DNA of 64,000 nt from Clostridiales bacterium. GTDB lineage: Bacteria > Bacillota > Clostridia > Lachnospirales > Lachnospiraceae. How positions within the stretch are numbered: the stretch's first letter is position 1; the number at the start of each line of letters is the position of its first letter. Below, piece by piece: positions 1 to 64,000 of this stretch. The position numbers were made by a program, and so were the translations under genes. The DNA is taken from contig JAAYPT010000072.1 in NCBI GenBank assembly GCA_012519695.1, forward strand, positions 1 through 64,000, given 5' to 3'. The notes under the pieces are model-generated. The model was given only the letters and a program-made list of their open reading frames with translations. It did not search any database and was not told where the DNA came from.

Positions 1-103
1 AACAAAAAACTTCATAAACAACGTCATGGCGAATCCACCATTCGCTCTTTTGTCATGTCATTTTTTATTTCTAGTTCATTATACACTATTTCTGACGATT
101 TGA

Positions 104-127
104 GGAATTTCCTATTACATAAAAAAA
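104..127. repeat. partial end of a dispersed repeat
   Basis: This short stretch matches the tail of the terminator-linked repeat described at 39153-39307: the same AGGAA..TTCCTATTACAT run followed by an A-tract. Only this end is present; the loop bases and the second hairpin of the full copies are missing. It abuts the point where LysR coding sequence begins, which suggests the truncation happened at or next to the element. The similarity is short, so chance cannot be excluded. Confidence 0.4.
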
Positions 128-544
128 CCTCTTCAGAAGATTTCCCTTTCTACTTTTCGTGAAATCTTAATCGGAGGCTTAAAATACGCTGATTTTGCTT
201 CGCAGGTTCACAATTTAAAGGACCTAAATGACATTCCTTTTGTCTCTCTTAGTACAGAAACCAGTACCCGAGAGCTCTATATTGAATACTTTTTGCGCTA
301 CAATCTTCCTTTCCAGGCGGATATGGAAGCTGCTACCACAGACCAGATTCTTCCTATGATTCAGCATAACCTTGGAATCGGATTCTATCCAGAGGCACTT
401 GCTCAGGAATCTATTGCAAGAGGGGAAGTAGTTCCTATCCAATTGGTAGAACCTATCCCGGAACGAGAAGTCTGCCTGCTGTGGGACACTACTCATTCAC
501 AAAGTATTGCTGCGCAAAAATTAAAGGCTTCTCTGCTCACCTAA
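122..544 (+). pseudogene. LysR-family regulator, 5'-truncated remnant
   Basis: An open frame runs from about 122 to the TAA at 542-544, with an in-frame TGA at 101-103 and no plausible start with a ribosome-binding site. The roughly 140 codons match the C-terminal half of a LysR effector-binding domain: segments such as FREILIGG, DIPFVSLSTETSTRELY, ATTDQILPMIQHNLGIGF and PIPEREVCLLWDTT are typical of the family. The N-terminal winged helix-turn-helix and linker, about 150 residues, are absent. Homology starts immediately after the repeat end at 104-127, so deletion at the repeat is the likely cause. It cannot bind DNA and is probably non-functional. The azlCD operon lies beside it on the opposite strand and may have been its former target; that is inference. 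Confidence 0.75.
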
Positions 545-554
545 TGTTTTTCTT

Positions 555-875
555 CTATATAATATGTAATAAAATCATGTAGCAGGCAGTCCCCAAGATA
601 ATACTGAAAAATGTATTCTTTTTCCATAGATAGGTCCCTGCTACCACACCTACTGCAATTAGTTTTTGCACTCCGCTTTCTAAAAAAGAAACCGGCACAT
701 CCTTTAAACAATACACTATTAATACTGCCATAATTGCAGGTGGCAGTATTTTCCCTAAATATTGTATTTTATCCGGTATTTCTTTTTTGCCAAGCAGGGT
801 AAATGGCAGGGCTCGTAAAAAAATCGTACACACTGCTCCCACGCATATATACAAAAGGATTTTCTCATTACTCAC
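555..875 (-). CDS. azlD: AzlD-family branched-chain amino acid exporter subunit
   Basis: A 106-residue very hydrophobic protein with three or four membrane segments, the usual size of AzlD. AzlD works with AzlC in the membrane to export branched-chain amino acids and their analogues. The start is a GTG at 875 overlapping the TAA of azlC (GTGAGTAA), the tight coupling expected of an AzlCD pair. It is the last gene of the ttcA-like/azlC/azlD operon; 3' of it the opposite strand carries the LysR remnant. The function is assigned by family and by the azlC neighbour; the actual substrate is unknown. Confidence 0.85.
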   Translation of the reverse strand: MSNEKILLYICVGAVCTIFLRALPFTLLGKKEIPDKIQYLGKILPPAIMAVLIVYCLKDVPVSFLESGVQKLIAVGVVAGTYLWKKNTFFSIILGTACYMILLHII

Positions 876-1581
876 AGTCTGTCTCCTCCTTTTGTATTTT
901 CTTTTCTAATAACAATAGTGATCCTGAAACCAGAATCAATGCAGGTAGTATGAAGTTTCCCGCTCCAAATATCAAAAGGCACAAAATTCCCGCTCCAAGT
1001 CCCAATAATGCCGGAACATGATGTTTAGCTGCCTTCCACTGGTCTATAAAAATCACCACAAACAACGCTGTCATACAAAAATCGATTCCCTCTAATTCCA
1101 TGGGTAGCACTTGTCCCAACACACCGCCTAACACGGCACCAAACATCCAGGAAATTCGACTGAACAACGCTACATAGAACATTACATTTCTACGTTCCTC
1201 TTCACTTTCAAACAGTTCTTTTTTTTCTGTGAGGGCACAGTTTACCGCATAAGTTTCATCCGTCATAGTATGAATCATATAGGGATATTTTTTTCCCATA
1301 TTTCGGAAATCTTCAATAAAACTCAATCCGTAAAACACCTGTCTGCTATTCATAAACAGTGCCGTTAATGCTACTGTTACAATAGAAGCTCCGCTACTTA
1401 AAAAAGTAACCAGAACAAATTGAAAGGCCCCTGTATACACCGTAAGACTGGTAAACAGCGACCAAAACCATGCAAATCCGGCTTCTTCCATTACAATCCC
1501 ATATGCCATACTGACAAAGAGATAACTGCATGTAATCGGTAAAGACTGCCGGATTGCAGTTTGTATTACTTTCTTTTTCAT
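868..1581 (-). CDS. azlC: AzlC-family branched-chain amino acid exporter
   Basis: A 237-residue polytopic membrane protein. The segment LTVYTGAFQFVLVTFLSSG and the following MNSRQVFYGLSF/DETYA stretch are typical of AzlC, the larger subunit of the AzlCD exporter. Its ATG at 1581 overlaps the TGA of the upstream gene (ATGA), with a GGAG about 8 bases ahead, so translation is probably coupled. Length and hydrophobicity are normal for the family. The pair is expected to export leucine-type amino acids or toxic analogues. A LysR remnant next to azlD may once have regulated the operon. Confidence 0.9.
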   Translation of the reverse strand: MKKKVIQTAIRQSLPITCSYLFVSMAYGIVMEEAGFAWFWSLFTSLTVYTGAFQFVLVTFLSSGASIVTVALTALFMNSRQVFYGLSFIEDFRNMGKKYPYMIHTMTDETYAVNCALTEKKELFESEEERRNVMFYVALFSRISWMFGAVLGGVLGQVLPMELEGIDFCMTALFVVIFIDQWKAAKHHVPALLGLGAGILCLLIFGAGNFILPALILVSGSLLLLEKKIQKEETDCE

Positions 1582-2726
1582 TCGTAATTCTCCAGAAAAT
1601 GATGCTTTTCACCATTTTGCTTATATGCAATTACCGTACTTAAATTTACATTTTCTACACTTTTAAAGATATTGCTTTCTACAAATGGATTTGTCTTTTT
1701 CATTTCAGCAATAAGATTCTTCACTTCCATACGCTTCGATACACTGCTTCCGTCCGGACGACATGTGGTACAGGTATCGGTAAAGCGACAGGCACACTGA
1801 ATAAAATGAAGATCATTATAATCTCTCCAATGTTTTATATCATCTTCACGAATATAATACATTGGTCGAATCAGTTCCATTCCTTCAAAGTTGGTACTAT
1901 GAAGCTTTGGCATCATAGTCTGTACCTGTGCGCCGTACAACATTCCCATTAAAATTGTCTCTATCACATCATCATAATGATGTCCCAATGCAATCTTATT
2001 GCATCCTAATTCTTTTGCCTTGTTATACAAATGTCCTCTACGCATTCTGGCACACAGGTAACAAGGAGACTTTTCTATTTCATATACTGCTTCAAAAATA
2101 TCAGACTCAAATACGGTAATTGGAATATTCATGCGCTTTGCATTGTTTTCGATTACCTGACGATTGGCTTCACTATATCCCGGGTCCATCACCAAAAACA
2201 CTAAATCAAACTTTACTTTATTATGTCTGTGCAGCTCCTGAAACAGCTTTGCCATAAGCATAGAATCCTTCCCACCGGAGATACAGACTGCTATCTTATC
2301 TCCTTCCTGTACCAGCTCATAATCACGAACTGCCTTGGCAAATTTAGAAAACAACTGCTTATGGAACTTCTTTCGAATACTCTTTTCAATTTCCTCTGCG
2401 GAATGTTCTTCCGACTTTTCTGTCTCTTTCATGCGAGACAACAGCCAGCCCATATAGCCCCCTTGCAAACTATATGCCTGTATGCCGTCTTTTTGAAACT
2501 CTTCTGCCTTTTCTTTGCTGAAGATTCCCTTGGTGCAATAAAAAATGACTTTTTTTTCTTTAGAAATCTTATCATTTTCCGTAGTTAATTGTTCTTCCGG
2601 AATATGAATTGCTCCCGGAAGCATTCCATAACTTACTGCTGATTCATCCCGAATATCAATTAACACATAACTATCTTTTTCAAGGCTATTTACTTCCTGC
2701 CATGTTATTTCTATATTTTCCATCAT
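1578..2726 (-). CDS. rhodanese domain fused to TtcA-like ATP-pyrophosphatase
   Basis: A 382-residue two-domain protein. Residues about 10-105 form a rhodanese-like domain with the candidate sulfur-carrying cysteine in FYCTKG (Cys64). Residues about 125-370 form a PP-loop ATPase with SGGKDS at 150-155, a CYLCARMRRG pair and a CACRFTDTCTTC cluster, as in TtcA/TtuA-type tRNA thiolation enzymes that hold an Fe-S cluster. The likely role is activation of a tRNA base by adenylation and transfer of sulfur, with the rhodanese supplying persulfide; the exact tRNA position is not known. The final TGA overlaps the azlC start, so it heads the azlCD operon, a pairing with no obvious functional logic. Confidence 0.8.
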   Translation of the reverse strand: MMENIEITWQEVNSLEKDSYVLIDIRDESAVSYGMLPGAIHIPEEQLTTENDKISKEKKVIFYCTKGIFSKEKAEEFQKDGIQAYSLQGGYMGWLLSRMKETEKSEEHSAEEIEKSIRKKFHKQLFSKFAKAVRDYELVQEGDKIAVCISGGKDSMLMAKLFQELHRHNKVKFDLVFLVMDPGYSEANRQVIENNAKRMNIPITVFESDIFEAVYEIEKSPCYLCARMRRGHLYNKAKELGCNKIALGHHYDDVIETILMGMLYGAQVQTMMPKLHSTNFEGMELIRPMYYIREDDIKHWRDYNDLHFIQCACRFTDTCTTCRPDGSSVSKRMEVKNLIAEMKKTNPFVESNIFKSVENVNLSTVIAYKQNGEKHHFLENYE

Positions 2727-2840
2727 ATCTCGTCTTTCTTGTAAAGCATATTTCCCATAATTTTAATAGGTATTATCTTCTCTATTATATAGACTTGTCC
2801 CGAAAAACTCAACACGTTTTAGAAAATATGTACACTTCTT

Positions 2841-3206
2841 CTATCGTTCAATCTTTAAAACTTCAAATCCCGCATTTTCTACCGCTTCGATTAGTGCTTC
2901 GTCTGGAATTTCACGATCCATTTCTACCACTGCCTGTTTCTTCTTTAAATGAACTCTTGCACTTGCACCTTCAATTTCATCGATATTTCTCTCCACACTA
3001 TTTTTACAGTTATCGCAGTGCATTCCTTCAATGGTAATAATCTTGGTATATAATGCCTCTACTTTCTTCTTTTTTTGCTTTGGAACAGAATCTCCACCGC
3101 CTCCGCAGCATCCACCTTCTCCTTTAAAATGTTTTACGCTGGAACGTAAACCTAAATACCCTATTATAATCAAAACTCCTACTACAATTGCAGTTGCCAT
3201 TTTCAT
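2841..3206 (-). CDS. membrane-anchored heavy-metal-associated (HMA) domain protein
   Basis: A 121-residue protein. Residues 1-20 are one membrane helix, followed by a glycine/cysteine-rich stretch (GGCCGGGG) and a lysine-rich linker. Residues about 52-121 form an HMA fold with the metal-binding motif GMHCDNC. HMA domains bind and pass on Cu(I) or similar soft metals; here the domain would be tethered to the membrane. No metal ATPase lies nearby, so the partner is unknown. The ATG has a clear AAGGAG site. The Gly/Cys segment after the helix also resembles FeoB-associated small proteins, so the metal is uncertain. Confidence 0.75.
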   Translation of the reverse strand: MKMATAIVVGVLIIIGYLGLRSSVKHFKGEGGCCGGGGDSVPKQKKKKVEALYTKIITIEGMHCDNCKNSVERNIDEIEGASARVHLKKKQAVVEMDREIPDEALIEAVENAGFEVLKIER

Positions 3207-3307
3207 TCACTCCTTCTGTGATATATCGTTCGTTCACACTAACTACTATATCACAAAAATAAATTTTTGCATCCCCTGGCTTTTTGTTGATAAAAATTAT
3301 CATTTAC

Positions 3308-4198
3308 CTATTCCGACTTATTTTTCTTGTTATTTAAAATCAATGTGACAATTCCGCAGATAAGACCGGCCACCGCATATGCCACCCAGTTAATATACCA
3401 CAAATTAAAGCAAAATCCGGTAATCACATAAATGATGGTTGCTACCAGCATAATACATCCGCACCATACTCCGATTCTTTTATCTTCTTTATCCTTTTTA
3501 TTTCCCTTATTATAAGCTGCAATATCATACTTTTCTTTTTCCAGACCAGCATAGGTTAAAACGCCAACTCCAATTGCCACAAATACCATAAATATTCCAT
3601 AATAAAAGTCTTCTGTCATTCCTTTTGCGGTTGGTAAACTGTCGCCGTTCATTCCAATTAAGAATCCAATTAAAATCACGCCGATTCCAACAGCAATATG
3701 AATTGGAAACTTCTCTTCAAAATGTTCTTTTTCCTTTTTAGAATAAAACTCCGGTATTAAAGGATGATTCTTTCTATATTGGTCATGCTGTATACCTGCT
3801 ACTACAAATACCAGTATTGATACAATGGCTATGGCTAAAAATATTGTATTAGCAATTACTTCTGCAATTCCTACACCTGTCAGAAGTTCATAAGAGGCTA
3901 CCGCTAAAATAATCATTATTACCCCTGTTGTAATATGCTTTCTTCGCTTTTCCATATGAATCTCATAACTTTGGGTATCTTCTATTTCCTGCTCACTGGC
4001 ATTTTCCCGTAAAAGTGTGTCCATGCTACAAGAAAACAAATCACATAGTTGCAATATCTTTTCCATTTCCGGATAAGAAGCTCCTGCTTCCCACTTGGAT
4101 ACGGTCTGTCTGGATACCTCTAACTGATCTGCCAACTGCTCCTGGGTCATATTTTTTCTCTTTCTATAAAATTGTAAATTTTCTCCGAATAAACTCAA
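3308..4198 (-). CDS. XRE-family regulator with C-terminal membrane domain
   Basis: A 296-residue protein. Residues about 7-60 are a classic helix-turn-helix (KNMTQEQLADQLEVSRQTVSKWEAG). Residues 90-290 contain about six hydrophobic segments separated by short charged loops. This design, a DNA-binding head on an integral membrane tail, is common in Clostridia and Bacilli, where such proteins are thought to sense envelope or membrane state. It appears monocistronic, with more than 280 bases of upstream non-coding sequence before the divergent DUF2935 gene. Target and signal are unknown. Confidence 0.8.
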   Translation of the reverse strand: MSLFGENLQFYRKRKNMTQEQLADQLEVSRQTVSKWEAGASYPEMEKILQLCDLFSCSMDTLLRENASEQEIEDTQSYEIHMEKRRKHITTGVIMIILAVASYELLTGVGIAEVIANTIFLAIAIVSILVFVVAGIQHDQYRKNHPLIPEFYSKKEKEHFEEKFPIHIAVGIGVILIGFLIGMNGDSLPTAKGMTEDFYYGIFMVFVAIGVGVLTYAGLEKEKYDIAAYNKGNKKDKEDKRIGVWCGCIMLVATIIYVITGFCFNLWYINWVAYAVAGLICGIVTLILNNKKNKSE

Positions 4199-4485
4199 AT
4201 TTTCTCCACCTTTTCGTTTTTGACTTTTTATTCCTTCTGCGCTTCCGGTAGCCTTATCTTAGATTAGCATGGGTGTAAAGTCTATAAATTTTCTGTTGCT
4301 TTTGTGTATTTTCATGTAAACTTGCGGTTGCATTGCCCTAAAATAAGGGGTTTTCGCTTATTCATTATACAACAAAACCTTACTGCTTTAAAACTAAATT
4401 TTAGAAATACAAAAAATAATACCTAACTCATTTTCCACTTTTTCATATACTATAAAGACTATAAAAAGAAAAGATATGAAACAAT
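4199..4485. other. divergent intergenic region
   Basis: This AT-rich region separates the XRE regulator from the DUF2935 gene and should hold both promoters. A CCCTA..TAAGGGG inverted repeat lies near 4336-4351 and a TATACT-like -10 near 4447. I see no riboswitch, tRNA or coding signal in it. Confidence 0.4.
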
Positions 4486-5400
4486 ATGGAAAATTATGTG
4501 ATTTTATCAATAGAAACCCACTTATTTTTTGCCCGCATTATGAAAGAGCATGCTCTTTTTCTAGAAGCAGGATTTCCCTGTAAGGAGGAAGAATGGATAA
4601 AAAGAGCCGACTGGTTCCGGGAGCAGTTTGAAAATCTTCTTCGTGATACCTTAAGTATCAGTGACGGACGTATCAATCGTTGTGTCACCGAATCTAATGA
4701 GTTAGTAACAAAATTTACCATACCAGCCGAAAAAAGAACTGCTGATTTGAGCGGTGTTCCTATCGACAGCGAACTTTCTGCTGCTGCACAAAATCTCCGC
4801 CCTCTATCCGGCAGGCAAGACTTTCGCCGAATGGTTCCATTCGTTCACAGACTAAATGAGCGAGCTTTTCGCCTATTAAATGGTCTCATTGATTTTAAGG
4901 AAAACATTTTAAAAGAAGTAGGAAATTGCAAACTTTTCACTACAAATTATCCACTATTAATTAAACATATTTTGCGTGAAGCAAAGTTATATCGTGCTAC
5001 CATAGAAGAATTAATGCAAAACAAGCATCCTTCCTACAAAAACTTACGAAAAACCTAGGACTTCTGGAATCAGATTATGATGGAACACGCCTTATTTATT
5101 CGAGGCTTATTGGACCCTTGTGAGGAACAGCTGATTGATACTGCCGATAACTTCTCCAAAGAATACTGTGAACTCTTAGAACAGGCACGATGTCAGGATA
5201 CGGCTGCTACCGAATTAGCAGAACGTTCTCTGAAAGAAACTTTAAAATATCGTGAATTTAAAGAAGCCGGCACAGAAGGTATTTTAAACTGTAAAATTGA
5301 TTCCATTATTTTACCTCTTCTTGCTGACCATGTACTTCGAGAAGCGAACCACTATATCCGTCTTTTGGAATGTGACAAACCTGTTTCCCATTCTTGTTAA
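4486..5400 (+). pseudogene. DUF2935 family protein interrupted by an in-frame TAG
   Basis: Two open stretches, 4486-5058 and 5077-5400, lie in the same frame and are separated only by one TAG at 5056-5058. Read through the stop they give about 304 residues with the DUF2935 layout: two related helical halves, each with an EHA-type helix (MKEHALFLEAG near the N-terminus, IMMEHALFIRGLLDP after the stop) and a matching HILREAKLY / HVLREANHY helix. The stop falls at the domain junction, just ahead of DFWNQIM. DUF2935 proteins are helical, probably metal-binding bundles of unknown role. A second start at 5077 lacks a good ribosome-binding site. Most likely a recent nonsense mutation, although the two halves could still be made separately. 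Confidence 0.8.
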
Positions 5401-5453
5401 ATCTTCCTTCCCTTTTATGATAATACAATCATCATTTAATTTTATTCAATTGC

Positions 5454-5482
5454 TTGACTTTAGTACATTAGATTGATAGTAT
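5454..5482 (+). promoter_or_regulatory. sigma-A promoter of the amino-acid ABC operon
   Basis: TTGACT at 5454-5459 and TAGTAT at 5477-5482 are spaced by 17 bases, with the first gene about 50 bases further on. An AGGAAAT-type ribosome-binding site precedes the ATG at 5535. Confidence 0.6.
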
Positions 5483-5534
5483 GGTAGCGTAGCATTTTAT
5501 TACACTATTACTATTTTGGAAGGAAATTTTAATT

Positions 5535-6344
5535 ATGAAAAAGATAATCGCACTTATGATGACATTATTCATGGCTTTTTCCATGACCGCCTGTGGAAAT
5601 TCCGACAGCAAGGACGCTTCTTCTAATGCAGCTGGCAAAAGCGACTTGGAATATGTAAAAGACAAAGGAACTTTAGTTGTAGGTATTACTGACTTTGAAC
5701 CAATGGATTACAAAGACGACAATGGAAACTGGATTGGTTTTGATGCTGATATGGCAACTGCTTTTGCAGAAAGTCTTGGTGTTAACGTTGAATTTGTAGA
5801 GATCGATTGGGATAACAAAATTCTGGAACTTGATGGAAAGACCATCGACTGTGTATGGAATGGAATGACTCTTACAGATGAGGTGAAAAGTTCTATGGAA
5901 TGCTCTAAGGCATACTGCAACAATGCTCAGATTGTTGTTCTTCCAGCCGACAAAGCAGACCAGTACACAGATACCGATAGTCTTTCTGCACTTTCCTTTG
6001 CAGTAGAAGCTGGAAGTGCCGGAGAAGAACAGGCTAATTCACTTGGTTTAAATTATACTTCTGTAAAAGCTCAGTCTGATGCTGTTATGGAAGTAGCTGC
6101 CGGTACTTCCGATGCTGCTATCATTGATTCTCTCATGGCTGCCGCTATGGTTGGAGAGGGAACAAGCTATGCTGATTTAACCTATACACTTCAATTAAAC
6201 AGTGAAGAGTATGGGGTTGGATTCCGTAAAGGTTCTGACCTTGCCGCTGCTCTTAATGACTTCTTTGCTTCCAGTTATGCAGACGGAAGCATGGAAAAAT
6301 GTGCAGAAACTTATGGTGTTCAGGCTGCTATCGCAAAGCAGTAA
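5535..6344 (+). CDS. amino-acid ABC transporter substrate-binding lipoprotein
   Basis: A 269-residue secreted lipoprotein. Residues 1-20 are a signal peptide ending in the lipobox SMTAC with the lipid-anchored Cys20, followed by a Ser/Asp-rich linker. The body is a family 3 solute-binding protein: GTLVVGITDFEPMDYKDDNG, GFDADMATAFAESLG and the hinge segments are typical of polar amino acid binders. It would capture an amino acid outside the membrane and hand it to the permease encoded directly downstream. The ligand cannot be read from the sequence; glutamine, cystine or another polar residue are all possible. It is first in a three-gene operon with permease and ATPase. Confidence 0.9.
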   Translation: MKKIIALMMTLFMAFSMTACGNSDSKDASSNAAGKSDLEYVKDKGTLVVGITDFEPMDYKDDNGNWIGFDADMATAFAESLGVNVEFVEIDWDNKILELDGKTIDCVWNGMTLTDEVKSSMECSKAYCNNAQIVVLPADKADQYTDTDSLSALSFAVEAGSAGEEQANSLGLNYTSVKAQSDAVMEVAAGTSDAAIIDSLMAAAMVGEGTSYADLTYTLQLNSEEYGVGFRKGSDLAAALNDFFASSYADGSMEKCAETYGVQAAIAKQ

Positions 6345-6380
6345 TTTATAACTATATTGTAATAGAAAGTAGGAAAACAC

Positions 6381-7067
6381 ATGGAACAGATTCTGGATCA
6401 GTTACCAATTGTTATAAAATCATTAAATATTGGTTTTCTACAAACACTAAGGCTTTTCTTTGTAACACTAATCGGAGCCTTTCCCCTTGGGTTAATCATT
6501 GCTTTTGGCTCTATGTCCCGATTTAAGCCTTTAAGTTACCTTACAAAAATTATTGTCTGAATCATCAGAGGAACTCCTCTGATGATTCAGCTTCTGATTA
6601 TTTACTATTTCCCCGGTCTTGTATTACATAATCCAATCTGGGGTGGTGACGAAACAGGACGTTTTCTTGCTGCATCTGTGTCCTTTATTCTTAACTATGC
6701 CTGCTATTTTTCTGAAATTTACCGCGGTGGAATTCAGGGAGTTCCAGTGGGGCAGGAAGAAGCCGGACTTGTTCTTGGCATGACAAAACGTCAGATTTTC
6801 TTCAAGGTCACACTGCTTCAAATGATTAAACGTATTGTTCCACCAATGTCTAATGAAATTATTACTTTGGTAAAAGATACTTCCCTCGCCCGCATCATTG
6901 CTTTGCAGGAAATTATCTGGGCAGGTCAGGCATTCATGAAAGGCTCTCAGGGAATTTCCGGTGCTATCTGGCCCCTATTCTTTACCGCTATTTATTACCT
7001 TATCTTTAATGGTATTTTAACGGTTCTTCTTGGACAGTTAGAGAAAAAACTGAGTTATTTTGAATAG
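6381..7067 (+). pseudogene. amino-acid ABC permease with in-frame TGA
   Basis: From the ATG at 6381 the frame codes for a HisM/GlnP-type permease but meets TGA at 6558-6560 (codon 60) and then continues open to the TAG ending at 7067, about 228 residues overall. The stop lies in KIIV-stop-IIRGTPLMIQLL, where relatives carry a conserved tryptophan (WxxRGTPL), so a single TGG to TGA change explains it. The rest is intact, including the EAG loop (EEAGLVLGMT) that contacts the ATPase. An internal ATG at 6582 would omit the first membrane segment. Flanking SBP and ATPase genes are intact. Either the transporter is newly inactivated or the UGA is read through at low level. Confidence 0.85.
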
Positions 7068-7079
7068 GAGGTACATACC

Positions 7080-7865
7080 ATGGCAATTTTAGAAGTAGAA
7101 CATATTCGTAAATCATTTGAACATACTGAAATATTAAAGGATATCAGCTTTTCTTTAGAAAAGGGACAAGTTGTTTCAATTATCGGCTCCTCTGGAAGCG
7201 GAAAAACAACATTGCTTCGCTGTTTAAACTTTTTGGAGCGACCGGATACCGGTATTATCCGTGCAAACGGTGAGACCTTATTTGATTCTGATAATCCTAC
7301 TACACAGCAGGAATCGGAAATTCGCAAGAAGCGTCTCCATTTTGGCTTAGTTTTCCAATCTTTTCACCTGTTTCCCCAATATACCGCATTAGAAAATGTC
7401 ATGTTGGCAAAACAACTTCTTGCAAAAGAACAACCGGATTACCGTGCAAGAAAAACAGAGATACTTGCTGAAATCAAAGAACAGGCAGAATCCTTATTGA
7501 TTCAGATGGGATTGTCCCAGCGTATGAATAACTATCCACATCAACTTTCCGGCGGTCAATGTCAACGTGTAGCAATCGCGCGTGCACTTGCACTTCAGCC
7601 AGATATTCTTTGCTTTGACGAACCTACTTCGGCTCTGGACCCGGAATTGACCGGAGAAGTTTTGAAAGTAATAAGAGAGCTTGCCGACCAGAATACTACT
7701 ATGATTATTGTAACCCATGAAATGGCATTTGCCCGTGATGTAGCAAATCATGTTATTTTTATGGATGACGGTCATATTTTAGAACAAGGTACTCCCACAC
7801 AGATATTTGAACATCCGTCTGAGGAACGTACTCGTCAGTTCTTGTCACGCTTTACCCAAGGGTAA
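7080..7865 (+). CDS. amino-acid ABC transporter ATP-binding protein
   Basis: A 261-residue ATPase of the GlnQ/HisP type. Walker A is GSSGSGKTT (about residues 36-44), the Q-loop lies in LVFQSFHLFPQYT, the signature is LSGGQ, and Walker B is ILCFDEPTSALDPE followed by the H-loop VTHEMAFARD. It powers the importer formed with the upstream lipoprotein and permease. Its start is 12 bases after the permease stop, preceded by AGGAGG. The frame is intact even though the permease carries a premature stop. A strong hairpin terminator follows. Confidence 0.92.
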   Translation: MAILEVEHIRKSFEHTEILKDISFSLEKGQVVSIIGSSGSGKTTLLRCLNFLERPDTGIIRANGETLFDSDNPTTQQESEIRKKRLHFGLVFQSFHLFPQYTALENVMLAKQLLAKEQPDYRARKTEILAEIKEQAESLLIQMGLSQRMNNYPHQLSGGQCQRVAIARALALQPDILCFDEPTSALDPELTGEVLKVIRELADQNTTMIIVTHEMAFARDVANHVIFMDDGHILEQGTPTQIFEHPSEERTRQFLSRFTQG

Positions 7866-7902
7866 TCTTTCATGACACCTCTGAGTCACGAAAGAGTCCA
7901 AT

Positions 7903-7951
7903 AAGCGGGCGAACAACTTCTCTTAAAATAAGGTAAGTTGTTCGCCCGCTT
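7903..7951. terminator. bidirectional terminator shared by convergent genes
   Basis: A perfect 17-bp stem (7903-7919 pairs with 7935-7951) with a 15-base loop follows the ABC operon and ends in a T-rich tract on the plus strand. The last codons of the convergent radical SAM gene lie inside this hairpin, so it probably terminates both. Confidence 0.85.
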
Positions 7952-8792
7952 GTTTATTTTCAAACTCTGCCATATATTGAAATAACGTATCTGCATCATA
8001 AATAATATGATGTTTTCTACATTCTTCCCTTAGGATTTGCAATAATTGTGCCTGTTTTGGCACCGGCAACTCATACGCATTTCCATATGTGTGTATATAT
8101 CTTTCCTTCATTCTCGGAAAGTATTGATCCAACTTACGATAAAAATACTGCCTGTCTCCATCCCGCAATGTTACACCGATACCAAACTGCATGATACCGT
8201 ATACCTTCGCTTCTATACAATATTTTAGGATTCCGCAGATATTTTCCTCTGTATCATTAATAAATGGCAAAATGGGAGTCATCCAACATATTGTAGGTAT
8301 TCCCTCATCTCTTAAAATATTTAGTACTTCAGTTCGCCTCTTCGTAGTGCAAACATTGGGCTCTAATATTTTACACAAGTTCTCATCATATGTAGTAAGT
8401 GTCATCTGAACAACACATTTCGTCTTTTGATTAATCCGTTTTAACAAATCTAAATCTCGTAAAATCAAATCTGATTTTGTCTGAATTGCCAATCCAAATC
8501 CATATTCGTCTATCAATTCCAAACATCTTCTGGTCAGTTGCAATTTCTTTTCGGCGTGTAGATATGGGTCGCTCATAGCTCCCGTTCCTATCATACACTT
8601 ATTTCTTTTTCTGCGAAGCGCCACTTCCAACAGCTCCGGAGCATTTTCCTTTACTGCAATATCCTCAAAGGCATGCTCCATCTGATAACAAGTACTTCTA
8701 GCATCACAATAAATGCAGCCGTGCGTACAGCCACGATAGAGATTCATTCCATTTTTAGGGGATAAAATTGATTTTGCCTGTATGGTATGCAT
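7923..8792 (-). CDS. radical SAM protein of the SPL-like family
   Basis: A 289-residue radical SAM enzyme. The 4Fe-4S motif CTHGCIYC (Cys22, Cys26, Cys29) is followed by MIGTGAMSDPYLHAEKK and IQTKSDLILRDLDLL, features of the spore-photoproduct-lyase-like subgroup often annotated only as radical SAM protein. Substrate and reaction are unknown. The C-terminal tail (AGEQLTLF) is encoded inside the terminator hairpin shared with the convergent ABC operon, so coding and terminator function overlap. The gene appears monocistronic. Confidence 0.85.
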   Translation of the reverse strand: MHTIQAKSILSPKNGMNLYRGCTHGCIYCDARSTCYQMEHAFEDIAVKENAPELLEVALRRKRNKCMIGTGAMSDPYLHAEKKLQLTRRCLELIDEYGFGLAIQTKSDLILRDLDLLKRINQKTKCVVQMTLTTYDENLCKILEPNVCTTKRRTEVLNILRDEGIPTICWMTPILPFINDTEENICGILKYCIEAKVYGIMQFGIGVTLRDGDRQYFYRKLDQYFPRMKERYIHTYGNAYELPVPKQAQLLQILREECRKHHIIYDADTLFQYMAEFENKQAGEQLTLF

Positions 8793-8840
8793 GTGTTAGT
8801 GCTCCTTGTGATTTATTTTTTTAATTGTCACTATAAAATA

Positions 8841-8881
8841 CACCTCAAAATGTTAAAATATTTTTTCCAACATTTGAGGTG
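8841..8881 (-). terminator. hairpin terminator of the 343-residue secreted protein gene
   Basis: CACCTCAAAATGTT pairs with AACATTTGAGGTG around a 14-base loop and is followed on the minus strand by TATTTTAT. It lies 46 bases after the stop of the gene at 8927. The right arm belongs to the 133-bp direct repeat that also follows the paralogue at 10722. Confidence 0.65.
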
Positions 8882-8980
8882 TACTTCATTTCAACAACTC
8901 ACTAGATTGCCTAAAAAATCATATTTCTAATTTGTAAAAATAGTCGGAGTATTTACTGCAAAACAATATGTTCTTGTGTC
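8848..8980. repeat. 133-bp direct repeat, copy 1
   Basis: This stretch is nearly identical, with one mismatch noticed, to 10643-10775. Both cover the last 18 codons of paralogous secreted proteins (ending RTYCFAVNTPTIFTN), the stop and the 3' untranslated hairpin. It marks the downstream border of a duplicated segment. Confidence 0.9.
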
Positions 8981-9958
8981 AGATAATCTTCCATCTGCTG
9001 TATATAATTCATAATGCACCCAATAGTTTCCTTTTTGCGGCTGCCATGTAATCCACTGTGCAGCATTTTTATCAGTCAGATAAATCCAACTCTTATTATC
9101 CAAATCATATATTTTAAACGAGTAAGTTTCTCCGCTTTGTTTCGAATATGAATCACACCCAAGCAAAATTTCATCTGAACTTTGATATCCTGCATAAGTT
9201 CCTGAAATCTGTGTATTACCTGCTGTATATGCAAAACATACTGTTGCCTGATCTTCACAACTTCCGTCCGGAGTACGCAACTCACAATGCAACCAATAAT
9301 TTCCCTTTTCTGCTTTCCACGTTGCCCAATTGCTCTTACTCCAATCTGCAATCACTTCCCACTCTTTTGTGTCCAAATTGTAAGATAACCATCTAAATTC
9401 TGCACCTGCATTGTCTGTATCATATGCAACTCCTACATCAATAGTATCTTTCTTATAAATCCATGTCATCCCCTGTTGCTTTATGTATAAAGAACCTGAA
9501 TTATTATTTTCTATTGTAAATCTTGTTTCTGTTCCTGTTACTTCCGGATTCACTGTAGATTTTGCAACTAATGTAAGTGCAGATGCATCTTCATCTTCTG
9601 CAACTTCTACTACTACCGGTTGATAGGAATGAATCTCATCCGGTGTGTATGGTGTACCATTTTCAATAAGCTTTGACTTACATTCTGTTCCATCTGTATT
9701 TGTCAGTTTCCAAGTAACGTCATTATCTGCCCCTGTTACCTCTGTTCCATCTGCGCGATATACCTTAGCAATATAACCAAGTGAAGTTCCTCTTACAAAA
9801 TATTTATCCGAACCTATATGTGCCGGTAAAACATATGTGCAGACTTCAATGTAAGAAATTGGATTCTCTTCTGCCGCCTGTGTTGGTAATGTTGTTTGAA
9901 ATCCCAAGCATAAAATCAAACTGAAAATAACTAATAGACTTTTTTTCATGAATTTCAT
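8927..9958 (-). CDS. secreted protein with two W/Y-rich repeat domains
   Basis: A 343-residue exported protein. Residues 1-28 are a signal peptide with a likely TQAA cleavage site. Residues 30-150 resemble an Ig-like beta domain. The rest holds two copies of a roughly 85-residue module built on FxxYxLDxKxWxxIxDW, WxxWxxxKGNYWxHxELxTxDG and a closing beta strand, similar in style to triple-tyrosine (Y_Y_Y) domains of clostridial surface proteins. The same module occurs in the next two genes of this strand. No catalytic residues are evident; a binding or adhesive role is inferred. The AGGAGG site fits the ATG at 9958. It lies downstream of a collapsed protease copy. Confidence 0.75.
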   Translation of the reverse strand: MKFMKKSLLVIFSLILCLGFQTTLPTQAAEENPISYIEVCTYVLPAHIGSDKYFVRGTSLGYIAKVYRADGTEVTGADNDVTWKLTNTDGTECKSKLIENGTPYTPDEIHSYQPVVVEVAEDEDASALTLVAKSTVNPEVTGTETRFTIENNNSGSLYIKQQGMTWIYKKDTIDVGVAYDTDNAGAEFRWLSYNLDTKEWEVIADWSKSNWATWKAEKGNYWLHCELRTPDGSCEDQATVCFAYTAGNTQISGTYAGYQSSDEILLGCDSYSKQSGETYSFKIYDLDNKSWIYLTDKNAAQWITWQPQKGNYWVHYELYTADGRLSDTRTYCFAVNTPTIFTN

Positions 9959-9970
9959 CTTATTTCCTCC

Positions 9971-10186
9971 TTAATATCTACCGAATATAACAAAGTTACT
10001 ATTTTATTTTTGTATTTCTTCTGTCACAGCGTCATCTACACTATCCTCATCTGCTCCCTTCTAATCTAGCTCAACTTACGTCGACAATGTTGCTAAATTT
10101 TCTTCCACAAATACAAAACTACTTTGCCCTACTAACATTGTCATAGAAATAATAACTTCTATCCACTTCTCTCAAAAATTTTTCAC
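9971..10186 (-). pseudogene. collapsed remnant of a second caspase-like protease gene
   Basis: Read on the minus strand, 10186 down to 9971 begins with GTG and the codons of a signal peptide closely matching the intact protease gene at 13261 (KWIEVIISMTMLVG). It has a TGA at codon 5 and further in-frame stops. After the acidic stretch KGADEDSVDDAVTEE it jumps directly to NSNFVIFGRY and TAA, the C-terminus of the intact protein (NSNFVIYGRY). About 465 codons are deleted. Bases 10187-10275 also match the intact gene's upstream region (13262-13345), so promoter, start and end are all preserved in degenerate form. Confidence 0.85.
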
Positions 10187-10721
10187 AACTTTCCTTTCTC
10201 CCTTTTCATTTGAATTATTTCTACGATTATTATTGTACCATAACCTCTTTTTTTCTTCTACAAATCACAATATTTTTTGAAAAAATTTCTATGAGAATTA
10301 TTTCTTTTTACCACGCTATCATCATTTGAATGATAAGAAAAAATTAGAATGCGATTTGATGCTTTTGTACAATGACGTTTTAAGAAAAGCTCACTATCTA
10401 AAGAAAATTTCTACAAAATCTGTCAATATCCCAAATACTCCGAATAATGAACGAACTTCTATGATTAAATAAAAGAAACAGAAAATTCCTACATTTCAAT
10501 GTTGAAAAAGTGTGCAACGGCTTAGCGTAGCTGGAGTAAATATATCTTGAATGCTTACAAGTATTCTCATATATCAAACGGCTTCAAATACAGTAATGGG
10601 GCGTGATTCAAAGAATCACGCCCCTACACTTGACATAGAGTCAAATGTTAAAATATTTTTTCCAACATTTGAGGTGTACTTCATTTCACCAACTCACTAG
10701 ATTGCCTAAAAAATCATATTT
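10187..10721. other. non-coding region in the secreted-protein cluster
   Basis: The first 90 bases are a diverged copy of the protease promoter region. The remainder is AT-rich with no supported gene. It contains a 12-bp perfect hairpin at 10598-10624 and the start of the second direct-repeat copy from 10643. Confidence 0.6.
10598..10624. repeat. short palindromic repeat GGGGCGTGATTC/GAATCACGCCCC
   Basis: A perfect 12-bp inverted repeat with a 3-base loop, GC-rich in an AT-rich surrounding and without an adjoining T-tract on either strand. It looks like the short GGGGCG palindromes dispersed in many Clostridia genomes rather than a terminator. Only one copy is in this window. Confidence 0.6.
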
Positions 10722-10775
10722 CTAATTTGTAAAAATAGTCGGAGTATTTACTGCAAAACAATATGTTCTTGTGTC
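10643..10775. repeat. 133-bp direct repeat, copy 2
   Basis: Second copy of the repeat at 8848-8980, covering the 3' end and trailer of the 303-residue paralogue. Near-identity of non-coding as well as coding bases indicates recent duplication or gene conversion. Confidence 0.9.
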
Positions 10776-11633
10776 TGCAAGTCTTCCGTCTGGCGTATAG
10801 GACTCATAATGCACCCAATAGTTTCCCTGTTCAGGGGACCATGTTATCCAATTGGATGTATTTTTAGAATCTGTCAAATATACCCACTGTTTCGTATCCA
10901 AATTGTATATTTTGAACTGTAATGTTGCATCTGAATTGCCCGCTGTTACACCTAATAAAATTTTATCGGCATCCCAGCCTGCATAAGTTCCTGTGATTTG
11001 TGAATTTCCAGCTACATAATGAAAAGCCATTGTTTGAGAAGTAGTTGCCAACTTGTCTTCTGATCTCATACTGCAATGTAACCAATAATCACCATTTTCA
11101 CCTTTCCAATCCACCCAGTTACTAGATGACCAATCCTGAATGGTTGTCCATTCATTCTTGGCAATATCATATACTTCCCACTTGAACTGTGGATTTGAAT
11201 CCTGTGTATAATATGCAGATCCTACTGCTATTGAATCTCCCCTATACTCCCAGGTAAATCCCTTTAACTGTACATAATATCCATCTGGAAAATCAGATGC
11301 AATTCCCGCTCCCAAAGTATGATTTCCTACTGTTCCTGCTGGAAATGTATATTCCATAGTATTACCACTTTTATTCGTTCCTTCAACTAACTTTCCATCT
11401 ACCTCAAATCCAACCACATCTTCTCCACCATATGTATTTGTCAAAGTATAGGTTGCTTGCTGCTCAGATGGATATGTATATACACCAATTGGTGTAACCG
11501 TTGCAGCATTACAAATAAATGTAGTATCTACTGTATAGGTACTCTCTTCCTTTGATGTGTCTTCTGCGAATACAAAACTACTTTGTCCTACCATTAACAT
11601 TACAGAAATAATAATAGCTAATCCTTTTTTCAT
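10722..11633 (-). CDS. secreted protein with two W/Y-rich repeat domains (paralogue)
   Basis: A 303-residue exported protein. Residues 1-23 are a signal peptide ending SFVFA. An N-terminal beta-rich segment is followed by two W/Y-rich modules (FKWEVYDIAKNEWTTIQDW; FKIYNLDTKQWVYLTD) closely related to those of the genes on either side. The last 18 residues are identical to the 343-residue protein. It starts 14 bases after the stop of the protease gene and is probably cotranscribed with it. No enzymatic motif is seen; a partner, ligand-binding or cell-surface role for the protease is inferred. Confidence 0.75.
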   Translation of the reverse strand: MKKGLAIIISVMLMVGQSSFVFAEDTSKEESTYTVDTTFICNAATVTPIGVYTYPSEQQATYTLTNTYGGEDVVGFEVDGKLVEGTNKSGNTMEYTFPAGTVGNHTLGAGIASDFPDGYYVQLKGFTWEYRGDSIAVGSAYYTQDSNPQFKWEVYDIAKNEWTTIQDWSSSNWVDWKGENGDYWLHCSMRSEDKLATTSQTMAFHYVAGNSQITGTYAGWDADKILLGVTAGNSDATLQFKIYNLDTKQWVYLTDSKNTSNWITWSPEQGNYWVHYESYTPDGRLADTRTYCFAVNTPTIFTN

Positions 11634-11647
11634 AATATTCTTCCCTT

Positions 11648-13261
11648 CTAATATCTTCCATAAATCACAAAATTACTATTTTCTGGATAAACAACCTCGT
11701 GACTTCCTTTTACCTCTGTCAAAATTCTTGGATATGCATACTTATGAAGTTCGTCTAATGTAACCCTTCCATCATTATTAGCATCTGCTTCCATATTTAT
11801 TGCTGCACTTTTCGAATAATCCCACCCAAATGCTCTGCTCCAGTATTGAGTTGATATATTTATCATTGGATAACCATATGATTGTTCATATTTATTTGCA
11901 GCACATACAACTTTATATTTAGGTGTAGCCAACTCGCCACTATTTACCGAAATATCTTGAAAAGCATTTGTAAAAGCATCCATAGATACATTTATATCAT
12001 CATCATTTATATCATTATCATTTATATCCTGTACACCTAACTCAATATCATTACTTTGAATCAAATTACCAGAATAACAACTTGTAACCATAATTACAAC
12101 TGTTCCTTTAACGTACTGATCCAGCAAATTGCGCAATTCTTTCGGTGTATACCCTATGTTCTGTGAGTCCATATATATTGTTCCATCGCTTCCTCCATGA
12201 CATGTAATATATATGTAGCTTACATCATTATCACTAGTTTCCTGAAATGCTGTCTTCACCTTTTGAGCAATTTGAGATTTTGTTCCGTTTCTTATATAAT
12301 CTATACTACTATATTGCATCCCTCCAAAATTAGCCCATGCCAAGGCATTATACATATTATCAACATCTTTAAAAAATCTTGTGCCTGGATCCCGAGCCGT
12401 TGCACTTTGATTTCCTATCAAAAGAGCTCTTCGTACAATGGGAGAACAAGACACCGCAATTGTACGAGTATCTGCCAACCTTCCATCTATCGTATATAAT
12501 TCATAATGTGCCCAATATGTTCCCGTTTTTGCATACCATGTTACCCACTGGTTTCCTCTATCTGAAACAGTTGACCACTGTTCTAAGTTTACATCATATA
12601 TTCTAAATGTATACGTTAGCCCTACTGTACTTTCTGTTGAAGCGCATCCTAATAAAATAGATTGATCTCCATTGCCTGTATCTCCTGCATAAATTCCCGA
12701 AATTTGTGTATTTCCTGCTACATAATGAAATGTAATTGTACTAGTGCGCTCAATTGCTCCATCACTAGTTCTTGCTGTACAATGCAACCAATAATCTCCA
12801 CAATCTGTCTTCCAACTTGCCCAATTTCCATAATTCCAATCAGCAATGGTAAACCATTGTCCTGTATTAACATTATACATTTCCCATTTGAACTGAACAT
12901 ATGGATCGTTTGTTGAGTAAGCAGTTCCCACATCGATATAATCAGATTGATAAACCCATGTCAAACCATCTAATGTAAGATAATAACCGGAACTTTCCTG
13001 TTCCAAGTTTTCCACTGCATTCTCTTCCTGTTCATCAATTGCTTCAATTGTTTCCGTCTGCTCTGACGGCATTTCTATCTGTTTTTGTGTTTCTTCTGCC
13101 ACAGTGTCATCTACACTATCCTCATCTGCTCCCTTCTGCTCTAACTCAACTTGTGTTGATGATGCTGCTGAACTTTCTTCTGCGAATACCAAGCCATTAT
13201 GCCCTACTAACATTGTCATGGAAATAATAACTGCTATCCACTTCTTCCAGAAATTTTTCAC
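11648..13261 (-). CDS. secreted caspase-like (clan CD) cysteine protease with W/Y-rich repeats
   Basis: A 537-residue exported protein. A signal peptide (1-27, ending VFAEE) is followed by an acidic Gln/Glu-rich linker (35-90), two W/Y-rich modules (about 95-270) and a C-terminal caspase/C13-like domain (about 277-525). The predicted dyad is His355 in YITCHGGSDG and Cys395 in VTSCYSG, each after a hydrophobic strand as in clan CD peptidases. An Asp/Asn-rich insert (DINDNDINDDDIN, about 412-424) could be an exposed or cleavable loop, and DANNDGRVTLDE (493-504) fits a calcium EF-hand/dockerin loop. The start is GTG with AGGAGG about 10 bases upstream. Target unknown. Confidence 0.8.
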   Translation of the reverse strand: MKNFWKKWIAVIISMTMLVGHNGLVFAEESSAASSTQVELEQKGADEDSVDDTVAEETQKQIEMPSEQTETIEAIDEQEENAVENLEQESSGYYLTLDGLTWVYQSDYIDVGTAYSTNDPYVQFKWEMYNVNTGQWFTIADWNYGNWASWKTDCGDYWLHCTARTSDGAIERTSTITFHYVAGNTQISGIYAGDTGNGDQSILLGCASTESTVGLTYTFRIYDVNLEQWSTVSDRGNQWVTWYAKTGTYWAHYELYTIDGRLADTRTIAVSCSPIVRRALLIGNQSATARDPGTRFFKDVDNMYNALAWANFGGMQYSSIDYIRNGTKSQIAQKVKTAFQETSDNDVSYIYITCHGGSDGTIYMDSQNIGYTPKELRNLLDQYVKGTVVIMVTSCYSGNLIQSNDIELGVQDINDNDINDDDINVSMDAFTNAFQDISVNSGELATPKYKVVCAANKYEQSYGYPMINISTQYWSRAFGWDYSKSAAINMEADANNDGRVTLDELHKYAYPRILTEVKGSHEVVYPENSNFVIYGRY

Positions 13262-13367
13262 AACTTTCTTTCCTCCTTTTTCATTTGAATTATTTCTACA
13301 ATATGTTATTATACCATAACCTCTTTTTCCCTTCTACAAATCACACTACCTTTCTGGGCAAAAATCT

Positions 13368-13414
13368 TGATATTTCATGCAAACTTTTCATAAAATAATT
13401 TGCATGAAATATCA
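13368..13414. repeat. 16-bp inverted repeat upstream of the protease gene
   Basis: TGATATTTCATGCAAA (13368-13383) pairs perfectly with 13399-13414 around 15 bases. It lies between the aspS terminator and the protease gene. It could be a second terminator, an operator or a leader hairpin; nothing in the sequence decides. Confidence 0.55.
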
Positions 13415-13491
13415 TGGTATTTTCTTTTTCTATATGATATAATGAATAATTTAATCGCTTTTCATTTCACCATATACCCCAATAGAAAAAT

Positions 13492-13539
13492 AAGAAAGTG
13501 TTATACCTTGTAACACTCTACATTGCATAACACTTTCTT
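13492..13539 (-). terminator. aspS terminator
   Basis: AAGAAAGTGTTAT and ATAACACTTTCTT form a 13-bp perfect stem 11 bases after the aspS stop, followed on the minus strand by ATTTTTCT. Confidence 0.8.
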
Positions 13540-13550
13540 ATTTTTGTACT

Positions 13551-15347
13551 CTATTCAACTTCTTCTGGCACATCTACTTTAATGCACAGTTCTTCTAACT
13601 GCTTTTCATCTACTACGTTTGGTGCTTCTGTCATCAGACAAGATGCATCTTTTACTTTCGGGAACGCGATTACATCACGAATGGAATCACACTGTAACAT
13701 CAACATTACCATACGGTCTAAACCATATGCAAGTCCTGCATGAGGTGGTACACCATATTTGAATGCATCTAATAAGAAACCAAATTGCTCATGTGCACGT
13801 TCCTTAGTAAAGCCAAGTACCTCAAACATTTTTTCCTGAATATCATCCTGATGAATACGGACAGAACCTCCACCCATTTCTGTACCATTCAGTACAATAT
13901 CATATGCCTTAGCACGAACTGCTCCTGGATCAGAATCAATCTTATCCCAATCTTCTTCCATTGGCATAGTAAATGGATGATGCATTGCCATAAAACGATT
14001 TTCTTCATCGGACCACTCTAATAATGGGAACTCTGTTACCCAAAGGAAGTTATACTTATTCTTATCCATTAAGCCAAGTTCACGACCAATTTCCAAACGA
14101 AGGGCACCTAATACATCCCAAACTACTTTGTTCTTATCTGCTGCAAATAACAATAAGTCACCAGGTTGTCCTTCCATTTTCTCTACTAATGCTTTTAATT
14201 CTTCTTCGGTCATGAATTTTGCAAAAGAAGACTTATAAGTTCCATCTTCATTTACTGCAAGATATGCTAAGCCTTTTGCGCCATAACCTTTTGCAAACTC
14301 TACCAGCTTGTCAATTTTCTTTCGTGGCATACTTCCCTGTCCTTTGGCATTGATACCACGAACAGAACCGCCATTTTCCAAAGCTCCGGTAAATACACCG
14401 AATCCACATCCTTTTACTACGTCAGATACATTTACCAATTCCATACCAAAACGTGTATCCGGCTTATCAGAACCAAAACGATCCATTGCTTCCTGCCAGG
14501 TCATTCTCTGAATTGGAAGCTGCACATCGATTCCGATTGCTTCTTTAAATACATATTGTAATAAACGTTCATTTACTTCAATCACGTCATCTACATCTAC
14601 AAAGGAAAGCTCCATATCTGCCTGCGTAAATTCCGGCTGACGGTCTGCTCTTAAATCCTCATCACGGAAACATCTTGCAATCTGGAAGTAACGATCATAA
14701 CCAGAACACATTAATAACTGTTTAAACAACTGTGGAGACTGTGGTAAGGCATAAAAACTTCCCGGATGTACACGGCTTGGTACTAAATAATCTCTTGCAC
14801 CTTCCGGGGTAGATTTTGTCAGCATTGGTGTTTCAATCTCTAAAAATCCTTCTTTTTCCATAAACTTACGAAGTAACATGGAAACCTTGCTCTTCATCAT
14901 AATATTCTTCTGAATATCTGGTCTTCTAAGGTCTAAGTAACGATAACGTAATCTCAATTCTTCCTTGGTCTGAGAATTTTCTTCGATTGGGAAAGGAGGA
15001 GTCTCAGACTCTGACAATACGCGAATATCTTCTGCAATTACTTCGATATCTCCTGTCTTTAAACTTTCATTGACAGCAGCTGCTCGCTTTTGTACGGTAC
15101 CGGTTACTGCAATTACGAATTCACTTCTTAAAGTTCCTGCTTTTGCAAATCCTTCACTTCCTACTTTTGGTTCATCAAATACCAACTGTAAAATTCCGGA
15201 ACGATCTCTTAAATCTATAAAAATCAGACTTCCTAAATTTCTTCTTTTCTGTACCCATCCCATAACGGTTACTTTTTCACCGATATTTGCATTGGATACT
15301 TCGGTACATCTGTGGGTTCTATGTAACCCTTTCATGGATTCTGCCAT
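13551..15347 (-). CDS. aspS: aspartyl-tRNA synthetase
   Basis: A 598-residue class IIb synthetase. The N-terminal OB fold (about 20-110) recognises the anticodon. Motif 2 lies in FRDEDLRADRQPEFTQADMELSF, and motif 3 in the C-terminal GLAYGLDRMVMLMLQCDSIRDVIAFPK. The bacterial GAD insertion occupies about 300-420. It charges tRNA-Asp, or possibly tRNA-Asp and tRNA-Asn if non-discriminating. Length is normal. hisS and aspS are adjacent in many Firmicutes; here an Hsp70/J-domain pair lies between them. No T-box is visible in the short upstream gap. A hairpin terminator follows. Confidence 0.97.
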   Translation of the reverse strand: MAESMKGLHRTHRCTEVSNANIGEKVTVMGWVQKRRNLGSLIFIDLRDRSGILQLVFDEPKVGSEGFAKAGTLRSEFVIAVTGTVQKRAAAVNESLKTGDIEVIAEDIRVLSESETPPFPIEENSQTKEELRLRYRYLDLRRPDIQKNIMMKSKVSMLLRKFMEKEGFLEIETPMLTKSTPEGARDYLVPSRVHPGSFYALPQSPQLFKQLLMCSGYDRYFQIARCFRDEDLRADRQPEFTQADMELSFVDVDDVIEVNERLLQYVFKEAIGIDVQLPIQRMTWQEAMDRFGSDKPDTRFGMELVNVSDVVKGCGFGVFTGALENGGSVRGINAKGQGSMPRKKIDKLVEFAKGYGAKGLAYLAVNEDGTYKSSFAKFMTEEELKALVEKMEGQPGDLLLFAADKNKVVWDVLGALRLEIGRELGLMDKNKYNFLWVTEFPLLEWSDEENRFMAMHHPFTMPMEEDWDKIDSDPGAVRAKAYDIVLNGTEMGGGSVRIHQDDIQEKMFEVLGFTKERAHEQFGFLLDAFKYGVPPHAGLAYGLDRMVMLMLQCDSIRDVIAFPKVKDASCLMTEAPNVVDEKQLEELCIKVDVPEEVE

Positions 15348-15429
15348 GACAAATTCCTCCTATATCACTCTAGCTTTTATTTTTTCACTTAATTATTCAT
15401 TTTACCACACAGGTTCCATTCCGTCAAAA

Positions 15430-17502
15430 TTAATTCGAAAATGATTCTAGTACAATTGTATAAGTAGTAGTTCTATTCGCATTTGCACTTTGGGTACATG
15501 GAATAAATAGTAATCCCTCGCCCTTCCATACACTACAATCCTCTTCCCCTACAGCAGTATACGGATATTCTTTATAAACATCTGCTTCTCCATTATCTGA
15601 TTCTTCCCTTACATAATAATTATTTTCTTCTATTCCTAACTTATCCATATCGAGAATTAACATATATCTAGGAGAATTCATGCTACAACACGTAATCGAA
15701 ATTTCTTTTCCATTATGTTCCACACTTCCATGAATTGGTGTTTTTACATCATCTGTTGTATCAAACAAATAAATTCCCTCTTCTAGCATTTGTGCTTCAA
15801 TGCTATGTAACTGGCTTGCTTTTGTCTCCTCGGATTCCCCTTGTGATACTTCACCTTGTACTTCCGCTATATTCTGATACATATTCTGTTGTTGCTCTAT
15901 TACTTCAGTGGCGTCAAAATCTTTTGATGTGTACCATGTGGTAACAAAAGGTATATTTCTCGGTGCCTCACTCTCGACTTGATATCCGGTTCTGGTCAAA
16001 TACCACTTTTCCATATGTTCATTCGTTACCACCGCCTGTTCCATACTCTCATAATAACTTTGCGGTAATGCCGCTGCTAGAATTTTTATTCCATATGTCT
16101 CTTCTATATTTTTAACAGCTTGACAGAATTCTTCTCCATAACTGTTCTGTGGATTTTCCAATCTCTGTCTTACATCTGCCACGCCCTTGTCTGGAAACCA
16201 GAACGCACAGCGTCCGTTAATGTGTTCTCCCACTGAATCTAACATTTTATACGAAGCATGCTTATCCATTTGTATCCACTTTTCCCGCACCGATTTTTCC
16301 TGTTCAAAAAATGTTTTTATATCTCCATTGTATTTTGTACTATAAACACTCTCTGTTTCATTAAGTCGTTCCGAAAAATACTTTGGGTCTGATGAAGATA
16401 AAAAAATCATCCCTTTCTCTGTTCCTAAATTGTTCACTAGCTCTTGCTGTAATCCTGCTGTAATCTCTTCCTGCTGAAAATTATCAAGCTGTAGCACAGT
16501 TCGCTCAGATACATTTTTATAACTTAAATAATAAACTACCTTTCTGGTATCCGTTTTTAATTGTGCCTTATAAATTTTCAGTTCTCCCTTGTAACCGTAG
16601 ATATCACTGATACTCAGCTTTTCTACCTGAAAATCTTCTTTCGAATAGCGATTTTCTCCATACTTTTCATTTAAATTTGCTACAATTTCCTTTGTTGGTT
16701 TTTCCATTCCTGTCATGAAATACCTTCCAATACAAAGCCCTAATAAAATAAGCGCAAACACAACCGCAATTCGTTTTTTTCTTATTTTTATCTTTCCTCT
16801 GGCAATCTCAAGATACTGTTCTTTTTCCCTACAAATTGTTTTCGCTCTTCGTACCCTGGATACCTTATCCAGCTTCATAGCACTTGCCAACTGTTCTTCT
16901 AACATCTCCATTTGTTTCACAACATAATGGATTGTTTTCTTATCCATTTCACATTCTATCAGTACATCAAAAAATTTCTTCCAAAATTCTTCTATCTGAC
17001 AGTAATGCACAAAATCCGGGTCTTCTAAAAATTTCTTCCACTGTGCAAACGATTGCTTTTTCAGGCATTTCGCCAATTCATCTAATTTTTTCTCATATGC
17101 CAGCTTCAATTGTTGCTTTTTTTGTTCCCCTTGCGCTTCTAATTCTCCGAAAATCTTATTTAACTCATCTTCTTTATTCACATTTTCTTTTGTGGATTCC
17201 TTTGATTTTGAGATTTTCTCTGCGTCCTCTTGCTTGTCTAGTGTTTCCTCACTTTTCGGCAATTCTGCTTTCATATTCGATTGTTGTATTGGTTCCACGG
17301 AAAATCTATAATAATCATAGCTTTCCGTTCCCTTTGCATACCTGATTGCCTCATCATATGCATCATGCAACTTTTTCCACAACTCCGGTTCTTCTTCCGG
17401 ATGACAACTTTTCACTTTAGCCGCATAAGCCTTTTTAATTGCTCTTATGTCTTTTGTTGGTTCAATTCCTAGTATTTCAAAAATGCTCTCTATTCTTCCC
17501 AC
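15430..17502 (-). CDS. membrane-anchored J-domain-like protein, partner of adjacent Hsp70
   Basis: A 690-residue protein. Residues 6-55 resemble a J-domain (IFEILGIEPTKDIRAIKKAYAAKV ... LHDAYDEAI), but the canonical HPD is HPE (His34-Pro35-Glu36). A charged, partly coiled-coil region follows (60-235), then one membrane helix (about 245-265, AVVFALILLGLCIGRYF) and a large, probably extracytoplasmic C-terminal domain of about 420 residues. It starts 12 bases after the Hsp70-like stop, so the two are cotranscribed. The pair looks like a dedicated chaperone system with a membrane sensor or client-binding tail. HPD to HPE normally weakens Hsp70 stimulation, so the contact may be unusual. The C-terminal domain is unrecognised. 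Confidence 0.7.
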   Translation of the reverse strand: MGRIESIFEILGIEPTKDIRAIKKAYAAKVKSCHPEEEPELWKKLHDAYDEAIRYAKGTESYDYYRFSVEPIQQSNMKAELPKSEETLDKQEDAEKISKSKESTKENVNKEDELNKIFGELEAQGEQKKQQLKLAYEKKLDELAKCLKKQSFAQWKKFLEDPDFVHYCQIEEFWKKFFDVLIECEMDKKTIHYVVKQMEMLEEQLASAMKLDKVSRVRRAKTICREKEQYLEIARGKIKIRKKRIAVVFALILLGLCIGRYFMTGMEKPTKEIVANLNEKYGENRYSKEDFQVEKLSISDIYGYKGELKIYKAQLKTDTRKVVYYLSYKNVSERTVLQLDNFQQEEITAGLQQELVNNLGTEKGMIFLSSSDPKYFSERLNETESVYSTKYNGDIKTFFEQEKSVREKWIQMDKHASYKMLDSVGEHINGRCAFWFPDKGVADVRQRLENPQNSYGEEFCQAVKNIEETYGIKILAAALPQSYYESMEQAVVTNEHMEKWYLTRTGYQVESEAPRNIPFVTTWYTSKDFDATEVIEQQQNMYQNIAEVQGEVSQGESEETKASQLHSIEAQMLEEGIYLFDTTDDVKTPIHGSVEHNGKEISITCCSMNSPRYMLILDMDKLGIEENNYYVREESDNGEADVYKEYPYTAVGEEDCSVWKGEGLLFIPCTQSANANRTTTYTIVLESFSN

Positions 17503-17514
17503 TTATTTTCTCCC

Positions 17515-19338
17515 TTAACTTGTATAATAAGTTCCTTTCCAATCTTCATATTCTTGCCATGTTTCTTTTTCTTCCTGTGTAGCTTGTGTACTGCTTTCCT
17601 CGTACCACTGCACAAAATCATTGACTTTTTCCCACGGTTCTTGTACTGACTGAAGATATTGCTCTATACTATCTAAATATGTTGTTAACTGTTTTGCCCA
17701 ACGTTGGATTTGAATTTCATCTTGTTTTCCCAATAGGAACGTAAAATATTTCATTTTCCCTTCAATATCTTCTCGCATATATCCTACCGTTTCGGTATAG
17801 AGTTTTGCTCCTCTTGCTAACAACAACTGATTTTCTTCCTTATCCCGTGGATGTATCTTCAACTTTTCCAATGCCTTCATTCTCTTTTGAAGTTCTCCTT
17901 CAGACATATTATTTTCTTTATTTAAAATAACAAGCTGTTTCTTCTCTTTCGTGGAATTTACCTTTACATCTACTATAAGAATTCCATTAATGTCGTATGT
18001 ATAACGTACTGTAATACTTTCTTCTCCCTTTGGTGCCTTTGGAACATTTACTTTAAGTTTTCCTAACAAAATATTATTCTTTGCATACATTTCTTCCCCT
18101 TGGTACACCTCAACCTCCACTCTTTCCTGATTATCATATACCGTGCAAAGAATTGCTTCCCTACTTGCCGGAAGTGCTGTATTGCGTTCAATTATAATTT
18201 TATTTAAAGGATTTTCCTCATCTCCCACATTATGTACACCTGTTCCTAAGGAAAATGGACAAATATCCGTCAACAACATGTCTCTTACATCTTCATTTCG
18301 TTCTTTGATTCCTGCATAAGTTCCAACTCCCAATGCAATCATGTAATCTGGATTTATGGTATATATCTGTCTACCTTCCATCAAATGTTCCATATATTTT
18401 TGTACAATTGGCATTTTGCAAGAGCCACCAACTAACACCACTTTTTGTATTTCGTCAATACTGGTTTTTCCATCCATCAAAACATGCTGAACCGGTTCTG
18501 ACATCCGATAAAATAATTCCTGGGAAATTTGTATTAATTTCTTTCTGGACAACTCCATGCTTCCACTAATATTTTCCATATTTACAAGCATATGGCAGTT
18601 TTCCTGCCCTGTTAACGCAATTTTGGCATTAATAGCACTTTCTAATATAACTGCCTTTTTTTCTCCATCTAAGGTTTCCCAATTCAATTGGTTTTCTTTA
18701 CAATATTCCTTAGCAATTACAAGATCAAAGTCACTGCCTCCCAAGTGATTATCACCACTAACTGCTAATATTTCTATTATATTATCAAAACAATCTACTA
18801 AAGAAACATCTAATGTTCCTCCACCAAAATCAAATACCAGCATCAATGCATCTTCTTCCTGATTCTGCTTTTGACATGCTAATGCTGCTGCAGATGGTTC
18901 ATTAATAATACGCTCTACCTTAAAACCAGCTAACTCCCCTGCATTTTTTGTGGCACTTCTCGCCATATCGTTAAAATATGCAGGTACACTAATAACAGCC
19001 TCTTCTACCGGCTCTCCCAGATACGCTTCCGCATCTTCTTTTAATTTTCTCAATACTAATGCTGACAATTCCTCCGGGCGATATTCCTTTCCTGCCAGTT
19101 TATAGCGTTTACTGGTTCCCATAAATCGTTTAAATACAGAGGCTGTATCCTTGGGATGAGTCACCATTCTTTCCTTTGCAACTTTTCCAACATAAAAAGT
19201 TCCATCTGCTTCCATGCTTACAATACTTGGTGTCAAATACTCACCAAATGAATTGGGAATTAATTGTGCATGCCCATCTTCCCACACTGCTGCAAGACTA
19301 TTCGTTGTTCCTAAATCAATACCGATGATTCTGCTCAT
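17515..19338 (-). CDS. Hsp70-family (DnaK-like) chaperone
   Basis: A 607-residue Hsp70 with an intact ATPase domain: phosphate loop IGIDLGTTNS at the N-terminus, VFDFGGGTLDVS, INEPSAAALA and VVLVGGSCKMP. The substrate-binding part is shorter and diverged from housekeeping DnaK, and the C-terminal lid is Trp/Glu-rich without an EEVD-like end. It is not beside grpE/dnaJ/hrcA, but is followed by a J-like membrane protein, so it is a specialised paralogue rather than the main DnaK. Its clients are unknown. It lies between hisS and aspS, with the hisS terminator upstream. Confidence 0.85.
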   Translation of the reverse strand: MSRIIGIDLGTTNSLAAVWEDGHAQLIPNSFGEYLTPSIVSMEADGTFYVGKVAKERMVTHPKDTASVFKRFMGTSKRYKLAGKEYRPEELSALVLRKLKEDAEAYLGEPVEEAVISVPAYFNDMARSATKNAGELAGFKVERIINEPSAAALACQKQNQEEDALMLVFDFGGGTLDVSLVDCFDNIIEILAVSGDNHLGGSDFDLVIAKEYCKENQLNWETLDGEKKAVILESAINAKIALTGQENCHMLVNMENISGSMELSRKKLIQISQELFYRMSEPVQHVLMDGKTSIDEIQKVVLVGGSCKMPIVQKYMEHLMEGRQIYTINPDYMIALGVGTYAGIKERNEDVRDMLLTDICPFSLGTGVHNVGDEENPLNKIIIERNTALPASREAILCTVYDNQERVEVEVYQGEEMYAKNNILLGKLKVNVPKAPKGEESITVRYTYDINGILIVDVKVNSTKEKKQLVILNKENNMSEGELQKRMKALEKLKIHPRDKEENQLLLARGAKLYTETVGYMREDIEGKMKYFTFLLGKQDEIQIQRWAKQLTTYLDSIEQYLQSVQEPWEKVNDFVQWYEESSTQATQEEKETWQEYEDWKGTYYTS

Positions 19339-19381
19339 AGTATTACCCCTTTCTAATTTATTCTTTCCTATTGCATAAAAA

Positions 19382-19429
19382 GTGGCATCAATCTATCCTG
19401 CTTATGGCAAAAGCCTAAATTGACACCAC
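19382..19429 (-). terminator. hisS terminator
   Basis: GTGGTGTCAAT and ATTGATGCCAC pair on the minus strand (two G-U pairs), followed by a run of Ts, 15 bases after the hisS stop. Confidence 0.7.
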
Positions 19430-19443
19430 AATTTTTCTATTAT

Positions 19444-20691
19444 TTATTTAAAAAATTCCACAAACTCTGTATAGCCCTCTTTGGTAAGCTGTTCTTTTTG
19501 GAACTTCTTATTCTTATTCATGCGTACTACTAATACCTGTACACCATTCTTTCTTTCTTCCTGTGCCTGTCCGATTACATCACAAAGCTTCTCTCCCGGA
19601 TATCCTTTTTCGATTAAGTAAGCCTTCTTCTGTGCCTGTCCCGGAATCTGGAAACCACTTTCTAAAAGTAACAACACAATTCGCTCAAATCCAATGGAAA
19701 ATCCACACGCCGGAACGTCTTTTCCGGTAAAGTTTCCAATCATCTTGTCGTAACGTCCACCGCCACCGCAGCTTCCACCAAACTCCGGCATAGCAATTTC
19801 AAAAATTGTTCCGGTATAATAAGACATTCCACGAACCAATGTAGGATCAAATACAAGTTCAAAATCTGCGGTTTTCGTAGCAGTTACACTTGTTACTATT
19901 TCCTGTAAATTCTGTTCTACCTCTGGTTCTAAGAATCCTTCTAACTCTTTTGCTAAGTATGCAATTCCATTTTCTGCATCTTCTACTCCCTTAAATAAAT
20001 TAAGGTATTTATCAATAGATTCCTTGGCAAATCCTTCTTTTTCCAATTCTTCTGCCACGCCCTCTATTCCGATTTTATCCATCTTGTCTAAAATAATAAA
20101 TACGGTATCATAAGATTCTTCTGAAAATCCACTATAAGCTGCCATTGCTTTCAGAATTCTTCTCTCATTGATACGAATTTGGAAATTTTTGAAACCTAAC
20201 TTTCCAAGTGTGGTTGTAGTTGCAAGAATCAATTCAATTTCTGCCAAATTACTTGGTTCCCCTAAAATATCAATATCGCACTGCATAAACTGGCGATAAC
20301 GTCCTCTCTGTGGACGGTCTGCACGCCATACATTTCCCATCTGTAATGCCTTAAAAGGAGAAGGTAAGTTATTTGCATTGTTAGAATAAAATCTCGACAA
20401 TGGAAGTGTTAAATCATAACGCATTCCAAAATCTACTACATCTGCTTCTTCCTTCGCAGTCTCTAAATTTAACTTTTCTCCTCTTTTTAATACTTTAAAA
20501 ATAAGTTTTTCATTTTCTCCACCTTGTTTACTGCTTAAGTTTGAGATATTTTCCATACAAGGTGTCTCAATCTGTGTAAACCCAAAACTACGATATGTTT
20601 CTTTGATTACACTCATTACATAATCTCTTATTTGCATTTCCTCCGGTAAAATATCCTTCATTCCATTTACCGGCTTTTTTGCTAATGCCAT
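19444..20691 (-). CDS. hisS: histidyl-tRNA synthetase
   Basis: A 415-residue class II synthetase. The start is placed at 20691, where GGAGG precedes ATG GCA and the protein begins ALAKKPVNGMKDILPEE; upstream in-frame starts lack such a site. Motif 2 (VWRADRPQRGRYRQFMQCDIDI), the histidine-A motif (LVRGMSYYTGTIFE) and motif 3 (ACGFSIGFERIVLLL) are all present, and the C-terminal anticodon-binding domain follows. It charges tRNA-His. It is last in the relA - MBL - hemZ - hisS series, a conserved Firmicutes order. Confidence 0.96.
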   Translation of the reverse strand: MALAKKPVNGMKDILPEEMQIRDYVMSVIKETYRSFGFTQIETPCMENISNLSSKQGGENEKLIFKVLKRGEKLNLETAKEEADVVDFGMRYDLTLPLSRFYSNNANNLPSPFKALQMGNVWRADRPQRGRYRQFMQCDIDILGEPSNLAEIELILATTTTLGKLGFKNFQIRINERRILKAMAAYSGFSEESYDTVFIILDKMDKIGIEGVAEELEKEGFAKESIDKYLNLFKGVEDAENGIAYLAKELEGFLEPEVEQNLQEIVTSVTATKTADFELVFDPTLVRGMSYYTGTIFEIAMPEFGGSCGGGGRYDKMIGNFTGKDVPACGFSIGFERIVLLLLESGFQIPGQAQKKAYLIEKGYPGEKLCDVIGQAQEERKNGVQVLVVRMNKNKKFQKEQLTKEGYTEFVEFFK

Positions 20692-20811
20692 AACTTTTCC
20701 TCCACTTTCTAATTTCATGTATAACTTTTTCATGTATGTTATTTCATATATACTATATTCATTACACTATCTTATTATAATTTTTTCATATACGTTATTT
20801 TATACATGCCT

Positions 20812-22359
20812 TTATTTCATATACAAGGCAAAACTCTCACGTTTTCTTTCAATCATTTCATCAATACGCTCTAAATAATTCTTGATGTCTTTTACGTTTT
20901 CTACACGTTCAATCCGTTTTCCATGGTCAAATACATACTTTGTGGATGCTCCTGCACCAAGTGCCATTATAGACTGTTTTTCCTCCATAATCAAGATATT
21001 ATAAATTCCTGCTTTTCCCGGCTTAGCATATCCCACATTTTCAAAATTACCAGCCATATTTTTCTGTCGATAAAGGTAATAGGGCTCCATTCCCATTGTT
21101 TTCGCATATTGCGCCGTTAAATCTATGGTTTCCCAGCTATTATAAATATGCATATCTGCATGTTCATCCCGGAACATACGAAGTCTTGCTGCACGTTTGA
21201 TTGCAAGGGAATGTACTGTCAGATTATCCGGATCTAACTCTTTTATTTTCTCCATGGTATTTTTTACATCTGAAAGCTTTTCCTCCGGAAGTCCCACAAT
21301 TAAATCCATATTAATATTGTCAAATCCTAACTTTCTTGCCAACTGAAAACTCTCAATGGTTTGCTGTACTGTATGATGTCTGCCGATAAAGTCCAGTGTT
21401 TCCTGCTTCATGGTCTGTGGATTAATGGAAATTCTTGAAATATCATGTTTTCTAAGTACTGCCAGCTTTTCTTCTGTAATGCTGTCCGGTCTCCCTGCTT
21501 CTACGGTATATTCCAAAAGTCCCGAAAAGTCAAAACTTTCTTCTACCTTTGTCAGCAATCTGTCCAACTGCTGGGCTGTCAGTGTAGTCGGCGTTCCTCC
21601 TCCAATATAAATGGTATTTAACACCCTGTCTTTACACGCCTCTGCGGTAAAATCAATTTCCTTTTCTAACGCATCTAAGTATGCATCTGCCTGATTCTTC
21701 CATATTCCAATCGGAGAAGATGAAAAAGAACAATACAAACAGATACTTGGACAAAATGGAATTCCTATATAAAGACTATATCCCTTTTCGTAATCTATTT
21801 TCTTCAAAAGTTCTAATTCCCTTTTTGCAATATCAATGCTCAGGCTCGTCTTTTCCTCTGATGCATAATATGTTTCTTTCATATATTGATGTATCTCAGC
21901 TTCCGTTTTTCCTTCTTCTAGCATTGCCATGGGAATCTTTGTCGGACGAATCCCGGTTAATGTTCCCCATGGTAACTTTTTTTTAGTATATTTTACAAGC
22001 ATTTGGTACAAGGTCTGTTTTAATTTATTTTTCGTTTCTTTTCGATTCGAAAAATCAACCAAAACCTCCGCCTGCGCCTGTTGTTTCTTTTCTCCTGCTT
22101 CGATTTTCCAAATTTCAAAATGGATTTTATCTGTAGACTCCTGTGATTGTTCTTTTTCCTGAGCAGGTACAGCTTTTTCATTGCTACCTGCATAAATATA
22201 AGAAACCTCCATATGAAACAGAGGTGTTCTTTCTTCTTCTAATTCTTTTATTTTTTCTGTATCTGCAAATACTTTTACATCCTCTTTATCATAAAATGCT
22301 TTTACCAGAGAATGAATATCGTACTCAAAATTTGCTTCACTTAACTGAACGGTTATCAT
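20812..22359 (-). CDS. hemZ: HemZ-type coproporphyrinogen III oxidase-like radical SAM protein
   Basis: A 515-residue radical SAM protein. Residues 1-165 are the HemZ-specific N-terminal region. The 4Fe-4S motif CPSICLYC (Cys203, Cys207, Cys210) opens the SAM domain, followed by NTIYIGGGTPTTL, TVEAGRPDSI and MDLIVGLPEE of the HemN superfamily. HemZ is annotated as anaerobic coproporphyrinogen dehydrogenase. The chemistry may differ, because many HemN-like proteins lack that activity and no other haem genes are in view. It sits between the MBL hydrolase and hisS, as in other Clostridia. Confidence 0.88.
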   Translation of the reverse strand: MITVQLSEANFEYDIHSLVKAFYDKEDVKVFADTEKIKELEEERTPLFHMEVSYIYAGSNEKAVPAQEKEQSQESTDKIHFEIWKIEAGEKKQQAQAEVLVDFSNRKETKNKLKQTLYQMLVKYTKKKLPWGTLTGIRPTKIPMAMLEEGKTEAEIHQYMKETYYASEEKTSLSIDIAKRELELLKKIDYEKGYSLYIGIPFCPSICLYCSFSSSPIGIWKNQADAYLDALEKEIDFTAEACKDRVLNTIYIGGGTPTTLTAQQLDRLLTKVEESFDFSGLLEYTVEAGRPDSITEEKLAVLRKHDISRISINPQTMKQETLDFIGRHHTVQQTIESFQLARKLGFDNINMDLIVGLPEEKLSDVKNTMEKIKELDPDNLTVHSLAIKRAARLRMFRDEHADMHIYNSWETIDLTAQYAKTMGMEPYYLYRQKNMAGNFENVGYAKPGKAGIYNILIMEEKQSIMALGAGASTKYVFDHGKRIERVENVKDIKNYLERIDEMIERKRESFALYMK

Positions 22360-22383
22360 AAAACTTCTCTTTTCCTAAAACTT

Positions 22384-23013
22384 CTATACAAATGGGTTGT
22401 ACATCTTTTCTGTTCCTATGGTAGTCTGAGACATATGTCCCGGATATACTCTTACGTCCTCTGGTAGACACAAAAGTTTTTCACGAACAGAACGAATTAA
22501 GCCGGACGCACTTCCTCCCGGAAAATCTGTTCTTCCAACTGATTCGCAAAACAGCGTATCTCCGCTAAATAAGATCTTCTGTTCTTCAAAATAGTAACAA
22601 CAGCCTCCCGGTGTATGTCCCGGTGTAAACAATACCTTTATCTTACATCCGATTAATTCTAATACTTCATCATCTTTCAAAAATACATCTGCGTGAAATA
22701 CCTTTGGCGTTCCAAATGCCCCTGTCAGATTAATACGGGCATCCGCAAGTGTTTCTTTTTCTGCCTCATGAACATAGATTTTTATGCCATACTTTTTTGC
22801 AAGCTCTTCTGCTGCACTGGCATGGTCTAAATGTCCATGCGTTAGTAAAATAGCCATTGGCTTTAACTGTTCCTTGTCGATATTGGAAGCAAGCATAGGG
22901 GCATTATCTCCCGGATCTACAATTAACATTTCCTTTGTATCTTCATTTGTTACAAAATAGCAATTTGTTCCAAAATCACTTACTACATAACTTTTTACTT
23001 TTATTTCTGCCAT
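22384..23013 (-). CDS. metallo-beta-lactamase-fold hydrolase (glyoxalase II-like)
   Basis: A 209-residue MBL-fold protein. The metal motif LTHGHLDHASAA (His59, His61, Asp63, His64) is followed by LFTPGHTPGGCCYYF and FSGDTLFCESVGRTDF, then PGHMSQTT near the C-terminus, completing a two-metal site. It resembles the YcbL/glyoxalase-II-like group found next to relA in Firmicutes. It may hydrolyse a thioester such as S-lactoylglutathione analogues, but the substrate is not established. It starts 3 bases after the relA stop and is translationally linked to it. Confidence 0.88.
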   Translation of the reverse strand: MAEIKVKSYVVSDFGTNCYFVTNEDTKEMLIVDPGDNAPMLASNIDKEQLKPMAILLTHGHLDHASAAEELAKKYGIKIYVHEAEKETLADARINLTGAFGTPKVFHADVFLKDDEVLELIGCKIKVLFTPGHTPGGCCYYFEEQKILFSGDTLFCESVGRTDFPGGSASGLIRSVREKLLCLPEDVRVYPGHMSQTTIGTEKMYNPFV

Positions 23014-23016
23014 GCA

Positions 23017-25347
23017 TTAACCTCTTGTTCTTTCTATATCAATGACACTTTCTACCTGACGAATTTTTTCTACCAATGAATTTAATTCTTCTTTTCCCTT
23101 GGTTCCGAATGCCAGCGTTATAGTTGCAATTCCCTGTTTACTTGTGGAAGAATGGATTGCATTAATATCAATCTGGCGTTCTGTAAATATCTTTGCAATA
23201 TCTACCAAAAGTCCGGTACGGTTGTTTCCATATATCTTAATTTCTGCCATGTAACGGCTGTTCTGACCTTCCGTTGTCTGCCACTCAGCTTCAATGAGTC
23301 GCGCTCTATCCATATCGGAAAGATTAATGATATTAATACAATCTGTTCTGTGAATGGAAATTCCACGTCCTCTGGTAACAAATCCGACAATTTCGTCTCC
23401 CGGCACAGGTGCACAACAACGAGAAAAACGAACTGCCATATCATCAATTCCCTTGACCACAATTCCACTCTTTGACTTGCCACGTTTTCCCTTTTGATTT
23501 TCCTCTGCCGGTCCTGCTACAGCACTTCCACTACCTACATTTTCCAGAATATCTTCATCTGTGACTTCCTTCTTATGGTCTAACTGGTAGTATTCCAACA
23601 TTTTATTGATAATCTGACCTTCTTTTAATCCTCCGTGTCCTATGGCAGCCAATGCAGATTCCCAATCACGGAATCCATATTTTCGCATAATACGGCTTTG
23701 ATACTTCGGTTGATTTAATTCCGGCCAATTAATTCCCTTTGATTTACAATACTGGGTAATAACTTCTTTTCCTTTGGAAATATTTTCTTCCTTAAATTCA
23801 CTACGGAACCACTGGTTAATCTTATTTTTTGCCTGAGTACTTTTTACGATATTTAACCAGTCTCTGCTTGGTCCCTTGGAATTCTGGGAAGTTAATATCT
23901 CAACTCTGTCACCATTTTGAATTACATAGTCGATATTTACCAGCTTACCATTTACCTTGGCACCAATCATTTTATTACCAACTGCGGAATGAATACTATA
24001 CGCAAAGTCAATGGGATTGGACCCATTTGGCAGATTCTTTACATCTCCGGATGGAGTAAAGCAAAATACAGTGTCCGAGAACAAGTCCAAATCACTTTTC
24101 AAAAGGCTCATAAATTCCTTGTTATCTGACATATCACGCTGCCATTCCAATATCTGACGCAGCCAGCTTAACTTTTCTTCTTCTGACTTTGTGGTAGAAA
24201 CCACTCCACCGTTATTTGCCGCTTCCTTATACTTCCAATGGGCAGCAATACCATATTCCGCAGTACGATGCATTTCTACTGTACGAATCTGTATTTCAAA
24301 TGGCTGTCCGGTTGGTCCAATCAAAGTAGTATGAAGTGACTGGTACATGTTTGGCTTTGGCATAGCAATATAATCCTTGAAACGCCCCGGAATCGGCTTA
24401 TACATTTCATGGATCACACCTAATGCCGCATAACAGTCCTTTACAGAATTTACAATAATACGAATCGCAAACAAATCATATATCTGGTCGATAGTCTTAT
24501 CCTGATTTACCATTTTCTTGTAAATACTGAAAAAGTGTTTTGCACGACCATCTATTTTTGCTTCAATTCCCGCTCTTTCAATATGCTGTTTTACTTCCTC
24601 TACTAAACGTTCAATATATTCTTCTCGTACATTTTTACGAATAGCAACTTTTTCCACCAAGTCATAATATGCCTCAGGCTCTAAATATTTTAAAGACAAA
24701 TCGTCTAATTCAATCTTAATTTTAGAAATACCAAGACGCTGTGCAATTGGCGCATAAATGTCCATCGTCTCTCTTGCCTTTTCTTTTTGCTTTTCAGGCT
24801 TCATATACTTCAGAGTACGCATATTATGCAGACGGTCTGCCAATTTAATTAAAATAACACGAATATCTTTTGCCATGGCAAGAAACATTTTACGAAGATT
24901 TTCTGCCTGTACTTCTACCTTGTCCGCATCATAAGACAACTGACCTAATTTGGTAACTCCATCTACCAAAAGTGCCACTTCTTCGCCAAATTCTGCTGCT
25001 ATTTCTTCCTCGGTCATTACAGTATCTTCGACTACATCATGGAGAATACCTGCTACAATTGTCTCCTTATCCAACTCTAATTCAGCCAGAATAATGGCAA
25101 CACAAAGAGGATGAATAATATACGCTTCACCTGATTTTCGCACCTGTCCTTTATGGGCAGCATCTGCTGTCTTATATGCTTTTTCAATCAACGAAATATC
25201 CGCTGAGGGATGATATTTCGTTACACTTGCAATCAACTCACTATATAAACTCTCCGGACTTACAAACTCCTTTGTTGGTTTAATATGTTCTGTCTGCATT
25301 GCAATTTCTTCTTGTTCTTCTAACTGAATCTTATTCTTGTCTTCCAT
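23017..25347 (-). CDS. relA: bifunctional (p)ppGpp synthetase/hydrolase RelA/SpoT
   Basis: A 776-residue long Rel protein. The HD hydrolase domain has HDVVEDT and the metal-site region KLADRLHNMRTL. The synthetase domain carries YQSLHTTLIGP and EIQIRTVEMHRTAEYGIAAHWKYKE. It is followed by the TGS domain (VFCFTPSGDVKNLPNGSNPIDFAYSIHS), a zinc-finger-type CCAPVPGDEIVGF segment and a C-terminal ACT domain. It makes and degrades the stringent alarmone in response to amino acid starvation at the ribosome. The start is placed at ATG 25347, with GGAG 8 bases upstream, rather than the GTG two codons earlier. It heads the relA-MBL-hemZ-hisS series. Confidence 0.97.
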   Translation of the reverse strand: MEDKNKIQLEEQEEIAMQTEHIKPTKEFVSPESLYSELIASVTKYHPSADISLIEKAYKTADAAHKGQVRKSGEAYIIHPLCVAIILAELELDKETIVAGILHDVVEDTVMTEEEIAAEFGEEVALLVDGVTKLGQLSYDADKVEVQAENLRKMFLAMAKDIRVILIKLADRLHNMRTLKYMKPEKQKEKARETMDIYAPIAQRLGISKIKIELDDLSLKYLEPEAYYDLVEKVAIRKNVREEYIERLVEEVKQHIERAGIEAKIDGRAKHFFSIYKKMVNQDKTIDQIYDLFAIRIIVNSVKDCYAALGVIHEMYKPIPGRFKDYIAMPKPNMYQSLHTTLIGPTGQPFEIQIRTVEMHRTAEYGIAAHWKYKEAANNGGVVSTTKSEEEKLSWLRQILEWQRDMSDNKEFMSLLKSDLDLFSDTVFCFTPSGDVKNLPNGSNPIDFAYSIHSAVGNKMIGAKVNGKLVNIDYVIQNGDRVEILTSQNSKGPSRDWLNIVKSTQAKNKINQWFRSEFKEENISKGKEVITQYCKSKGINWPELNQPKYQSRIMRKYGFRDWESALAAIGHGGLKEGQIINKMLEYYQLDHKKEVTDEDILENVGSGSAVAGPAEENQKGKRGKSKSGIVVKGIDDMAVRFSRCCAPVPGDEIVGFVTRGRGISIHRTDCINIINLSDMDRARLIEAEWQTTEGQNSRYMAEIKIYGNNRTGLLVDIAKIFTERQIDINAIHSSTSKQGIATITLAFGTKGKEELNSLVEKIRQVESVIDIERTRG

Positions 25348-25422
25348 CTGCACTTCTCCATCGCACTTTCTCGTCTTACTCTATGGTTTTTCTTATTAAT
25401 ACTAAATTATAAGTAATTTTGT

Positions 25423-26337
25423 CTAAAATTGCAATGTTTTCGTGTATCTTTGCATTGTCTTTTCCTGAATTTCTACTTCTTCCTTCCATGTAAAATCCAG
25501 CTTTTCTACCACATGCACGGATTTTACATTCTCCTTTTGTATGAGACAATTTATCATTTCAAATTCGGTTGCCTCTGCTGCATACTGCAAAATTCCGTCA
25601 CACACTTCGGTTGCATAGCCCTGATTTTGATAGTTTTTTCCTATCATATATCCCATTTCCAAAGCCGGTTCTCCATGTAAGTCTATATTGTTGAGCCCTG
25701 CTCTTCCCATTATTTTTCCTGTTCCTTTTTCTATTACAAGCCACATGCCATAACCATAAAAACGATACATATTGTTAATATAAGCTTTGGTATATTCTTC
25801 CTCTTTTTCCCGGTCTTCATACAATCCTTCCATATATTGTGTAATTTCAGGGTCCTGATATAAACGATATAAATCATCTAAATCCTCCAGTGTCATCTCA
25901 CGAAGAAAGCATCGGTCGGTTTCAATGACTGTCCATGGAATCCCATGTTGTCTTTGATATATTCGTTCCAAAAAGAAAAAATCCACCTCATCAAATCCTT
26001 CTACCAACACCTCTGCCTGAGATAACTCCTGTTTTCCACAAACAGGATTGAGATATCCAATGCTTGCAACGTTCATATTCTGTATGATTCCCAACGTTTT
26101 ATCTGTGGCTGCTATCATCAAACAATTTTCTTCCTTTAAATTATGAAGTTCTAAAATCACCTTCAGCTTTTCCGGCGTATCTGCCTGAAACATATCTATG
26201 TTTATAATTTGTACATTATACCGATATAAACCATCTAACAATTCCGTAAGCCCGTCTTCCATTACAAAACGCTCTATATCCTCTTCTTTTGCTATATTTA
26301 GCTCTTGCAAAGAAATAATCAGTCCCGAAAGTTCCAT
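25423..26337 (-). CDS. GNAT-family N-acetyltransferase with N-terminal extension
   Basis: A 304-residue protein. The C-terminal half (about 140-304) is a RimJ/RimL-type GNAT: DRCFLREMTLEDLDDLYRLYQDPEI, the acceptor strand IGKIMGRAGL-like region and the acetyl-CoA loop MIGKNYQNQGYATEV. The N-terminal 130 residues look like a small alpha/beta domain, reminiscent of HAD-like or phosphatase folds (DMFQADTPEKLKVILEL; MIAATDKTLGIIQNMN), but without a clear catalytic DxD. Substrate unknown; protein N-termini, amino acids or antibiotics are all possible for this family. It lies just upstream of relA. Confidence 0.75.
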   Translation of the reverse strand: MELSGLIISLQELNIAKEEDIERFVMEDGLTELLDGLYRYNVQIINIDMFQADTPEKLKVILELHNLKEENCLMIAATDKTLGIIQNMNVASIGYLNPVCGKQELSQAEVLVEGFDEVDFFFLERIYQRQHGIPWTVIETDRCFLREMTLEDLDDLYRLYQDPEITQYMEGLYEDREKEEEYTKAYINNMYRFYGYGMWLVIEKGTGKIMGRAGLNNIDLHGEPALEMGYMIGKNYQNQGYATEVCDGILQYAAEATEFEMINCLIQKENVKSVHVVEKLDFTWKEEVEIQEKTMQRYTKTLQF

Positions 26338-26620
26338 TTTTTCATCCCTTCATTTTTTACTTATATACTACAAAAAGTACCCTTTGCGAGTTTCTCAAAT
26401 TATAACCATCGGGTTTATTTCTGTCAACATACCCCTATATTTTTTTGTAAATGCATAAAAAAAATCAATTAGTTTTTATTGATTTTATTACCTATTTATG
26501 TATAATATTTTAATAAGGGAAGTAGAGATACTTCAATTTTATTGCATGGATATCGTAAACATCTGTATTTTCAGGTGATTATCATATTTACAATTATAAG
26601 GAAAAGAGGTTAAATGTAAG
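26338..26620. other. divergent region upstream of pckA
   Basis: AT-rich spacer between the GNAT gene and pckA. It holds the pckA promoter and an untranslated leader of about 110 bases with only weak stem potential. I see no recognised riboswitch. Confidence 0.4.
26479..26506 (+). promoter_or_regulatory. pckA promoter
   Basis: TTGATT (26479-26484) and TATAAT (26501-26506) with a 16-base spacer, about 115 bases before the pckA start, which has its own AAGAGG site. Confidence 0.6.
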
Positions 26621-28225
26621 ATGGCAAAAATCGATTTAAGCAAGTATGGCATTTCTGGAACTACTGAAGTTGTGTACAACCCTTCTTATGAAATGTTATT
26701 CGAAGAAGAAACAAAACCTGAATTAGAAGGCTTTGAAAAAGGACAAGTAAGTGAATTAGGTGCAGTTAATGTAATGACTGGTATCTACACTGGTCGTTCA
26801 CCTAAAGACAAATTTATCGTTGTAGACGAAAATTCAAAAGATACTGTATGGTGGACTTCTGATGAATACAAAAACGACAACCATCCTGCTACTCAGGAAG
26901 CTTGGAAGGCAGTAAAAGACATCGCAATTAAAGAACTTTCTAACAAGAGACTTTTCGTTGTAGATGCTTTCTGTGGTGCAAACAAAGATACTCGTATGGC
27001 AATCCGTTTTATCGTTGAAGTAGCATGGCAGGCTCACTTTGTTACAAATATGTTCATCAAACCTACCGAAGAAGAGCTTAAAGATTTTGAGCCAGATTTC
27101 GTTGTTTACAATGCTTCCAAAGCAAAAGTTGAAAACTACAAAGAATTAGGTTTGAACTCTGAAACTGCTGTAATGTTCAACATTACAAGCAAAGAACAGG
27201 TTATCGTTAATACATGGTACGGCGGAGAAATGAAGAAAGGTATGTTCTCTATGATGAACTACTTCTTACCATTAAAGGGTATGGCTTCTATGCACTGCTC
27301 TGCAAACACAGATTTAAATGGTGAGAACACAGCTATCTTCTTCGGACTTTCCGGAACAGGTAAAACAACACTTTCTACTGATTCAAAGCGTCTCTTAATC
27401 GGTGATGATGAACACGGTTGGGATGACAACGGTGTATTCAACTTTGAAGGTGGATGCTACGCAAAAGTTATCAATTTGGACAAAGATTCTGAACCAGATA
27501 TCTACAATGCAATCAAACGTAATGCACTTCTTGAAAATGTAACTTTAGATGCAAACGGAAAGATTGATTTTGCTGATAAGAGCGTAACAGAAAATACTCG
27601 TGTATCTTATCCAATCGATCATATTAAAAATATTGTTCGTCCAATTTCCTCTGCACCAGCAGCTAAGAACGTAATCTTCTTGTCCGCAGATGCATTCGGT
27701 GTATTACCACCTGTATCTATTTTGACACCAGAGCAGACACAGTACTACTTCTTATCTGGATTCACAGCAAAACTTGCTGGTACAGAACGTGGTATCACAG
27801 AACCTACACCAACTTTCTCTGCATGCTTCGGTCAGGCATTCTTGGAATTACATCCTACAAAATATGCAGAAGAACTTGTTAAGAAAATGCAAAAGAGCGG
27901 TGCTAAGGCATACTTAGTAAATACCGGATGGAACGGAACCGGAAAACGTATCTCCATCAAAGATACTCGTGGTATCATCGATGCTATCTTAAATGGTAAT
28001 ATCTTAAACGCACCTACAAAGAAGATTCCATTCTTCAACTTTGAAGTTCCTACTGAACTTACAGGTGTAGATACTAATATCCTTGATCCTAGAGATACAT
28101 ATGCAGATGTTTCTGAATGGGAAACAAAGGCAAAAGACTTAGCTGACAGATTCATCAAGAACTTTGCAAAATATGAAGGAAATGAAGCAGGAAAAGCTTT
28201 AGTTTCTGCTGGTCCTCAGAAATAA
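26621..28225 (+). CDS. pckA: ATP-dependent phosphoenolpyruvate carboxykinase
   Basis: A 534-residue ATP-type PEPCK. The kinase-1 P-loop GLSGTGKTT lies at about 242-250, followed by [24 protein letters not shown] with the metal-binding aspartates. Conserved arginine segments ([20 protein letters not shown]) are also present. It interconverts oxaloacetate plus ATP and PEP plus CO2. In anaerobic fermenters it often runs in the PEP-carboxylating, ATP-yielding direction; which way it runs here is not visible. Monocistronic, with its own promoter and a strong terminator. Codon choice looks that of a highly expressed gene. Confidence 0.97.
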
Positions 28226-28250
28226 TTCTGATATTTCAGAAAGTATTTAC

Positions 28251-28282
28251 AAAAAGGAGTTGCAATTATGCAACTCCTTTTT
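28251..28282 (+). terminator. pckA terminator
   Basis: A 14-bp stem (AAAAAGGAGTTGCA / TGCAACTCCTTTTT) with a 4-base loop, 25 bases after the pckA stop. Confidence 0.85.
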
Positions 28283-28387
28283 AGTACTCTTTTCCTAATA
28301 TTCAAGTTCTTATTTGCTCTTTTGCTAATAATATGTTAAACTTTTTCTTGTACTTAAATATTCAGTTATAGAAAGGAGTTAGTTATT

Positions 28388-29128
28388 ATGGAGTATAACA
28401 ACCAGAACAACTACAACACAACACCGTCATATAACTATGACACTGACACAAACACACAGCAACAGCAAGGATTAAAAGCTATTTTATGTGAAGAGGTAGT
28501 TCTTAAATCTTTCCTTTTCATGGTAGGTGCACTGTTAATTACAGCATGTGCTGCATTAACAATTTCACCATATGCTGCACTTCGCTTACTTAGTGGCGGT
28601 TCTTTTTACGTTATTGTCGCAGCAGAACTTGGTATTGTAATCGCATCTAACTTTGCATTACGCAAAAATAATGCTATCTTAGCCGGTATATTATTTACCG
28701 CCTATTCCTATTTGACAGGTGTAACACTTTCCATTATTTTCATGGTATACACCACAGCTTCTATTGTTACTATTTTCTTAACAACCGCAGCTATTTTTGC
28801 TATTATGGCAGTATACGGACTTGTTACAAAAACAGATTTGTCCAGAGTGGGAAATATTTTACTCATGGCATTAATCGGTATTATTATTATCAGCTTTGTA
28901 AATATCTTTCTCTTACATAGCAGTATGCTTGATACCGCAATCAGTGCCATCGGCGTTTTAATCTTCGTTGGTTTAACTGCTTACGATACACAGAAAATCA
29001 AGCGTATGGTTGCTGTTTCTAACAGCCAGAATGTGAATTCCTTAGCTCTCTTTGGTGCTTTTGAATTATACCTTGACTTTATCAATCTGTTCTTAAAATT
29101 GTTAAGTCTGCTTGGTAAGAGAAAATAA
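28388..29128 (+). CDS. Bax inhibitor-1/YccA family membrane protein
   Basis: A 246-residue integral membrane protein. A polar Asn/Gln/Thr-rich N-terminus (about 35 residues) is followed by seven hydrophobic segments and the family C-terminal signature GLTAYDTQKIKRM with the conserved aspartate, then FGAFELYLDFINLFLKLLSLLG. Bacterial members (YetJ, YccA) act as pH-sensitive calcium leak channels or modulate FtsH; which applies here is unknown. It has an AAAGGAG site, its own terminator and no operon partners. Confidence 0.9.
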   Translation: MEYNNQNNYNTTPSYNYDTDTNTQQQQGLKAILCEEVVLKSFLFMVGALLITACAALTISPYAALRLLSGGSFYVIVAAELGIVIASNFALRKNNAILAGILFTAYSYLTGVTLSIIFMVYTTASIVTIFLTTAAIFAIMAVYGLVTKTDLSRVGNILLMALIGIIIISFVNIFLLHSSMLDTAISAIGVLIFVGLTAYDTQKIKRMVAVSNSQNVNSLALFGAFELYLDFINLFLKLLSLLGKRK

Positions 29129-29148
29129 AAATAAGAATAACGAATAAG

Positions 29149-29191
29149 CCCTCATATGAGAAACGTTTACTTAACCTTTCTCATATGAGGG
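29149..29191. terminator. bidirectional terminator between convergent genes
   Basis: A 15-bp perfect stem (CCCTCATATGAGAAA / TTTCTCATATGAGGG) followed by TTCTTTTTAT on the plus strand. It lies between the Bax-inhibitor-1 gene and the convergent ABC-F gene. Confidence 0.8.
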
Positions 29192-29213
29192 TTCTTTTTA
29201 TATCTTTGATCTT

Positions 29214-30767
29214 CTATGCCAACAAAGAATATTCCTCCATATTCCATATCTGATCTACTACATCCTGGTAAAATTCCGGTTCATGGCACACCAACAAAAT
29301 AGCTCCTTTATATTCCTTGAGTGCTCGCTTCAACTCCTCTTTTGCATCCACATCCAAGTGGTTCGTTGGCTCGTCTAACAATAACACATTTGTCTCCACA
29401 TTTAACAGCTTGCATAACCTTACCTTTGCCTGCTCGCCTCCGCTTAACACCTTGACTTTACTCTCAATATGCTTTGTAGTAAGTCCGCACTTTGCCAAGG
29501 CTGAACGCACTTCATATTGATTATAGGATGGGAAAGTCTCCCAAATCTCTTCAATACAACTATTTTCACTGGCTGGCATTTCCTGTTCAAAATATCCCGG
29601 ATATAAATAGTCTCCTAATTGTGCCTTTCCCGATAATGCCGGAATAATTCCAAGAACACTCTTTAAGAACGTGGACTTTCCAATTCCATTGGTTCCTACA
29701 ATCGCAATCTTCTCTCCCCGTTCCATTCGCAGATTCATTGGTTTTGACAATGGTCTGTCCTTTTCATAGCCAATCACAAGATCTGTAGTTTCAAAAATAA
29801 CCTTTCCGGCAGCTCGTGCGTTTTTAAAGAAAAACTCCGGCTTTGGACGTTCTGCTGCTAATTCTATTACATCCATTTTATCTAATTTCTTCTGTCTGGA
29901 CATTGCCATATTTCTGGTTGCTACTCTTGCCTTGTTTCGTGCTACGAAATCTTTCAAATCTTCGATTTCTTTCTGCTGTTTTCGATAAGCTGCTTCCATT
30001 TGTGCTTTTTTCATGGCATACACTTCCTGGAACTTATCATAGTCTCCTACATAACGAGTCAACTCCTGATTTTCCATATGATAAATAATATTTACCACAC
30101 TGTTTAAAAATGGAATATCATGAGAAATCAAAATAAATGCATTCTCATAATCCAACAAATAACGCTTCAACCACTCAATATGATTTTCATCTAAATAGTT
30201 GGTAGGCTCGTCCAATAACAAAATATCCGGCTTTTCTAATAATAATTTTGCCAATAGAACTTTGGTTCTTTGTCCACCACTTAACTCCGTGACATCTGTA
30301 TCAAGTCCCAAGTCCATTACTCCTAAGGCTCTTGCAACTTCTTCCACCTTGGTATCTATAATATAAAAGTCATGTTGCTCTAACAGTTCCTGCATGGTTC
30401 CTGTTTCTTCTAATAAACGATTCATCTCCTCCTCGTCTACTTCACCCATTTTCGCAAACATACTGTTCATTTCCGCTTCCATATCATATAAGAAAGAAAA
30501 GGCACTGCGCAAAACATCTCCAATGGTCATTCCCTTTTCCAATACCGTATGCTGATCTAAATATCCCGCACGAACATTTTTTGCCCACTCTACTTTTCCT
30601 TCATCCGGTTGCAACTTTCCTGTTACAATATTCATAAAGGTAGATTTTCCTTCTCCATTGGCTCCTACTAAGCCAATATGCTCTCCCTTTAGCAATCGAA
30701 AGGATACATCATTAAAAATTGCTCTGTCTCCAAATCCATGGGTTAAATTCTTTACATCTAAAATCAT
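29214..30767 (-). CDS. ABC-F family ATPase (translation factor type)
   Basis: A 517-residue soluble protein with two ABC ATPase domains and no membrane segments. Walker A motifs are GANGEGKST and GTNGIGKST, signatures LSGGQ and LSGGEQ, and Walker B motifs ILLLDEPTNYLD and VLLLDEPTNHLD. The inter-domain linker (about 225-320) is basic and helical, as in factors that reach the ribosomal P-site tRNA. It is closest in style to YkpA/YbiT-type housekeeping ABC-Fs rather than to the Lsa-type resistance protein encoded later. The exact role in ribosome rescue or regulation is unknown. Monocistronic. Confidence 0.88.
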   Translation of the reverse strand: MILDVKNLTHGFGDRAIFNDVSFRLLKGEHIGLVGANGEGKSTFMNIVTGKLQPDEGKVEWAKNVRAGYLDQHTVLEKGMTIGDVLRSAFSFLYDMEAEMNSMFAKMGEVDEEEMNRLLEETGTMQELLEQHDFYIIDTKVEEVARALGVMDLGLDTDVTELSGGQRTKVLLAKLLLEKPDILLLDEPTNYLDENHIEWLKRYLLDYENAFILISHDIPFLNSVVNIIYHMENQELTRYVGDYDKFQEVYAMKKAQMEAAYRKQQKEIEDLKDFVARNKARVATRNMAMSRQKKLDKMDVIELAAERPKPEFFFKNARAAGKVIFETTDLVIGYEKDRPLSKPMNLRMERGEKIAIVGTNGIGKSTFLKSVLGIIPALSGKAQLGDYLYPGYFEQEMPASENSCIEEIWETFPSYNQYEVRSALAKCGLTTKHIESKVKVLSGGEQAKVRLCKLLNVETNVLLLDEPTNHLDVDAKEELKRALKEYKGAILLVCHEPEFYQDVVDQIWNMEEYSLLA

Positions 30768-31036
30768 ATTGTTTCCTCATTTTCATCCTTATTGTTATGT
30801 TCTTTATTGTACAGGGTATCCGTTTTCTTTTCAACCATTGATTTATTTCCTGCATTTATATAAGTTTTTGAAATTTTTCTTGCATTTTTAATTTTTTATA
30901 CTTTTTTAATTATTTATATTTTTTCTGCAATAGCTACACTTTGGGACTTTACTGTGAAAAATTATGTTTTTTGTTTGTTTATTATTGAAAAAAGATTTAC
31001 ACAAGTATATAATTGGATAGAGAAAAGAATAAGTCT
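30768..31036. other. divergent region upstream of asnA
   Basis: Very AT-rich spacer between the ABC-F gene and the asnA leader. It contains the asnA promoter at 30985-31013 and no supported gene. Confidence 0.5.
30985..31013 (+). promoter_or_regulatory. asnA promoter
   Basis: TTGAAA (30985-30990) and TATAAT (31008-31013) are spaced by exactly 17 bases. Transcription should begin near 31020, about 15 bases before the structured leader. Confidence 0.7.
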
Positions 31037-31213
31037 GGGATTTTGCAATGGAATGTATTCGTATCAGAAGGTTCTGCTGCTTCGCAGTAAGAACAAATTG
31101 CCCTAAAATTGCACTCGGAAAACGAGTTTTCCAGATGCAATTTTGAGGCAATGTCCTCCTAGCGCACACGCGCTGGGAGCTTCTGATACTAGTCTATTCC
31201 ATTGCAAAATCCC
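31037..31213 (+). ncRNA. multi-branched structured leader of asnA (riboswitch candidate or fold-back element)
   Basis: Outer arms 31037-31070 and 31180-31213 pair as an 18-bp perfect stem (GGGATTTTGCAATGGAAT), a small internal loop and a 10-bp perfect stem (GTATCAGAAG). Inside are three further hairpins: 31071-31094 (GTTCTGCTG..), about 31097-31152 (ATTGCC..TGCAATTTT..GGCAAT), and about 31155-31178 (CTCCTAGCGC..GCGCTGGGAG). This is a four-way junction closed by a long stem, directly after a strong promoter and about ten bases before the asnA ribosome-binding site. No T-box, terminator or known riboswitch motif is present. It may be a regulatory RNA or a miniature inverted-repeat element. Confidence 0.55.
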
Positions 31214-31234
31214 CACTAAATCAAGGAGCACATT

Positions 31235-32245
31235 ATGGATCAATTAATCATACCAAAGAATTATCATTCAGAATTGGACTTACATGACACACAGATTGCC
31301 ATTAAGACCGTAAAAGACTTTTTCCAAAACCTACTTTCTTTACGTTTAAACTTACAGCGTGTATCTGCTCCACTGTTTGTTGACCCGGAATCTGGTTTAA
31401 ATGACAACTTAAACGGCGTTGAACGCCCAGTTACTTTTGGCATTAAAGAACAAAATGAAAAGCCGGCTGAAATTGTTCATTCTTTAGCAAAATGGAAACG
31501 TTATGCATTGAAAAAATATGGTTTTTCAATGAGTGAAGGACTTTACACCGACATGAACGCTATCCGTCGTGATGAAGACACGGATAATACCCATTCTATT
31601 TTTGTAGACCAGTGGGATTGGGAAAAAATCATTTCCAAGAAAGATAGAAACTTAGACTACTTAAAAGAAACCGTTCGTACTGTATACAAGGTTTTACGCA
31701 AAACGGAAAAGTATATGGCTATCCAATACGACTACATAGAGGAAATTCTTCCACACGATGTTTTCTTTGTTACTACACAGGAATTGGAAGATATGTTCCC
31801 TGATTATACTCCAAAGGAACGTGAATACTATATTACTCAGGCAAAGGGTGCCGTATGTATTTTACAGATTGGTAACACTTTAGAATCAGGTGAGCCTCAC
31901 GATGGCCGTGCTCCAGACTATGATGATTGGTCTTTAAATGCAGATATTGTTGTATACTATCCACTTCTTGACGTAGCTTTAGAACTCTCTTCTATGGGAA
32001 TTCGTGTAGATAAAAAAGCACTGCTTGGTCAGTTAGATAAGGCTGGTTGCCCGGAACGTGCAGAGCTTCCATTCCAGAAGGCAGTTATCAAAGAAGAGTT
32101 GCCTTATACCATCGGTGGTGGAATCGGACAATCCCGTATCTGTATGTTCTTCCTTCGTAAGGCACATATCGGTGAAGTTCAATCTTCCCTGTGGCCGGAG
32201 GATGTTGTAAAAGAAGCTGAGGCAAACGGAATTCAATTATTATAA
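31235..32245 (+). CDS. asnA: aspartate-ammonia ligase (asparagine synthetase A)
   Basis: A 336-residue AsnA. The N-terminal motif LIIPKNYHSELDLHDTQIAIKTVKDFF, the central VDQWDWEK and the C-terminal TIGGGIGQSRICMFFLRKAHIGEVQ are hallmark segments of this class-II-synthetase-like enzyme. It makes asparagine from aspartate, ammonia and ATP. Length is normal. It has its own promoter, an AAGGAG site and an unusual structured leader, and ends at a terminator shared with the convergent ABC exporter gene. The leader suggests expression is controlled after transcription begins. Confidence 0.97.
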   Translation: MDQLIIPKNYHSELDLHDTQIAIKTVKDFFQNLLSLRLNLQRVSAPLFVDPESGLNDNLNGVERPVTFGIKEQNEKPAEIVHSLAKWKRYALKKYGFSMSEGLYTDMNAIRRDEDTDNTHSIFVDQWDWEKIISKKDRNLDYLKETVRTVYKVLRKTEKYMAIQYDYIEEILPHDVFFVTTQELEDMFPDYTPKEREYYITQAKGAVCILQIGNTLESGEPHDGRAPDYDDWSLNADIVVYYPLLDVALELSSMGIRVDKKALLGQLDKAGCPERAELPFQKAVIKEELPYTIGGGIGQSRICMFFLRKAHIGEVQSSLWPEDVVKEAEANGIQLL

Positions 32246-32264
32246 ATATTTTTACATAAGAAAC

Positions 32265-32305
32265 AAAACAGAGAAGCAAATCATTTCTGATTTCTTCTCT
32301 GTTTT
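32265..32305. terminator. asnA terminator
   Basis: A 12-bp stem (AAAACAGAGAAG / CTTCTCTGTTTT) with a T-tract on the plus strand, 20 bases after asnA. The A-rich left arm lets it serve the convergent permease gene too. Confidence 0.8.
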
Positions 32306-32320
32306 TCTTTTATAATACCA

Positions 32321-34669
32321 TTATTCTGAAATCAGCACTCGCGGCTGCACTTTCTTTATTTTTCCTGCTTTCCAATAAGAGAATAAGAAAAATACCACTG
32401 TCATCATTCCAATTGGCACAAGCACAGACATCCATACTATTTCTGTCTCTATATGACTGATTCCTACATAAGAAAGTAACCATGCAAAACACTGATTCAT
32501 TAATAAAAGCGTTAAAATCACTCCTAACCCACTTCCCAGCAAGGATACTATCATAAAACGCAGTGCGAACTGTAATCGCAAGTTTCTGGCTGTAAATCCC
32601 ATTGCCTTATAAATGCCGTAGTCTTGGCGTTCCTTTGCGAATATTTTTCCACATACCAGTGAGATTACCACTAGTGCAAAGATAATTGCTATCACATATA
32701 CCAGTACAGATAATGCCTTCACTGCCGAAACAATACTAGACATCTCATTAAAGCCTCTTTCTGCCGTTACCATTAATTCTGTGCCATAGACTTCATTTAA
32801 TTTTTCGGCAATTTCCTTTGCCTTTTCTCCATTTTTCAGGCAATACGCCTCACCCAGACTTTGATTTCCAATGTGAAGGTAACCTGCTTTACTCATAGCA
32901 AAATTACTTCCCATATCATTGGCACACTGATAAATACCGGAAATTATATATTCCTCGCTTTTATCATTTGCTGCAACCGTTACTGTATCTCCTATTTGCA
33001 GATTCAAATCCTTTGCCACAAACTCTGTCACCAGTATCTCATTATCATATCGGCAAGTTCTACCTTCTAGAACACTTCCTATTTCTTCTGGTGCCTCACA
33101 AACAAAGCACATCATCTGACATCCATCCATCATAAGATAAACGTTCTGAATCTGATATTTTTTCTCTATCTCAGAATAACTTTGTATGGTATTTTCTACC
33201 TCCCCTTGTATTTCCTCATTATAACAATGCACCCACAAGTCATATTCTGTTGCATCAAATATACGAGAAAATTCACTACCATCTTCTCCCATCCAATTAT
33301 CCATATGTCCCATCATAATCATGAAAAATACCAATAAACCTGTAATGACCCCCACACTGATATATTTCTTTCCGTTAGAAGTCAATTGACGAAACGCCAG
33401 CCAGAAGGATATTCCTTTTTTTCTAATAGGTAATTCCACACGGCTGGAAAAATAAATATCCTCTTTTCCACCACAAATTGCCCTTACCGGAGTAATCTCT
33501 TTCAATTTTCGCAACTTTAACCAAATAAACAACATAAGAAATACCAAAACTCCTGCCAGTGCCATAAAACAAGCGCCAAGTGCCAGGTGATTTGGCGTAA
33601 GTATTCCTACTACAGGCGTTGTAATCTGATTTACTATTCTTATTACAGGAATTGCAACAGGTATACCAAGAACTGCTCCTGCCAAGGCTCCCAACAAATA
33701 TTGCAACATTAATATTATTTTTAATTTTCCTTGTGTAACTCCTACTGCTTTTAAAATACCCAGGTTTACATATTCCATTTCAATGCTGCTACCAATACTG
33801 TGATTCATAATAATTAACGTAATAATCAACAATAGTGCAATAAATACCAAAAGACTTCCACTAAAAATACGAACCAGAATCAGCATATATCCCATTGCCT
33901 GACTTGTACCCATACTAATCCATGCATAGCCGCTTACCCCTGTATCTTTATTTAGCTCCTGTTGAAATTTTAAATAACTTAAGTTACTGCTTTTTTTCTG
34001 AAAAATGTTTAGCAACATTCCTTCACTTATGGAATCTGCATTTCCCTCCTGAATGCTTTTTTGCATACTTTTCATATCATCATCACTGATAAGTACGGTC
34101 TTTATACCCATCATACTGCTTCCCATAAAAGGATCTTCAAAAAAACCTTTTACAGTGTAATTTTCTGTATGCTTCATAAGCTTAACCGTTATGGTATCTC
34201 CTACCTTGCAGTGATAAGAAGTACTGTAACAAATTGGCACATACATCTCCCCTGCTTTTAATGCTTTTGGATTCTCGATATATCCGGTTCCATTTTCATG
34301 GAAAATACGAAAATTCAGTTTTTCCGGCTGATATTGTTCTAACATCACGCTACTTCCATTGCGCTCACCATTAATTTCTTTAAAGTTTGCACAGATTGCC
34401 GGAATTACCTGTACCTTTTCCACCTGGTCATGTTCCTGTACCTTCTGTATCAACTCTTTTCCTTCTTCTTGCCCCATATTATCCATCATTACCAACATAT
34501 CCCCAAACCCAACATATTTTAATGCTTCTTCATCACTTTTTTTGGAATTGATGCTTACCGTTAATACTGCTGTCATAGACAAGGATACAATGAACATCAA
34601 AATGAAAATTCCAATAAAACTACTTTTCTGGTGACGTATATTTGCCTTTAAAATCGTAATAATATCCAT
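32321..34669 (-). CDS. FtsX-like ABC transporter permease
   Basis: A 782-residue membrane protein. The start is placed at 34669, where AGGAGGTGA precedes ATG GAT ATT, not at the upstream in-frame ATG. It has one N-terminal membrane helix, a large extracytoplasmic domain (about 40-260), a block of three helices (about 265-390), a second extracytoplasmic domain (about 465-640) and three C-terminal helices. This is the duplicated MacB/FtsX-type layout. With the ATPase 11 bases upstream it would form a mechanotransmission-type exporter, possibly for peptide or lipid extraction. Its two-component system lies just upstream, the arrangement seen for peptide-sensing Bce/Vex-like modules. Confidence 0.85.
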   Translation of the reverse strand: MDIITILKANIRHQKSSFIGIFILMFIVSLSMTAVLTVSINSKKSDEEALKYVGFGDMLVMMDNMGQEEGKELIQKVQEHDQVEKVQVIPAICANFKEINGERNGSSVMLEQYQPEKLNFRIFHENGTGYIENPKALKAGEMYVPICYSTSYHCKVGDTITVKLMKHTENYTVKGFFEDPFMGSSMMGIKTVLISDDDMKSMQKSIQEGNADSISEGMLLNIFQKKSSNLSYLKFQQELNKDTGVSGYAWISMGTSQAMGYMLILVRIFSGSLLVFIALLLIITLIIMNHSIGSSIEMEYVNLGILKAVGVTQGKLKIILMLQYLLGALAGAVLGIPVAIPVIRIVNQITTPVVGILTPNHLALGACFMALAGVLVFLMLFIWLKLRKLKEITPVRAICGGKEDIYFSSRVELPIRKKGISFWLAFRQLTSNGKKYISVGVITGLLVFFMIMMGHMDNWMGEDGSEFSRIFDATEYDLWVHCYNEEIQGEVENTIQSYSEIEKKYQIQNVYLMMDGCQMMCFVCEAPEEIGSVLEGRTCRYDNEILVTEFVAKDLNLQIGDTVTVAANDKSEEYIISGIYQCANDMGSNFAMSKAGYLHIGNQSLGEAYCLKNGEKAKEIAEKLNEVYGTELMVTAERGFNEMSSIVSAVKALSVLVYVIAIIFALVVISLVCGKIFAKERQDYGIYKAMGFTARNLRLQFALRFMIVSLLGSGLGVILTLLLMNQCFAWLLSYVGISHIETEIVWMSVLVPIGMMTVVFFLFSYWKAGKIKKVQPRVLISE

Positions 34670-34680
34670 GTTGTCACCTC

Positions 34681-35442
34681 CTACCATTCCATAGAAGCAA
34701 GCCATGCATTAATCTGTGTCTCTCGATTTCTGGCTTCTTCTGGTGTATATGGTGGCAACTTCATTTCTCCTCCTATTTTTCCGTCTTCTAAGTACAGCAG
34801 TCGGTCTGCGCGAAGTGCGGCCCGTACATCATGGGTTACCATCAAAATGCTCTGCCCTTCTCGATTCATTTCCGTCATTAAATCCAATACATCCTCTGTA
34901 TTTTTTCGATTTAATGCTCCGGTAGGTTCATCTGCAAACAATAATCCCGGTTCTGCAATGACTGCTCTTGCAATAGCTGCCCTTTGTGCTTCTCCACCGG
35001 ACACCTGCGCCGGAAGCCTGTCCTTGGCATGCAATACATTTACCTTTTCTAATAACTGCAATGCACGTTCCTTCACTTCTCCTGCATTCTTCTTTTTATT
35101 CATAAAACCTGGGACTGTTACATTTTCCATTAATGTCAGATTGCTGACTAAATGAATCTGCTGGAATACAAAGCCAAATTCCTCTGTTCGAAGGCGGGAC
35201 ATCTCCTTTTCCCCACATCCGCTGATTTTCTTTCCCTTGTAAAAAATTTCTCCCGCCGTAATACTATCCATTCCACTAATACTATATAGTAAAGTGGACT
35301 TTCCGGCACCGGAAGCTCCCATGATTACGGTAAAGTCTCCCTGATATAAATCAAATGACACATGATTCAATATGTGATTCTGTTCTCCGTTATTTGCAAA
35401 GCTCTTGCACACATCCTTTGCGGATAATAAAATTTCACTCAT
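34681..35442 (-). CDS. ABC transporter ATP-binding protein (MacB/LolD type)
   Basis: A 253-residue ATPase with Walker A GASGAGKST, Q-loop FGFVFQQIHLVSNLTLMENV, signature VSGGEAQR and Walker B LLFADEPTGALNRKNTEDVL, followed by VTHDVRAALRAD. The GALNRKN form of the D-loop is typical of FtsX-type exporters. It powers the permease encoded 11 bases downstream. It follows the sensor kinase gene after a short gap and has an AGGAAG-type site. Confidence 0.92.
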   Translation of the reverse strand: MSEILLSAKDVCKSFANNGEQNHILNHVSFDLYQGDFTVIMGASGAGKSTLLYSISGMDSITAGEIFYKGKKISGCGEKEMSRLRTEEFGFVFQQIHLVSNLTLMENVTVPGFMNKKKNAGEVKERALQLLEKVNVLHAKDRLPAQVSGGEAQRAAIARAVIAEPGLLFADEPTGALNRKNTEDVLDLMTEMNREGQSILMVTHDVRAALRADRLLYLEDGKIGGEMKLPPYTPEEARNRETQINAWLASMEW

Positions 35443-35490
35443 TTTCTTCCTCCATCTTACCTTGATGGTTACAGTATATCAAAATAAATA

Positions 35491-36666
35491 TTAAGAAGTC
35501 TTTAAGAACAAAATCACTTCTAATCCATCACTACCGTTTTTTAACTCTACCTTTCCATCCATTTGTTCCATAATGTAGGACACAATATAAAGTCCCAATC
35601 CTGCACCCGGCTGATTTTCTATATTTTTCCCACGATAAAACTTTTCAAAAACAAACGGCATATCCTCTGGTGGAATTCCTTTTCCCCCATCTTTTACATG
35701 TATCTGGCATTGATTTTCTTCTTGCTCTATCCACAAATGTATTGGAGTTCCCGGTGCATATTTTCGGGCATTTGTGATAAGGTTCTCCAACACCTGTTCC
35801 AGACGTTTTCGGTCTGCCCAGATATTAATTTGAGGAATTTCTCCTATCATCTGTATTTTTTCAGTCTCCGGTGTGATTTTCTCCTGTTGCCCCATTCCTT
35901 CTAGCACTTCTTTTAAAAACGGTTTTAATGCTATCTCTTCTGATGTAATTTGTAACTTCTCTAAATCAGATAGGGAATGAAGGAATAAATCGTTGGTAAG
36001 TTTTGTTACTTCATCACACTTTTTCATAATAACAGACAGGTAACGATTTCGCCGCTCTGGTGACCTATCCATGTTTGCTTCTAACCCTTCTGCATAAGCA
36101 CGAATAGACGCAATGGGTGTTTTTATGTCATGGGATAAAGTTGCTATCACCGTCTTATTATTTTCAATTGCCTCCTTCTCACATGCTCGAGCCTTTATAA
36201 TTTCTCGGCGCATATGGTCAAATGCCCAGGTAAATGCACCAAACAGATTGGTTCTGTGATAAGAAAGTTCTACCTCCAGATTTCCTTTTGCAATTTCCGT
36301 TGCATACTTTTCCAATTCCTCAAATGGACGTAACATTACTATATAAAGATAAATGCATACGCAGACAATAAAAAGCGCACAAATTCCAAATATCTGAAGA
36401 ACCATTTTCTGTTCTTCTTCCTTTTGTCCTTCCCCTTCCATCTGTCGCAAGTTTTCCTGCATATTGGAAATTTGTTCTTTTGCCGGACTTTTTCCATCTA
36501 TTTCTGTCAGTTTCTCAATTTCATTAAGTTCTAATATCTGCTCCCGATAAGAATGATTTTCTTCTCTATCCTGGATTTTTACAAAATATAATCCGGTAAT
36601 ACTTGCTAATATAACAAGAAAAACAGCCGCAATACACGCTGTTTTCCTCTTTACACTCTTTCTCAT
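35491..36666 (-). CDS. sensor histidine kinase
   Basis: A 391-residue kinase. The start is placed at 36666: its ATG overlaps the TGA of the response regulator (ATGA) and has GGAGG 8 bases upstream. Two membrane helices (about 9-29 and 90-112) flank a 60-residue, glutamate-rich extracytoplasmic region, and a HAMP-like segment follows. The phosphoacceptor His179 lies in LSHDIKTPIASI. The ATPase domain has NLITNARKYAPG, DGGKGIPPED and GAGLGLYIVSYI. It probably controls the adjacent ABC exporter; the signal is unknown. Confidence 0.92.
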   Translation of the reverse strand: MRKSVKRKTACIAAVFLVILASITGLYFVKIQDREENHSYREQILELNEIEKLTEIDGKSPAKEQISNMQENLRQMEGEGQKEEEQKMVLQIFGICALFIVCVCIYLYIVMLRPFEELEKYATEIAKGNLEVELSYHRTNLFGAFTWAFDHMRREIIKARACEKEAIENNKTVIATLSHDIKTPIASIRAYAEGLEANMDRSPERRNRYLSVIMKKCDEVTKLTNDLFLHSLSDLEKLQITSEEIALKPFLKEVLEGMGQQEKITPETEKIQMIGEIPQINIWADRKRLEQVLENLITNARKYAPGTPIHLWIEQEENQCQIHVKDGGKGIPPEDMPFVFEKFYRGKNIENQPGAGLGLYIVSYIMEQMDGKVELKNGSDGLEVILFLKTS

Positions 36667-37364
36667 TCTTCCATACCTCCCACTAGCATGTAACCAATTC
36701 CCCAAACAGTCTTTATATATTTGGGATTAGATGGATCCTTTTCTAATTTTTCCCGCAACCATCGAATATGTACTGCTACTGTAGATAATTCCACCTCGCT
36801 AAAGGTTCCCCAAACTTCCTGTAATAAGGTCTCTTTTGCCATACTTTCATTCATATGGGCTGCAAGACACACTAATAAATCAAATTCTTTTAAAGAAAGT
36901 TGCACCTTGTTCCCATTTCTGGTCACACTCCTGCTTTCTGTTAAAATGCAAATTTCTCTATTTTCTCCCAAATAATAGTTTTTCCCTTCTTCTTGAAATC
37001 CATAGGTACGTCGCATAAGGGAATTAATTCTGGACAACATCTCCTTTAGGGAGTATGGCTTTGCCAAATAATCATCTGCCCCTAAGTCAAGCCCTGTCAC
37101 CTTATCATCTTCACTGGTTCTGGCACTTGCAAAAATAATGGGAATTGTGGAAATCTTACGCAATTCCTGACAAACTTCAAATCCACTGCTTTGTGGTAAA
37201 TTAATATCCAGCAAAATAAGATGGTAGCTATTCGCTGCCATCTCTTCATATGCCTGCTCTGCTGATAGCGCAAGCGTTGTCTCATAGCCATAGTCCTCTA
37301 ACATATCCTGCACTATCATAGATAAATCTTTATCATCATCCACGATTAATATTTTTCTTTTCAT
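36663..37364 (-). CDS. OmpR-family response regulator
   Basis: A 233-residue regulator. The receiver domain has the acidic pair DDD near the N-terminus, phosphoacceptor Asp53 in LILLDINLPQ, and conserved Lys in DDYLAKPYS. The C-terminal winged helix (about 130-230) ends with TVWGIGYML. It overlaps the kinase start by 4 bases. Its ATG lies only 12 bases after the dapB stop, with GGAG between, so read-through from the dapAB operon is likely. Probable target: the ABC exporter downstream. Confidence 0.93.
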   Translation of the reverse strand: MKRKILIVDDDKDLSMIVQDMLEDYGYETTLALSAEQAYEEMAANSYHLILLDINLPQSSGFEVCQELRKISTIPIIFASARTSEDDKVTGLDLGADDYLAKPYSLKEMLSRINSLMRRTYGFQEEGKNYYLGENREICILTESRSVTRNGNKVQLSLKEFDLLVCLAAHMNESMAKETLLQEVWGTFSEVELSTVAVHIRWLREKLEKDPSNPKYIKTVWGIGYMLVGGMEE

Positions 37365-37376
37365 TTGTTCTCCGCA

Positions 37377-38138
37377 CTAACGAGCTGCAATCACATCGCT
37401 CATTTCGTATCTTCCTGCCGGCTTTCCTGCAAGGAACTTTGCAGCCTCTACAGCACCTTTTGCAAATACTGCCTTAGAGTATGCTGTATGCTTAAATTCA
37501 ATCACTTCGTCTGTTCCTGCAAAAATTACTTCATGCTCTCCTACAATATTTCCACCTCTGACAGCCTGAATACCGATTTCATACTTGTCACGTTTCTTTC
37601 TTTCCTGACTTCTGTCATACTTGTAATCATATGCATTATTAAGAGCTTCATTGATGGAATCTGCAAGTGCAAGCGCTGTTCCACTTGGAGCATCCAACTT
37701 CTGATTATGGTGTTTTTCTACGATTTCCATATCAAATCCTGCCGGAGCTAAAATCTTAGCAGCCTTTTGAAGTAAATCCATTAACATATTGATTCCCAAT
37801 GACATATTTGCAGATTTTAAAACTGCTACTTTCTTACTTGTTTCTTCTACCTTTTGCAACTGTTCTTCTGTAAGTCCTGTGGTGCAAAGAACTACCGGAA
37901 TTTGTTTTTCTATACTATATGCTAACAAATCATCTACTGCCGGTGCTGCTGCAAAATCTACAATTACATCTGCTTCTACATTGCACTCTCCGATTTTTGC
38001 AAATACCGGATAGTCATTTTTCAATCCGGTATATGGATCGATTCCCGCTACAATTTCAATATTTTCGTCTTCCTTACAAATCCCTGTAATAACTTGTCCC
38101 ATTTTGCCGTTACATCCGTGCATTATCATTCTTACCAT
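37377..38138 (-). CDS. dapB: 4-hydroxy-tetrahydrodipicolinate reductase
   Basis: A 253-residue DapB. The start at 38138 follows AGGAGG and opens with VRMIMHGCNGKMGQVI, the nucleotide-binding loop. VLCTTGLTEEQL, EIVEKHHNQKLDAPSGTAL with the catalytic His-His-Lys region, and the C-terminal FAKGAVEAAKFL are characteristic. It reduces the DapA product with NAD(P)H in lysine and diaminopimelate synthesis. It follows dapA by 72 bases, under the same lysine riboswitch. Confidence 0.96.
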   Translation of the reverse strand: MVRMIMHGCNGKMGQVITGICKEDENIEIVAGIDPYTGLKNDYPVFAKIGECNVEADVIVDFAAAPAVDDLLAYSIEKQIPVVLCTTGLTEEQLQKVEETSKKVAVLKSANMSLGINMLMDLLQKAAKILAPAGFDMEIVEKHHNQKLDAPSGTALALADSINEALNNAYDYKYDRSQERKKRDKYEIGIQAVRGGNIVGEHEVIFAGTDEVIEFKHTAYSKAVFAKGAVEAAKFLAGKPAGRYEMSDVIAAR

Positions 38139-38171
38139 GATGTTTCCTCCTAAATCTCTTATGTACAACTT

Positions 38172-38196
38172 GAGCTGTCCGGACTCCGAACAGCTC
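38172..38196 (-). other. intercistronic hairpin between dapA and dapB
   Basis: GAGCTGT..ACAGCTC forms a short stem with no U-tract. It may be an RNA-processing or stability element; role unproven. Confidence 0.45.
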
Positions 38197-38210
38197 TGTA
38201 ATAATTATTT

Positions 38211-39101
38211 TTATGCTAATTTGATACCAAACTCCTGCATTGCCTTAGCAAGTCTCTTTACATTTTCCGGTTCCATTTCAGTTAATGGGGAACGTAATGG
38301 TCCTACTTCCCATCCCATCAGATTCATAGCTGCTTTTACCGGGATTGGGTTTACCTCGCAAAACAGTGCTTCTACCAATGGAATTGCCTTAATCTGCATT
38401 TCTAATGCCTCTTTATGATTTCCATTTAAGTAGTTCATTACCATATCATGTGTGAACTTCGGTGCAACATTGGATAATACGGAAATTACTCCAATACCGC
38501 CACAGGAAAGTAATGGAATTACCTGACCGTCTTCTCCTGAATAAAGATCAATATCTCCCTGAGTCAGTTCCATAACTTTAAGACTGTATGCTATATCACC
38601 AACTGCATCTTTCATTGCAATAATATTGTCTACATCTTTTACCAAAGTTGCTGCTGTTTCTGCTGCAATTTTACATCCTGTTCTGCTTGGAACATTATAT
38701 AAAATCATTGGCAAATCTACGCTTTTTGCAATCTGGGTATAATGATTAATTAATCCTTTTTGAGTTGCTTTATTATAATATGGAGTTACCACCAACAATC
38801 CATCTGCACCTGCATCCTGAGCTTCTTTTGATAACTCAATTGCTGTCTTTGTACAGTTGGAACCTGTTCCCGCAATGACAGGAATTCTTTTCTTTGCAAA
38901 AGATACTGCTGCACGAATCGCCTCTAAATGTTCTTCTACCGTAAGTGTAGATGCTTCTCCGGTTGTTCCTGTAATAATGATACTGTCTGTACCATTCTGA
39001 ATCTGGTCCTCAATAATCTCTCCCAGTTTATCAAAATCTACTTCTAAATTTTTCTTCATTGGTGTAATAATAGCAACACCGGCGCCTTTAAAAAGTGCCA
39101 T
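38211..39101 (-). CDS. dapA: 4-hydroxy-tetrahydrodipicolinate synthase
   Basis: A 296-residue aldolase-class enzyme. The start at 39101 has AAGGAGG 8 bases upstream and reads ALFKGAGVAIITPM; the longer frame has no such site. ITGTTGEAST, the tyrosine of LVVTPYYNK, YNVPSRTG and the Schiff-base lysine in IIAMKDAVGD are present. It condenses pyruvate with aspartate semialdehyde, the first committed step toward lysine and diaminopimelate. It is preceded by a lysine riboswitch, its terminator and a structured repeat, so it should be repressed by lysine. Confidence 0.97.
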   Translation of the reverse strand: MALFKGAGVAIITPMKKNLEVDFDKLGEIIEDQIQNGTDSIIITGTTGEASTLTVEEHLEAIRAAVSFAKKRIPVIAGTGSNCTKTAIELSKEAQDAGADGLLVVTPYYNKATQKGLINHYTQIAKSVDLPMILYNVPSRTGCKIAAETAATLVKDVDNIIAMKDAVGDIAYSLKVMELTQGDIDLYSGEDGQVIPLLSCGGIGVISVLSNVAPKFTHDMVMNYLNGNHKEALEMQIKAIPLVEALFCEVNPIPVKAAMNLMGWEVGPLRSPLTEMEPENVKRLAKAMQEFGIKLA

Positions 39102-39152
39102 TTTTCTTCCTCCTTTTATAAAGAACTCATCCTGCACGGAGTGCTCCTATAC

Positions 39153-39307
39153 CATAGGAATTTCCTATGACAGAACAAAGAGTCCGCTTGTCGGACTCTT
39201 TCGCGCCCGAGCGGTGTCGTTTACGACTAATTTCTTCTCCGCGAGGTGCGCTTCCTTAGCGGAGCGTTTTTAATGTAATAGGACGCAATTTCCTATTACA
39301 TTAAAAA
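39153..39307 (-). repeat. terminator-tail structured repeat, copy A (dapA leader)
   Basis: This element lies between the riboswitch terminator and dapA. In minus-strand order it has a 17-bp AT-rich hairpin (39291-39307 with 39267-39283, loop AATTGCG), a 6-bp GC hairpin (39259-39264 with 39237-39242, 16-base loop containing GCGCACC), then GTCGTAAACGAC and an 8-bp AGAGTCCG hairpin, ending near a CATAGGAA/TTCCTATG palindrome (39153-39169). The core 39171-39266 is nearly identical to 62716-62811. The outer A-tract is the terminator's U-tract. Confidence 0.8.
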
Positions 39308-39329
39308 GCCGACTCGCGACAGTCGGCTT
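39306..39329 (-). terminator. riboswitch-controlled terminator upstream of dapA
   Basis: AAGCCGACT pairs with AGTCGGCTT around a 6-base GC-rich loop, followed by TTTTTT on the minus strand. It lies about 50 bases after the lysine aptamer, as an expression-platform terminator. Confidence 0.85.
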
Positions 39330-39377
39330 AAAGATTCTAATACATGTGGAACTTCTCCACACTTTGTACATAAATCC

Positions 39378-39552
39378 TCGATAGCGCCCCATCTGCCTCT
39401 TCAACACGATGACAGTCATACAATTCTTCATCATATGCCCAAGAATAATTCCAACAGGAAAATCATTCTTTCGGCGTTCTTCCCTTTCCATTATCTTCTT
39501 CTGTGCCTGCCACATCCGATAACTTACTTATGAATCACGCAACCTCTATCTT
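39378..39552 (-). ncRNA. lysine riboswitch (L-box) of dapA
   Basis: On the minus strand the region opens with AAGATAGAGGTTGCG, continues with AAGTA and GAAAGGGAAGAACGCCGAA, and closes with GACTGTCAT...GGGGCGCTATC. These are the conserved blocks of the lysine aptamer (AUAGAGGUGCG, AGUA, GGGGA..CGCCGAA, GGCUGUC, GGGCUAUC). The opening GATAG pairs with the final CTATC as P1. A terminator follows and the next gene is dapA, so lysine should promote premature termination. Assigned from memory of the consensus; a covariance search would settle it. Confidence 0.85.
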
Positions 39553-39575
39553 GTATAATATTTTCATTTAAAAGT

Positions 39576-39604
39576 AATATAGCATTTTCCTTATGCAAAG
39601 TCAA
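39576..39604 (-). promoter_or_regulatory. promoter of the lysine riboswitch-dapA transcript
   Basis: On the minus strand TTGACT (39599-39604) and TATATT (39576-39581) have a 17-base spacer. Transcription would start near 39569, just ahead of the aptamer and right after the end of the cobO-like gene. Confidence 0.7.
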
Positions 39605-39613
39605 TACATTTGC

Positions 39614-40099
39614 CTACTCTTCGCTTTGAATCTTATAGATTTTGCCAACATATTTCCGAAGTACATCACTCATGACTCTTCCGGTAAACATAATCTCTGT
39701 ATCTTCAGACCTTGCACTCATCAGACTTTCCAATTCTTCTTCGGAAATCATCTGATTATCCAACAAGCCTAAAAATTCATCTAAAATCAAAAGATTACAT
39801 TCTCCTGTCACCAAAACCTTCTTTGCAAAGTTAAATCCATTTCGGATATTCATACTTTCTTCCTGTCTTTCCTCTTCGGACAGTTCTGTAAAGTTTTTTT
39901 CGGAACGGGCAAAGCTGAATAACTTTATTTCCGGCTCCAGCCTTCTTAAAAATTCCAGCTCTTCTTCTTTCTTTCCCTTCAGGAACTGAATAATAATTAC
40001 GTTCTTTCCCTGACTTGCACACTGTATTGCGTATCCTATTGCTGCTGTAGTCTTTCCTTTTCCATCGCCGCAATAAACAGTAACTTTTTCCTCATACAT
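39614..40099 (-). CDS. CobO/BtuR-type cob(I)alamin adenosyltransferase family protein
   Basis: A 161-residue P-loop protein. GDGKGKTTAA (about 11-20) is the reversed-orientation P-loop of CobA/CobO enzymes. VIIIQFLKG, LLILDEFLGLLD and the ending FTGRVMSDVLRKYV also fit. CobO transfers adenosyl to cobalt in corrinoids. Where the family consensus reads ILDEIN..L, this protein has ILDEFLGLLD, and no other cobalamin genes are near, so the exact role is less certain. Monocistronic; the dapA leader promoter starts at its 3' end. Confidence 0.8.
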   Translation of the reverse strand: MYEEKVTVYCGDGKGKTTAAIGYAIQCASQGKNVIIIQFLKGKKEEELEFLRRLEPEIKLFSFARSEKNFTELSEEERQEESMNIRNGFNFAKKVLVTGECNLLILDEFLGLLDNQMISEEELESLMSARSEDTEIMFTGRVMSDVLRKYVGKIYKIQSEE

Positions 40100-40233
40100 G
40101 CCTTTTTCCTCTTTCTTTTTCGAAACTTCTAATTTCTAAAAGCTATCCAGATTTTTTTAAGATACCACACTCCTTTGGAAAATGCAAACTTTTATTAATA
40201 AACGCAAGGAAAATTGGTGTAATATTAATCTAT

Positions 40234-40860
40234 TTACTCTATATACTCTACTTTACTTACTGATATTTCATAAGCAATCCGATGCTCTGCTTCTGTTTCT
40301 GAAAGCTTTTTTACATACTCTCTGCTCTGAATTCTTCCGTAAACCTGCACATGCCCGCCAACTTCGAAAGTAGACGCAAAACGTGCATTTCTTCCCCAAC
40401 AGATACATGGTATGTAATCAGACTTTCCATAGGAACGATTGACTGCGATTAACAAGTCTGCGATTTCCCGTCCTAATGGTGTTTTTCGATAAATTGGAGG
40501 TTTACAAATATATCCATCTAAGAAAATCTGATTACTTCTTTCTCCTTCTGGAATTTCTGATACAAATTCCAGCTCTCTTGCAAAGACTGACAATACTAAA
40601 CGATTCTTTTTTTCCTCATGACGGTTATAAGAACGGAACTGTCCATCTACTCTGATACACTGACCTATATAAGATTGCTGTGTATCAATGAGTCGCTCTG
40701 AAACCATCACCGGTATCGTATCTGCATAATTACTAAGACGATTTACGGATACTTCTATCATATAGAATCCTTCTCCGTACACTTGATGACTGTACTGAAA
40801 GTCTGAAATGATTTCTCCTGTTACTGTTACTTGGTTGTTTTCAAAAATTTTATCTGCCAT
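40234..40860 (-). CDS. single-stranded DNA-binding (OB-fold) protein
   Basis: A 208-residue protein with two stretches typical of bacterial SSB folds: VTGEIISDFQYSHQ near the N-terminus, and IFLDGYICKPPIYRKTPLGREIADLLIAVNRSYGKSDYIPCICWGRNA with HVQVYGRIQSREYVK in the second half. The second half matches a canonical SSB. The acidic, Phe-ending C-terminal tail of replicative SSB is missing, so this looks like an accessory SSB-like protein rather than the main one. It is divergent from the cyclophilin gene. Confidence 0.8.
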   Translation of the reverse strand: MADKIFENNQVTVTGEIISDFQYSHQVYGEGFYMIEVSVNRLSNYADTIPVMVSERLIDTQQSYIGQCIRVDGQFRSYNRHEEKKNRLVLSVFARELEFVSEIPEGERSNQIFLDGYICKPPIYRKTPLGREIADLLIAVNRSYGKSDYIPCICWGRNARFASTFEVGGHVQVYGRIQSREYVKKLSETEAEHRIAYEISVSKVEYIE

Positions 40861-41041
40861 GAATGATTAATCCCCTTTCGTATATCGATGGCATATCGAT
40901 GAAGTATAAATTTTTCTAAAGAATACCATCCGGTTCTTAAAAATATTCGCAGTTCGTGTCGATAGTATTTGCACTTTACGAATTAACATTTTTAGGCTAA
41001 AATAGGGTACATATAAAATGATAGAAAAGAGGTTCCTATTT

Positions 41042-41563
41042 ATGGCACAAAATCCAATTGTTACATTTGAAATGGAAAATGGCGATATTATGAAAGCCGA
41101 ATTATATCCAGAAGTTGCACCAAATACCGTAAATAACTTTATCAGCCTGATAAGCAAAGGCTATTATGACGGTTTAATCTTTCACCGCGTAATTCGTGGA
41201 TTTATGATTCAAGGTGGCTGCCCGGATGGTACTGGTATGGGTGGTCCTGGTTACAGCATTAAGGGCGAATTTTCCAGCAACGGATTTGCAAATGATTTAA
41301 AACATACTCCTGGCGTTTTATCTATGGCACGCACTATGGCTCCAAACTCTGCCGGTTCTCAGTTCTTTATCATGCATCAGAACTCTCCTCATTTAGACGG
41401 AGACTATGCTGCTTTCGGACAGATTGTTGAAGGTATGGATGTTGTAAATAAGATTGCTGAAACAGCTACTGACTATTCCGATCGTCCAATGGAACCACAG
41501 GTAATGAAAAAAGTTACTGTTGAAACCTTTGGCGAATCTTATCCGGAACCAGAGACCTGTTAA
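41042..41563 (+). CDS. cyclophilin-type peptidyl-prolyl isomerase
   Basis: A 173-residue cytoplasmic cyclophilin starting AQNPIVTFEMENGD. The FHRVIRGFMIQGGCPDGTGMGGPGYSIKGEF block contains the catalytic arginine, and NSAGSQFFIM and FGQIVEGMDVV complete the active site. No signal peptide. It speeds proline isomerisation in protein folding. The start is taken at 41042 because homology begins there; the in-frame ATG at 41018 precedes the AGAGG site. Confidence 0.94.
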   Translation: MAQNPIVTFEMENGDIMKAELYPEVAPNTVNNFISLISKGYYDGLIFHRVIRGFMIQGGCPDGTGMGGPGYSIKGEFSSNGFANDLKHTPGVLSMARTMAPNSAGSQFFIMHQNSPHLDGDYAAFGQIVEGMDVVNKIAETATDYSDRPMEPQVMKKVTVETFGESYPEPETC

Positions 41564-41567
41564 TTTT

Positions 41568-42404
41568 TTAACACTCTAAGAAATTCCGTGTTTCTATTCC
41601 TGCCAGTTGCATGATAAGCTGTGTACTTCTTGTAAGTTCTTTCTCAAATTCTAAGCCACACTTACCTTGCAGCTGGCTTTTTACATACCCGGAAGCCCTT
41701 CCCTTCATTCCTGCTGCTTGCAGATGCACATTATATGGAATGGCTCCTATATTTTTTTCATCAACCCGATAGATTCGCTCTAAATTTTCTCTGGTATACA
41801 CGGACTCTTCAAAATAATTTCCCACCAGGAAAAACACTTCTCCCTGAAATCGCATACGTTTCCGGTAATACTCCCCGATAGTTTCTTCCTCCTGATGCAT
41901 ATTCATTACACAAACATCTGCCTGTTCTAACATTTTTATAGAAAAATCATCTTTTCTACATCCGCAATCAATAAATACCACATCAAAACAGTTTTCCATT
42001 TTTTGCTCAATCAGTTCCATTTTTTGAAATACTTCTTCCTTATCCCACCATTTTCCATATTGCTTCTTTCCTGCCGGCAGACAATATAGACGTTTTGGTA
42101 CCACCTGTTTCATCTGTTGCTTTATATAATCATCTGTGAATTCTTCCGTTTCACTCTTACGAAGCAGTAAATCCAACCCACTTGCAACATAATAATTACT
42201 TTCTTCGGCTACCATACATGACTGTCTCCATATGTCTTTTGTATTTTCCGAAAATTGAAACTGATTTTCTAAGTCCTGATCCTCATATCCTCCCGCCAAT
42301 ACTGCTATGGAAACAGGATAAAGCATTGCTGCTGCACAGGCTACTGCTGCCATGTTAAAGGTACTTCCAGCCTGTTCCTTTTCACTCCAAAATACAATTT
42401 TCAT
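41568..42404 (-). CDS. ParA/MinD-like protein with degenerate P-loop
   Basis: A 278-residue protein. The N-terminal KIVFWSEKEQAGSTFNMAAVACAAAM has the shape of a deviant Walker A (normally KGGxGKT), but the key lysines and glycines are missing. FDVVFIDCGCRKDDF resembles Walker B and DVCVMNMHQEEETI the following strand. It is therefore probably a MinD/CpaE-like fold that may not hydrolyse ATP. In other Firmicutes such proteins accompany type IV/Tad pilus or secretion genes, but none are here. It ends convergently, 4 bases from the cyclophilin stop. Function unknown. Confidence 0.6.
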   Translation of the reverse strand: MKIVFWSEKEQAGSTFNMAAVACAAAMLYPVSIAVLAGGYEDQDLENQFQFSENTKDIWRQSCMVAEESNYYVASGLDLLLRKSETEEFTDDYIKQQMKQVVPKRLYCLPAGKKQYGKWWDKEEVFQKMELIEQKMENCFDVVFIDCGCRKDDFSIKMLEQADVCVMNMHQEEETIGEYYRKRMRFQGEVFFLVGNYFEESVYTRENLERIYRVDEKNIGAIPYNVHLQAAGMKGRASGYVKSQLQGKCGLEFEKELTRSTQLIMQLAGIETRNFLEC

Positions 42405-42602
42405 TTACGTTTTTCTCCTCTCGTTTCCTTTCTTACCTATTTTCTGTAATTGTATATAGTTGAGAGGGATTTTCTTATTCCTGGTTTTATCCTGATTTTG
42501 GGATTTCTCACTGATTTCGTGAAGATAAATACAAAAAAGATGTTCTCATCATACTTAACTTCCTACCAAATGTAAATATTATTTTTGCATTTTATAAAAA
42601 TT
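42405..42602. other. intergenic region
   Basis: AT-rich spacer between the amidase gene and the ParA-like gene, both on the minus strand. It probably holds the promoter of the latter; no other feature is recognised. Confidence 0.35.
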
Positions 42603-43361
42603 TTAGATTCTTACTACTAAAGTTTCATATCCTTGTCGACGTAACTGCGTCTGCAAATTTGTTGCTGCGTCTAATGTTGGCTCTCTTCCTACTACTACCG
42701 CAAAATATGGTTCTTCTCTTCTTACAGTTACGGTATACCCCATTTCTTCCAATTCTTCCTGTAAATACTCTGCATTGGAACGATACCGAAACAATCCTAC
42801 CTGAACGCCATACTGTCTTGCCTGTGGTGCAAGGGGAATGGATTCCTCAATTCCACGCACAATTGCATCTGCCATCTCATTAAACTGCTCATCAAAAATA
42901 CGATTATCTGCATCATTATTAATAAATCCAAGTTCTAACAGCACTGCCGGCATATTGGTTCTTCGAAGCACTACCAATCCGGGGCGTTCTACCACACCTA
43001 AGTCCTTGAACCCGAGAGCTACCAACTGTTCCATAATATTCTCTCCGATTTGAGCGGCTCTGGTATTATCTGAATAAACCAGTGCCTGTGCGCCGCTATA
43101 AGTATTGGGAACCTCACCGGAATTTCGATGAAAGGAAAAGAAATAATCTGCTCCTGCATTGTTCGCTTTTTGCGCTTTCTGAAATGGGGTATCATATACA
43201 TCTGTAGTCCTTGTATACAATACATTATATCCTGCATCTTCCAGTCTTTCCCCTACTGCCAATCCAATTTTCAGATTGTCATCCTTTTCCTTTCTTCCCT
43301 TATAAGTGGCTCCATTATCCATTCCGCCATGTCCACTATCAATCATAATTGTCGGTGCCAT
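42603..43361 (-). CDS. N-acetylmuramoyl-L-alanine amidase with SPOR domain
   Basis: A 252-residue protein. Residues 3-175 are an Amidase_3 domain with zinc ligands His11 (DSGHGG), Glu25 and His78 (FFSFHRNSG), and the catalytic glutamate in LLELGFINN (Glu143). Residues 180-252 are a SPOR/SPOR-like repeat (YGVQVGLFRYRSNAEYLQEELEEMGY) that binds denuded glycan. It cleaves the amide bond between MurNAc and the stem peptide. No signal peptide is visible, which suggests cytoplasmic accumulation with release by lysis or a mother-cell/spore-related role, as in CwlC-like spore amidases. GGAGG precedes the ATG. Confidence 0.88.
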   Translation of the reverse strand: MAPTIMIDSGHGGMDNGATYKGRKEKDDNLKIGLAVGERLEDAGYNVLYTRTTDVYDTPFQKAQKANNAGADYFFSFHRNSGEVPNTYSGAQALVYSDNTRAAQIGENIMEQLVALGFKDLGVVERPGLVVLRRTNMPAVLLELGFINNDADNRIFDEQFNEMADAIVRGIEESIPLAPQARQYGVQVGLFRYRSNAEYLQEELEEMGYTVTVRREEPYFAVVVGREPTLDAATNLQTQLRRQGYETLVVRI

Positions 43362-43425
43362 GATTCCTCCATGCTTTTTCTTTTATCATATGAATTCTTA
43401 GAAATAAATGTTCCTGTTGTGAGCA

Positions 43426-43739
43426 TTTCCTAAGTTCGGTGCTTGAGGTTTTTCCTTCTTCTGGCAAGAGCTGGTACAAAAATCTCATTTCATACGGAAT
43501 CCACACTTCTAGTTCTTCTAAACAGCAGCAACAAAAACGTCTCATAAGGGTATGCCAAAAGAACTCGGACAGATACACATTTAGAAACATGTTTCTCTGT
43601 CCTCAAACAGCTTTCTGGCATACCCATTCGTTCTTTTATGCTGCTGTAAGAAGAACACAAAGTGTTCAACATATGAAATGAGATTTTTGTATTCAGCCTC
43701 TACTATACGAAGAGAAAAACCGAGTTTCGAATTAGGAAA
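43426..43739. repeat. 314-bp near-palindromic fold-back element
   Basis: The left half (TTTCCTAAGTTCGG.., ACAAAAATCTCATTTCATA, AACAGCAGCA.., GGGTATGCCA) is an imperfect reverse complement of the right half (TGGCATACCC, TGCTGCTG.., TATGAAATGAGATTTTTGT, ..CGAATTAGGAAA). The two fold into one long hairpin with GGACAGA/TCTGTCC at the tip (about 43567-43602). It carries no supported gene; short frames across it are by-products of the symmetry. It resembles a MITE-type fold-back element lying between divergent promoters. Confidence 0.75.
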
Positions 43740-43871
43740 ATTAATATCATTTATTCAAATGCAATATTTAGCCATGCTAAAAAGTGTGTCCGGTTTTGCC
43801 CATTCAAGTCTGAATAAAATCAGAAATAAAAATATTCCATTTCCCATAAGCATTTATTTCCAAAGTTTCCA

Positions 43872-43900
43872 TTGACAAATTCGGATTGCTACCTTATAGT
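43872..43900 (+). promoter_or_regulatory. fabH promoter
   Basis: Consensus TTGACA (43872-43877), a 17-base spacer and TATAGT (43895-43900). Confidence 0.75.
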
Positions 43901-43912
43901 ATGAATATAATT

Positions 43913-43929
43913 ATTTTGATTATCAAACT
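43913..43929 (+). promoter_or_regulatory. FabT-like operator
   Basis: ATTTTGATTATCAAACT matches the MarR-family FabT box known from streptococci and relatives (ANTTTGATTATCAAATT) at nearly every position. It lies just downstream of the promoter and before fabH, a target of FabT-type regulators. No fabT gene is in this window. Confidence 0.65.
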
Positions 43930-43949
43930 ATTTTAGGATGGAATTACAT

Positions 43950-44918
43950 ATGAGATTAAAAATTATTGGTACTGGAAGCTATCTTCCAGAAAAAATTGCA
44001 ACAAATGACCATATGGCACAACTGGTAGAAACCAATGATGAATGGATTAGTACTCGTACCGGAATCAAACAACGTCACTTAGTTTCTTCTCCAGAGGAAA
44101 ACACTACTTATATGGCAATTCAGGCTGCCAAAAAAGCACTTGCAGATTCTGGATTACAGGCGGAAGATATTGATGTTATTTTGGTAGCAACTGTTTCTAG
44201 CGACTATGTTACTCCTAGTACTGCATGCATGGTGCAAAAAGAGCTTGGTGCTTCCCATGCCGTTTCTTTCGACATTAACGCTGCCTGCGCCGGCTTTTTG
44301 TTTGGTCTTAACACCGTAGATGCCTATTTTCGGTGTGGAGTATATCAGACAGCTCTTATCATCGGTGTGGAAACACTTTCTAAAATTGTAGACTGGTCAG
44401 ACCGTTCTACCTGTGTACTCTTTGGTGACGGTGCCGGTGCTGTTATAGCAAAAGCAGACGAATCCGGTATGATTGCCTGTCTGCAAGGCTCTGACGGAAC
44501 TCATGCGGAAGTATTATCCTGTAAGGCTCGTAGTAATAACAATCCTTACATTTCTACCGATAAAAATCTGGACTATGTTTTTATGAATGGACAGGAAGTG
44601 TTTAAGTTTGCTGTCAGAAAAGTTCCTGAATGTTTAAACCTTTTATTGGAACAAGCAAATTTAACCTTAGAGGATGTGGATTATTATTTGCTTCATCAGG
44701 CAAATTACCGTATTTTAACCTCTATTGCCAAAAAGTTACATCTTCCAATGGATAAGTTTCCTTCTAATGTGGATCGTTGCGGAAATACTTCAGCTGCCAG
44801 CATTCCGATTTTATTAGATGAGCTGAATCATAAAGGTGTTTTAAAGGAAGGTTCTATTTTATTCCTTTCTGGCTTTGGTGCCGGACTTACCTGGGGTGCT
44901 GCTCTTTTAAAATGGTAA
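43950..44918 (+). CDS. fabH: 3-oxoacyl-ACP synthase III
   Basis: A 322-residue ketoacyl synthase. The triad is Cys113 (NAACAGF), His249 (LLHQAN) and Asn279 (CGNTSAAS), in normal spacing; DEWISTRTGI near the N-terminus is also typical. It starts fatty acid synthesis by condensing acetyl-CoA or a branched acyl-CoA with malonyl-ACP. The start is taken at 43950, with AGGATGG upstream; the in-frame ATG 12 bases earlier overlaps that site. Unusually it stands alone rather than in a fab cluster, but has a FabT-like operator, so it is probably controlled with the rest of the pathway. Confidence 0.95.
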   Translation: MRLKIIGTGSYLPEKIATNDHMAQLVETNDEWISTRTGIKQRHLVSSPEENTTYMAIQAAKKALADSGLQAEDIDVILVATVSSDYVTPSTACMVQKELGASHAVSFDINAACAGFLFGLNTVDAYFRCGVYQTALIIGVETLSKIVDWSDRSTCVLFGDGAGAVIAKADESGMIACLQGSDGTHAEVLSCKARSNNNPYISTDKNLDYVFMNGQEVFKFAVRKVPECLNLLLEQANLTLEDVDYYLLHQANYRILTSIAKKLHLPMDKFPSNVDRCGNTSAASIPILLDELNHKGVLKEGSILFLSGFGAGLTWGAALLKW

Positions 44919-45004
44919 TTTAATTTGGTTGCTATTTCTCTGTTTAACGTGTATACTATGGGTAATGAGCCTATAGGTTCTGCATACTACACAGGAGGAA
45001 TAAT

Positions 45005-45877
45005 ATGAGTAACTATATCATTTCAACCGATAACACTACCGACCTTCCAAAGGAATATATTGAGGAACATCAGCTTCCTTTGCTATATATGCCATGTATT
45101 TTGAATGGAGAAACTTTTGATGCCGAACATGAACTTCCGATAAAGGATTTCTATCAGGCAATCCGTGATGGTGCATTACCTACAACTGCGCAAGTCAATC
45201 CAACAGTTGCCAAAGATGCATTTTTAAAACTAATGGAAACCCATGATTGCGATATTTTGCATCTTGCTTTTTCCTCTGGCTTAAGCGGTACTTACAATAG
45301 TTGCCGTCTGGCTGCTGAGGAATTAGAAGAAGAAAATGCTCCCCATAAAGTAATTGTTATTGATACTTTATGTGCTTCTATGGGAGAAGGACTTTTGGTA
45401 CACAAGGCTTTAGAGAACCAAAAGAACGGCATGTCCTTAGAAGAAAATGCAAAATGGGTAGAAGAACATAAATTAAATCTGGTACATGTTTTCACCGTTG
45501 ATGACTTGAATCACCTTTACCGCGGTGGTAGAGTCTCTAAGACAGCTGCCGTTGTGGGAACTATGATAAGCTTAAAACCGATTCTTCATGTAGATGATGA
45601 AGGACATTTAATTCCTATTGCAAAGTCTCGCGGTAGAAAGAAATCTTTGCAGGCTCTGTTAGATTACATGGACAGTCATATGGGTAGCTATCGTGATAAG
45701 AACGATATTGTCTTTATCAGTCACAGTGATGCTTTAGAAGACGCACAGTTTATTGCATCTGAAGTAGAAAAACGTTTTGGAATTTCTAAGTCCCTCATTA
45801 ATTATATTGGACCTACCATCGGCGCACACACGGGTGTAGGTACTGTAACATTATTCTTTATGGGTGATGAACGATAA
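45005..45877 (+). CDS. DegV family fatty-acid-binding protein
   Basis: A 290-residue DegV protein. ISTDNTTDLPKEY at the N-terminus, the TTAQVNP loop, LAFSSGLSGTYNS and DTLCASMGEG are the family's lipid-binding segments. DegV proteins (FakB) bind single fatty acids and present them to the kinase FakA for incorporation into phospholipid. Position just downstream of fabH supports a lipid role. AGGAGG precedes the ATG; a terminator follows. Confidence 0.93.
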   Translation: MSNYIISTDNTTDLPKEYIEEHQLPLLYMPCILNGETFDAEHELPIKDFYQAIRDGALPTTAQVNPTVAKDAFLKLMETHDCDILHLAFSSGLSGTYNSCRLAAEELEEENAPHKVIVIDTLCASMGEGLLVHKALENQKNGMSLEENAKWVEEHKLNLVHVFTVDDLNHLYRGGRVSKTAAVVGTMISLKPILHVDDEGHLIPIAKSRGRKKSLQALLDYMDSHMGSYRDKNDIVFISHSDALEDAQFIASEVEKRFGISKSLINYIGPTIGAHTGVGTVTLFFMGDER

Positions 45878-45899
45878 ACAAATGAACAACACACAAAAT

Positions 45900-45925
45900 G
45901 AGCGATAACAGTTTTGTTATCGCTC
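45900..45925 (+). terminator. degV terminator
   Basis: A 10-bp stem (GAGCGATAAC / GTTATCGCTC) with a 6-base loop followed by GTTCTTTATTT, 22 bases after degV. Confidence 0.8.
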
Positions 45926-45991
45926 GTTCTTTATTTACGCGAGTAGCAATGATGCCAGTAGCAATGAAAATCCTGTTTTTCTTATCGTTTC

Positions 45992-47911
45992 CTAATAAAT
46001 ATCTTCTGAATCAAAAATCGATTCAAACACTTCCTCTGTCATCAACTTATGTTTTTCATCCACATATCCCATTTTTTCTAACTGTGCAATGGTGTTCTTA
46101 CATGCCTTTGTTAAAATAATTCCGGTATATTCCACTGACCTTCCGTCTGCAATATCCCAGGTTGTAGTTGCATCCATTCCGTACTGCAAAAGATGTGCTC
46201 CCTTAGGTGGCGTATAGCAAATTGTCAGCGTATTTACATAAGTATTTTTTACACGTTCTTTTTCTCCATATGGATAAATACAATATGCACCTGACGCTAC
46301 ATCCTGTTTGAAAGCCTCTAACAGTTCTTGTGCATCCTCCGTAGAAATATCTATACTTTGAAAGTTACATTCATCATCTACCCAATCAAAACAACTACCG
46401 CTTTGAAGTTCTATATTTCCATACTGCTCGGTAAAATAGTATGTCATATAATCCTCATAATTTGCTTCCTGTTCCTGCAATTCCTTTACCACGGAGCCTT
46501 TTTCCTTTACATAGTAATCGTCTATTGGCAGATTATAACTCCAGGTCTGCTTTTTCCCTTTTTTCGTAATATACGTCATATCTACCATCAGATAGTTGCA
46601 TTCATTTTTTCCATAGTATTTTCTAAAATACTGCTGATACTCATCTTTCGATGCTATTATGTTTTTTTGCAATTTAATATTTTCTTTTATTTTTTCCGGT
46701 TCTGTGATATAACGCTGATAGCTTCCCTGTACATACACTTCTGCCACATCTTCTGCTTTTGGCAACTGTTTTTCCAACTGAAATACATCCGTTTCTAAAC
46801 TTCCCAGGAATAAAATCATTAACACTACAAGTATTCCGCTTTGTGCCACCAATCCCTTATTAAAAATCTTAAACTGCTTTTCAATAATCATTTCGATTCC
46901 AAAAAATGACAGTACTCCTACCACAATCCAACACCCCAGTAATACCGGAAATGCCTTTCCCATTAACACCTTTTCGGTAAAAAATGTTGTCTGCACAAGC
47001 TCTCCTGTCAATCCTGCGCACAGAATCGCTCCAAACCATCTTACCACCGGTTTTATCCAAGAAATCACTATCATATCTCCTGCACATTCCATCTGTCTTT
47101 TTCGATAAATGATAAGGGCTACTACTGCAAATATTACTCCTGCCAAAACATACCATTTTAAACAGGACATTCCCTCTATGGTTGGCAATTTCAGTCCCGC
47201 ACCTTCCGGATAGACTACTCCCACTTTTTCTCTAAAATATTCAAACGGAACCAAGCCTAAACCATAGACCTCATTATTTCCGGTAAATCCATAAATCAAT
47301 GCCTGTCGCACCATATTCCAAATGCTCCAGATTCCCTTGTACATATAATTAATCAATACAAAATACGCGGGTGCTGCCACTATATTTCCTGTGAGCATAA
47401 CGCAAAAAACGCCCAGACTGTATGCAAAAAATGTCTCTCCTGTTACAATTCCAAGCCACTGCAACAAGTACTCCAAATGATTAATTCCGTTTCCAAACCA
47501 AATAAATACAGTAATCAGGAAAGAAACTAACTGGGGAACCAACATAAACAAAATACCGGATAAATAGTTTGTCACAAACAATTCTTCTCTACGCACAGGT
47601 AATGCATGAATCATATTTACGCTTCTGCTTGTATACAAGTAGGAAAATACAGCAACTGCACTGGAAATGGAAAAAATGAAGATCACCCATGCACTCATAG
47701 ACAAATCAAATCCATCCAAAGCATTGATTACTTTCATATAACTTTGTTCCGTAGCAGTTAATCCTGCCCCATTATAATTTCTTAAATTAAAATAGGAATA
47801 AATGGGCATACTCCAAATACAAAGTATACTGTACAACACCCAAATAGGCCAAAAATGAGTTATATTTTTCCGAAATATTGTCCGATTAAAAAAGGATATC
47901 TTTGACCGCAT
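45992..47911 (-). CDS. ABC-2-type transporter permease
   Basis: A 639-residue membrane protein. The start is placed at 47911, after GGAGGAG, so it overlaps the end of the ATPase gene by 26 bases. About ten hydrophobic segments fill residues 15-375; the last 260 residues form a hydrophilic, Gln/Tyr-rich domain, probably extracytoplasmic (LPKAEDVAEVYVQGSYQRYITEP...). This layout resembles YtrC/D-like or multidrug export permeases of Firmicutes. Substrate unknown. Confidence 0.75.
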   Translation of the reverse strand: MRSKISFFNRTIFRKNITHFWPIWVLYSILCIWSMPIYSYFNLRNYNGAGLTATEQSYMKVINALDGFDLSMSAWVIFIFSISSAVAVFSYLYTSRSVNMIHALPVRREELFVTNYLSGILFMLVPQLVSFLITVFIWFGNGINHLEYLLQWLGIVTGETFFAYSLGVFCVMLTGNIVAAPAYFVLINYMYKGIWSIWNMVRQALIYGFTGNNEVYGLGLVPFEYFREKVGVVYPEGAGLKLPTIEGMSCLKWYVLAGVIFAVVALIIYRKRQMECAGDMIVISWIKPVVRWFGAILCAGLTGELVQTTFFTEKVLMGKAFPVLLGCWIVVGVLSFFGIEMIIEKQFKIFNKGLVAQSGILVVLMILFLGSLETDVFQLEKQLPKAEDVAEVYVQGSYQRYITEPEKIKENIKLQKNIIASKDEYQQYFRKYYGKNECNYLMVDMTYITKKGKKQTWSYNLPIDDYYVKEKGSVVKELQEQEANYEDYMTYYFTEQYGNIELQSGSCFDWVDDECNFQSIDISTEDAQELLEAFKQDVASGAYCIYPYGEKERVKNTYVNTLTICYTPPKGAHLLQYGMDATTTWDIADGRSVEYTGIILTKACKNTIAQLEKMGYVDEKHKLMTEEVFESIFDSEDIY

Positions 47912-48785
47912 AATCTGCTCCTCCCATTTCATATATAAAAATTTCCTCCAATGTTAATGGGAGTACGTCTATAAATAATGGTTTCATTTTTTCTAATTCT
48001 GCTTTTGCCTGCTCCGGATTCCCCTTCACAATTAAAGTATATACCCTTCCGGTATTACTCATATGCATAACCTCAAAATTCTCCGGTAACACCGGCATTC
48101 CCTGTTCAAACGCTACCTGAACCTTTGATACATTTCCCTGCAATTCACATAAAGAATGTTCCAAAATCACCTGACCTTGATTCATGATTCCCACATAGTT
48201 GCAGACATCTTCTAATTCACGCAAATTGTGGGATGAAATGAGAACCGTCATTTCTTTTGCTACTACTTCACTCAAAATCAAACTCCACATTTGTCTGCGC
48301 ATTACCGGATCCAGTCCATCTACCGGTTCATCCAATACCAGTAATTCCGGACCGGCACACAAGGCTAACCACAATGCCACTTGTTTTTGCATTCCTTTTG
48401 ATAATTTTCGAATATGTCGCTTTACATCAATATTGGGGAAAAACTCTCTTAACCGTTCAAACAACTTTTCATTAAAATTGGGATAAATTCCCGCATAGAA
48501 CCGCTTCATTTCCAAGGTGTCTGCCTGCATAAAATAAAACAATTCATCCGGAATATATGCCATTTTACTCTTTACCGTATTATTTTCATATACAGGTTCT
48601 CCTGCCACACAAACAGTTCCCGCATCCGGTCGATATACTCCTGTAATATGGCGTATCAGTGTAGATTTTCCTGCCCCGTTTGGCCCTACCAGACCATAGA
48701 TAGAACCCTTGGGCACATGCATATTCGTTCCGTTCAAAGCACTGCAATCGTCAAATTTTTTCCATAAATTCTCTATTTGTACCAC
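47886..48785 (-). CDS. ABC transporter ATP-binding protein (YtrB type)
   Basis: An ATPase of about 299 residues. The preferred start is the GTG at 48785 (VVQIENLWKKF), which has AGAGGAG 9 bases upstream; a TTG at 48815 would add ten residues without a site. Walker A is GPNGAGKST, signature LSKGMQKQ and Walker B LLVLDEPVDGLDPVMR, followed by ISSHNLRELE. It pairs with the overlapping permease gene downstream. It follows directly on the NrdD-like gene. Confidence 0.88.
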   Translation of the reverse strand: MVQIENLWKKFDDCSALNGTNMHVPKGSIYGLVGPNGAGKSTLIRHITGVYRPDAGTVCVAGEPVYENNTVKSKMAYIPDELFYFMQADTLEMKRFYAGIYPNFNEKLFERLREFFPNIDVKRHIRKLSKGMQKQVALWLALCAGPELLVLDEPVDGLDPVMRRQMWSLILSEVVAKEMTVLISSHNLRELEDVCNYVGIMNQGQVILEHSLCELQGNVSKVQVAFEQGMPVLPENFEVMHMSNTGRVYTLIVKGNPEQAKAELEKMKPLFIDVLPLTLEEIFIYEMGGADYAVKDILF

Positions 48786-48815
48786 GCTGTTTTGCTCCTC
48801 TTTCTTCTCTTGCAA

Positions 48816-50015
48816 TCATATCATGTTTAAATCTATCGGCATTACTTCTAAATTATACAAACTTCCGTATAATTTCTCATAATCCCGCACTCGTTCTTCC
48901 ATATGGTTTAATACTTCTTTGGTAAATTCCTGTGTTTCCCCGGTAATAAAATCAGCATTTAACCATTTTGCGTTTTTCTGAGCTTCTCGAAGCCCCATAG
49001 CACCAATGGTAGAAAAGTGTTGTTGAAAATCTCCAAGATATCGTTTGGTATATGGATATAACCCTTCTTCTAATAACCTTGTAATCACATCACATTTGAT
49101 TTTTAATGCCCGTGCCGCTATATCCATCATTTCATCCAGCCGATAATAGAACTCTTCCTCGTCTTGAGAAACATATGCCATTTTAGGTATATTGATATTC
49201 ACAATGCCTATGGAACCTGTATTTTCATCCGTGCCAAAACTTTCTTTCGACTTTTCTCTTACCTGTCTCAAGTTAATGCGCAGTCTGGCACACATGGGCT
49301 GCACATCACCAAACTCCATGTCCTCTTGAATATCCTGCACCTGTTCTTCCATCATTATCTCTAGGAATGCGTGATTTATCATATCCATTTCCGGTTTACA
49401 CTCCTGATAGGTGAAGTCTATTTCCTTGCCCCCTACCATGGCAGGAAGCTGTGCGAGCTCCTCCGGTACTGCCCAATCCAAAATTATATTGGAAAATGAC
49501 AACTGCGTTCCCCAGCCTTTCATTCGATTTGCTTCACGGATAAAGGATTCTATGCAAGTTTTCACCTGTGTATAGGTTAATTCGTCCTTTTTTACAAAGG
49601 GGGCAAGATAGGTATCAAAGGAAAACAGAGCCTGAGGACCTGACCATTCACTCTGCATAATTTTCAAAAACCTGATTATCTGGCTGAAAAGTGCCGGTAA
49701 ATGTCTTGCAGGAGCAAACGTATTCTTGGGGTTGTCTCCCACAATTCCTTCCTGCACCAGTTTTCTTAACGACCAACCGGTACAATAACCGGTCAGCCTA
49801 GACAGGTCATGAATATAAATCTCCTTATTGCAATGCGCCTGCACAATCTCATCATCGTAAATTTCCGATAACCAGTAATCTGCTGCAATCTTACCTGCAT
49901 TGCTTAAAATCAGCCCTCCCACAGAATACATCAAGGCAGACTGTTCACTTTCCCAGCCTTCTGCCAATTTTCCATAACTCATGTTTTCCCACCTCTTTTC
50001 CTTGCCGCTGCTCAC
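48816..50015 (-). CDS. truncated class III ribonucleotide reductase (NrdD)-like protein
   Basis: A 399-residue protein clearly related to the N-terminal and core parts of anaerobic NrdD: EIYIHDLSRLTGYCTGWSL, NEWSG-type SEWSGPQALFSFDTYLAPFV, GWGTQLSFSNIILDW, TGSIGIVNINIPKMAY and YPYTKRYLGDFQQHFSTIG. Candidate catalytic cysteines Cys78 and Cys242 (PMCARLRI) remain. The region normally between EMDMIN and MCCRL is shortened by about 45 residues and the protein stops at LYNLEVMPIDLNMI. The zinc site and glycyl radical domain (about 200-300 residues) are therefore absent. The frame is intact, so this is a stable derivative or a remnant. It is followed at once by an ABC exporter. Confidence 0.75.
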   Translation of the reverse strand: MSSGKEKRWENMSYGKLAEGWESEQSALMYSVGGLILSNAGKIAADYWLSEIYDDEIVQAHCNKEIYIHDLSRLTGYCTGWSLRKLVQEGIVGDNPKNTFAPARHLPALFSQIIRFLKIMQSEWSGPQALFSFDTYLAPFVKKDELTYTQVKTCIESFIREANRMKGWGTQLSFSNIILDWAVPEELAQLPAMVGGKEIDFTYQECKPEMDMINHAFLEIMMEEQVQDIQEDMEFGDVQPMCARLRINLRQVREKSKESFGTDENTGSIGIVNINIPKMAYVSQDEEEFYYRLDEMMDIAARALKIKCDVITRLLEEGLYPYTKRYLGDFQQHFSTIGAMGLREAQKNAKWLNADFITGETQEFTKEVLNHMEERVRDYEKLYGSLYNLEVMPIDLNMI

Positions 50016-50051
50016 ATATCACTAATATTTTTATTATAGCAGACTTTCCTT

Positions 50052-51311
50052 CTATTTCATACTGTTTTCCAAATTCCGATATAATTCTACCGGTACAAAT
50101 GCCTTTACATAAATGCCATCGTCACGGTATTCTTCTTCCAAAAGTTCTCCATACTTACGAATAATGGTAAGCTGACCACCCTCACTATAAGGAAAGGTTC
50201 CCTCCAAAAGCTTTTTATCTTCTCTTAGGATTTCCTCTAAGGTCTCTTTAAACTTTGGAAGCCCTTCTCCGGTTCTTGCAGAAATCCGCAAAGTCTTATC
50301 TGCCTTAAAGTCATGCAAAATCTCCGGTTCTTCCACCTTATCCAACTTATTGAATAAGGTAATCACCTTCTTATCTTTTACACCAAGCATTTCCAATGTT
50401 TCGTATACAGTATGCATCTGCTTATCTTTCTGCGGATTGGAGGCATCCACCACATGAACAATCATATCTGCATATTTTGCTTCTTCCAGCGTACTTTTAA
50501 ATGCTTCTACCAAATGATGTGGTAATTTTCGTATAAATCCAACGGTATCTGTCAGCAATATCTCCTGTCCACTGTCTAACTTCAAACTTCGCGTAGTTGG
50601 ATCTAGGGTTGCAAATAATTTATCTTCTTCTAATACCTGAGCATTGGTTAATGTATTAAGTAATGTAGACTTTCCTGCATTGGTATACCCTACAATCGCC
50701 GCCACTTTTGTCTGGTTACGGCTTCTCTGTCCTCTGGTGACTTCTCTGTGCTTTCGCACCTCTGCCAATTCACGATTTAACTGAGCAATGCGGGTCTTAA
50801 TAAGACGTCTGTCCATCTCCAGTTTCTTTTCTCCCGGTCCTCTGGTTCCGATTCCACCGCCCAGTCGTGAAAGGGAGATTCCTAAGCCTGTCAATCTGCT
50901 AAGTCGGTATTTGAGCTGTGCCAGTTCTACCTGAATCTTACCTTCACTAGTGGATGCCCGTGCCGCAAAAATATCCAAAATAATCAATGTTCGATCCATA
51001 ACTTTGGTATCTAACACATCTTCGATATTTCGTATCTGTGCCGGTGTCAATTCATCATCGCAGACAATTCCAGTTGCTTCAAATTCCTCTATCATTTGTC
51101 GTAATTCCTGTAACTTTCCGGTTCCCACATAAGTTCCCGGATGAATGGACTCTCTGCTTTGAATGGCAGTTCCCACTACCTGAGCACCTGCTGTTTTAAC
51201 TAATTCTGCCAATTCTAATAAAGAATCTTCTGTGTCATCTCCATCATTTAAACTGACACCTACCAAAATTACTTTTTCTTCTATATCTTCTATTTTAATT
51301 GGTTCTTTCAT
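50052..51311 (-). CDS. hflX: ribosome-associated GTPase HflX
   Basis: A 419-residue GTPase. The N-terminal HflX domain (VGTAIQSRESIHPGTYVGTGKLQEL) is followed by the glycine-rich linker RLGGGIGTRGPGEKKLE and a GTP-binding domain with GYTNAGKST (G1), DTVGFIRKLP (G3) and NKLD (G4). HflX splits stalled or stressed 70S ribosomes. Its neighbour on the same strand is an antibiotic-responsive ABC-F protein, another ribosome factor. A 13-bp tandem repeat lies in the gap between the two. Confidence 0.95.
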   Translation of the reverse strand: MKEPIKIEDIEEKVILVGVSLNDGDDTEDSLLELAELVKTAGAQVVGTAIQSRESIHPGTYVGTGKLQELRQMIEEFEATGIVCDDELTPAQIRNIEDVLDTKVMDRTLIILDIFAARASTSEGKIQVELAQLKYRLSRLTGLGISLSRLGGGIGTRGPGEKKLEMDRRLIKTRIAQLNRELAEVRKHREVTRGQRSRNQTKVAAIVGYTNAGKSTLLNTLTNAQVLEEDKLFATLDPTTRSLKLDSGQEILLTDTVGFIRKLPHHLVEAFKSTLEEAKYADMIVHVVDASNPQKDKQMHTVYETLEMLGVKDKKVITLFNKLDKVEEPEILHDFKADKTLRISARTGEGLPKFKETLEEILREDKKLLEGTFPYSEGGQLTIIRKYGELLEEEYRDDGIYVKAFVPVELYRNLENSMK

Positions 51312-51346
51312 AGATTTACGCCTTTCTTTTCTGTTTATTTATTCTG

Positions 51347-51410
51347 CTTATTCACTTTACTTACTCACTTTACTTACTCACTTTGCTTACTCATTTTACT
51401 GTTCATTTTA
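51347..51410. repeat. 13-bp tandem repeat, about five copies
   Basis: Units CTTATTCACTTTA, CTTACTCACTTTA, CTTACTCACTTTG and CTTACTCATTTTA, then a 12-base CTGTTCATTTTA, follow head to tail. The last unit includes the stop codon of the ABC-F gene. On the minus strand the repeat lies in the 5' flank of hflX. Copy number could vary between strains. Confidence 0.8.
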
Positions 51411-52943
51411 TAAACGCACGATATTTGTTTTTACTTTTTCCACAAAGGTTTTATCATGTTCCACCAGAATCATTGTGGGGCGATATTTTATTATCAGTTC
51501 CTCTAATTGTATTCTGGAAAAAATATCAATAAAATTAAGGGGTTCATCCCAAATATATACATGGGCATGGTCGCATAAGCTTCGTGCCAGCAGTACTTTT
51601 TTCTTCTGACCTTCCGAAAAATCTTCCATTCGTTTTTCAAAGTGTCCTCTGGCAAAGTCCATTTTCCGCAAAAATTGCTTAAATAATGTTTCATCCACCT
51701 TTTCTGCTACAATATAGTCTTGCATCTTTCCATGCAAATGGGAGGTATCCTGTGAAACATAGGAAATCTTAAGTCCGCTTGCTACTTCCAGCAATCCCGT
51801 ACTTTTTAACTGTTCTTTCCTTGTGGAAATTTCTTCTTGCTCTCTCAATTGTTTATCGGCTGCTTCTAATATTGCCTTAAGCACCGTAGACTTTCCACAG
51901 CCATTTTTTCCTTCTAATACCAGACACTCTCCCTGCCGCAACTGAAAAGATATCTTTGACTGAACTTCTTTTTCCCCATAATATAAGGCAAGATTCTTTG
52001 CTTCTATCAGCAAATCCTTATGGTGCTTTTCCTGTACCAGTCGAATATTTTCCTTGGTTTCCACATTTTTTAACAGTTTTGATTTTTCTTCCAGTTCCTT
52101 TTCTCTTCGGCGTTCCAGGTTTTTTCTGCGACTTTGCATTCGTCTTGACTTTTCGCCCACATACGCTCTGGTATCAATGGATTTTTCATACTTCAATGAC
52201 TTCTTTCCTATTTTGGTGGACTCCACTTCATCTGCCCAATTTCCTGCCTGTCTTGCTGCTACGGTGAGTCTTCGAATGTCTTTCTTTAATCTTTTGTTTT
52301 CCGCCAATTCAAAGGCATCCTGACGTTCTTTATTTTCCCACCAACTTGAAAAATTACCAGCCACAATTTCAATATTATTTTTATTGATGGACAGCACATG
52401 GTCAATACACCCATCTAAAAACGTCCGGTCATGGGATACTAAAATAAATCCTTTTTTCCGTTTTAAATAAGCGCAGACAATCGCTCTGGCTTCCATATCC
52501 AAATGGTTGGTGGGCTCATCAATTAACATAAAATGATTTTCCTTTAAAAATAATACTGCTAACAATACCTTTGTCTGTTCTCCATGACTTAAGGTATCAA
52601 AAGGACGAAACCACACATCTTCACTTCCCTGCAAATAAGACCATTCTCTGCACAGTTCCCAGAACTCATATTGGGGATATATTTCTTCTACCACCTCTAT
52701 GGTCTGTTTCGTTTTATCTTTTACTTCGTACGGAAAATAATCAAACGCTACACTTTGGGAAATAGTTCCCCGATATTCATATTTTTCCAAAAGCAAGTTC
52801 AAAAATGTGGTTTTTCCTCTTCCATTTCTTCCGATAAATCCTAACTTCCAATCTGTGTCAATCTGAAAAGACACATCCTCAAAAATATTTTCATAACTTC
52901 CTTCGTAATAAAATGTCAAATGACTTACATCTATTCTAGACAT
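51408..52943 (-). CDS. Lsa-type ABC-F ribosomal protection protein
   Basis: A 511-residue double-ATPase protein. It starts at ATG 52943 (SRIDVSHLTFYYEGSYENIFEDVSF), 10 bases after AAAGGAG. Walker A motifs are GRNGRGKTT (38-46) and GKNGCGKST; signatures are LSHGEQ and the unusual FSEGQKKK; Walker B is FMLIDEPTNHLD. The basic linker between the domains (about 190-300) fits the antibiotic-resistance domain. FQIDTDWKLGFIGRNGRGKTT and GNFSSWWENKERQDAFELAEN are characteristic of Lsa/CplR proteins, which displace lincosamides, streptogramin A and pleuromutilins from the ribosome. An attenuator-type leader supports antibiotic-inducible expression. Phenotype not demonstrable here. Confidence 0.88.
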   Translation of the reverse strand: MSRIDVSHLTFYYEGSYENIFEDVSFQIDTDWKLGFIGRNGRGKTTFLNLLLEKYEYRGTISQSVAFDYFPYEVKDKTKQTIEVVEEIYPQYEFWELCREWSYLQGSEDVWFRPFDTLSHGEQTKVLLAVLFLKENHFMLIDEPTNHLDMEARAIVCAYLKRKKGFILVSHDRTFLDGCIDHVLSINKNNIEIVAGNFSSWWENKERQDAFELAENKRLKKDIRRLTVAARQAGNWADEVESTKIGKKSLKYEKSIDTRAYVGEKSRRMQSRRKNLERRREKELEEKSKLLKNVETKENIRLVQEKHHKDLLIEAKNLALYYGEKEVQSKISFQLRQGECLVLEGKNGCGKSTVLKAILEAADKQLREQEEISTRKEQLKSTGLLEVASGLKISYVSQDTSHLHGKMQDYIVAEKVDETLFKQFLRKMDFARGHFEKRMEDFSEGQKKKVLLARSLCDHAHVYIWDEPLNFIDIFSRIQLEELIIKYRPTMILVEHDKTFVEKVKTNIVRL

Positions 52944-53202
52944 ATCCATCACACTCCTTTATGATGGCTGCCCCGTATTTCGACATACGTTCTGTTCTAT
53001 TTTTATCCTTTTTCATTTTATTGCACAACTTTGCCAAGTGCGTTTCCTTAGCAAAGTGTTTTGTATGCAATGGAACGCAATTTTCTATTGCATACAAAAA
53101 GAGATGTAAGAACTTCTTACATCTCTTTACTACTTCGTGATAAAAGATATTAGAATTTCCTGCCAAACGGGACATACCAATGTACTCCAACAAAGAGGGC
53201 AT
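52936..53202 (-). CDS. candidate upstream ORF in the lsa-type gene leader
   Basis: An open frame from ATG 53202 (or ATG 53175, SRLAGNSNIFYHEVVKR) runs through the attenuator hairpin and the structured repeat. It ends at TAG 52936-52938, overlapping the ABC-F start by 8 bases. GGAG lies 11 bases before 53202 and another 9 bases before 53175. Only the early part looks peptide-like; the rest is read from structured RNA, so a shorter functional leader peptide with ribosome stalling is also possible. Its role as a regulatory uORF is inferred from other ABC-F leaders. Confidence 0.35.
   Translation of the reverse strand: MPSLLEYIGMSRLAGNSNIFYHEVVKRCKKFLHLFLYAIENCVPLHTKHFAKETHLAKLCNKMKKDKNRTERMSKYGAAIIKECDGYV
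53028..53099 (-). repeat. terminator-tail structured repeat, copy C (ABC-F leader)
   Basis: A short copy of the element at 39153 holding only the two hairpins: 53084-53099 with 53059-53074 (loop again containing AATTGCG) and 53051-53057 with 53028-53034 (16-base loop ending AAGTGCGTTTCCTTA on the plus strand). Both stems have different bases from copies A and B yet remain paired. It begins at the U-tract of the attenuator terminator. Confidence 0.75.
53098..53128 (-). terminator. attenuator terminator in the ABC-F leader
   Basis: AAAGAGATGTAAG pairs with CTTACATCTCTTT (13 bp, 5-base loop) and is followed on the minus strand by TTTTTGTATG. It lies 155 bases ahead of the ABC-F start, inside its own transcript, so must be overcome for expression. 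Confidence 0.8.
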
Positions 53203-53302
53203 ACTACTGCACTCTCCGTCATTGATATGCTTCTTTTATTCGTTTTATTAACAGGAAATAATAATCATCTTTTCACGCACCTTTCTTTACTTAACTAGGT
53301 TT

Positions 53303-53331
53303 ATCATATGCTTTTTGGTATCATATGTCAA
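53303..53331 (-). promoter_or_regulatory. promoter of the ABC-F leader
   Basis: On the minus strand TTGACA (53326-53331) and TATGAT (53303-53308) have a 17-base spacer. This gives a leader of about 350 bases before the coding start. A tiny reading frame (MIIISC) lies early in this leader. Confidence 0.75.
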
Positions 53332-53353
53332 GATTTTTTATTAGATACACTTT

Positions 53354-53653
53354 TTACGCATTCAAAGAAGCAATGAAACGATCAAATGCTTTCTGACCTT
53401 CTTCTGTGTTAATAGATGCTGCCAACACTTCTCCGTGCTGATGGTCCGTATGATTTCCCCAAACTTCGCTTCTGCCCGGTGCACTATAAATTTCTGCTTC
53501 ACCCGCTCCATATAACTCTTCAAATTTTAAAATTGCCTTCTCATAACGTTCCTTCTGATAGGAAATCACCTTATCGTCTACATATATGTCTGTTAACCTT
53601 TTATCCTGCTGTCCCGCGGTAATTTCTCCCAATAACACCTTTGTCTCCTGCAT
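53354..53653 (-). pseudogene. galK: galactokinase remnant with internal deletion
   Basis: The first about 82 residues are the start of a clostridial galactokinase, including the sugar-binding signature APGRSEVWGNHTDHQHGEVLAASIN. The next residues are TEEGQKAFDRFIASLNA and a stop, giving 99 residues instead of the usual 390-430. ATP-binding and catalytic regions are missing, so it cannot be active. The frame is open across the joint. The tail may be the end of galK itself or of a following galT gene (type II GalT proteins end in a similar xGQxAFxRFI motif); I cannot decide. Promoter and operator are preserved. Confidence 0.75.
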
Positions 53654-53693
53654 CTTTAGCCCCCACCCTTTCCTTTTATTATTTGATGACCTT

Positions 53694-53722
53694 ATTATAT
53701 CTTACATTTAGTAAACAGTCAA
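53694..53722 (-). promoter_or_regulatory. galK promoter with operator half-site
   Basis: On the minus strand TTGACT (53717-53722) and TATAAT (53694-53699) have a 17-base spacer that contains TTTACTAAA, a half-site of the palindrome at 53817. A GalR-type repressor here would block polymerase. Confidence 0.7.
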
Positions 53723-53816
53723 TATTTTTAGTAAAAATTTACGTTGTTTTTACTACTTCTTCCTTTTCTCTGTTTTTGCTTAAAACATAGCTATTTTTAC
53801 TTTTTTTGTCTCTACA

Positions 53817-53844
53817 AAAAATTTAGTAAATTTACTAAATTTTT
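53817..53844. promoter_or_regulatory. GalR-type operator palindrome
   Basis: A perfect 28-bp palindrome centred on TTTAGTAAATTTACTAAA lies between the divergent galK remnant and galR. It is the probable binding site of the LacI-family regulator encoded at 53907, with further half-sites near 53708 and 53727. Confidence 0.75.
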
Positions 53845-53882
53845 CTTTTCTTTTTTCTTTGTTTTTGCTATACTTTATTTAG

Positions 53883-54908
<1,026 letters not shown>

Positions 54909-54921
54909 GTCGGAACTGATA

Positions 54922-54985
54922 AAAAAGGTGCACACTGCATCCATCGAGTATCTTGTGATGTTCGATTGGTACAATGCGCACTTTT
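54922..54985. terminator. bidirectional terminator between galR and the TPR lipoprotein gene
   Basis: AAAAAGGTGCACACTG..CATCGA folds on TCGAT..CAATGCGCACTTTTT, with mismatches in the middle and T-tracts on both strands. Confidence 0.65.
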
Positions 54986-54988
54986 TCT

Positions 54989-55972
54989 TTATCTGGTCTG
55001 TAAAAATACAAATTCCCGCTGTGCCTGTGCATCCTCCGGATAATCCTGTACATAAGCTGCCATCTTTTCTCTGGCAGATGCAAAATCTTTCAACTGTTCA
55101 TAAGCAATAATTTCATATTTTTGAAGCTCTTGCTTATTAATCACATTATCGGTTGCAAGTGCTTTCTGGAAGAACTCCAATGCTCGCTGGTAATTGCCCA
55201 TTTCCATCTGCATTTTTCCCAAGGTCGTAAGTGCCTCTGAATCAGAGCCGTTACGAGCGGAATAACTCTCATATAAAGCCTGTGCCTGAGAGGAATTGCC
55301 CTGTGCATCATATACCTCTGCCATATAAAGCAATGCCTTCATATCTTCTTTATTGATTGCTTTATCTAATTCTTTTCTGGCACTTTCATAATCACCTTTT
55401 AACAAATAGATATGTCCACGTTCCCGATAATCTTCTGCGTTTTCTCCACCTTGTTTCAATGCTTTGTCTAAAATCTTTCCGGCTTCTTCTGTATCTCCTA
55501 TGCCATTCAGATTTTCATAAATAGAAACATACAGCTCGTAATCACCGGAATTTAGTTCCAATGCCTTATCAAAATCCTTTTTTGCCTTTGCGGTATCTCC
55601 TTCTTTCAGATAAATACACCCACGCAGATAATAGGGATTTCCATTTTTCTTATCATAATTCATCAATGCCTGATATGTCTCTATGGCACCATCTATATCA
55701 CCGCTTTTATACTGAGCAGCAGCCTTATAGTAACAGATATCAATCTCTAAATCTCCCACTACTGCAAGGGACTGATCCAGTGCTTTTTGGAATGATTTTA
55801 CCGCACCTTCATAATCGCCTTCTTCCATTTTGGTGATTCCTGCCTTACGATATTCTTTTTCTTTTTTCAGGGATTCTTCACTCTTGCATCCTGCCAATAC
55901 AGACATTCCAAGTACCAGTAACATTATCCCTAAGACAAATTTTTGTTTTTTTCTATTCTTCCGGTTCTTCAT
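54989..55972 (-). CDS. TPR-repeat lipoprotein
   Basis: A 327-residue surface lipoprotein. A basic N-terminus and membrane segment end at lipobox VLAGC (Cys29). About seven tetratricopeptide-type helical pairs follow (GDYEGAVKSFQKALDQS; GDIDGAIETYQALMNYD; GDTAKAKKDFDKALELN and so on). TPR solenoids bind protein partners; here the site is the outer face of the membrane. The start overlaps the end of the EamA-type transporter gene by 20 bases, so the two are probably coupled. Function unknown. Confidence 0.85.
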   Translation of the reverse strand: MKNRKNRKKQKFVLGIMLLVLGMSVLAGCKSEESLKKEKEYRKAGITKMEEGDYEGAVKSFQKALDQSLAVVGDLEIDICYYKAAAQYKSGDIDGAIETYQALMNYDKKNGNPYYLRGCIYLKEGDTAKAKKDFDKALELNSGDYELYVSIYENLNGIGDTEEAGKILDKALKQGGENAEDYRERGHIYLLKGDYESARKELDKAINKEDMKALLYMAEVYDAQGNSSQAQALYESYSARNGSDSEALTTLGKMQMEMGNYQRALEFFQKALATDNVINKQELQKYEIIAYEQLKDFASAREKMAAYVQDYPEDAQAQREFVFLQTR

Positions 55973-56880
55973 ATCCTTGCTCTACTTTCTCTTTTTTCTG
56001 TGGCAACTGTGCCAAAATAATTGCACAAAACATCAACACGCAACCTGCCACTTCTCTTTTACTTAACTGTTGATGTAACACAACCAATCCTGCTAATACA
56101 GAAATCACAGATTCCATACTTAAGATTAAGGATGCTACCGTCGGATTGATTCCTTTTTGTCCCACAATTTGTAACGTATATGCTACTCCGCAGGATAATA
56201 CACCACCATACAATATGGGTTGCCATGCTGATAATATCTGTGTCATCTGTGGTTTTTCAACAAGAAACATAGGAATTGCCGATAATATTCCACATACAAA
56301 AAACTGTATACAGGACATTTTCACACCATCCACATATTCCGTAAAATAATCAATCACTAAAATATGAATTGCAAATAAAAATGCACATATGAGTACCAGC
56401 ATGTCACCTTTTCCCACAGAAAACTCTTTTGTTATGCACAAAAAATACAATCCTGCCAACGCCAATCCAACACCAATCCAGACAAACGGTGTACATTTCT
56501 TTTTTTAAAAACAATCCTAAAACGGGCACAATAATAATATAAAATGCCGTAATAAATCCTGCCTTACCTACCGTAGTATAGGCAATTCCCATCTGTTGAA
56601 AATTACTTCCCAGACACAAACAGATTCCACATAGAATTCCGCCTAACAACAACTGTTTTTTATCTTTCGGACTTTCTTTCTTTTTAGAATCAGAAGGAGC
56701 AACCCTTCTCAAAAACCAAATGCATGGAATGAGAACAGCTCCTCCTATCAGACTTCTCACACAGTTATAGGTAAATGGTCCTAAATATTCATTTCCTACA
56801 CTCTGTGCTACAAAGGCAGTACCCCAGATAAATGCTGTCAAGAACAACAGTATGGTATTTCTTATCTGTAACTTACTCAT
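55953..56880 (-). pseudogene. EamA/DMT-family transporter with a frameshift
   Basis: Two frames, 56880-56404 and a second ending at 55953, together make one about 309-residue, ten-helix EamA transporter. In minus-strand order the first frame reads VPVLGLFLKKE at a run of seven As (56500-56506 as Ts on the plus strand). Removing one A restores LKKKCTPFVWIGVGLALAGLYFLCITKE, in frame with the second half. So a single-base homopolymer insertion breaks the gene. It may be real, a sequencing or assembly error, or tolerated by slippage on the A-run. The 3' end still overlaps the TPR gene. Substrate unknown. Confidence 0.8.
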
Positions 56881-56901
56881 AAAACTACTTTTGTACTCCT
56901 G

Positions 56902-59364
56902 CTACTCCATTTCAACCGTTACTTTATCTAAATGCCAAATATCATCTACATATTCCTGAATGGTTCGGTCAGAAGTAAACTTACCGGAATGAGCCACATT
57001 TAACATTGCCATCTTTGCCCAACGTTTTTCATCGCTATATGCTTCTTCTACCCGCTCCTGCGCCTGTGCATAAGAACGGAAATCCTTCAGGATAAAGTAT
57101 GTATCTGCATACTGTGTTTCCTGTGTATTTAACAGGGAATTGTATAACGGTCTAAACAACTCAGAATCATTACCGGAATAAAATCCGTTAATCAACTGCA
57201 TTAATACCTGACGAACTTCCTGATCATTGTTAAATATCTGCATTGGGTCATAGTCTCTTTTTGCTTCATGCTCGATAACTTCCTGAGCACTCATACCAAA
57301 AATAAACTCATTTTCTTCCCCTGCTTCTTCTACAATCTCAACATTTGCGCCATCCATGGTTCCAAGTGTTACTGCTCCGTTTAACATAAACTTCATGTTT
57401 CCAGTTCCGGATGCTTCCTTACTTGCAGTAGAAATCTGTTCTGACACATCTGCGGCTGCAAAAATCCACTCTGCATTAGATACTTTATAATCTTCAATAA
57501 ATACCACTTTTATTTTTCCATTGATACTTCTGTCGTTGTTGATTACTTCCGCTACATTGTTAATCAGCTTAATGGTAAGTTTTGCATTTCGATAACCGGC
57601 TGCTGCTTTTGCACCGAAAATAAATGTTCTTGGATAAAAATCCATATCCGGATGTTCTTTTATCTTGTTATACAAATACATAACATGCAGAATATTTAAC
57701 AACTGACGTTTGTATTCATGAAGTCTTTTTACCTGTACATCAAAGATAGAACGTGGATTTACTTCGATTCCATTATGCTTCAAAATGTAATCTGCCAAAC
57801 GCAACTTATTCTGATACTTGATATTCATAAATTCCTGCTGCGCTTTTTCATCCTCTGCATAAATTGCTAATTTTTCGATGTGTGGTAAATTTGTAACCCA
57901 ATCGTTTCCGATTTTATCATTAATCCAATCTGCCAATAACGGATTACCGTGATATAAGAATCTTCGTTGTGTAATACCATTGGTCTTATTATTGAATTTT
58001 TCCGGGAACATCTCATAGAACTCATGCAATTCACGTTCTTTTAAAATTTCTGTATGAAGTCTGGCTACACCATTGACGGAATATCCTGCTGCAATAGCAA
58101 GATTTGCCATACGCACCTGTCCATCATAGATAATTGCCATCTTCTGTACCTTTCCGTCATCCCCCGGAAAACGCTTCTGAATGTCTAAAATAAATCTGCG
58201 GTTTATTTCTTCTACAATCTGGTAAATTCTTGGTAACAATCGTGAAAAAATTTCAATCGGCCATTTTTCCAAAGCTTCTGACATAATGGTATGGTTGGTA
58301 TATGCACAGGTCTTTCCTGTAATCTCCCATGCCTCATCCCATTCCATGCCTTCTTCATCCAGCAAAATACGCATCAGTTCTGCTACTGCCACCGTAGGAT
58401 GTGTATCATTCATCTGAATTGCAACCTTTTCCGGTAATTTACGCAAATCCGGATGATCCTTCTTATATCGTGCTATAGCACGCTGCACACTGGCTGAAAC
58501 AAAGAAGTACTGCTGTTTTAAACGCAATTCTTTTCCCGCAATGTGATTATCATTTGGATATAATACTTCCACCAGATTCTTGGCAAGATTTTCCTGCTCT
58601 ACTGCCTTTTTGTAATCTCCTTTGTCAAAGGAATTCAGTTCAAAGCACTGTACCGGCTCTGCATCCCAAATCATCAAGGTATTTACCATATTATTGTTAT
58701 ATCCGATGATTGGCATATCGTAAGGAACTGCCTTTACCGACTGGTATCCATCATGGATAAATTTTACTTTTCCCTGTTCATCCATTTCTGAACGCACATA
58801 TCCGCCGAATTTTACTTCATAGGTATGTTCCGGACGACGCAGTTCAAATGGATATCCATCCTGTAACCAGTTATCCGGTTCCTCAATCTGATATCCATCC
58901 TGTATCTTTTGACGGAACATTCCATAGCGGTAACGAATACCACATCCGTATGCAGGATATCCTAATGTAGCTAAGGACTCCATAAAACATGCTGCCAGTC
59001 TTCCCAATCCACCATTTCCAAGTGCCGGATCCGGCTCCTGATCTTCAATGGCATTAATATCAAATCCGATTTCTTTTAGTGCCTCACTAACCTCTTTATA
59101 AGCGGTCAGATTAATCAGGTTGTTTCCCAATGCTCTTCCCATAAGGAATTCCATAGACATATAATAAAGAATCTTTGGATCTTCTTTTTCAAAAGTCTTC
59201 TGTGTTGCAAGCCACTGATCGATAATAACATCTTTTACCGTATATGCAACTGCCTGATATACTTCCTGTACCGATGCTTCCTCTAATGTCTTTCGATATA
59301 GATTCTTTACATTTCCCTTGACTTCTCGTATAAACTGCTCTTTTTCAAACATTCTGTTTTCCAT
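56902..59364 (-). CDS. glgP: glycogen/maltodextrin phosphorylase
   Basis: An 820-residue GT35 phosphorylase. ALGNGGLGRLAACFMESLAT, the FDVQVKRLHEYKRQLLN segment and the pyridoxal-phosphate lysine motif KEASGTGNMKFMLNGAVTLGTMDGANVEI are all intact. It releases glucose-1-phosphate from alpha-1,4-glucans. Length is normal. GGAG precedes the ATG and it has its own upstream region after the ileS terminator. No other glycogen genes are in the window. Confidence 0.96.
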   Translation of the reverse strand: MENRMFEKEQFIREVKGNVKNLYRKTLEEASVQEVYQAVAYTVKDVIIDQWLATQKTFEKEDPKILYYMSMEFLMGRALGNNLINLTAYKEVSEALKEIGFDINAIEDQEPDPALGNGGLGRLAACFMESLATLGYPAYGCGIRYRYGMFRQKIQDGYQIEEPDNWLQDGYPFELRRPEHTYEVKFGGYVRSEMDEQGKVKFIHDGYQSVKAVPYDMPIIGYNNNMVNTLMIWDAEPVQCFELNSFDKGDYKKAVEQENLAKNLVEVLYPNDNHIAGKELRLKQQYFFVSASVQRAIARYKKDHPDLRKLPEKVAIQMNDTHPTVAVAELMRILLDEEGMEWDEAWEITGKTCAYTNHTIMSEALEKWPIEIFSRLLPRIYQIVEEINRRFILDIQKRFPGDDGKVQKMAIIYDGQVRMANLAIAAGYSVNGVARLHTEILKERELHEFYEMFPEKFNNKTNGITQRRFLYHGNPLLADWINDKIGNDWVTNLPHIEKLAIYAEDEKAQQEFMNIKYQNKLRLADYILKHNGIEVNPRSIFDVQVKRLHEYKRQLLNILHVMYLYNKIKEHPDMDFYPRTFIFGAKAAAGYRNAKLTIKLINNVAEVINNDRSINGKIKVVFIEDYKVSNAEWIFAAADVSEQISTASKEASGTGNMKFMLNGAVTLGTMDGANVEIVEEAGEENEFIFGMSAQEVIEHEAKRDYDPMQIFNNDQEVRQVLMQLINGFYSGNDSELFRPLYNSLLNTQETQYADTYFILKDFRSYAQAQERVEEAYSDEKRWAKMAMLNVAHSGKFTSDRTIQEYVDDIWHLDKVTVEME

Positions 59365-59402
59365 AATACCCTCTCTCCTGTCTTGTGTAATGACACTTTT
59401 AG

Positions 59403-59446
59403 AAAAAGGAGAGTAGTCACCGATAAAAAGTGTTACTCTCCTTTTT
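59403..59446 (-). terminator. ileS terminator
   Basis: A 13-bp stem (AAAAAGGAGAGTA / TACTCTCCTTTTT), with the T-tract merged into the stem, lies 4 bases after the ileS stop. Confidence 0.8.
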
Positions 59447-59449
59447 AGT

Positions 59450-62400
59450 TTATTGTATTTTCTCTACGCCAAATGTTACTTTCTCACCGTTGATATTCCA
59501 TTCTTTTTCATATCCGGTTACTGCACCTGCGGTAATCTTCTCACCCAGTACCTCTGACTGAATCTGTGCTCCGAACTTTTCAAAGATTTGACTGATTTTA
59601 TCGCCTGCCTGATAAGAAATGGCAATTTTATCCATTACTTCAAATCCTGCTTCTTTACGCATTGTCTGAATCTTACTAATCAATTCACGCACAAATCCTT
59701 CCTCTAATAACTCTTCTGTCAGGTTGGTATCTAATACAACAGTTACTTCATTGTCACCTTCAGTTACATAACCTTCTTGCTGAGTCATGGTAATCAATAA
59801 ATCCTCTTCACATAATACAACTTCTTCACTCACGCTGTCAAGTGTCAGACTACCCTTTGCCTTCAATTCTGCCATAGCCTTATTTCCGTCAAGCTCTGCT
59901 AATGCTTTCTGAATCTGACCTAAGAACTTACCGTATTTTGGTCCTACGGTACGCAACTGTGGCTTAAAGGTATAATCTGTAAAGCTGCTTACGTCATCTG
60001 TAAAGGTTACTTTCTTTACATTTAACTCTTCTTCGATAATCTCACAGAAGAACTTGGATAACTGATATGGAGCCTTTACAAACATGTTTCCGATTGGCTG
60101 ACGGTTTTTGATATTTGCTGCATTTCTGCATGCACGACCCATTACTACAATTTTCAGAACAGCATCCATATTTTTCTCTAATTCTTTATCTACAAATGCT
60201 TCGTCTGCCACTGGGAAGTCACATAAATGAATACTTTCCGGTGCATCCTTATCAATGCTGCGAACCAGGTTCTGATAAATTTCCTCAGTTAAAAACGGAA
60301 CCATTGGTGCTGCTGTTTTGCATACGGTTACTAATGCAGTATACAATGTCATGTATGCGTTGATTTTATCCTGTTCCATTCCCTTTGCCCAGAAACGTTC
60401 ACGACATCTTCTGACATACCAGTTACTCATATCATCTACGAAATCCTGTAATGCTCTTGCTGCTTCCGGAATCTTATAACTTCCAAGATTGTTATCTACT
60501 TCTGTAATTAAGGTGTTTAACTTAGATAACAGCCATTTATCCATTACGGATAATTTATCATATTCCAAAGTATACTTTGTAGCATCAAATTCATCTATAT
60601 TCGCATACAGTACAAAGAATGCATAAGTGTTCCACAAAGTACCCATGAACTTACGCTGTCCTTCCTGTACTGCCTTGCCATGGAAACGGTTTGGTAACCA
60701 TGGTGCAGAGTTAATATAGAAGTACCAGCGAATTGCATCTGCGCCATAAGTCTGCAATGCATCAAATGGATCTACTGCATTTCCCTTGGACTTACTCATC
60801 TTCTGTCCATTTTCATCCTGAACGTGTCCTAATACAATAACGTTCTGGTAAGGTGCTTTATTAAATAACAAGGTTGACTCTGCCAACAGGGAATAGAACC
60901 ATCCACGGGTCTGATCCACTGCCTCTGAAATAAACTGTGCAGGGAACTGTTTTTCAAATACTTCCTTATTTTCAAATGGATAATGATGCTGTGCAAATGG
61001 CATTGCTCCTGAATCGAACCAGCAGTCAATTACTTCCGGTACACGATGCATCTGCTTTCCACATTTTGGACACTTAATAGTAACTGCATCAATATAAGGA
61101 CGGTGTAACTCTATTTCATCCGGGCAGTTGTCAGACATCTCTTTTAATTCTGCAATACTTCCTACAGAATGCATATGTCCACATTCACATTCCCAGATAT
61201 TAAGTGGTGTTCCCCAGTAACGGTTACGGGAAATTCCCCAGTCCTGTACATTCTCTAACCAGTCTCCGAAACGTCCTTTTCCGATACTTTCCGGAATCCA
61301 GTTAATAGTATTATTATTGCGAATCAAATCCTCTTTTACTTCTGTCATCTTAATAAACCAGGATTCTCTTGCGTAATAGATGAGTGGTGTATCACATCTC
61401 CAGCAATGTGGATACTCATGTTCAAACTTAGGTGCATCAAATAACAACTTCTGATCTTCTAAGTCCTGCAATACCATTGGGTCTGCTTTCTTACAAAATA
61501 CGCCTGCATATGGAGTTTCTTCTGTTAATTCACCTTTTCCATTTACAAACTGAACAAAAGGTAATTCATACTTTCTTCCAACCTTAGAGTCGTCTTCACC
61601 AAATGCCGGTGCGATGTGTACAATACCAGTACCATCTGTCATGGTTACATAACTGTCACAGGTTACAAAATGTGCTTTCTTATGCTGTTTTGCTGCTGCA
61701 TCTGCGGCACACTGGAATAATGGTTCATATTCCTTGTATTCCAAATCTGTTCCTTTGAATGTTTCTAATACTTCATATGCCTTTTCACCAGCTTCTTTTT
61801 GTTCCTTACTTAATAAAGAACCAAGTACCTTATCCAGTAAAGCTTCTGCCATATAATAAGTATATCCATCGATTGCTTTTACTTTACAGTAAGTCTCATC
61901 CGGATTTACACAAAGTGCCAGGTTAGATGGCAAGGTCCATGGTGTTGTGGTCCATGCTAAGAAGTATGCATCTTCACCCTTTACTTTAAAGCGCACGATA
62001 GCAGAACGCTCTTTGACTGTCTTATATCCCTGTGCAACTTCCTGTGCAGACAATGGTGTTCCACAACGAGGGCAATATGGTACAATCTTAAATCCTTTGT
62101 ATAATAACTTTTTATCCCAGATTTCTTTTAATGCCCACCATTCGGACTCGATAAAGTTATTGTCATAAGTAACGTAAGGGTTTTCCATGTCTGCCCAGAA
62201 TCCAACAGTACCGGAAAAATCTTCCCACATTCCTTTGTATTTCCAAACGCTTTCCTTACATTTTTTGATAAATGGTTCTACACCATATTCTTCAATCTGT
62301 TCTTTTCCGTCCAGACCTAACATTTTTTCTACTTCCAATTCTACCGGAAGTCCGTGGGTATCCCATCCTGCTTTACGAGGAACCATTTTGCCCTTCATGG

Positions 62401-62617
62401 TCTGGTATCTTGGAATCATATCCTTAATAACACGAGTTAATACATGTCCGATATGTGGCTTTCCATTTGCTGTTGGCGGTCCGTCATAGAAGGTGTAAGT
62501 TTCTCCTTCTTTTCGGTTTTCCATACTTTTCTTAAAAATATCATTCTCTTTCCAGAATTCTTCTACCTGTTTTTCTCTTTCTACAAAGTTTAAATTGGTA
62601 TCGACTTTGTTATACAT
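59450..62617 (-). CDS. ileS: isoleucyl-tRNA synthetase
   Basis: A 1055-residue class I synthetase of the eukaryal-like (IleS2) length class. GKPHIGHVL (HIGH motif) and KMSKSKG (KMSKS motif) bracket a large CP1 editing domain (WTTTPWTLPSNLAL; GTGIVHIAPAFGEDD). The C-terminal anticodon domain follows RFHGK...WNTYAFFVLYANID. It charges tRNA-Ile and edits valine. The 1,050-residue class is the one linked to mupirocin tolerance in bacteria; that property is a family expectation only. Controlled by a T-box leader, with a structured repeat inserted between T-box and gene. Confidence 0.97.
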   Translation of the reverse strand: MYNKVDTNLNFVEREKQVEEFWKENDIFKKSMENRKEGETYTFYDGPPTANGKPHIGHVLTRVIKDMIPRYQTMKGKMVPRKAGWDTHGLPVELEVEKMLGLDGKEQIEEYGVEPFIKKCKESVWKYKGMWEDFSGTVGFWADMENPYVTYDNNFIESEWWALKEIWDKKLLYKGFKIVPYCPRCGTPLSAQEVAQGYKTVKERSAIVRFKVKGEDAYFLAWTTTPWTLPSNLALCVNPDETYCKVKAIDGYTYYMAEALLDKVLGSLLSKEQKEAGEKAYEVLETFKGTDLEYKEYEPLFQCAADAAAKQHKKAHFVTCDSYVTMTDGTGIVHIAPAFGEDDSKVGRKYELPFVQFVNGKGELTEETPYAGVFCKKADPMVLQDLEDQKLLFDAPKFEHEYPHCWRCDTPLIYYARESWFIKMTEVKEDLIRNNNTINWIPESIGKGRFGDWLENVQDWGISRNRYWGTPLNIWECECGHMHSVGSIAELKEMSDNCPDEIELHRPYIDAVTIKCPKCGKQMHRVPEVIDCWFDSGAMPFAQHHYPFENKEVFEKQFPAQFISEAVDQTRGWFYSLLAESTLLFNKAPYQNVIVLGHVQDENGQKMSKSKGNAVDPFDALQTYGADAIRWYFYINSAPWLPNRFHGKAVQEGQRKFMGTLWNTYAFFVLYANIDEFDATKYTLEYDKLSVMDKWLLSKLNTLITEVDNNLGSYKIPEAARALQDFVDDMSNWYVRRCRERFWAKGMEQDKINAYMTLYTALVTVCKTAAPMVPFLTEEIYQNLVRSIDKDAPESIHLCDFPVADEAFVDKELEKNMDAVLKIVVMGRACRNAANIKNRQPIGNMFVKAPYQLSKFFCEIIEEELNVKKVTFTDDVSSFTDYTFKPQLRTVGPKYGKFLGQIQKALAELDGNKAMAELKAKGSLTLDSVSEEVVLCEEDLLITMTQQEGYVTEGDNEVTVVLDTNLTEELLEEGFVRELISKIQTMRKEAGFEVMDKIAISYQAGDKISQIFEKFGAQIQSEVLGEKITAGAVTGYEKEWNINGEKVTFGVEKIQ

Positions 62618-62634
62618 ACTCTGTATGTGCTCCT

Positions 62635-62852
62635 TTCCTATTGCATTATATAAAAGAATCCGCTTGTCGGGCTCTTTCGCGCCCGAGCGGTGTCGTTTAC
62701 GACAATTTCCTATTGCAGAACAAAGAGTCCGCTTGTCGGACTCTTTCGCGCCCGAGCGGTGTCGTTTACGACTAATTTCTTCTCCGCGAGGTGTGCTTCC
62801 TTAGCGGAGCGTTTTTTATACAATAGGACGCAATTTCCTATTGTATAAAAAA
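62635..62852 (-). repeat. terminator-tail structured repeat, copy B (ileS leader)
   Basis: This lies between the T-box terminator and ileS. It carries the 17-bp hairpin (62836-62852 with 62812-62828, loop AATTGCG), the CTCCGC/GCGGAG hairpin (62782-62787 with 62804-62809) and the AGAGTCCG module. The core 62716-62811 differs from copy A by one base noticed, but the 17-bp arms differ and stay complementary. The last module is duplicated in tandem (62655-62703 and 62724-62772). The total adds about 220 bases to the ileS mRNA. Confidence 0.85.
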
Positions 62853-62854
62853 AA

Positions 62855-63120
62855 CTCTGCCCTGTAAAAGGACAAAGCTTATAAATGCATTGTTACCACC
62901 TGTTACATTGTACTTAAGGTCACCCTTGCATACACGATTCCCATAACGGAGGAATTTCCGTCCGTACCTACTTGTGCCATATGGCAGGTTCAGCCGGCAA
63001 CTTGGAAGTGATGTTCCGGTATTCTCTACTAGTACCGGTTTCCACCCTCCCGGCTCTCTGAAACGTTTGATAACAGGAACCTTATCTGTTCCTGAATACC
63101 GTACTGTCTTCGTCATCGTC
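62855..63120 (-). ncRNA. isoleucine T-box leader of ileS
   Basis: On the minus strand: a Stem I with AGAGAGCCGG..GGGTGGAAACCGGT, a closing pair GGTATTC/GAATACC, and ATC at 63010-63012 in GAACATCACTTCC as the isoleucine specifier. The T-box CAGGTGGTAACAATGC follows, with TGGT to pair with the tRNA acceptor end, then a terminator CTTTGTCC..GGGCAGAG with a U-tract (62855-62877). Uncharged tRNA-Ile should favour the antiterminator and raise ileS expression. Confidence 0.92.
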
Positions 63121-63139
63121 TTTTCAAAAATCTTTTTAC

Positions 63140-63168
63140 ATTATAAAACCTGCAATATCTCTTGTCAA
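63140..63168 (-). promoter_or_regulatory. ileS T-box promoter
   Basis: Perfect consensus on the minus strand: TTGACA (63163-63168), 17-base spacer, TATAAT (63140-63145). It is nested in the terminator hairpin of the upstream gene. Confidence 0.85.
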
Positions 63169-63179
63169 GACATTGCAGG
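63149..63179 (-). terminator. terminator of the DUF4190 gene
   Basis: CCTGCAATGTCT and AGATATTGCAGG pair around a 7-base loop, followed by TTTTAT, 20 bases after the gene. Loop and right arm overlap the -35 and spacer of the ileS promoter. Confidence 0.75.
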
Positions 63180-63198
63180 CTGTTTTTAAAAGTGTATT

Positions 63199-63690
63199 TT
63201 ACACTCCACTATAATACTGATTTAATATTCTATCATAATATCCACTATTAATAGCCCACAATCCGATTAGAATTAAGGCTACAAATATAAGCACTCCTAC
63301 TGCTCCACACACAATTCCTGCAATAGCCATTCCCTTGCTCTCATTTTTTACAATTTGAACAATTCCAAGTACAATCGCTACGATACCACAAACCGGTGCT
63401 GCATATGTCAAAATCGGAAGTCCTACATATGTGCTGCATATCAGTACGATAGATAAAATTCCGCAAACCATAGATGCGATTCCAAGTCCAGTTCCCTGTC
63501 CCTTTCCGGAACCATAATTCTGTTCCCAGGACGGCTGATTTCCATTTCCGTAAGAATATTGATTGTTTGGTTGCTGATAGTTTGTCTGCTGATTATTCGG
63601 TTGCTGATTTCCATAAGAATAATTTGGGTTCTGCTGCCCCTCATTTATCTGCTGGTCATTGTTATCAAAAGTATTGTTAACATCACTCAT
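63199..63690 (-). CDS. DUF4190 membrane protein with Asn/Gln-rich N-terminus
   Basis: A 163-residue protein. Residues 1-65 are low-complexity Asn/Gln/Tyr (NNQQTNYQQPNNQYSYGNGN). Residues 70-150 hold three hydrophobic segments with the DUF4190 pattern GTGLGIASMVCGILSIVL ... GIVAIVLGIVQIVKNESKGMAIAGIVCGAVG. Such proteins are common in Gram-positives but of unknown function. The disordered Q/N-rich tail is predicted to be cytoplasmic and may self-associate; that is inference. AGGAGG precedes the ATG. Confidence 0.85.
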   Translation of the reverse strand: MSDVNNTFDNNDQQINEGQQNPNYSYGNQQPNNQQTNYQQPNNQYSYGNGNQPSWEQNYGSGKGQGTGLGIASMVCGILSIVLICSTYVGLPILTYAAPVCGIVAIVLGIVQIVKNESKGMAIAGIVCGAVGVLIFVALILIGLWAINSGYYDRILNQYYSGV

Positions 63691-63973
63691 GATATATCCT
63701 CCTCAATTATAGTATAGTAAAAATTATATCAGACACTTTTTTACTTTACAAGTCAAAATTTAGGATTCCACTTTATTATCTATAAAAATAAATAAAGCAA
63801 AATCGCAACATTTTTCCCTATTTTATGCAGAAAAACCTTGCCAAATCACTATTTTGTGGTAAAATACAAAGGTCGGTCACTTCCCTATTATAAAGTGGCT
63901 GTAAAAAATTAAGGATACTATTGGTTTTCCCGAATCATTTTACGGGATAGATGGAAGAAAGAAGGATTATTTT
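63691..63973. other. divergent intergenic region at the right end
   Basis: Non-coding. On the plus strand TTGCCA (63838) and TAAAAT (about 63860) form a plausible promoter for the gene starting at 63974. The leader contains a CCCG..CGGG hairpin (about 63929-63948). I recognise no riboswitch. Confidence 0.4.
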
Positions 63974-64000
63974 ATGAAAATGAAACGAGAGGACATTCGT
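63974..64000 (+). CDS. start of an unidentified gene cut by the window edge
   Basis: An ATG preceded by AGAAGGA opens a frame of nine codons (MKMKREDIR) that runs off the window. Too little is visible to identify the product. Confidence 0.55.

Follow-up and report, generated by a model that had tools for sequence, protein, structure and literature searches.

The window analyzed here is a 64,000-nt stretch from the start of contig JAAYPT010000072.1 of a Clostridiales bacterium (GenBank assembly GCA_012519695.1). In it, one structured repeat stands directly behind the terminators of three unrelated leaders, those of dapA, ileS and an Lsa-like ABC-F gene. The original prediction offered two readings of this placement: an element that targets terminator tails, or a functional module acting on transcripts that escape termination in regulated leaders. 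The question raised by the locus is which of the two applies. The features concerned are as follows.

39374-39556, minus strand: lysine riboswitch ahead of dapA (RF00168, 112.4 bits)
39308..39329, minus strand: host terminator hairpin of the lysine-riboswitch leader of dapA, landing site 1 (fold, -13.5 kcal/mol)
39177..39307, minus strand: full element copy 1 (BLAST, fold, covariance model)
39267-39307, about 39203-39266 and 39177-39201, minus strand: parts of copy 1, namely H1 (left arm the terminator U-tract), H2/H3, and H4 (terminator-like hairpin)
39157..39176, minus strand: tail behind H4 of copy 1, TTTGTTCT-like, with a remnant like an H1 left arm (CATAGGAAA)
53099..53127, minus strand: host terminator hairpin of the leader of the Lsa-like ABC-F gene, landing site 3 (fold, -15.6 kcal/mol)
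53024..53099, minus strand: copy 3, degenerate, with H1 and an H2-like hairpin, no H4 seen (61.3 bits; fold)
62853..62880, minus strand: host terminator hairpin of the ileS T-box leader, landing site 2 (fold, -13.4 kcal/mol)
62722..62852, minus strand: full element copy 2 (H1 62812-62852, H4 62722-62746)
62653..62712, minus strand: second copy directly behind copy 2, 5'-deleted and partial (H3 and H4)
62634..62652, minus strand: remnant like a third H1 left arm (AATGCAATAGGAAA)

The covariance model and the folds agreed that the three copies are real, that all lie on the minus strand and that each begins in the T-tract of a leader terminator. In all three folds the terminator U-tract was paired as the outer left arm of H1, as had been predicted. 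Z-scores against dinucleotide shuffles were -6.88, -8.14 and -8.93 for the three window copies, with 0 shuffles folding as well. Copies 1 and 2 exceed chance because the unit recurs across the genome at up to 98% identity. When the window was scanned with Rfam at the gathering scores, the lysine riboswitch was the sole match; all others fell below gathering and none was credible as a known RNA family for the element. The T-box ahead of ileS was matched by RF00230 with 54.3 bits and an E-value of 4.6e-11, under the gathering score of 93. The gene behind copy 3 (51408-52943, minus strand, leader to about 53330) is an Lsa-like ABC-F ribosomal protection gene, whose leader terminator could be an attenuator. 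It scored 679.8 bits with NCBIfam ABCF_Lsa_all, not reaching the cut-off of 750, and 448.5 bits with ribo_prot_ABC_F, above the cut-off of 380.

Copies were compared by folding and by alignment. The order of parts was host hairpin with T-tract, H1, a middle domain H2/H3, terminator-like H4 and then often TTTGTTCT or TTTTTTAT. The ATAGGAAA core of H1 is conserved and the length of the H1 loop varies from 7 to about 50 nt; ATAGGAAA and GAAA were nearly invariant across subfamilies. H2 enclosed H3 in 14 of 24 folded sequences and a single bulged A was present in 9, the middle having been cut too short in three sequences. Across the 24 sequences, three pairs of H1 showed 3-4 pair types with 0 breaks. 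Five pairs were changed on both sides within the source genome, three of them in H1. Part of the H1 covariation could reflect correction of imperfect palindromes instead of selection on RNA. An H1-like motif followed H4 within 24 nt in 33/91 copies, a proxy count that includes orthologous copies of close genomes.

The two ends differ: by eye there were no terminal inverted repeats, the left end being T-tract plus ATAGGAAA and the right end H4 plus TTTGTTCT or TTTTTTAT. Both sides are flanked by a T-run. Beyond the T-run the common prefix averaged 0.914 against 0.762 when shuffled, a value reached by 180/1000 shuffles. A target-site duplication, hinted at by four copies (L016, L017, L198, L200), thus showed no general trend beyond the T-run.

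Shortened forms, with H1 only or without H1, were common. Solo H1 palindromes lacking H2-H4 were also seen behind terminators (L104, L108, L115, L117-L119 and others); they may have arisen by deletion or be units in their own right. In the ileS leaders of relatives (L185, L188, L189) and at three loci of the source genome (L084, L109, L133), a longer segment took the place of H4 or lay just upstream of an H1. It bears a CCCCTCA...TGAGGGG-like hairpin followed by a short hairpin and a T-rich tail, and may represent an alternative 3' end. At terminator-like sites of genome G028 that contain no element motif (L408-L427), the T-run was followed by AT, GT or CT in 49/62, like the left arm of the element. 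Some of these sites may be decayed elements.

A census was made of the source genome (G000; 3.16 Mb, 111 contigs). BLAST gave at least 68 pieces of a dispersed repeat with 40 of 121 candidates scored. Covariance model R1, built from 16 copies, gave 142 rows with 150 of 1958 candidates scored, many of them opposite-strand echoes of the H1 palindrome. For the placement count 69 of the 142 rows were used; opposite-strand H1 echoes, copies without H1, copies cut by contig ends, weak rows and a few others (for example C101:38344, C107:6551, C95:108) were dropped. Many of the top copies lay at contig ends (for example L005, L007-L010, L012-L014 and L018-L020); contigs therefore end within the repeat, and the genome has at least as many copies as were counted.

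Printed with their flanks, nearly all copies with H1 began in a T-tract behind a hairpin. A hairpin of -10 kcal/mol or lower ending within 2 nt of the T-tract was found for 62/69 H1-bearing copies, and for 16/391 control tracts (T>=5, both strands, in the window away from the copies; Fisher p 2.6e-53). The models and filters demand H1 and so favor T-tracts, though not upstream hairpins. Among the seven copies that had no strong hairpin, three contig-end copies share one weak hairpin (-5.1), two (L117, L099) appear by eye to have a terminator that the measure missed, and the remaining two are unexplained or weaker (L008, -1.5; L089, -8.0). The sequence of the upstream hairpin varies from copy to copy, and the hairpins therefore belong to the host.

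Copies were not restricted to the 5' leaders of regulated genes. A crude measure based on ORFs placed 51/69 within 150 nt of where a same-strand ORF ends. This figure includes at least three miscounts, at the ileS leader, at the TPP leader and at one tRNA terminator, without which 48 remain. Across 80 loci of the source genome, a few of which adjoin, Rfam at gathering gave four leaders: one lysine, one TPP and two T-boxes. Leaders are undercounted in this way because the ileS T-box scores below gathering. tRNA genes were found at three of the 80 loci and stood directly upstream of the copy at two (L130, L136). Leaders carry copies because they end in terminators, and the presence of three such leaders in one window looks like a sampling effect.

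An independent sample was drawn from other genomes. A pattern of 26 bases, derived from the 3' portion of a different subfamily, matched at least 119 stretches in named genomes, of which 80 loci were kept. Record titles were those of Lachnospiraceae (Blautia, Roseburia, Lacrimispora) and also carried the labels Clostridia, Eubacteriales, Clostridiaceae and Acetivibrio. H1 with T-rich and A-rich arms was present in 67 of 82 pattern matches. The 15 matches without H1 were mostly 5'-deleted in the bases shown, and at least three (L212, L278, L279) were cut by the end of the locus. Sixty-three distinct H1-bearing matches with enough upstream sequence were entered into the placement test. A hairpin of -10 kcal/mol or lower stood at the T-tract in 53 of these 63 external copies, which had been selected on their 3' end and filtered for a T-rich H1; by this measure the other 10 had no strong hairpin. 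The corresponding values were 37/383 for other T-tracts in the same loci and 5/64 for shuffled upstream sequences (Fisher p 5e-34).

The dapA and ileS leaders were compared across 29 genomes of the genus, the source genome included. The dapA terminator was present with no element at the same place in two genomes (G026 L144, G014 L157) and the ileS terminator in three (G026 L173, G025 L178, G022 L195). Different elements occupied the same terminator at dapA (L149, L155) and at ileS (L189, L198 and L200, of other subfamilies), and ileS L174 has at that terminator a relative of the window element with a different H1. Unlike elements were thus seen at one site in ileS L198 vs L200, in dapA L142 vs L149 vs L155 and in L331 vs L350.

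Flanks of copies were then used to search for further orthologous sites. Ten flanks from genome G024 gave five readable sites (L328, L346, L340, L322, L331); L325 follows another element in a nested arrangement, and the alignments of the remaining four led to unrelated or rearranged loci. In the comparison with G017 and G028, an empty terminator was found for L328 (L363/L364) and, with a diverged terminator, for L346 (L351). For L322, the empty counterpart (L354) shows the hairpin but lacks a T-tract. Exact junctions are not readable because of the missing T-tract in L354 and the diverged terminator of L351. For L331 a different element stood at the same base in G017 and G028 (L349/L350). At that site one copy is present in G028 (L350) and two in tandem in the closely related G017 (L349), the two being identical except for the left arm of H1. 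The extra copy in L349 has a left arm that is unlike that of the first copy and in part mismatches its own right arm. Searches with 18 flanks from the source genome gave terminators without a full element for several (for example L012, L018, L023); the rest were too diverged or had no match.

R1 matched 32 of 61 genomes, the source genome included; among 24 genomes of other families of the order only one matched. R2 rows numbered 148 in G024, 130 in G028 and 126 in G017, with up to 150 candidates scored and echoes possible. At least 65 distinct places were listed for G024 (counted by hand from the listings, as were the orientation counts given below), and three copies in this genome are identical (L066, L322, L325). 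In a sample of 200 genomes of the bacterial family, with up to 16 candidates scored per genome, 111 matched. Viral contigs gave 0 matches for two exact patterns. Similar sequence is carried by one Roseburia plasmid record. Sixteen phage-collection records matched; the 10 listed are from human feces, and three are unverified metagenome clones without annotation. Four external copies printed in this plasmid and phage-collection follow-up each stood, by eye, behind a terminator-like hairpin.

The repeat is short, non-autonomous and present in many copies, as a MITE is. The preferred reading, given a probability of about 0.83, is a short non-autonomous mobile element of about 120-170 nt that lands on intrinsic terminators in the sense orientation, the leader copies being ordinary landings. 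It rests on the observed placement, orientation, spread, architecture, and empty and differently filled sites. The element would insert into the T-tract right behind a terminator hairpin, and the host T-tract would become the outer left arm of H1. H4 with its T-rich tail would form a new landing site, giving rise to tandem arrays. The hairpin and T-tract may be recognized as a folded single strand or as a cruciform, and spread is probably by copy-and-paste, with a protein or RNP acting in trans.

Together, the placement and orientation of the copies, the empty sites and the signs of repeated insertion give strong support to the first alternative of the original prediction, an element aimed at terminator tails. 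The second is not supported: most copies stand at ordinary gene ends, and the dapA and ileS leaders occur without the element in several species. The covariance-model search that had been proposed for the genome and its relatives bore out the association with terminators (62/69 in the source genome) and not the link to leaders, the copies lying mostly at gene ends and few of them in leaders that Rfam recognizes. On the preferred reading, what stands in the leaders of dapA, ileS and the ABC-F gene has simply landed there and is not a regulatory layer.

An autonomous relative was sought among inspected copies (C55, C111, C90 and the H1-less matches), none of which bore an ORF of its own. The interval from H1 to H4 on C55 was rejected as a candidate since it is filled with ORFs resembling an ordinary operon; the stretches on C111 and C90 were rejected as showing no obvious mobile gene. 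Genome G024, which is 99% complete, had no match to RVT_1 (PF00078) at E <= 1e-10, two weaker candidates being present. Y1_Tnp (PF01797) had 0 matches at E <= 1e-5 in G024, G017 and G006. Neither protein is therefore required in G024, unless recently lost or too diverged. A broader reading takes the element as a large mobile-repeat family for which the terminator is both landing pad and own end, each insertion making the next site, and which is moved without a Y1 transposase and without a reverse transcriptase of the group II or retron type, perhaps by template switching alone. This is put at slightly less than an even chance.

Two mechanisms of movement were weighed. A reverse transcriptase like that of group IIC introns might act in trans on the element as on a bacterial SINE, the element RNA ending at the H4 U-tract and being copied into the T-tract behind a DNA hairpin. 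H4 would suit such a defined RNA 3' end, RVT_1 was found in 40 of 61 genomes (the source genome included), and the group IIC RNP target described in the available part of PMC10190682, a DNA stem-loop, spacer and T-rich IBS1/IBS3, is close to that of the element. The reading is nevertheless doubtful: G024 has no PF00078 match at the above threshold despite its 148 rows, 65 listed places and three identical copies, G036 has 16 R1 matches and no PF00078 match either, and five copies searched with Rfam at E <= 10 gave no group II intron match. No element was present at 16 RT or Y1 loci, which is weak evidence since chance predicts only one or two in 52 kb. Movement might instead be free of any enzyme of its own and occur by template switching during replication. 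The nascent strand, ending 3' in a run of A, would stall at the base of a terminator hairpin, switch to the T-run behind an H4 elsewhere, copy from H4 to H1, stall again and return. This needs neither RVT_1 nor Y1 and predicts the order hairpin, T-run, element, T-run, a single orientation, tandem arrays and mosaics such as L346. On contig C1 of G028, 41/44 listed copies, a few of them tandem neighbors, were co-oriented with replication, against 242/319 ORFs (p 0.003). In an unselected 400 kb the bias was weak (about 10/13), and only 2/5 printed element-bearing terminators were co-oriented; the terminator control, 42/67, counts two-way hairpins twice. As the strand bias is strong in the listed copies and weak in the unselected sample, it is only a hint. 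The near-invariance of ATAGGAAA and GAAA across subfamilies suggests recognition instead, and template switching is judged improbable to the same degree as the reverse transcriptase.

Two further explanations dispense with targeted mobility. Insertion could be random, with survival only behind terminators, where space is harmless; selection would then have produced the pattern, and the location of most copies of the source genome at gene ends agrees with this. Base precision is not expected from selection alone, however, and the hairpin foot lies within 2 nt of the T-tract in a constant orientation while other T-tracts seldom stand behind hairpins. This explanation is considered the least probable of all. 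A host function as backup terminator, insulator or processing module for read-through transcripts, those of attenuator leaders included, would fit the terminator-like H4, the covarying structure and a location suited to a second stop. Against it, orthologous terminators occur without the element, presence differs between relatives, many copies consist of H1 only or lack H4, and the majority stand at ordinary gene ends. It too is very unlikely.

A family of this kind would mean that mobile DNA uses terminators as structural targets in much of a bacterial family. It also accounts for a class of structured repeats between genes that may be taken wrongly for regulatory RNAs or riboswitch-leader parts, and serves as a warning that covariation beside a terminator does not make a leader element. 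The empty and differently filled orthologous sites provide a system for studying how DNA hairpins draw insertions and whether a transposase is needed for the spread of repeats.

No family landing behind terminators was found in the literature searched, and to that extent the original prediction of a placement without a described family stands; the targeting of a hairpin with T-rich DNA has a precedent in group IIC introns. Many natural group IIC intron targets are terminators. In the part of PMC10190682 that was available, the RNP of an E. rectale group IIC intron recognizes a DNA stem-loop, a spacer and T-rich IBS1/IBS3. The element shares with group IIC introns the target of DNA hairpin and T-rich stretch and the sense orientation, which makes its targeting logic plausible. 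Unlike these introns the element is far shorter, has no ORF, gave no Rfam group II match in five copies and occurs in G024 without RVT_1. REP/RAYT and IS200/IS605 systems have hairpin ends, follow a single-strand logic and insert in a fixed orientation on the 3' side of a short motif. The element differs from them in that its landing site is a terminator and in that G024, G017 and G006 have no Y1_Tnp. BOX, RUP and SPRITE of Streptococcus pneumoniae are short, intergenic, folded, high-copy repeats thought to be non-autonomous mobile elements, and BOX is modular (PMC3049150, available part). According to the same text SPRITE resembles a terminator, as does the H4 end of the element, and BOX and RUP have IS-like terminal inverted repeats, of which the element has none. 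That part of PMC3049150 does not report landing behind terminators for BOX, RUP or SPRITE, whereas the element does land there. As a short interspersed repeat the element is of a known kind; what is unusual is the absence of the usual mobilizers, the terminator as landing site and a landing site that the element makes itself.
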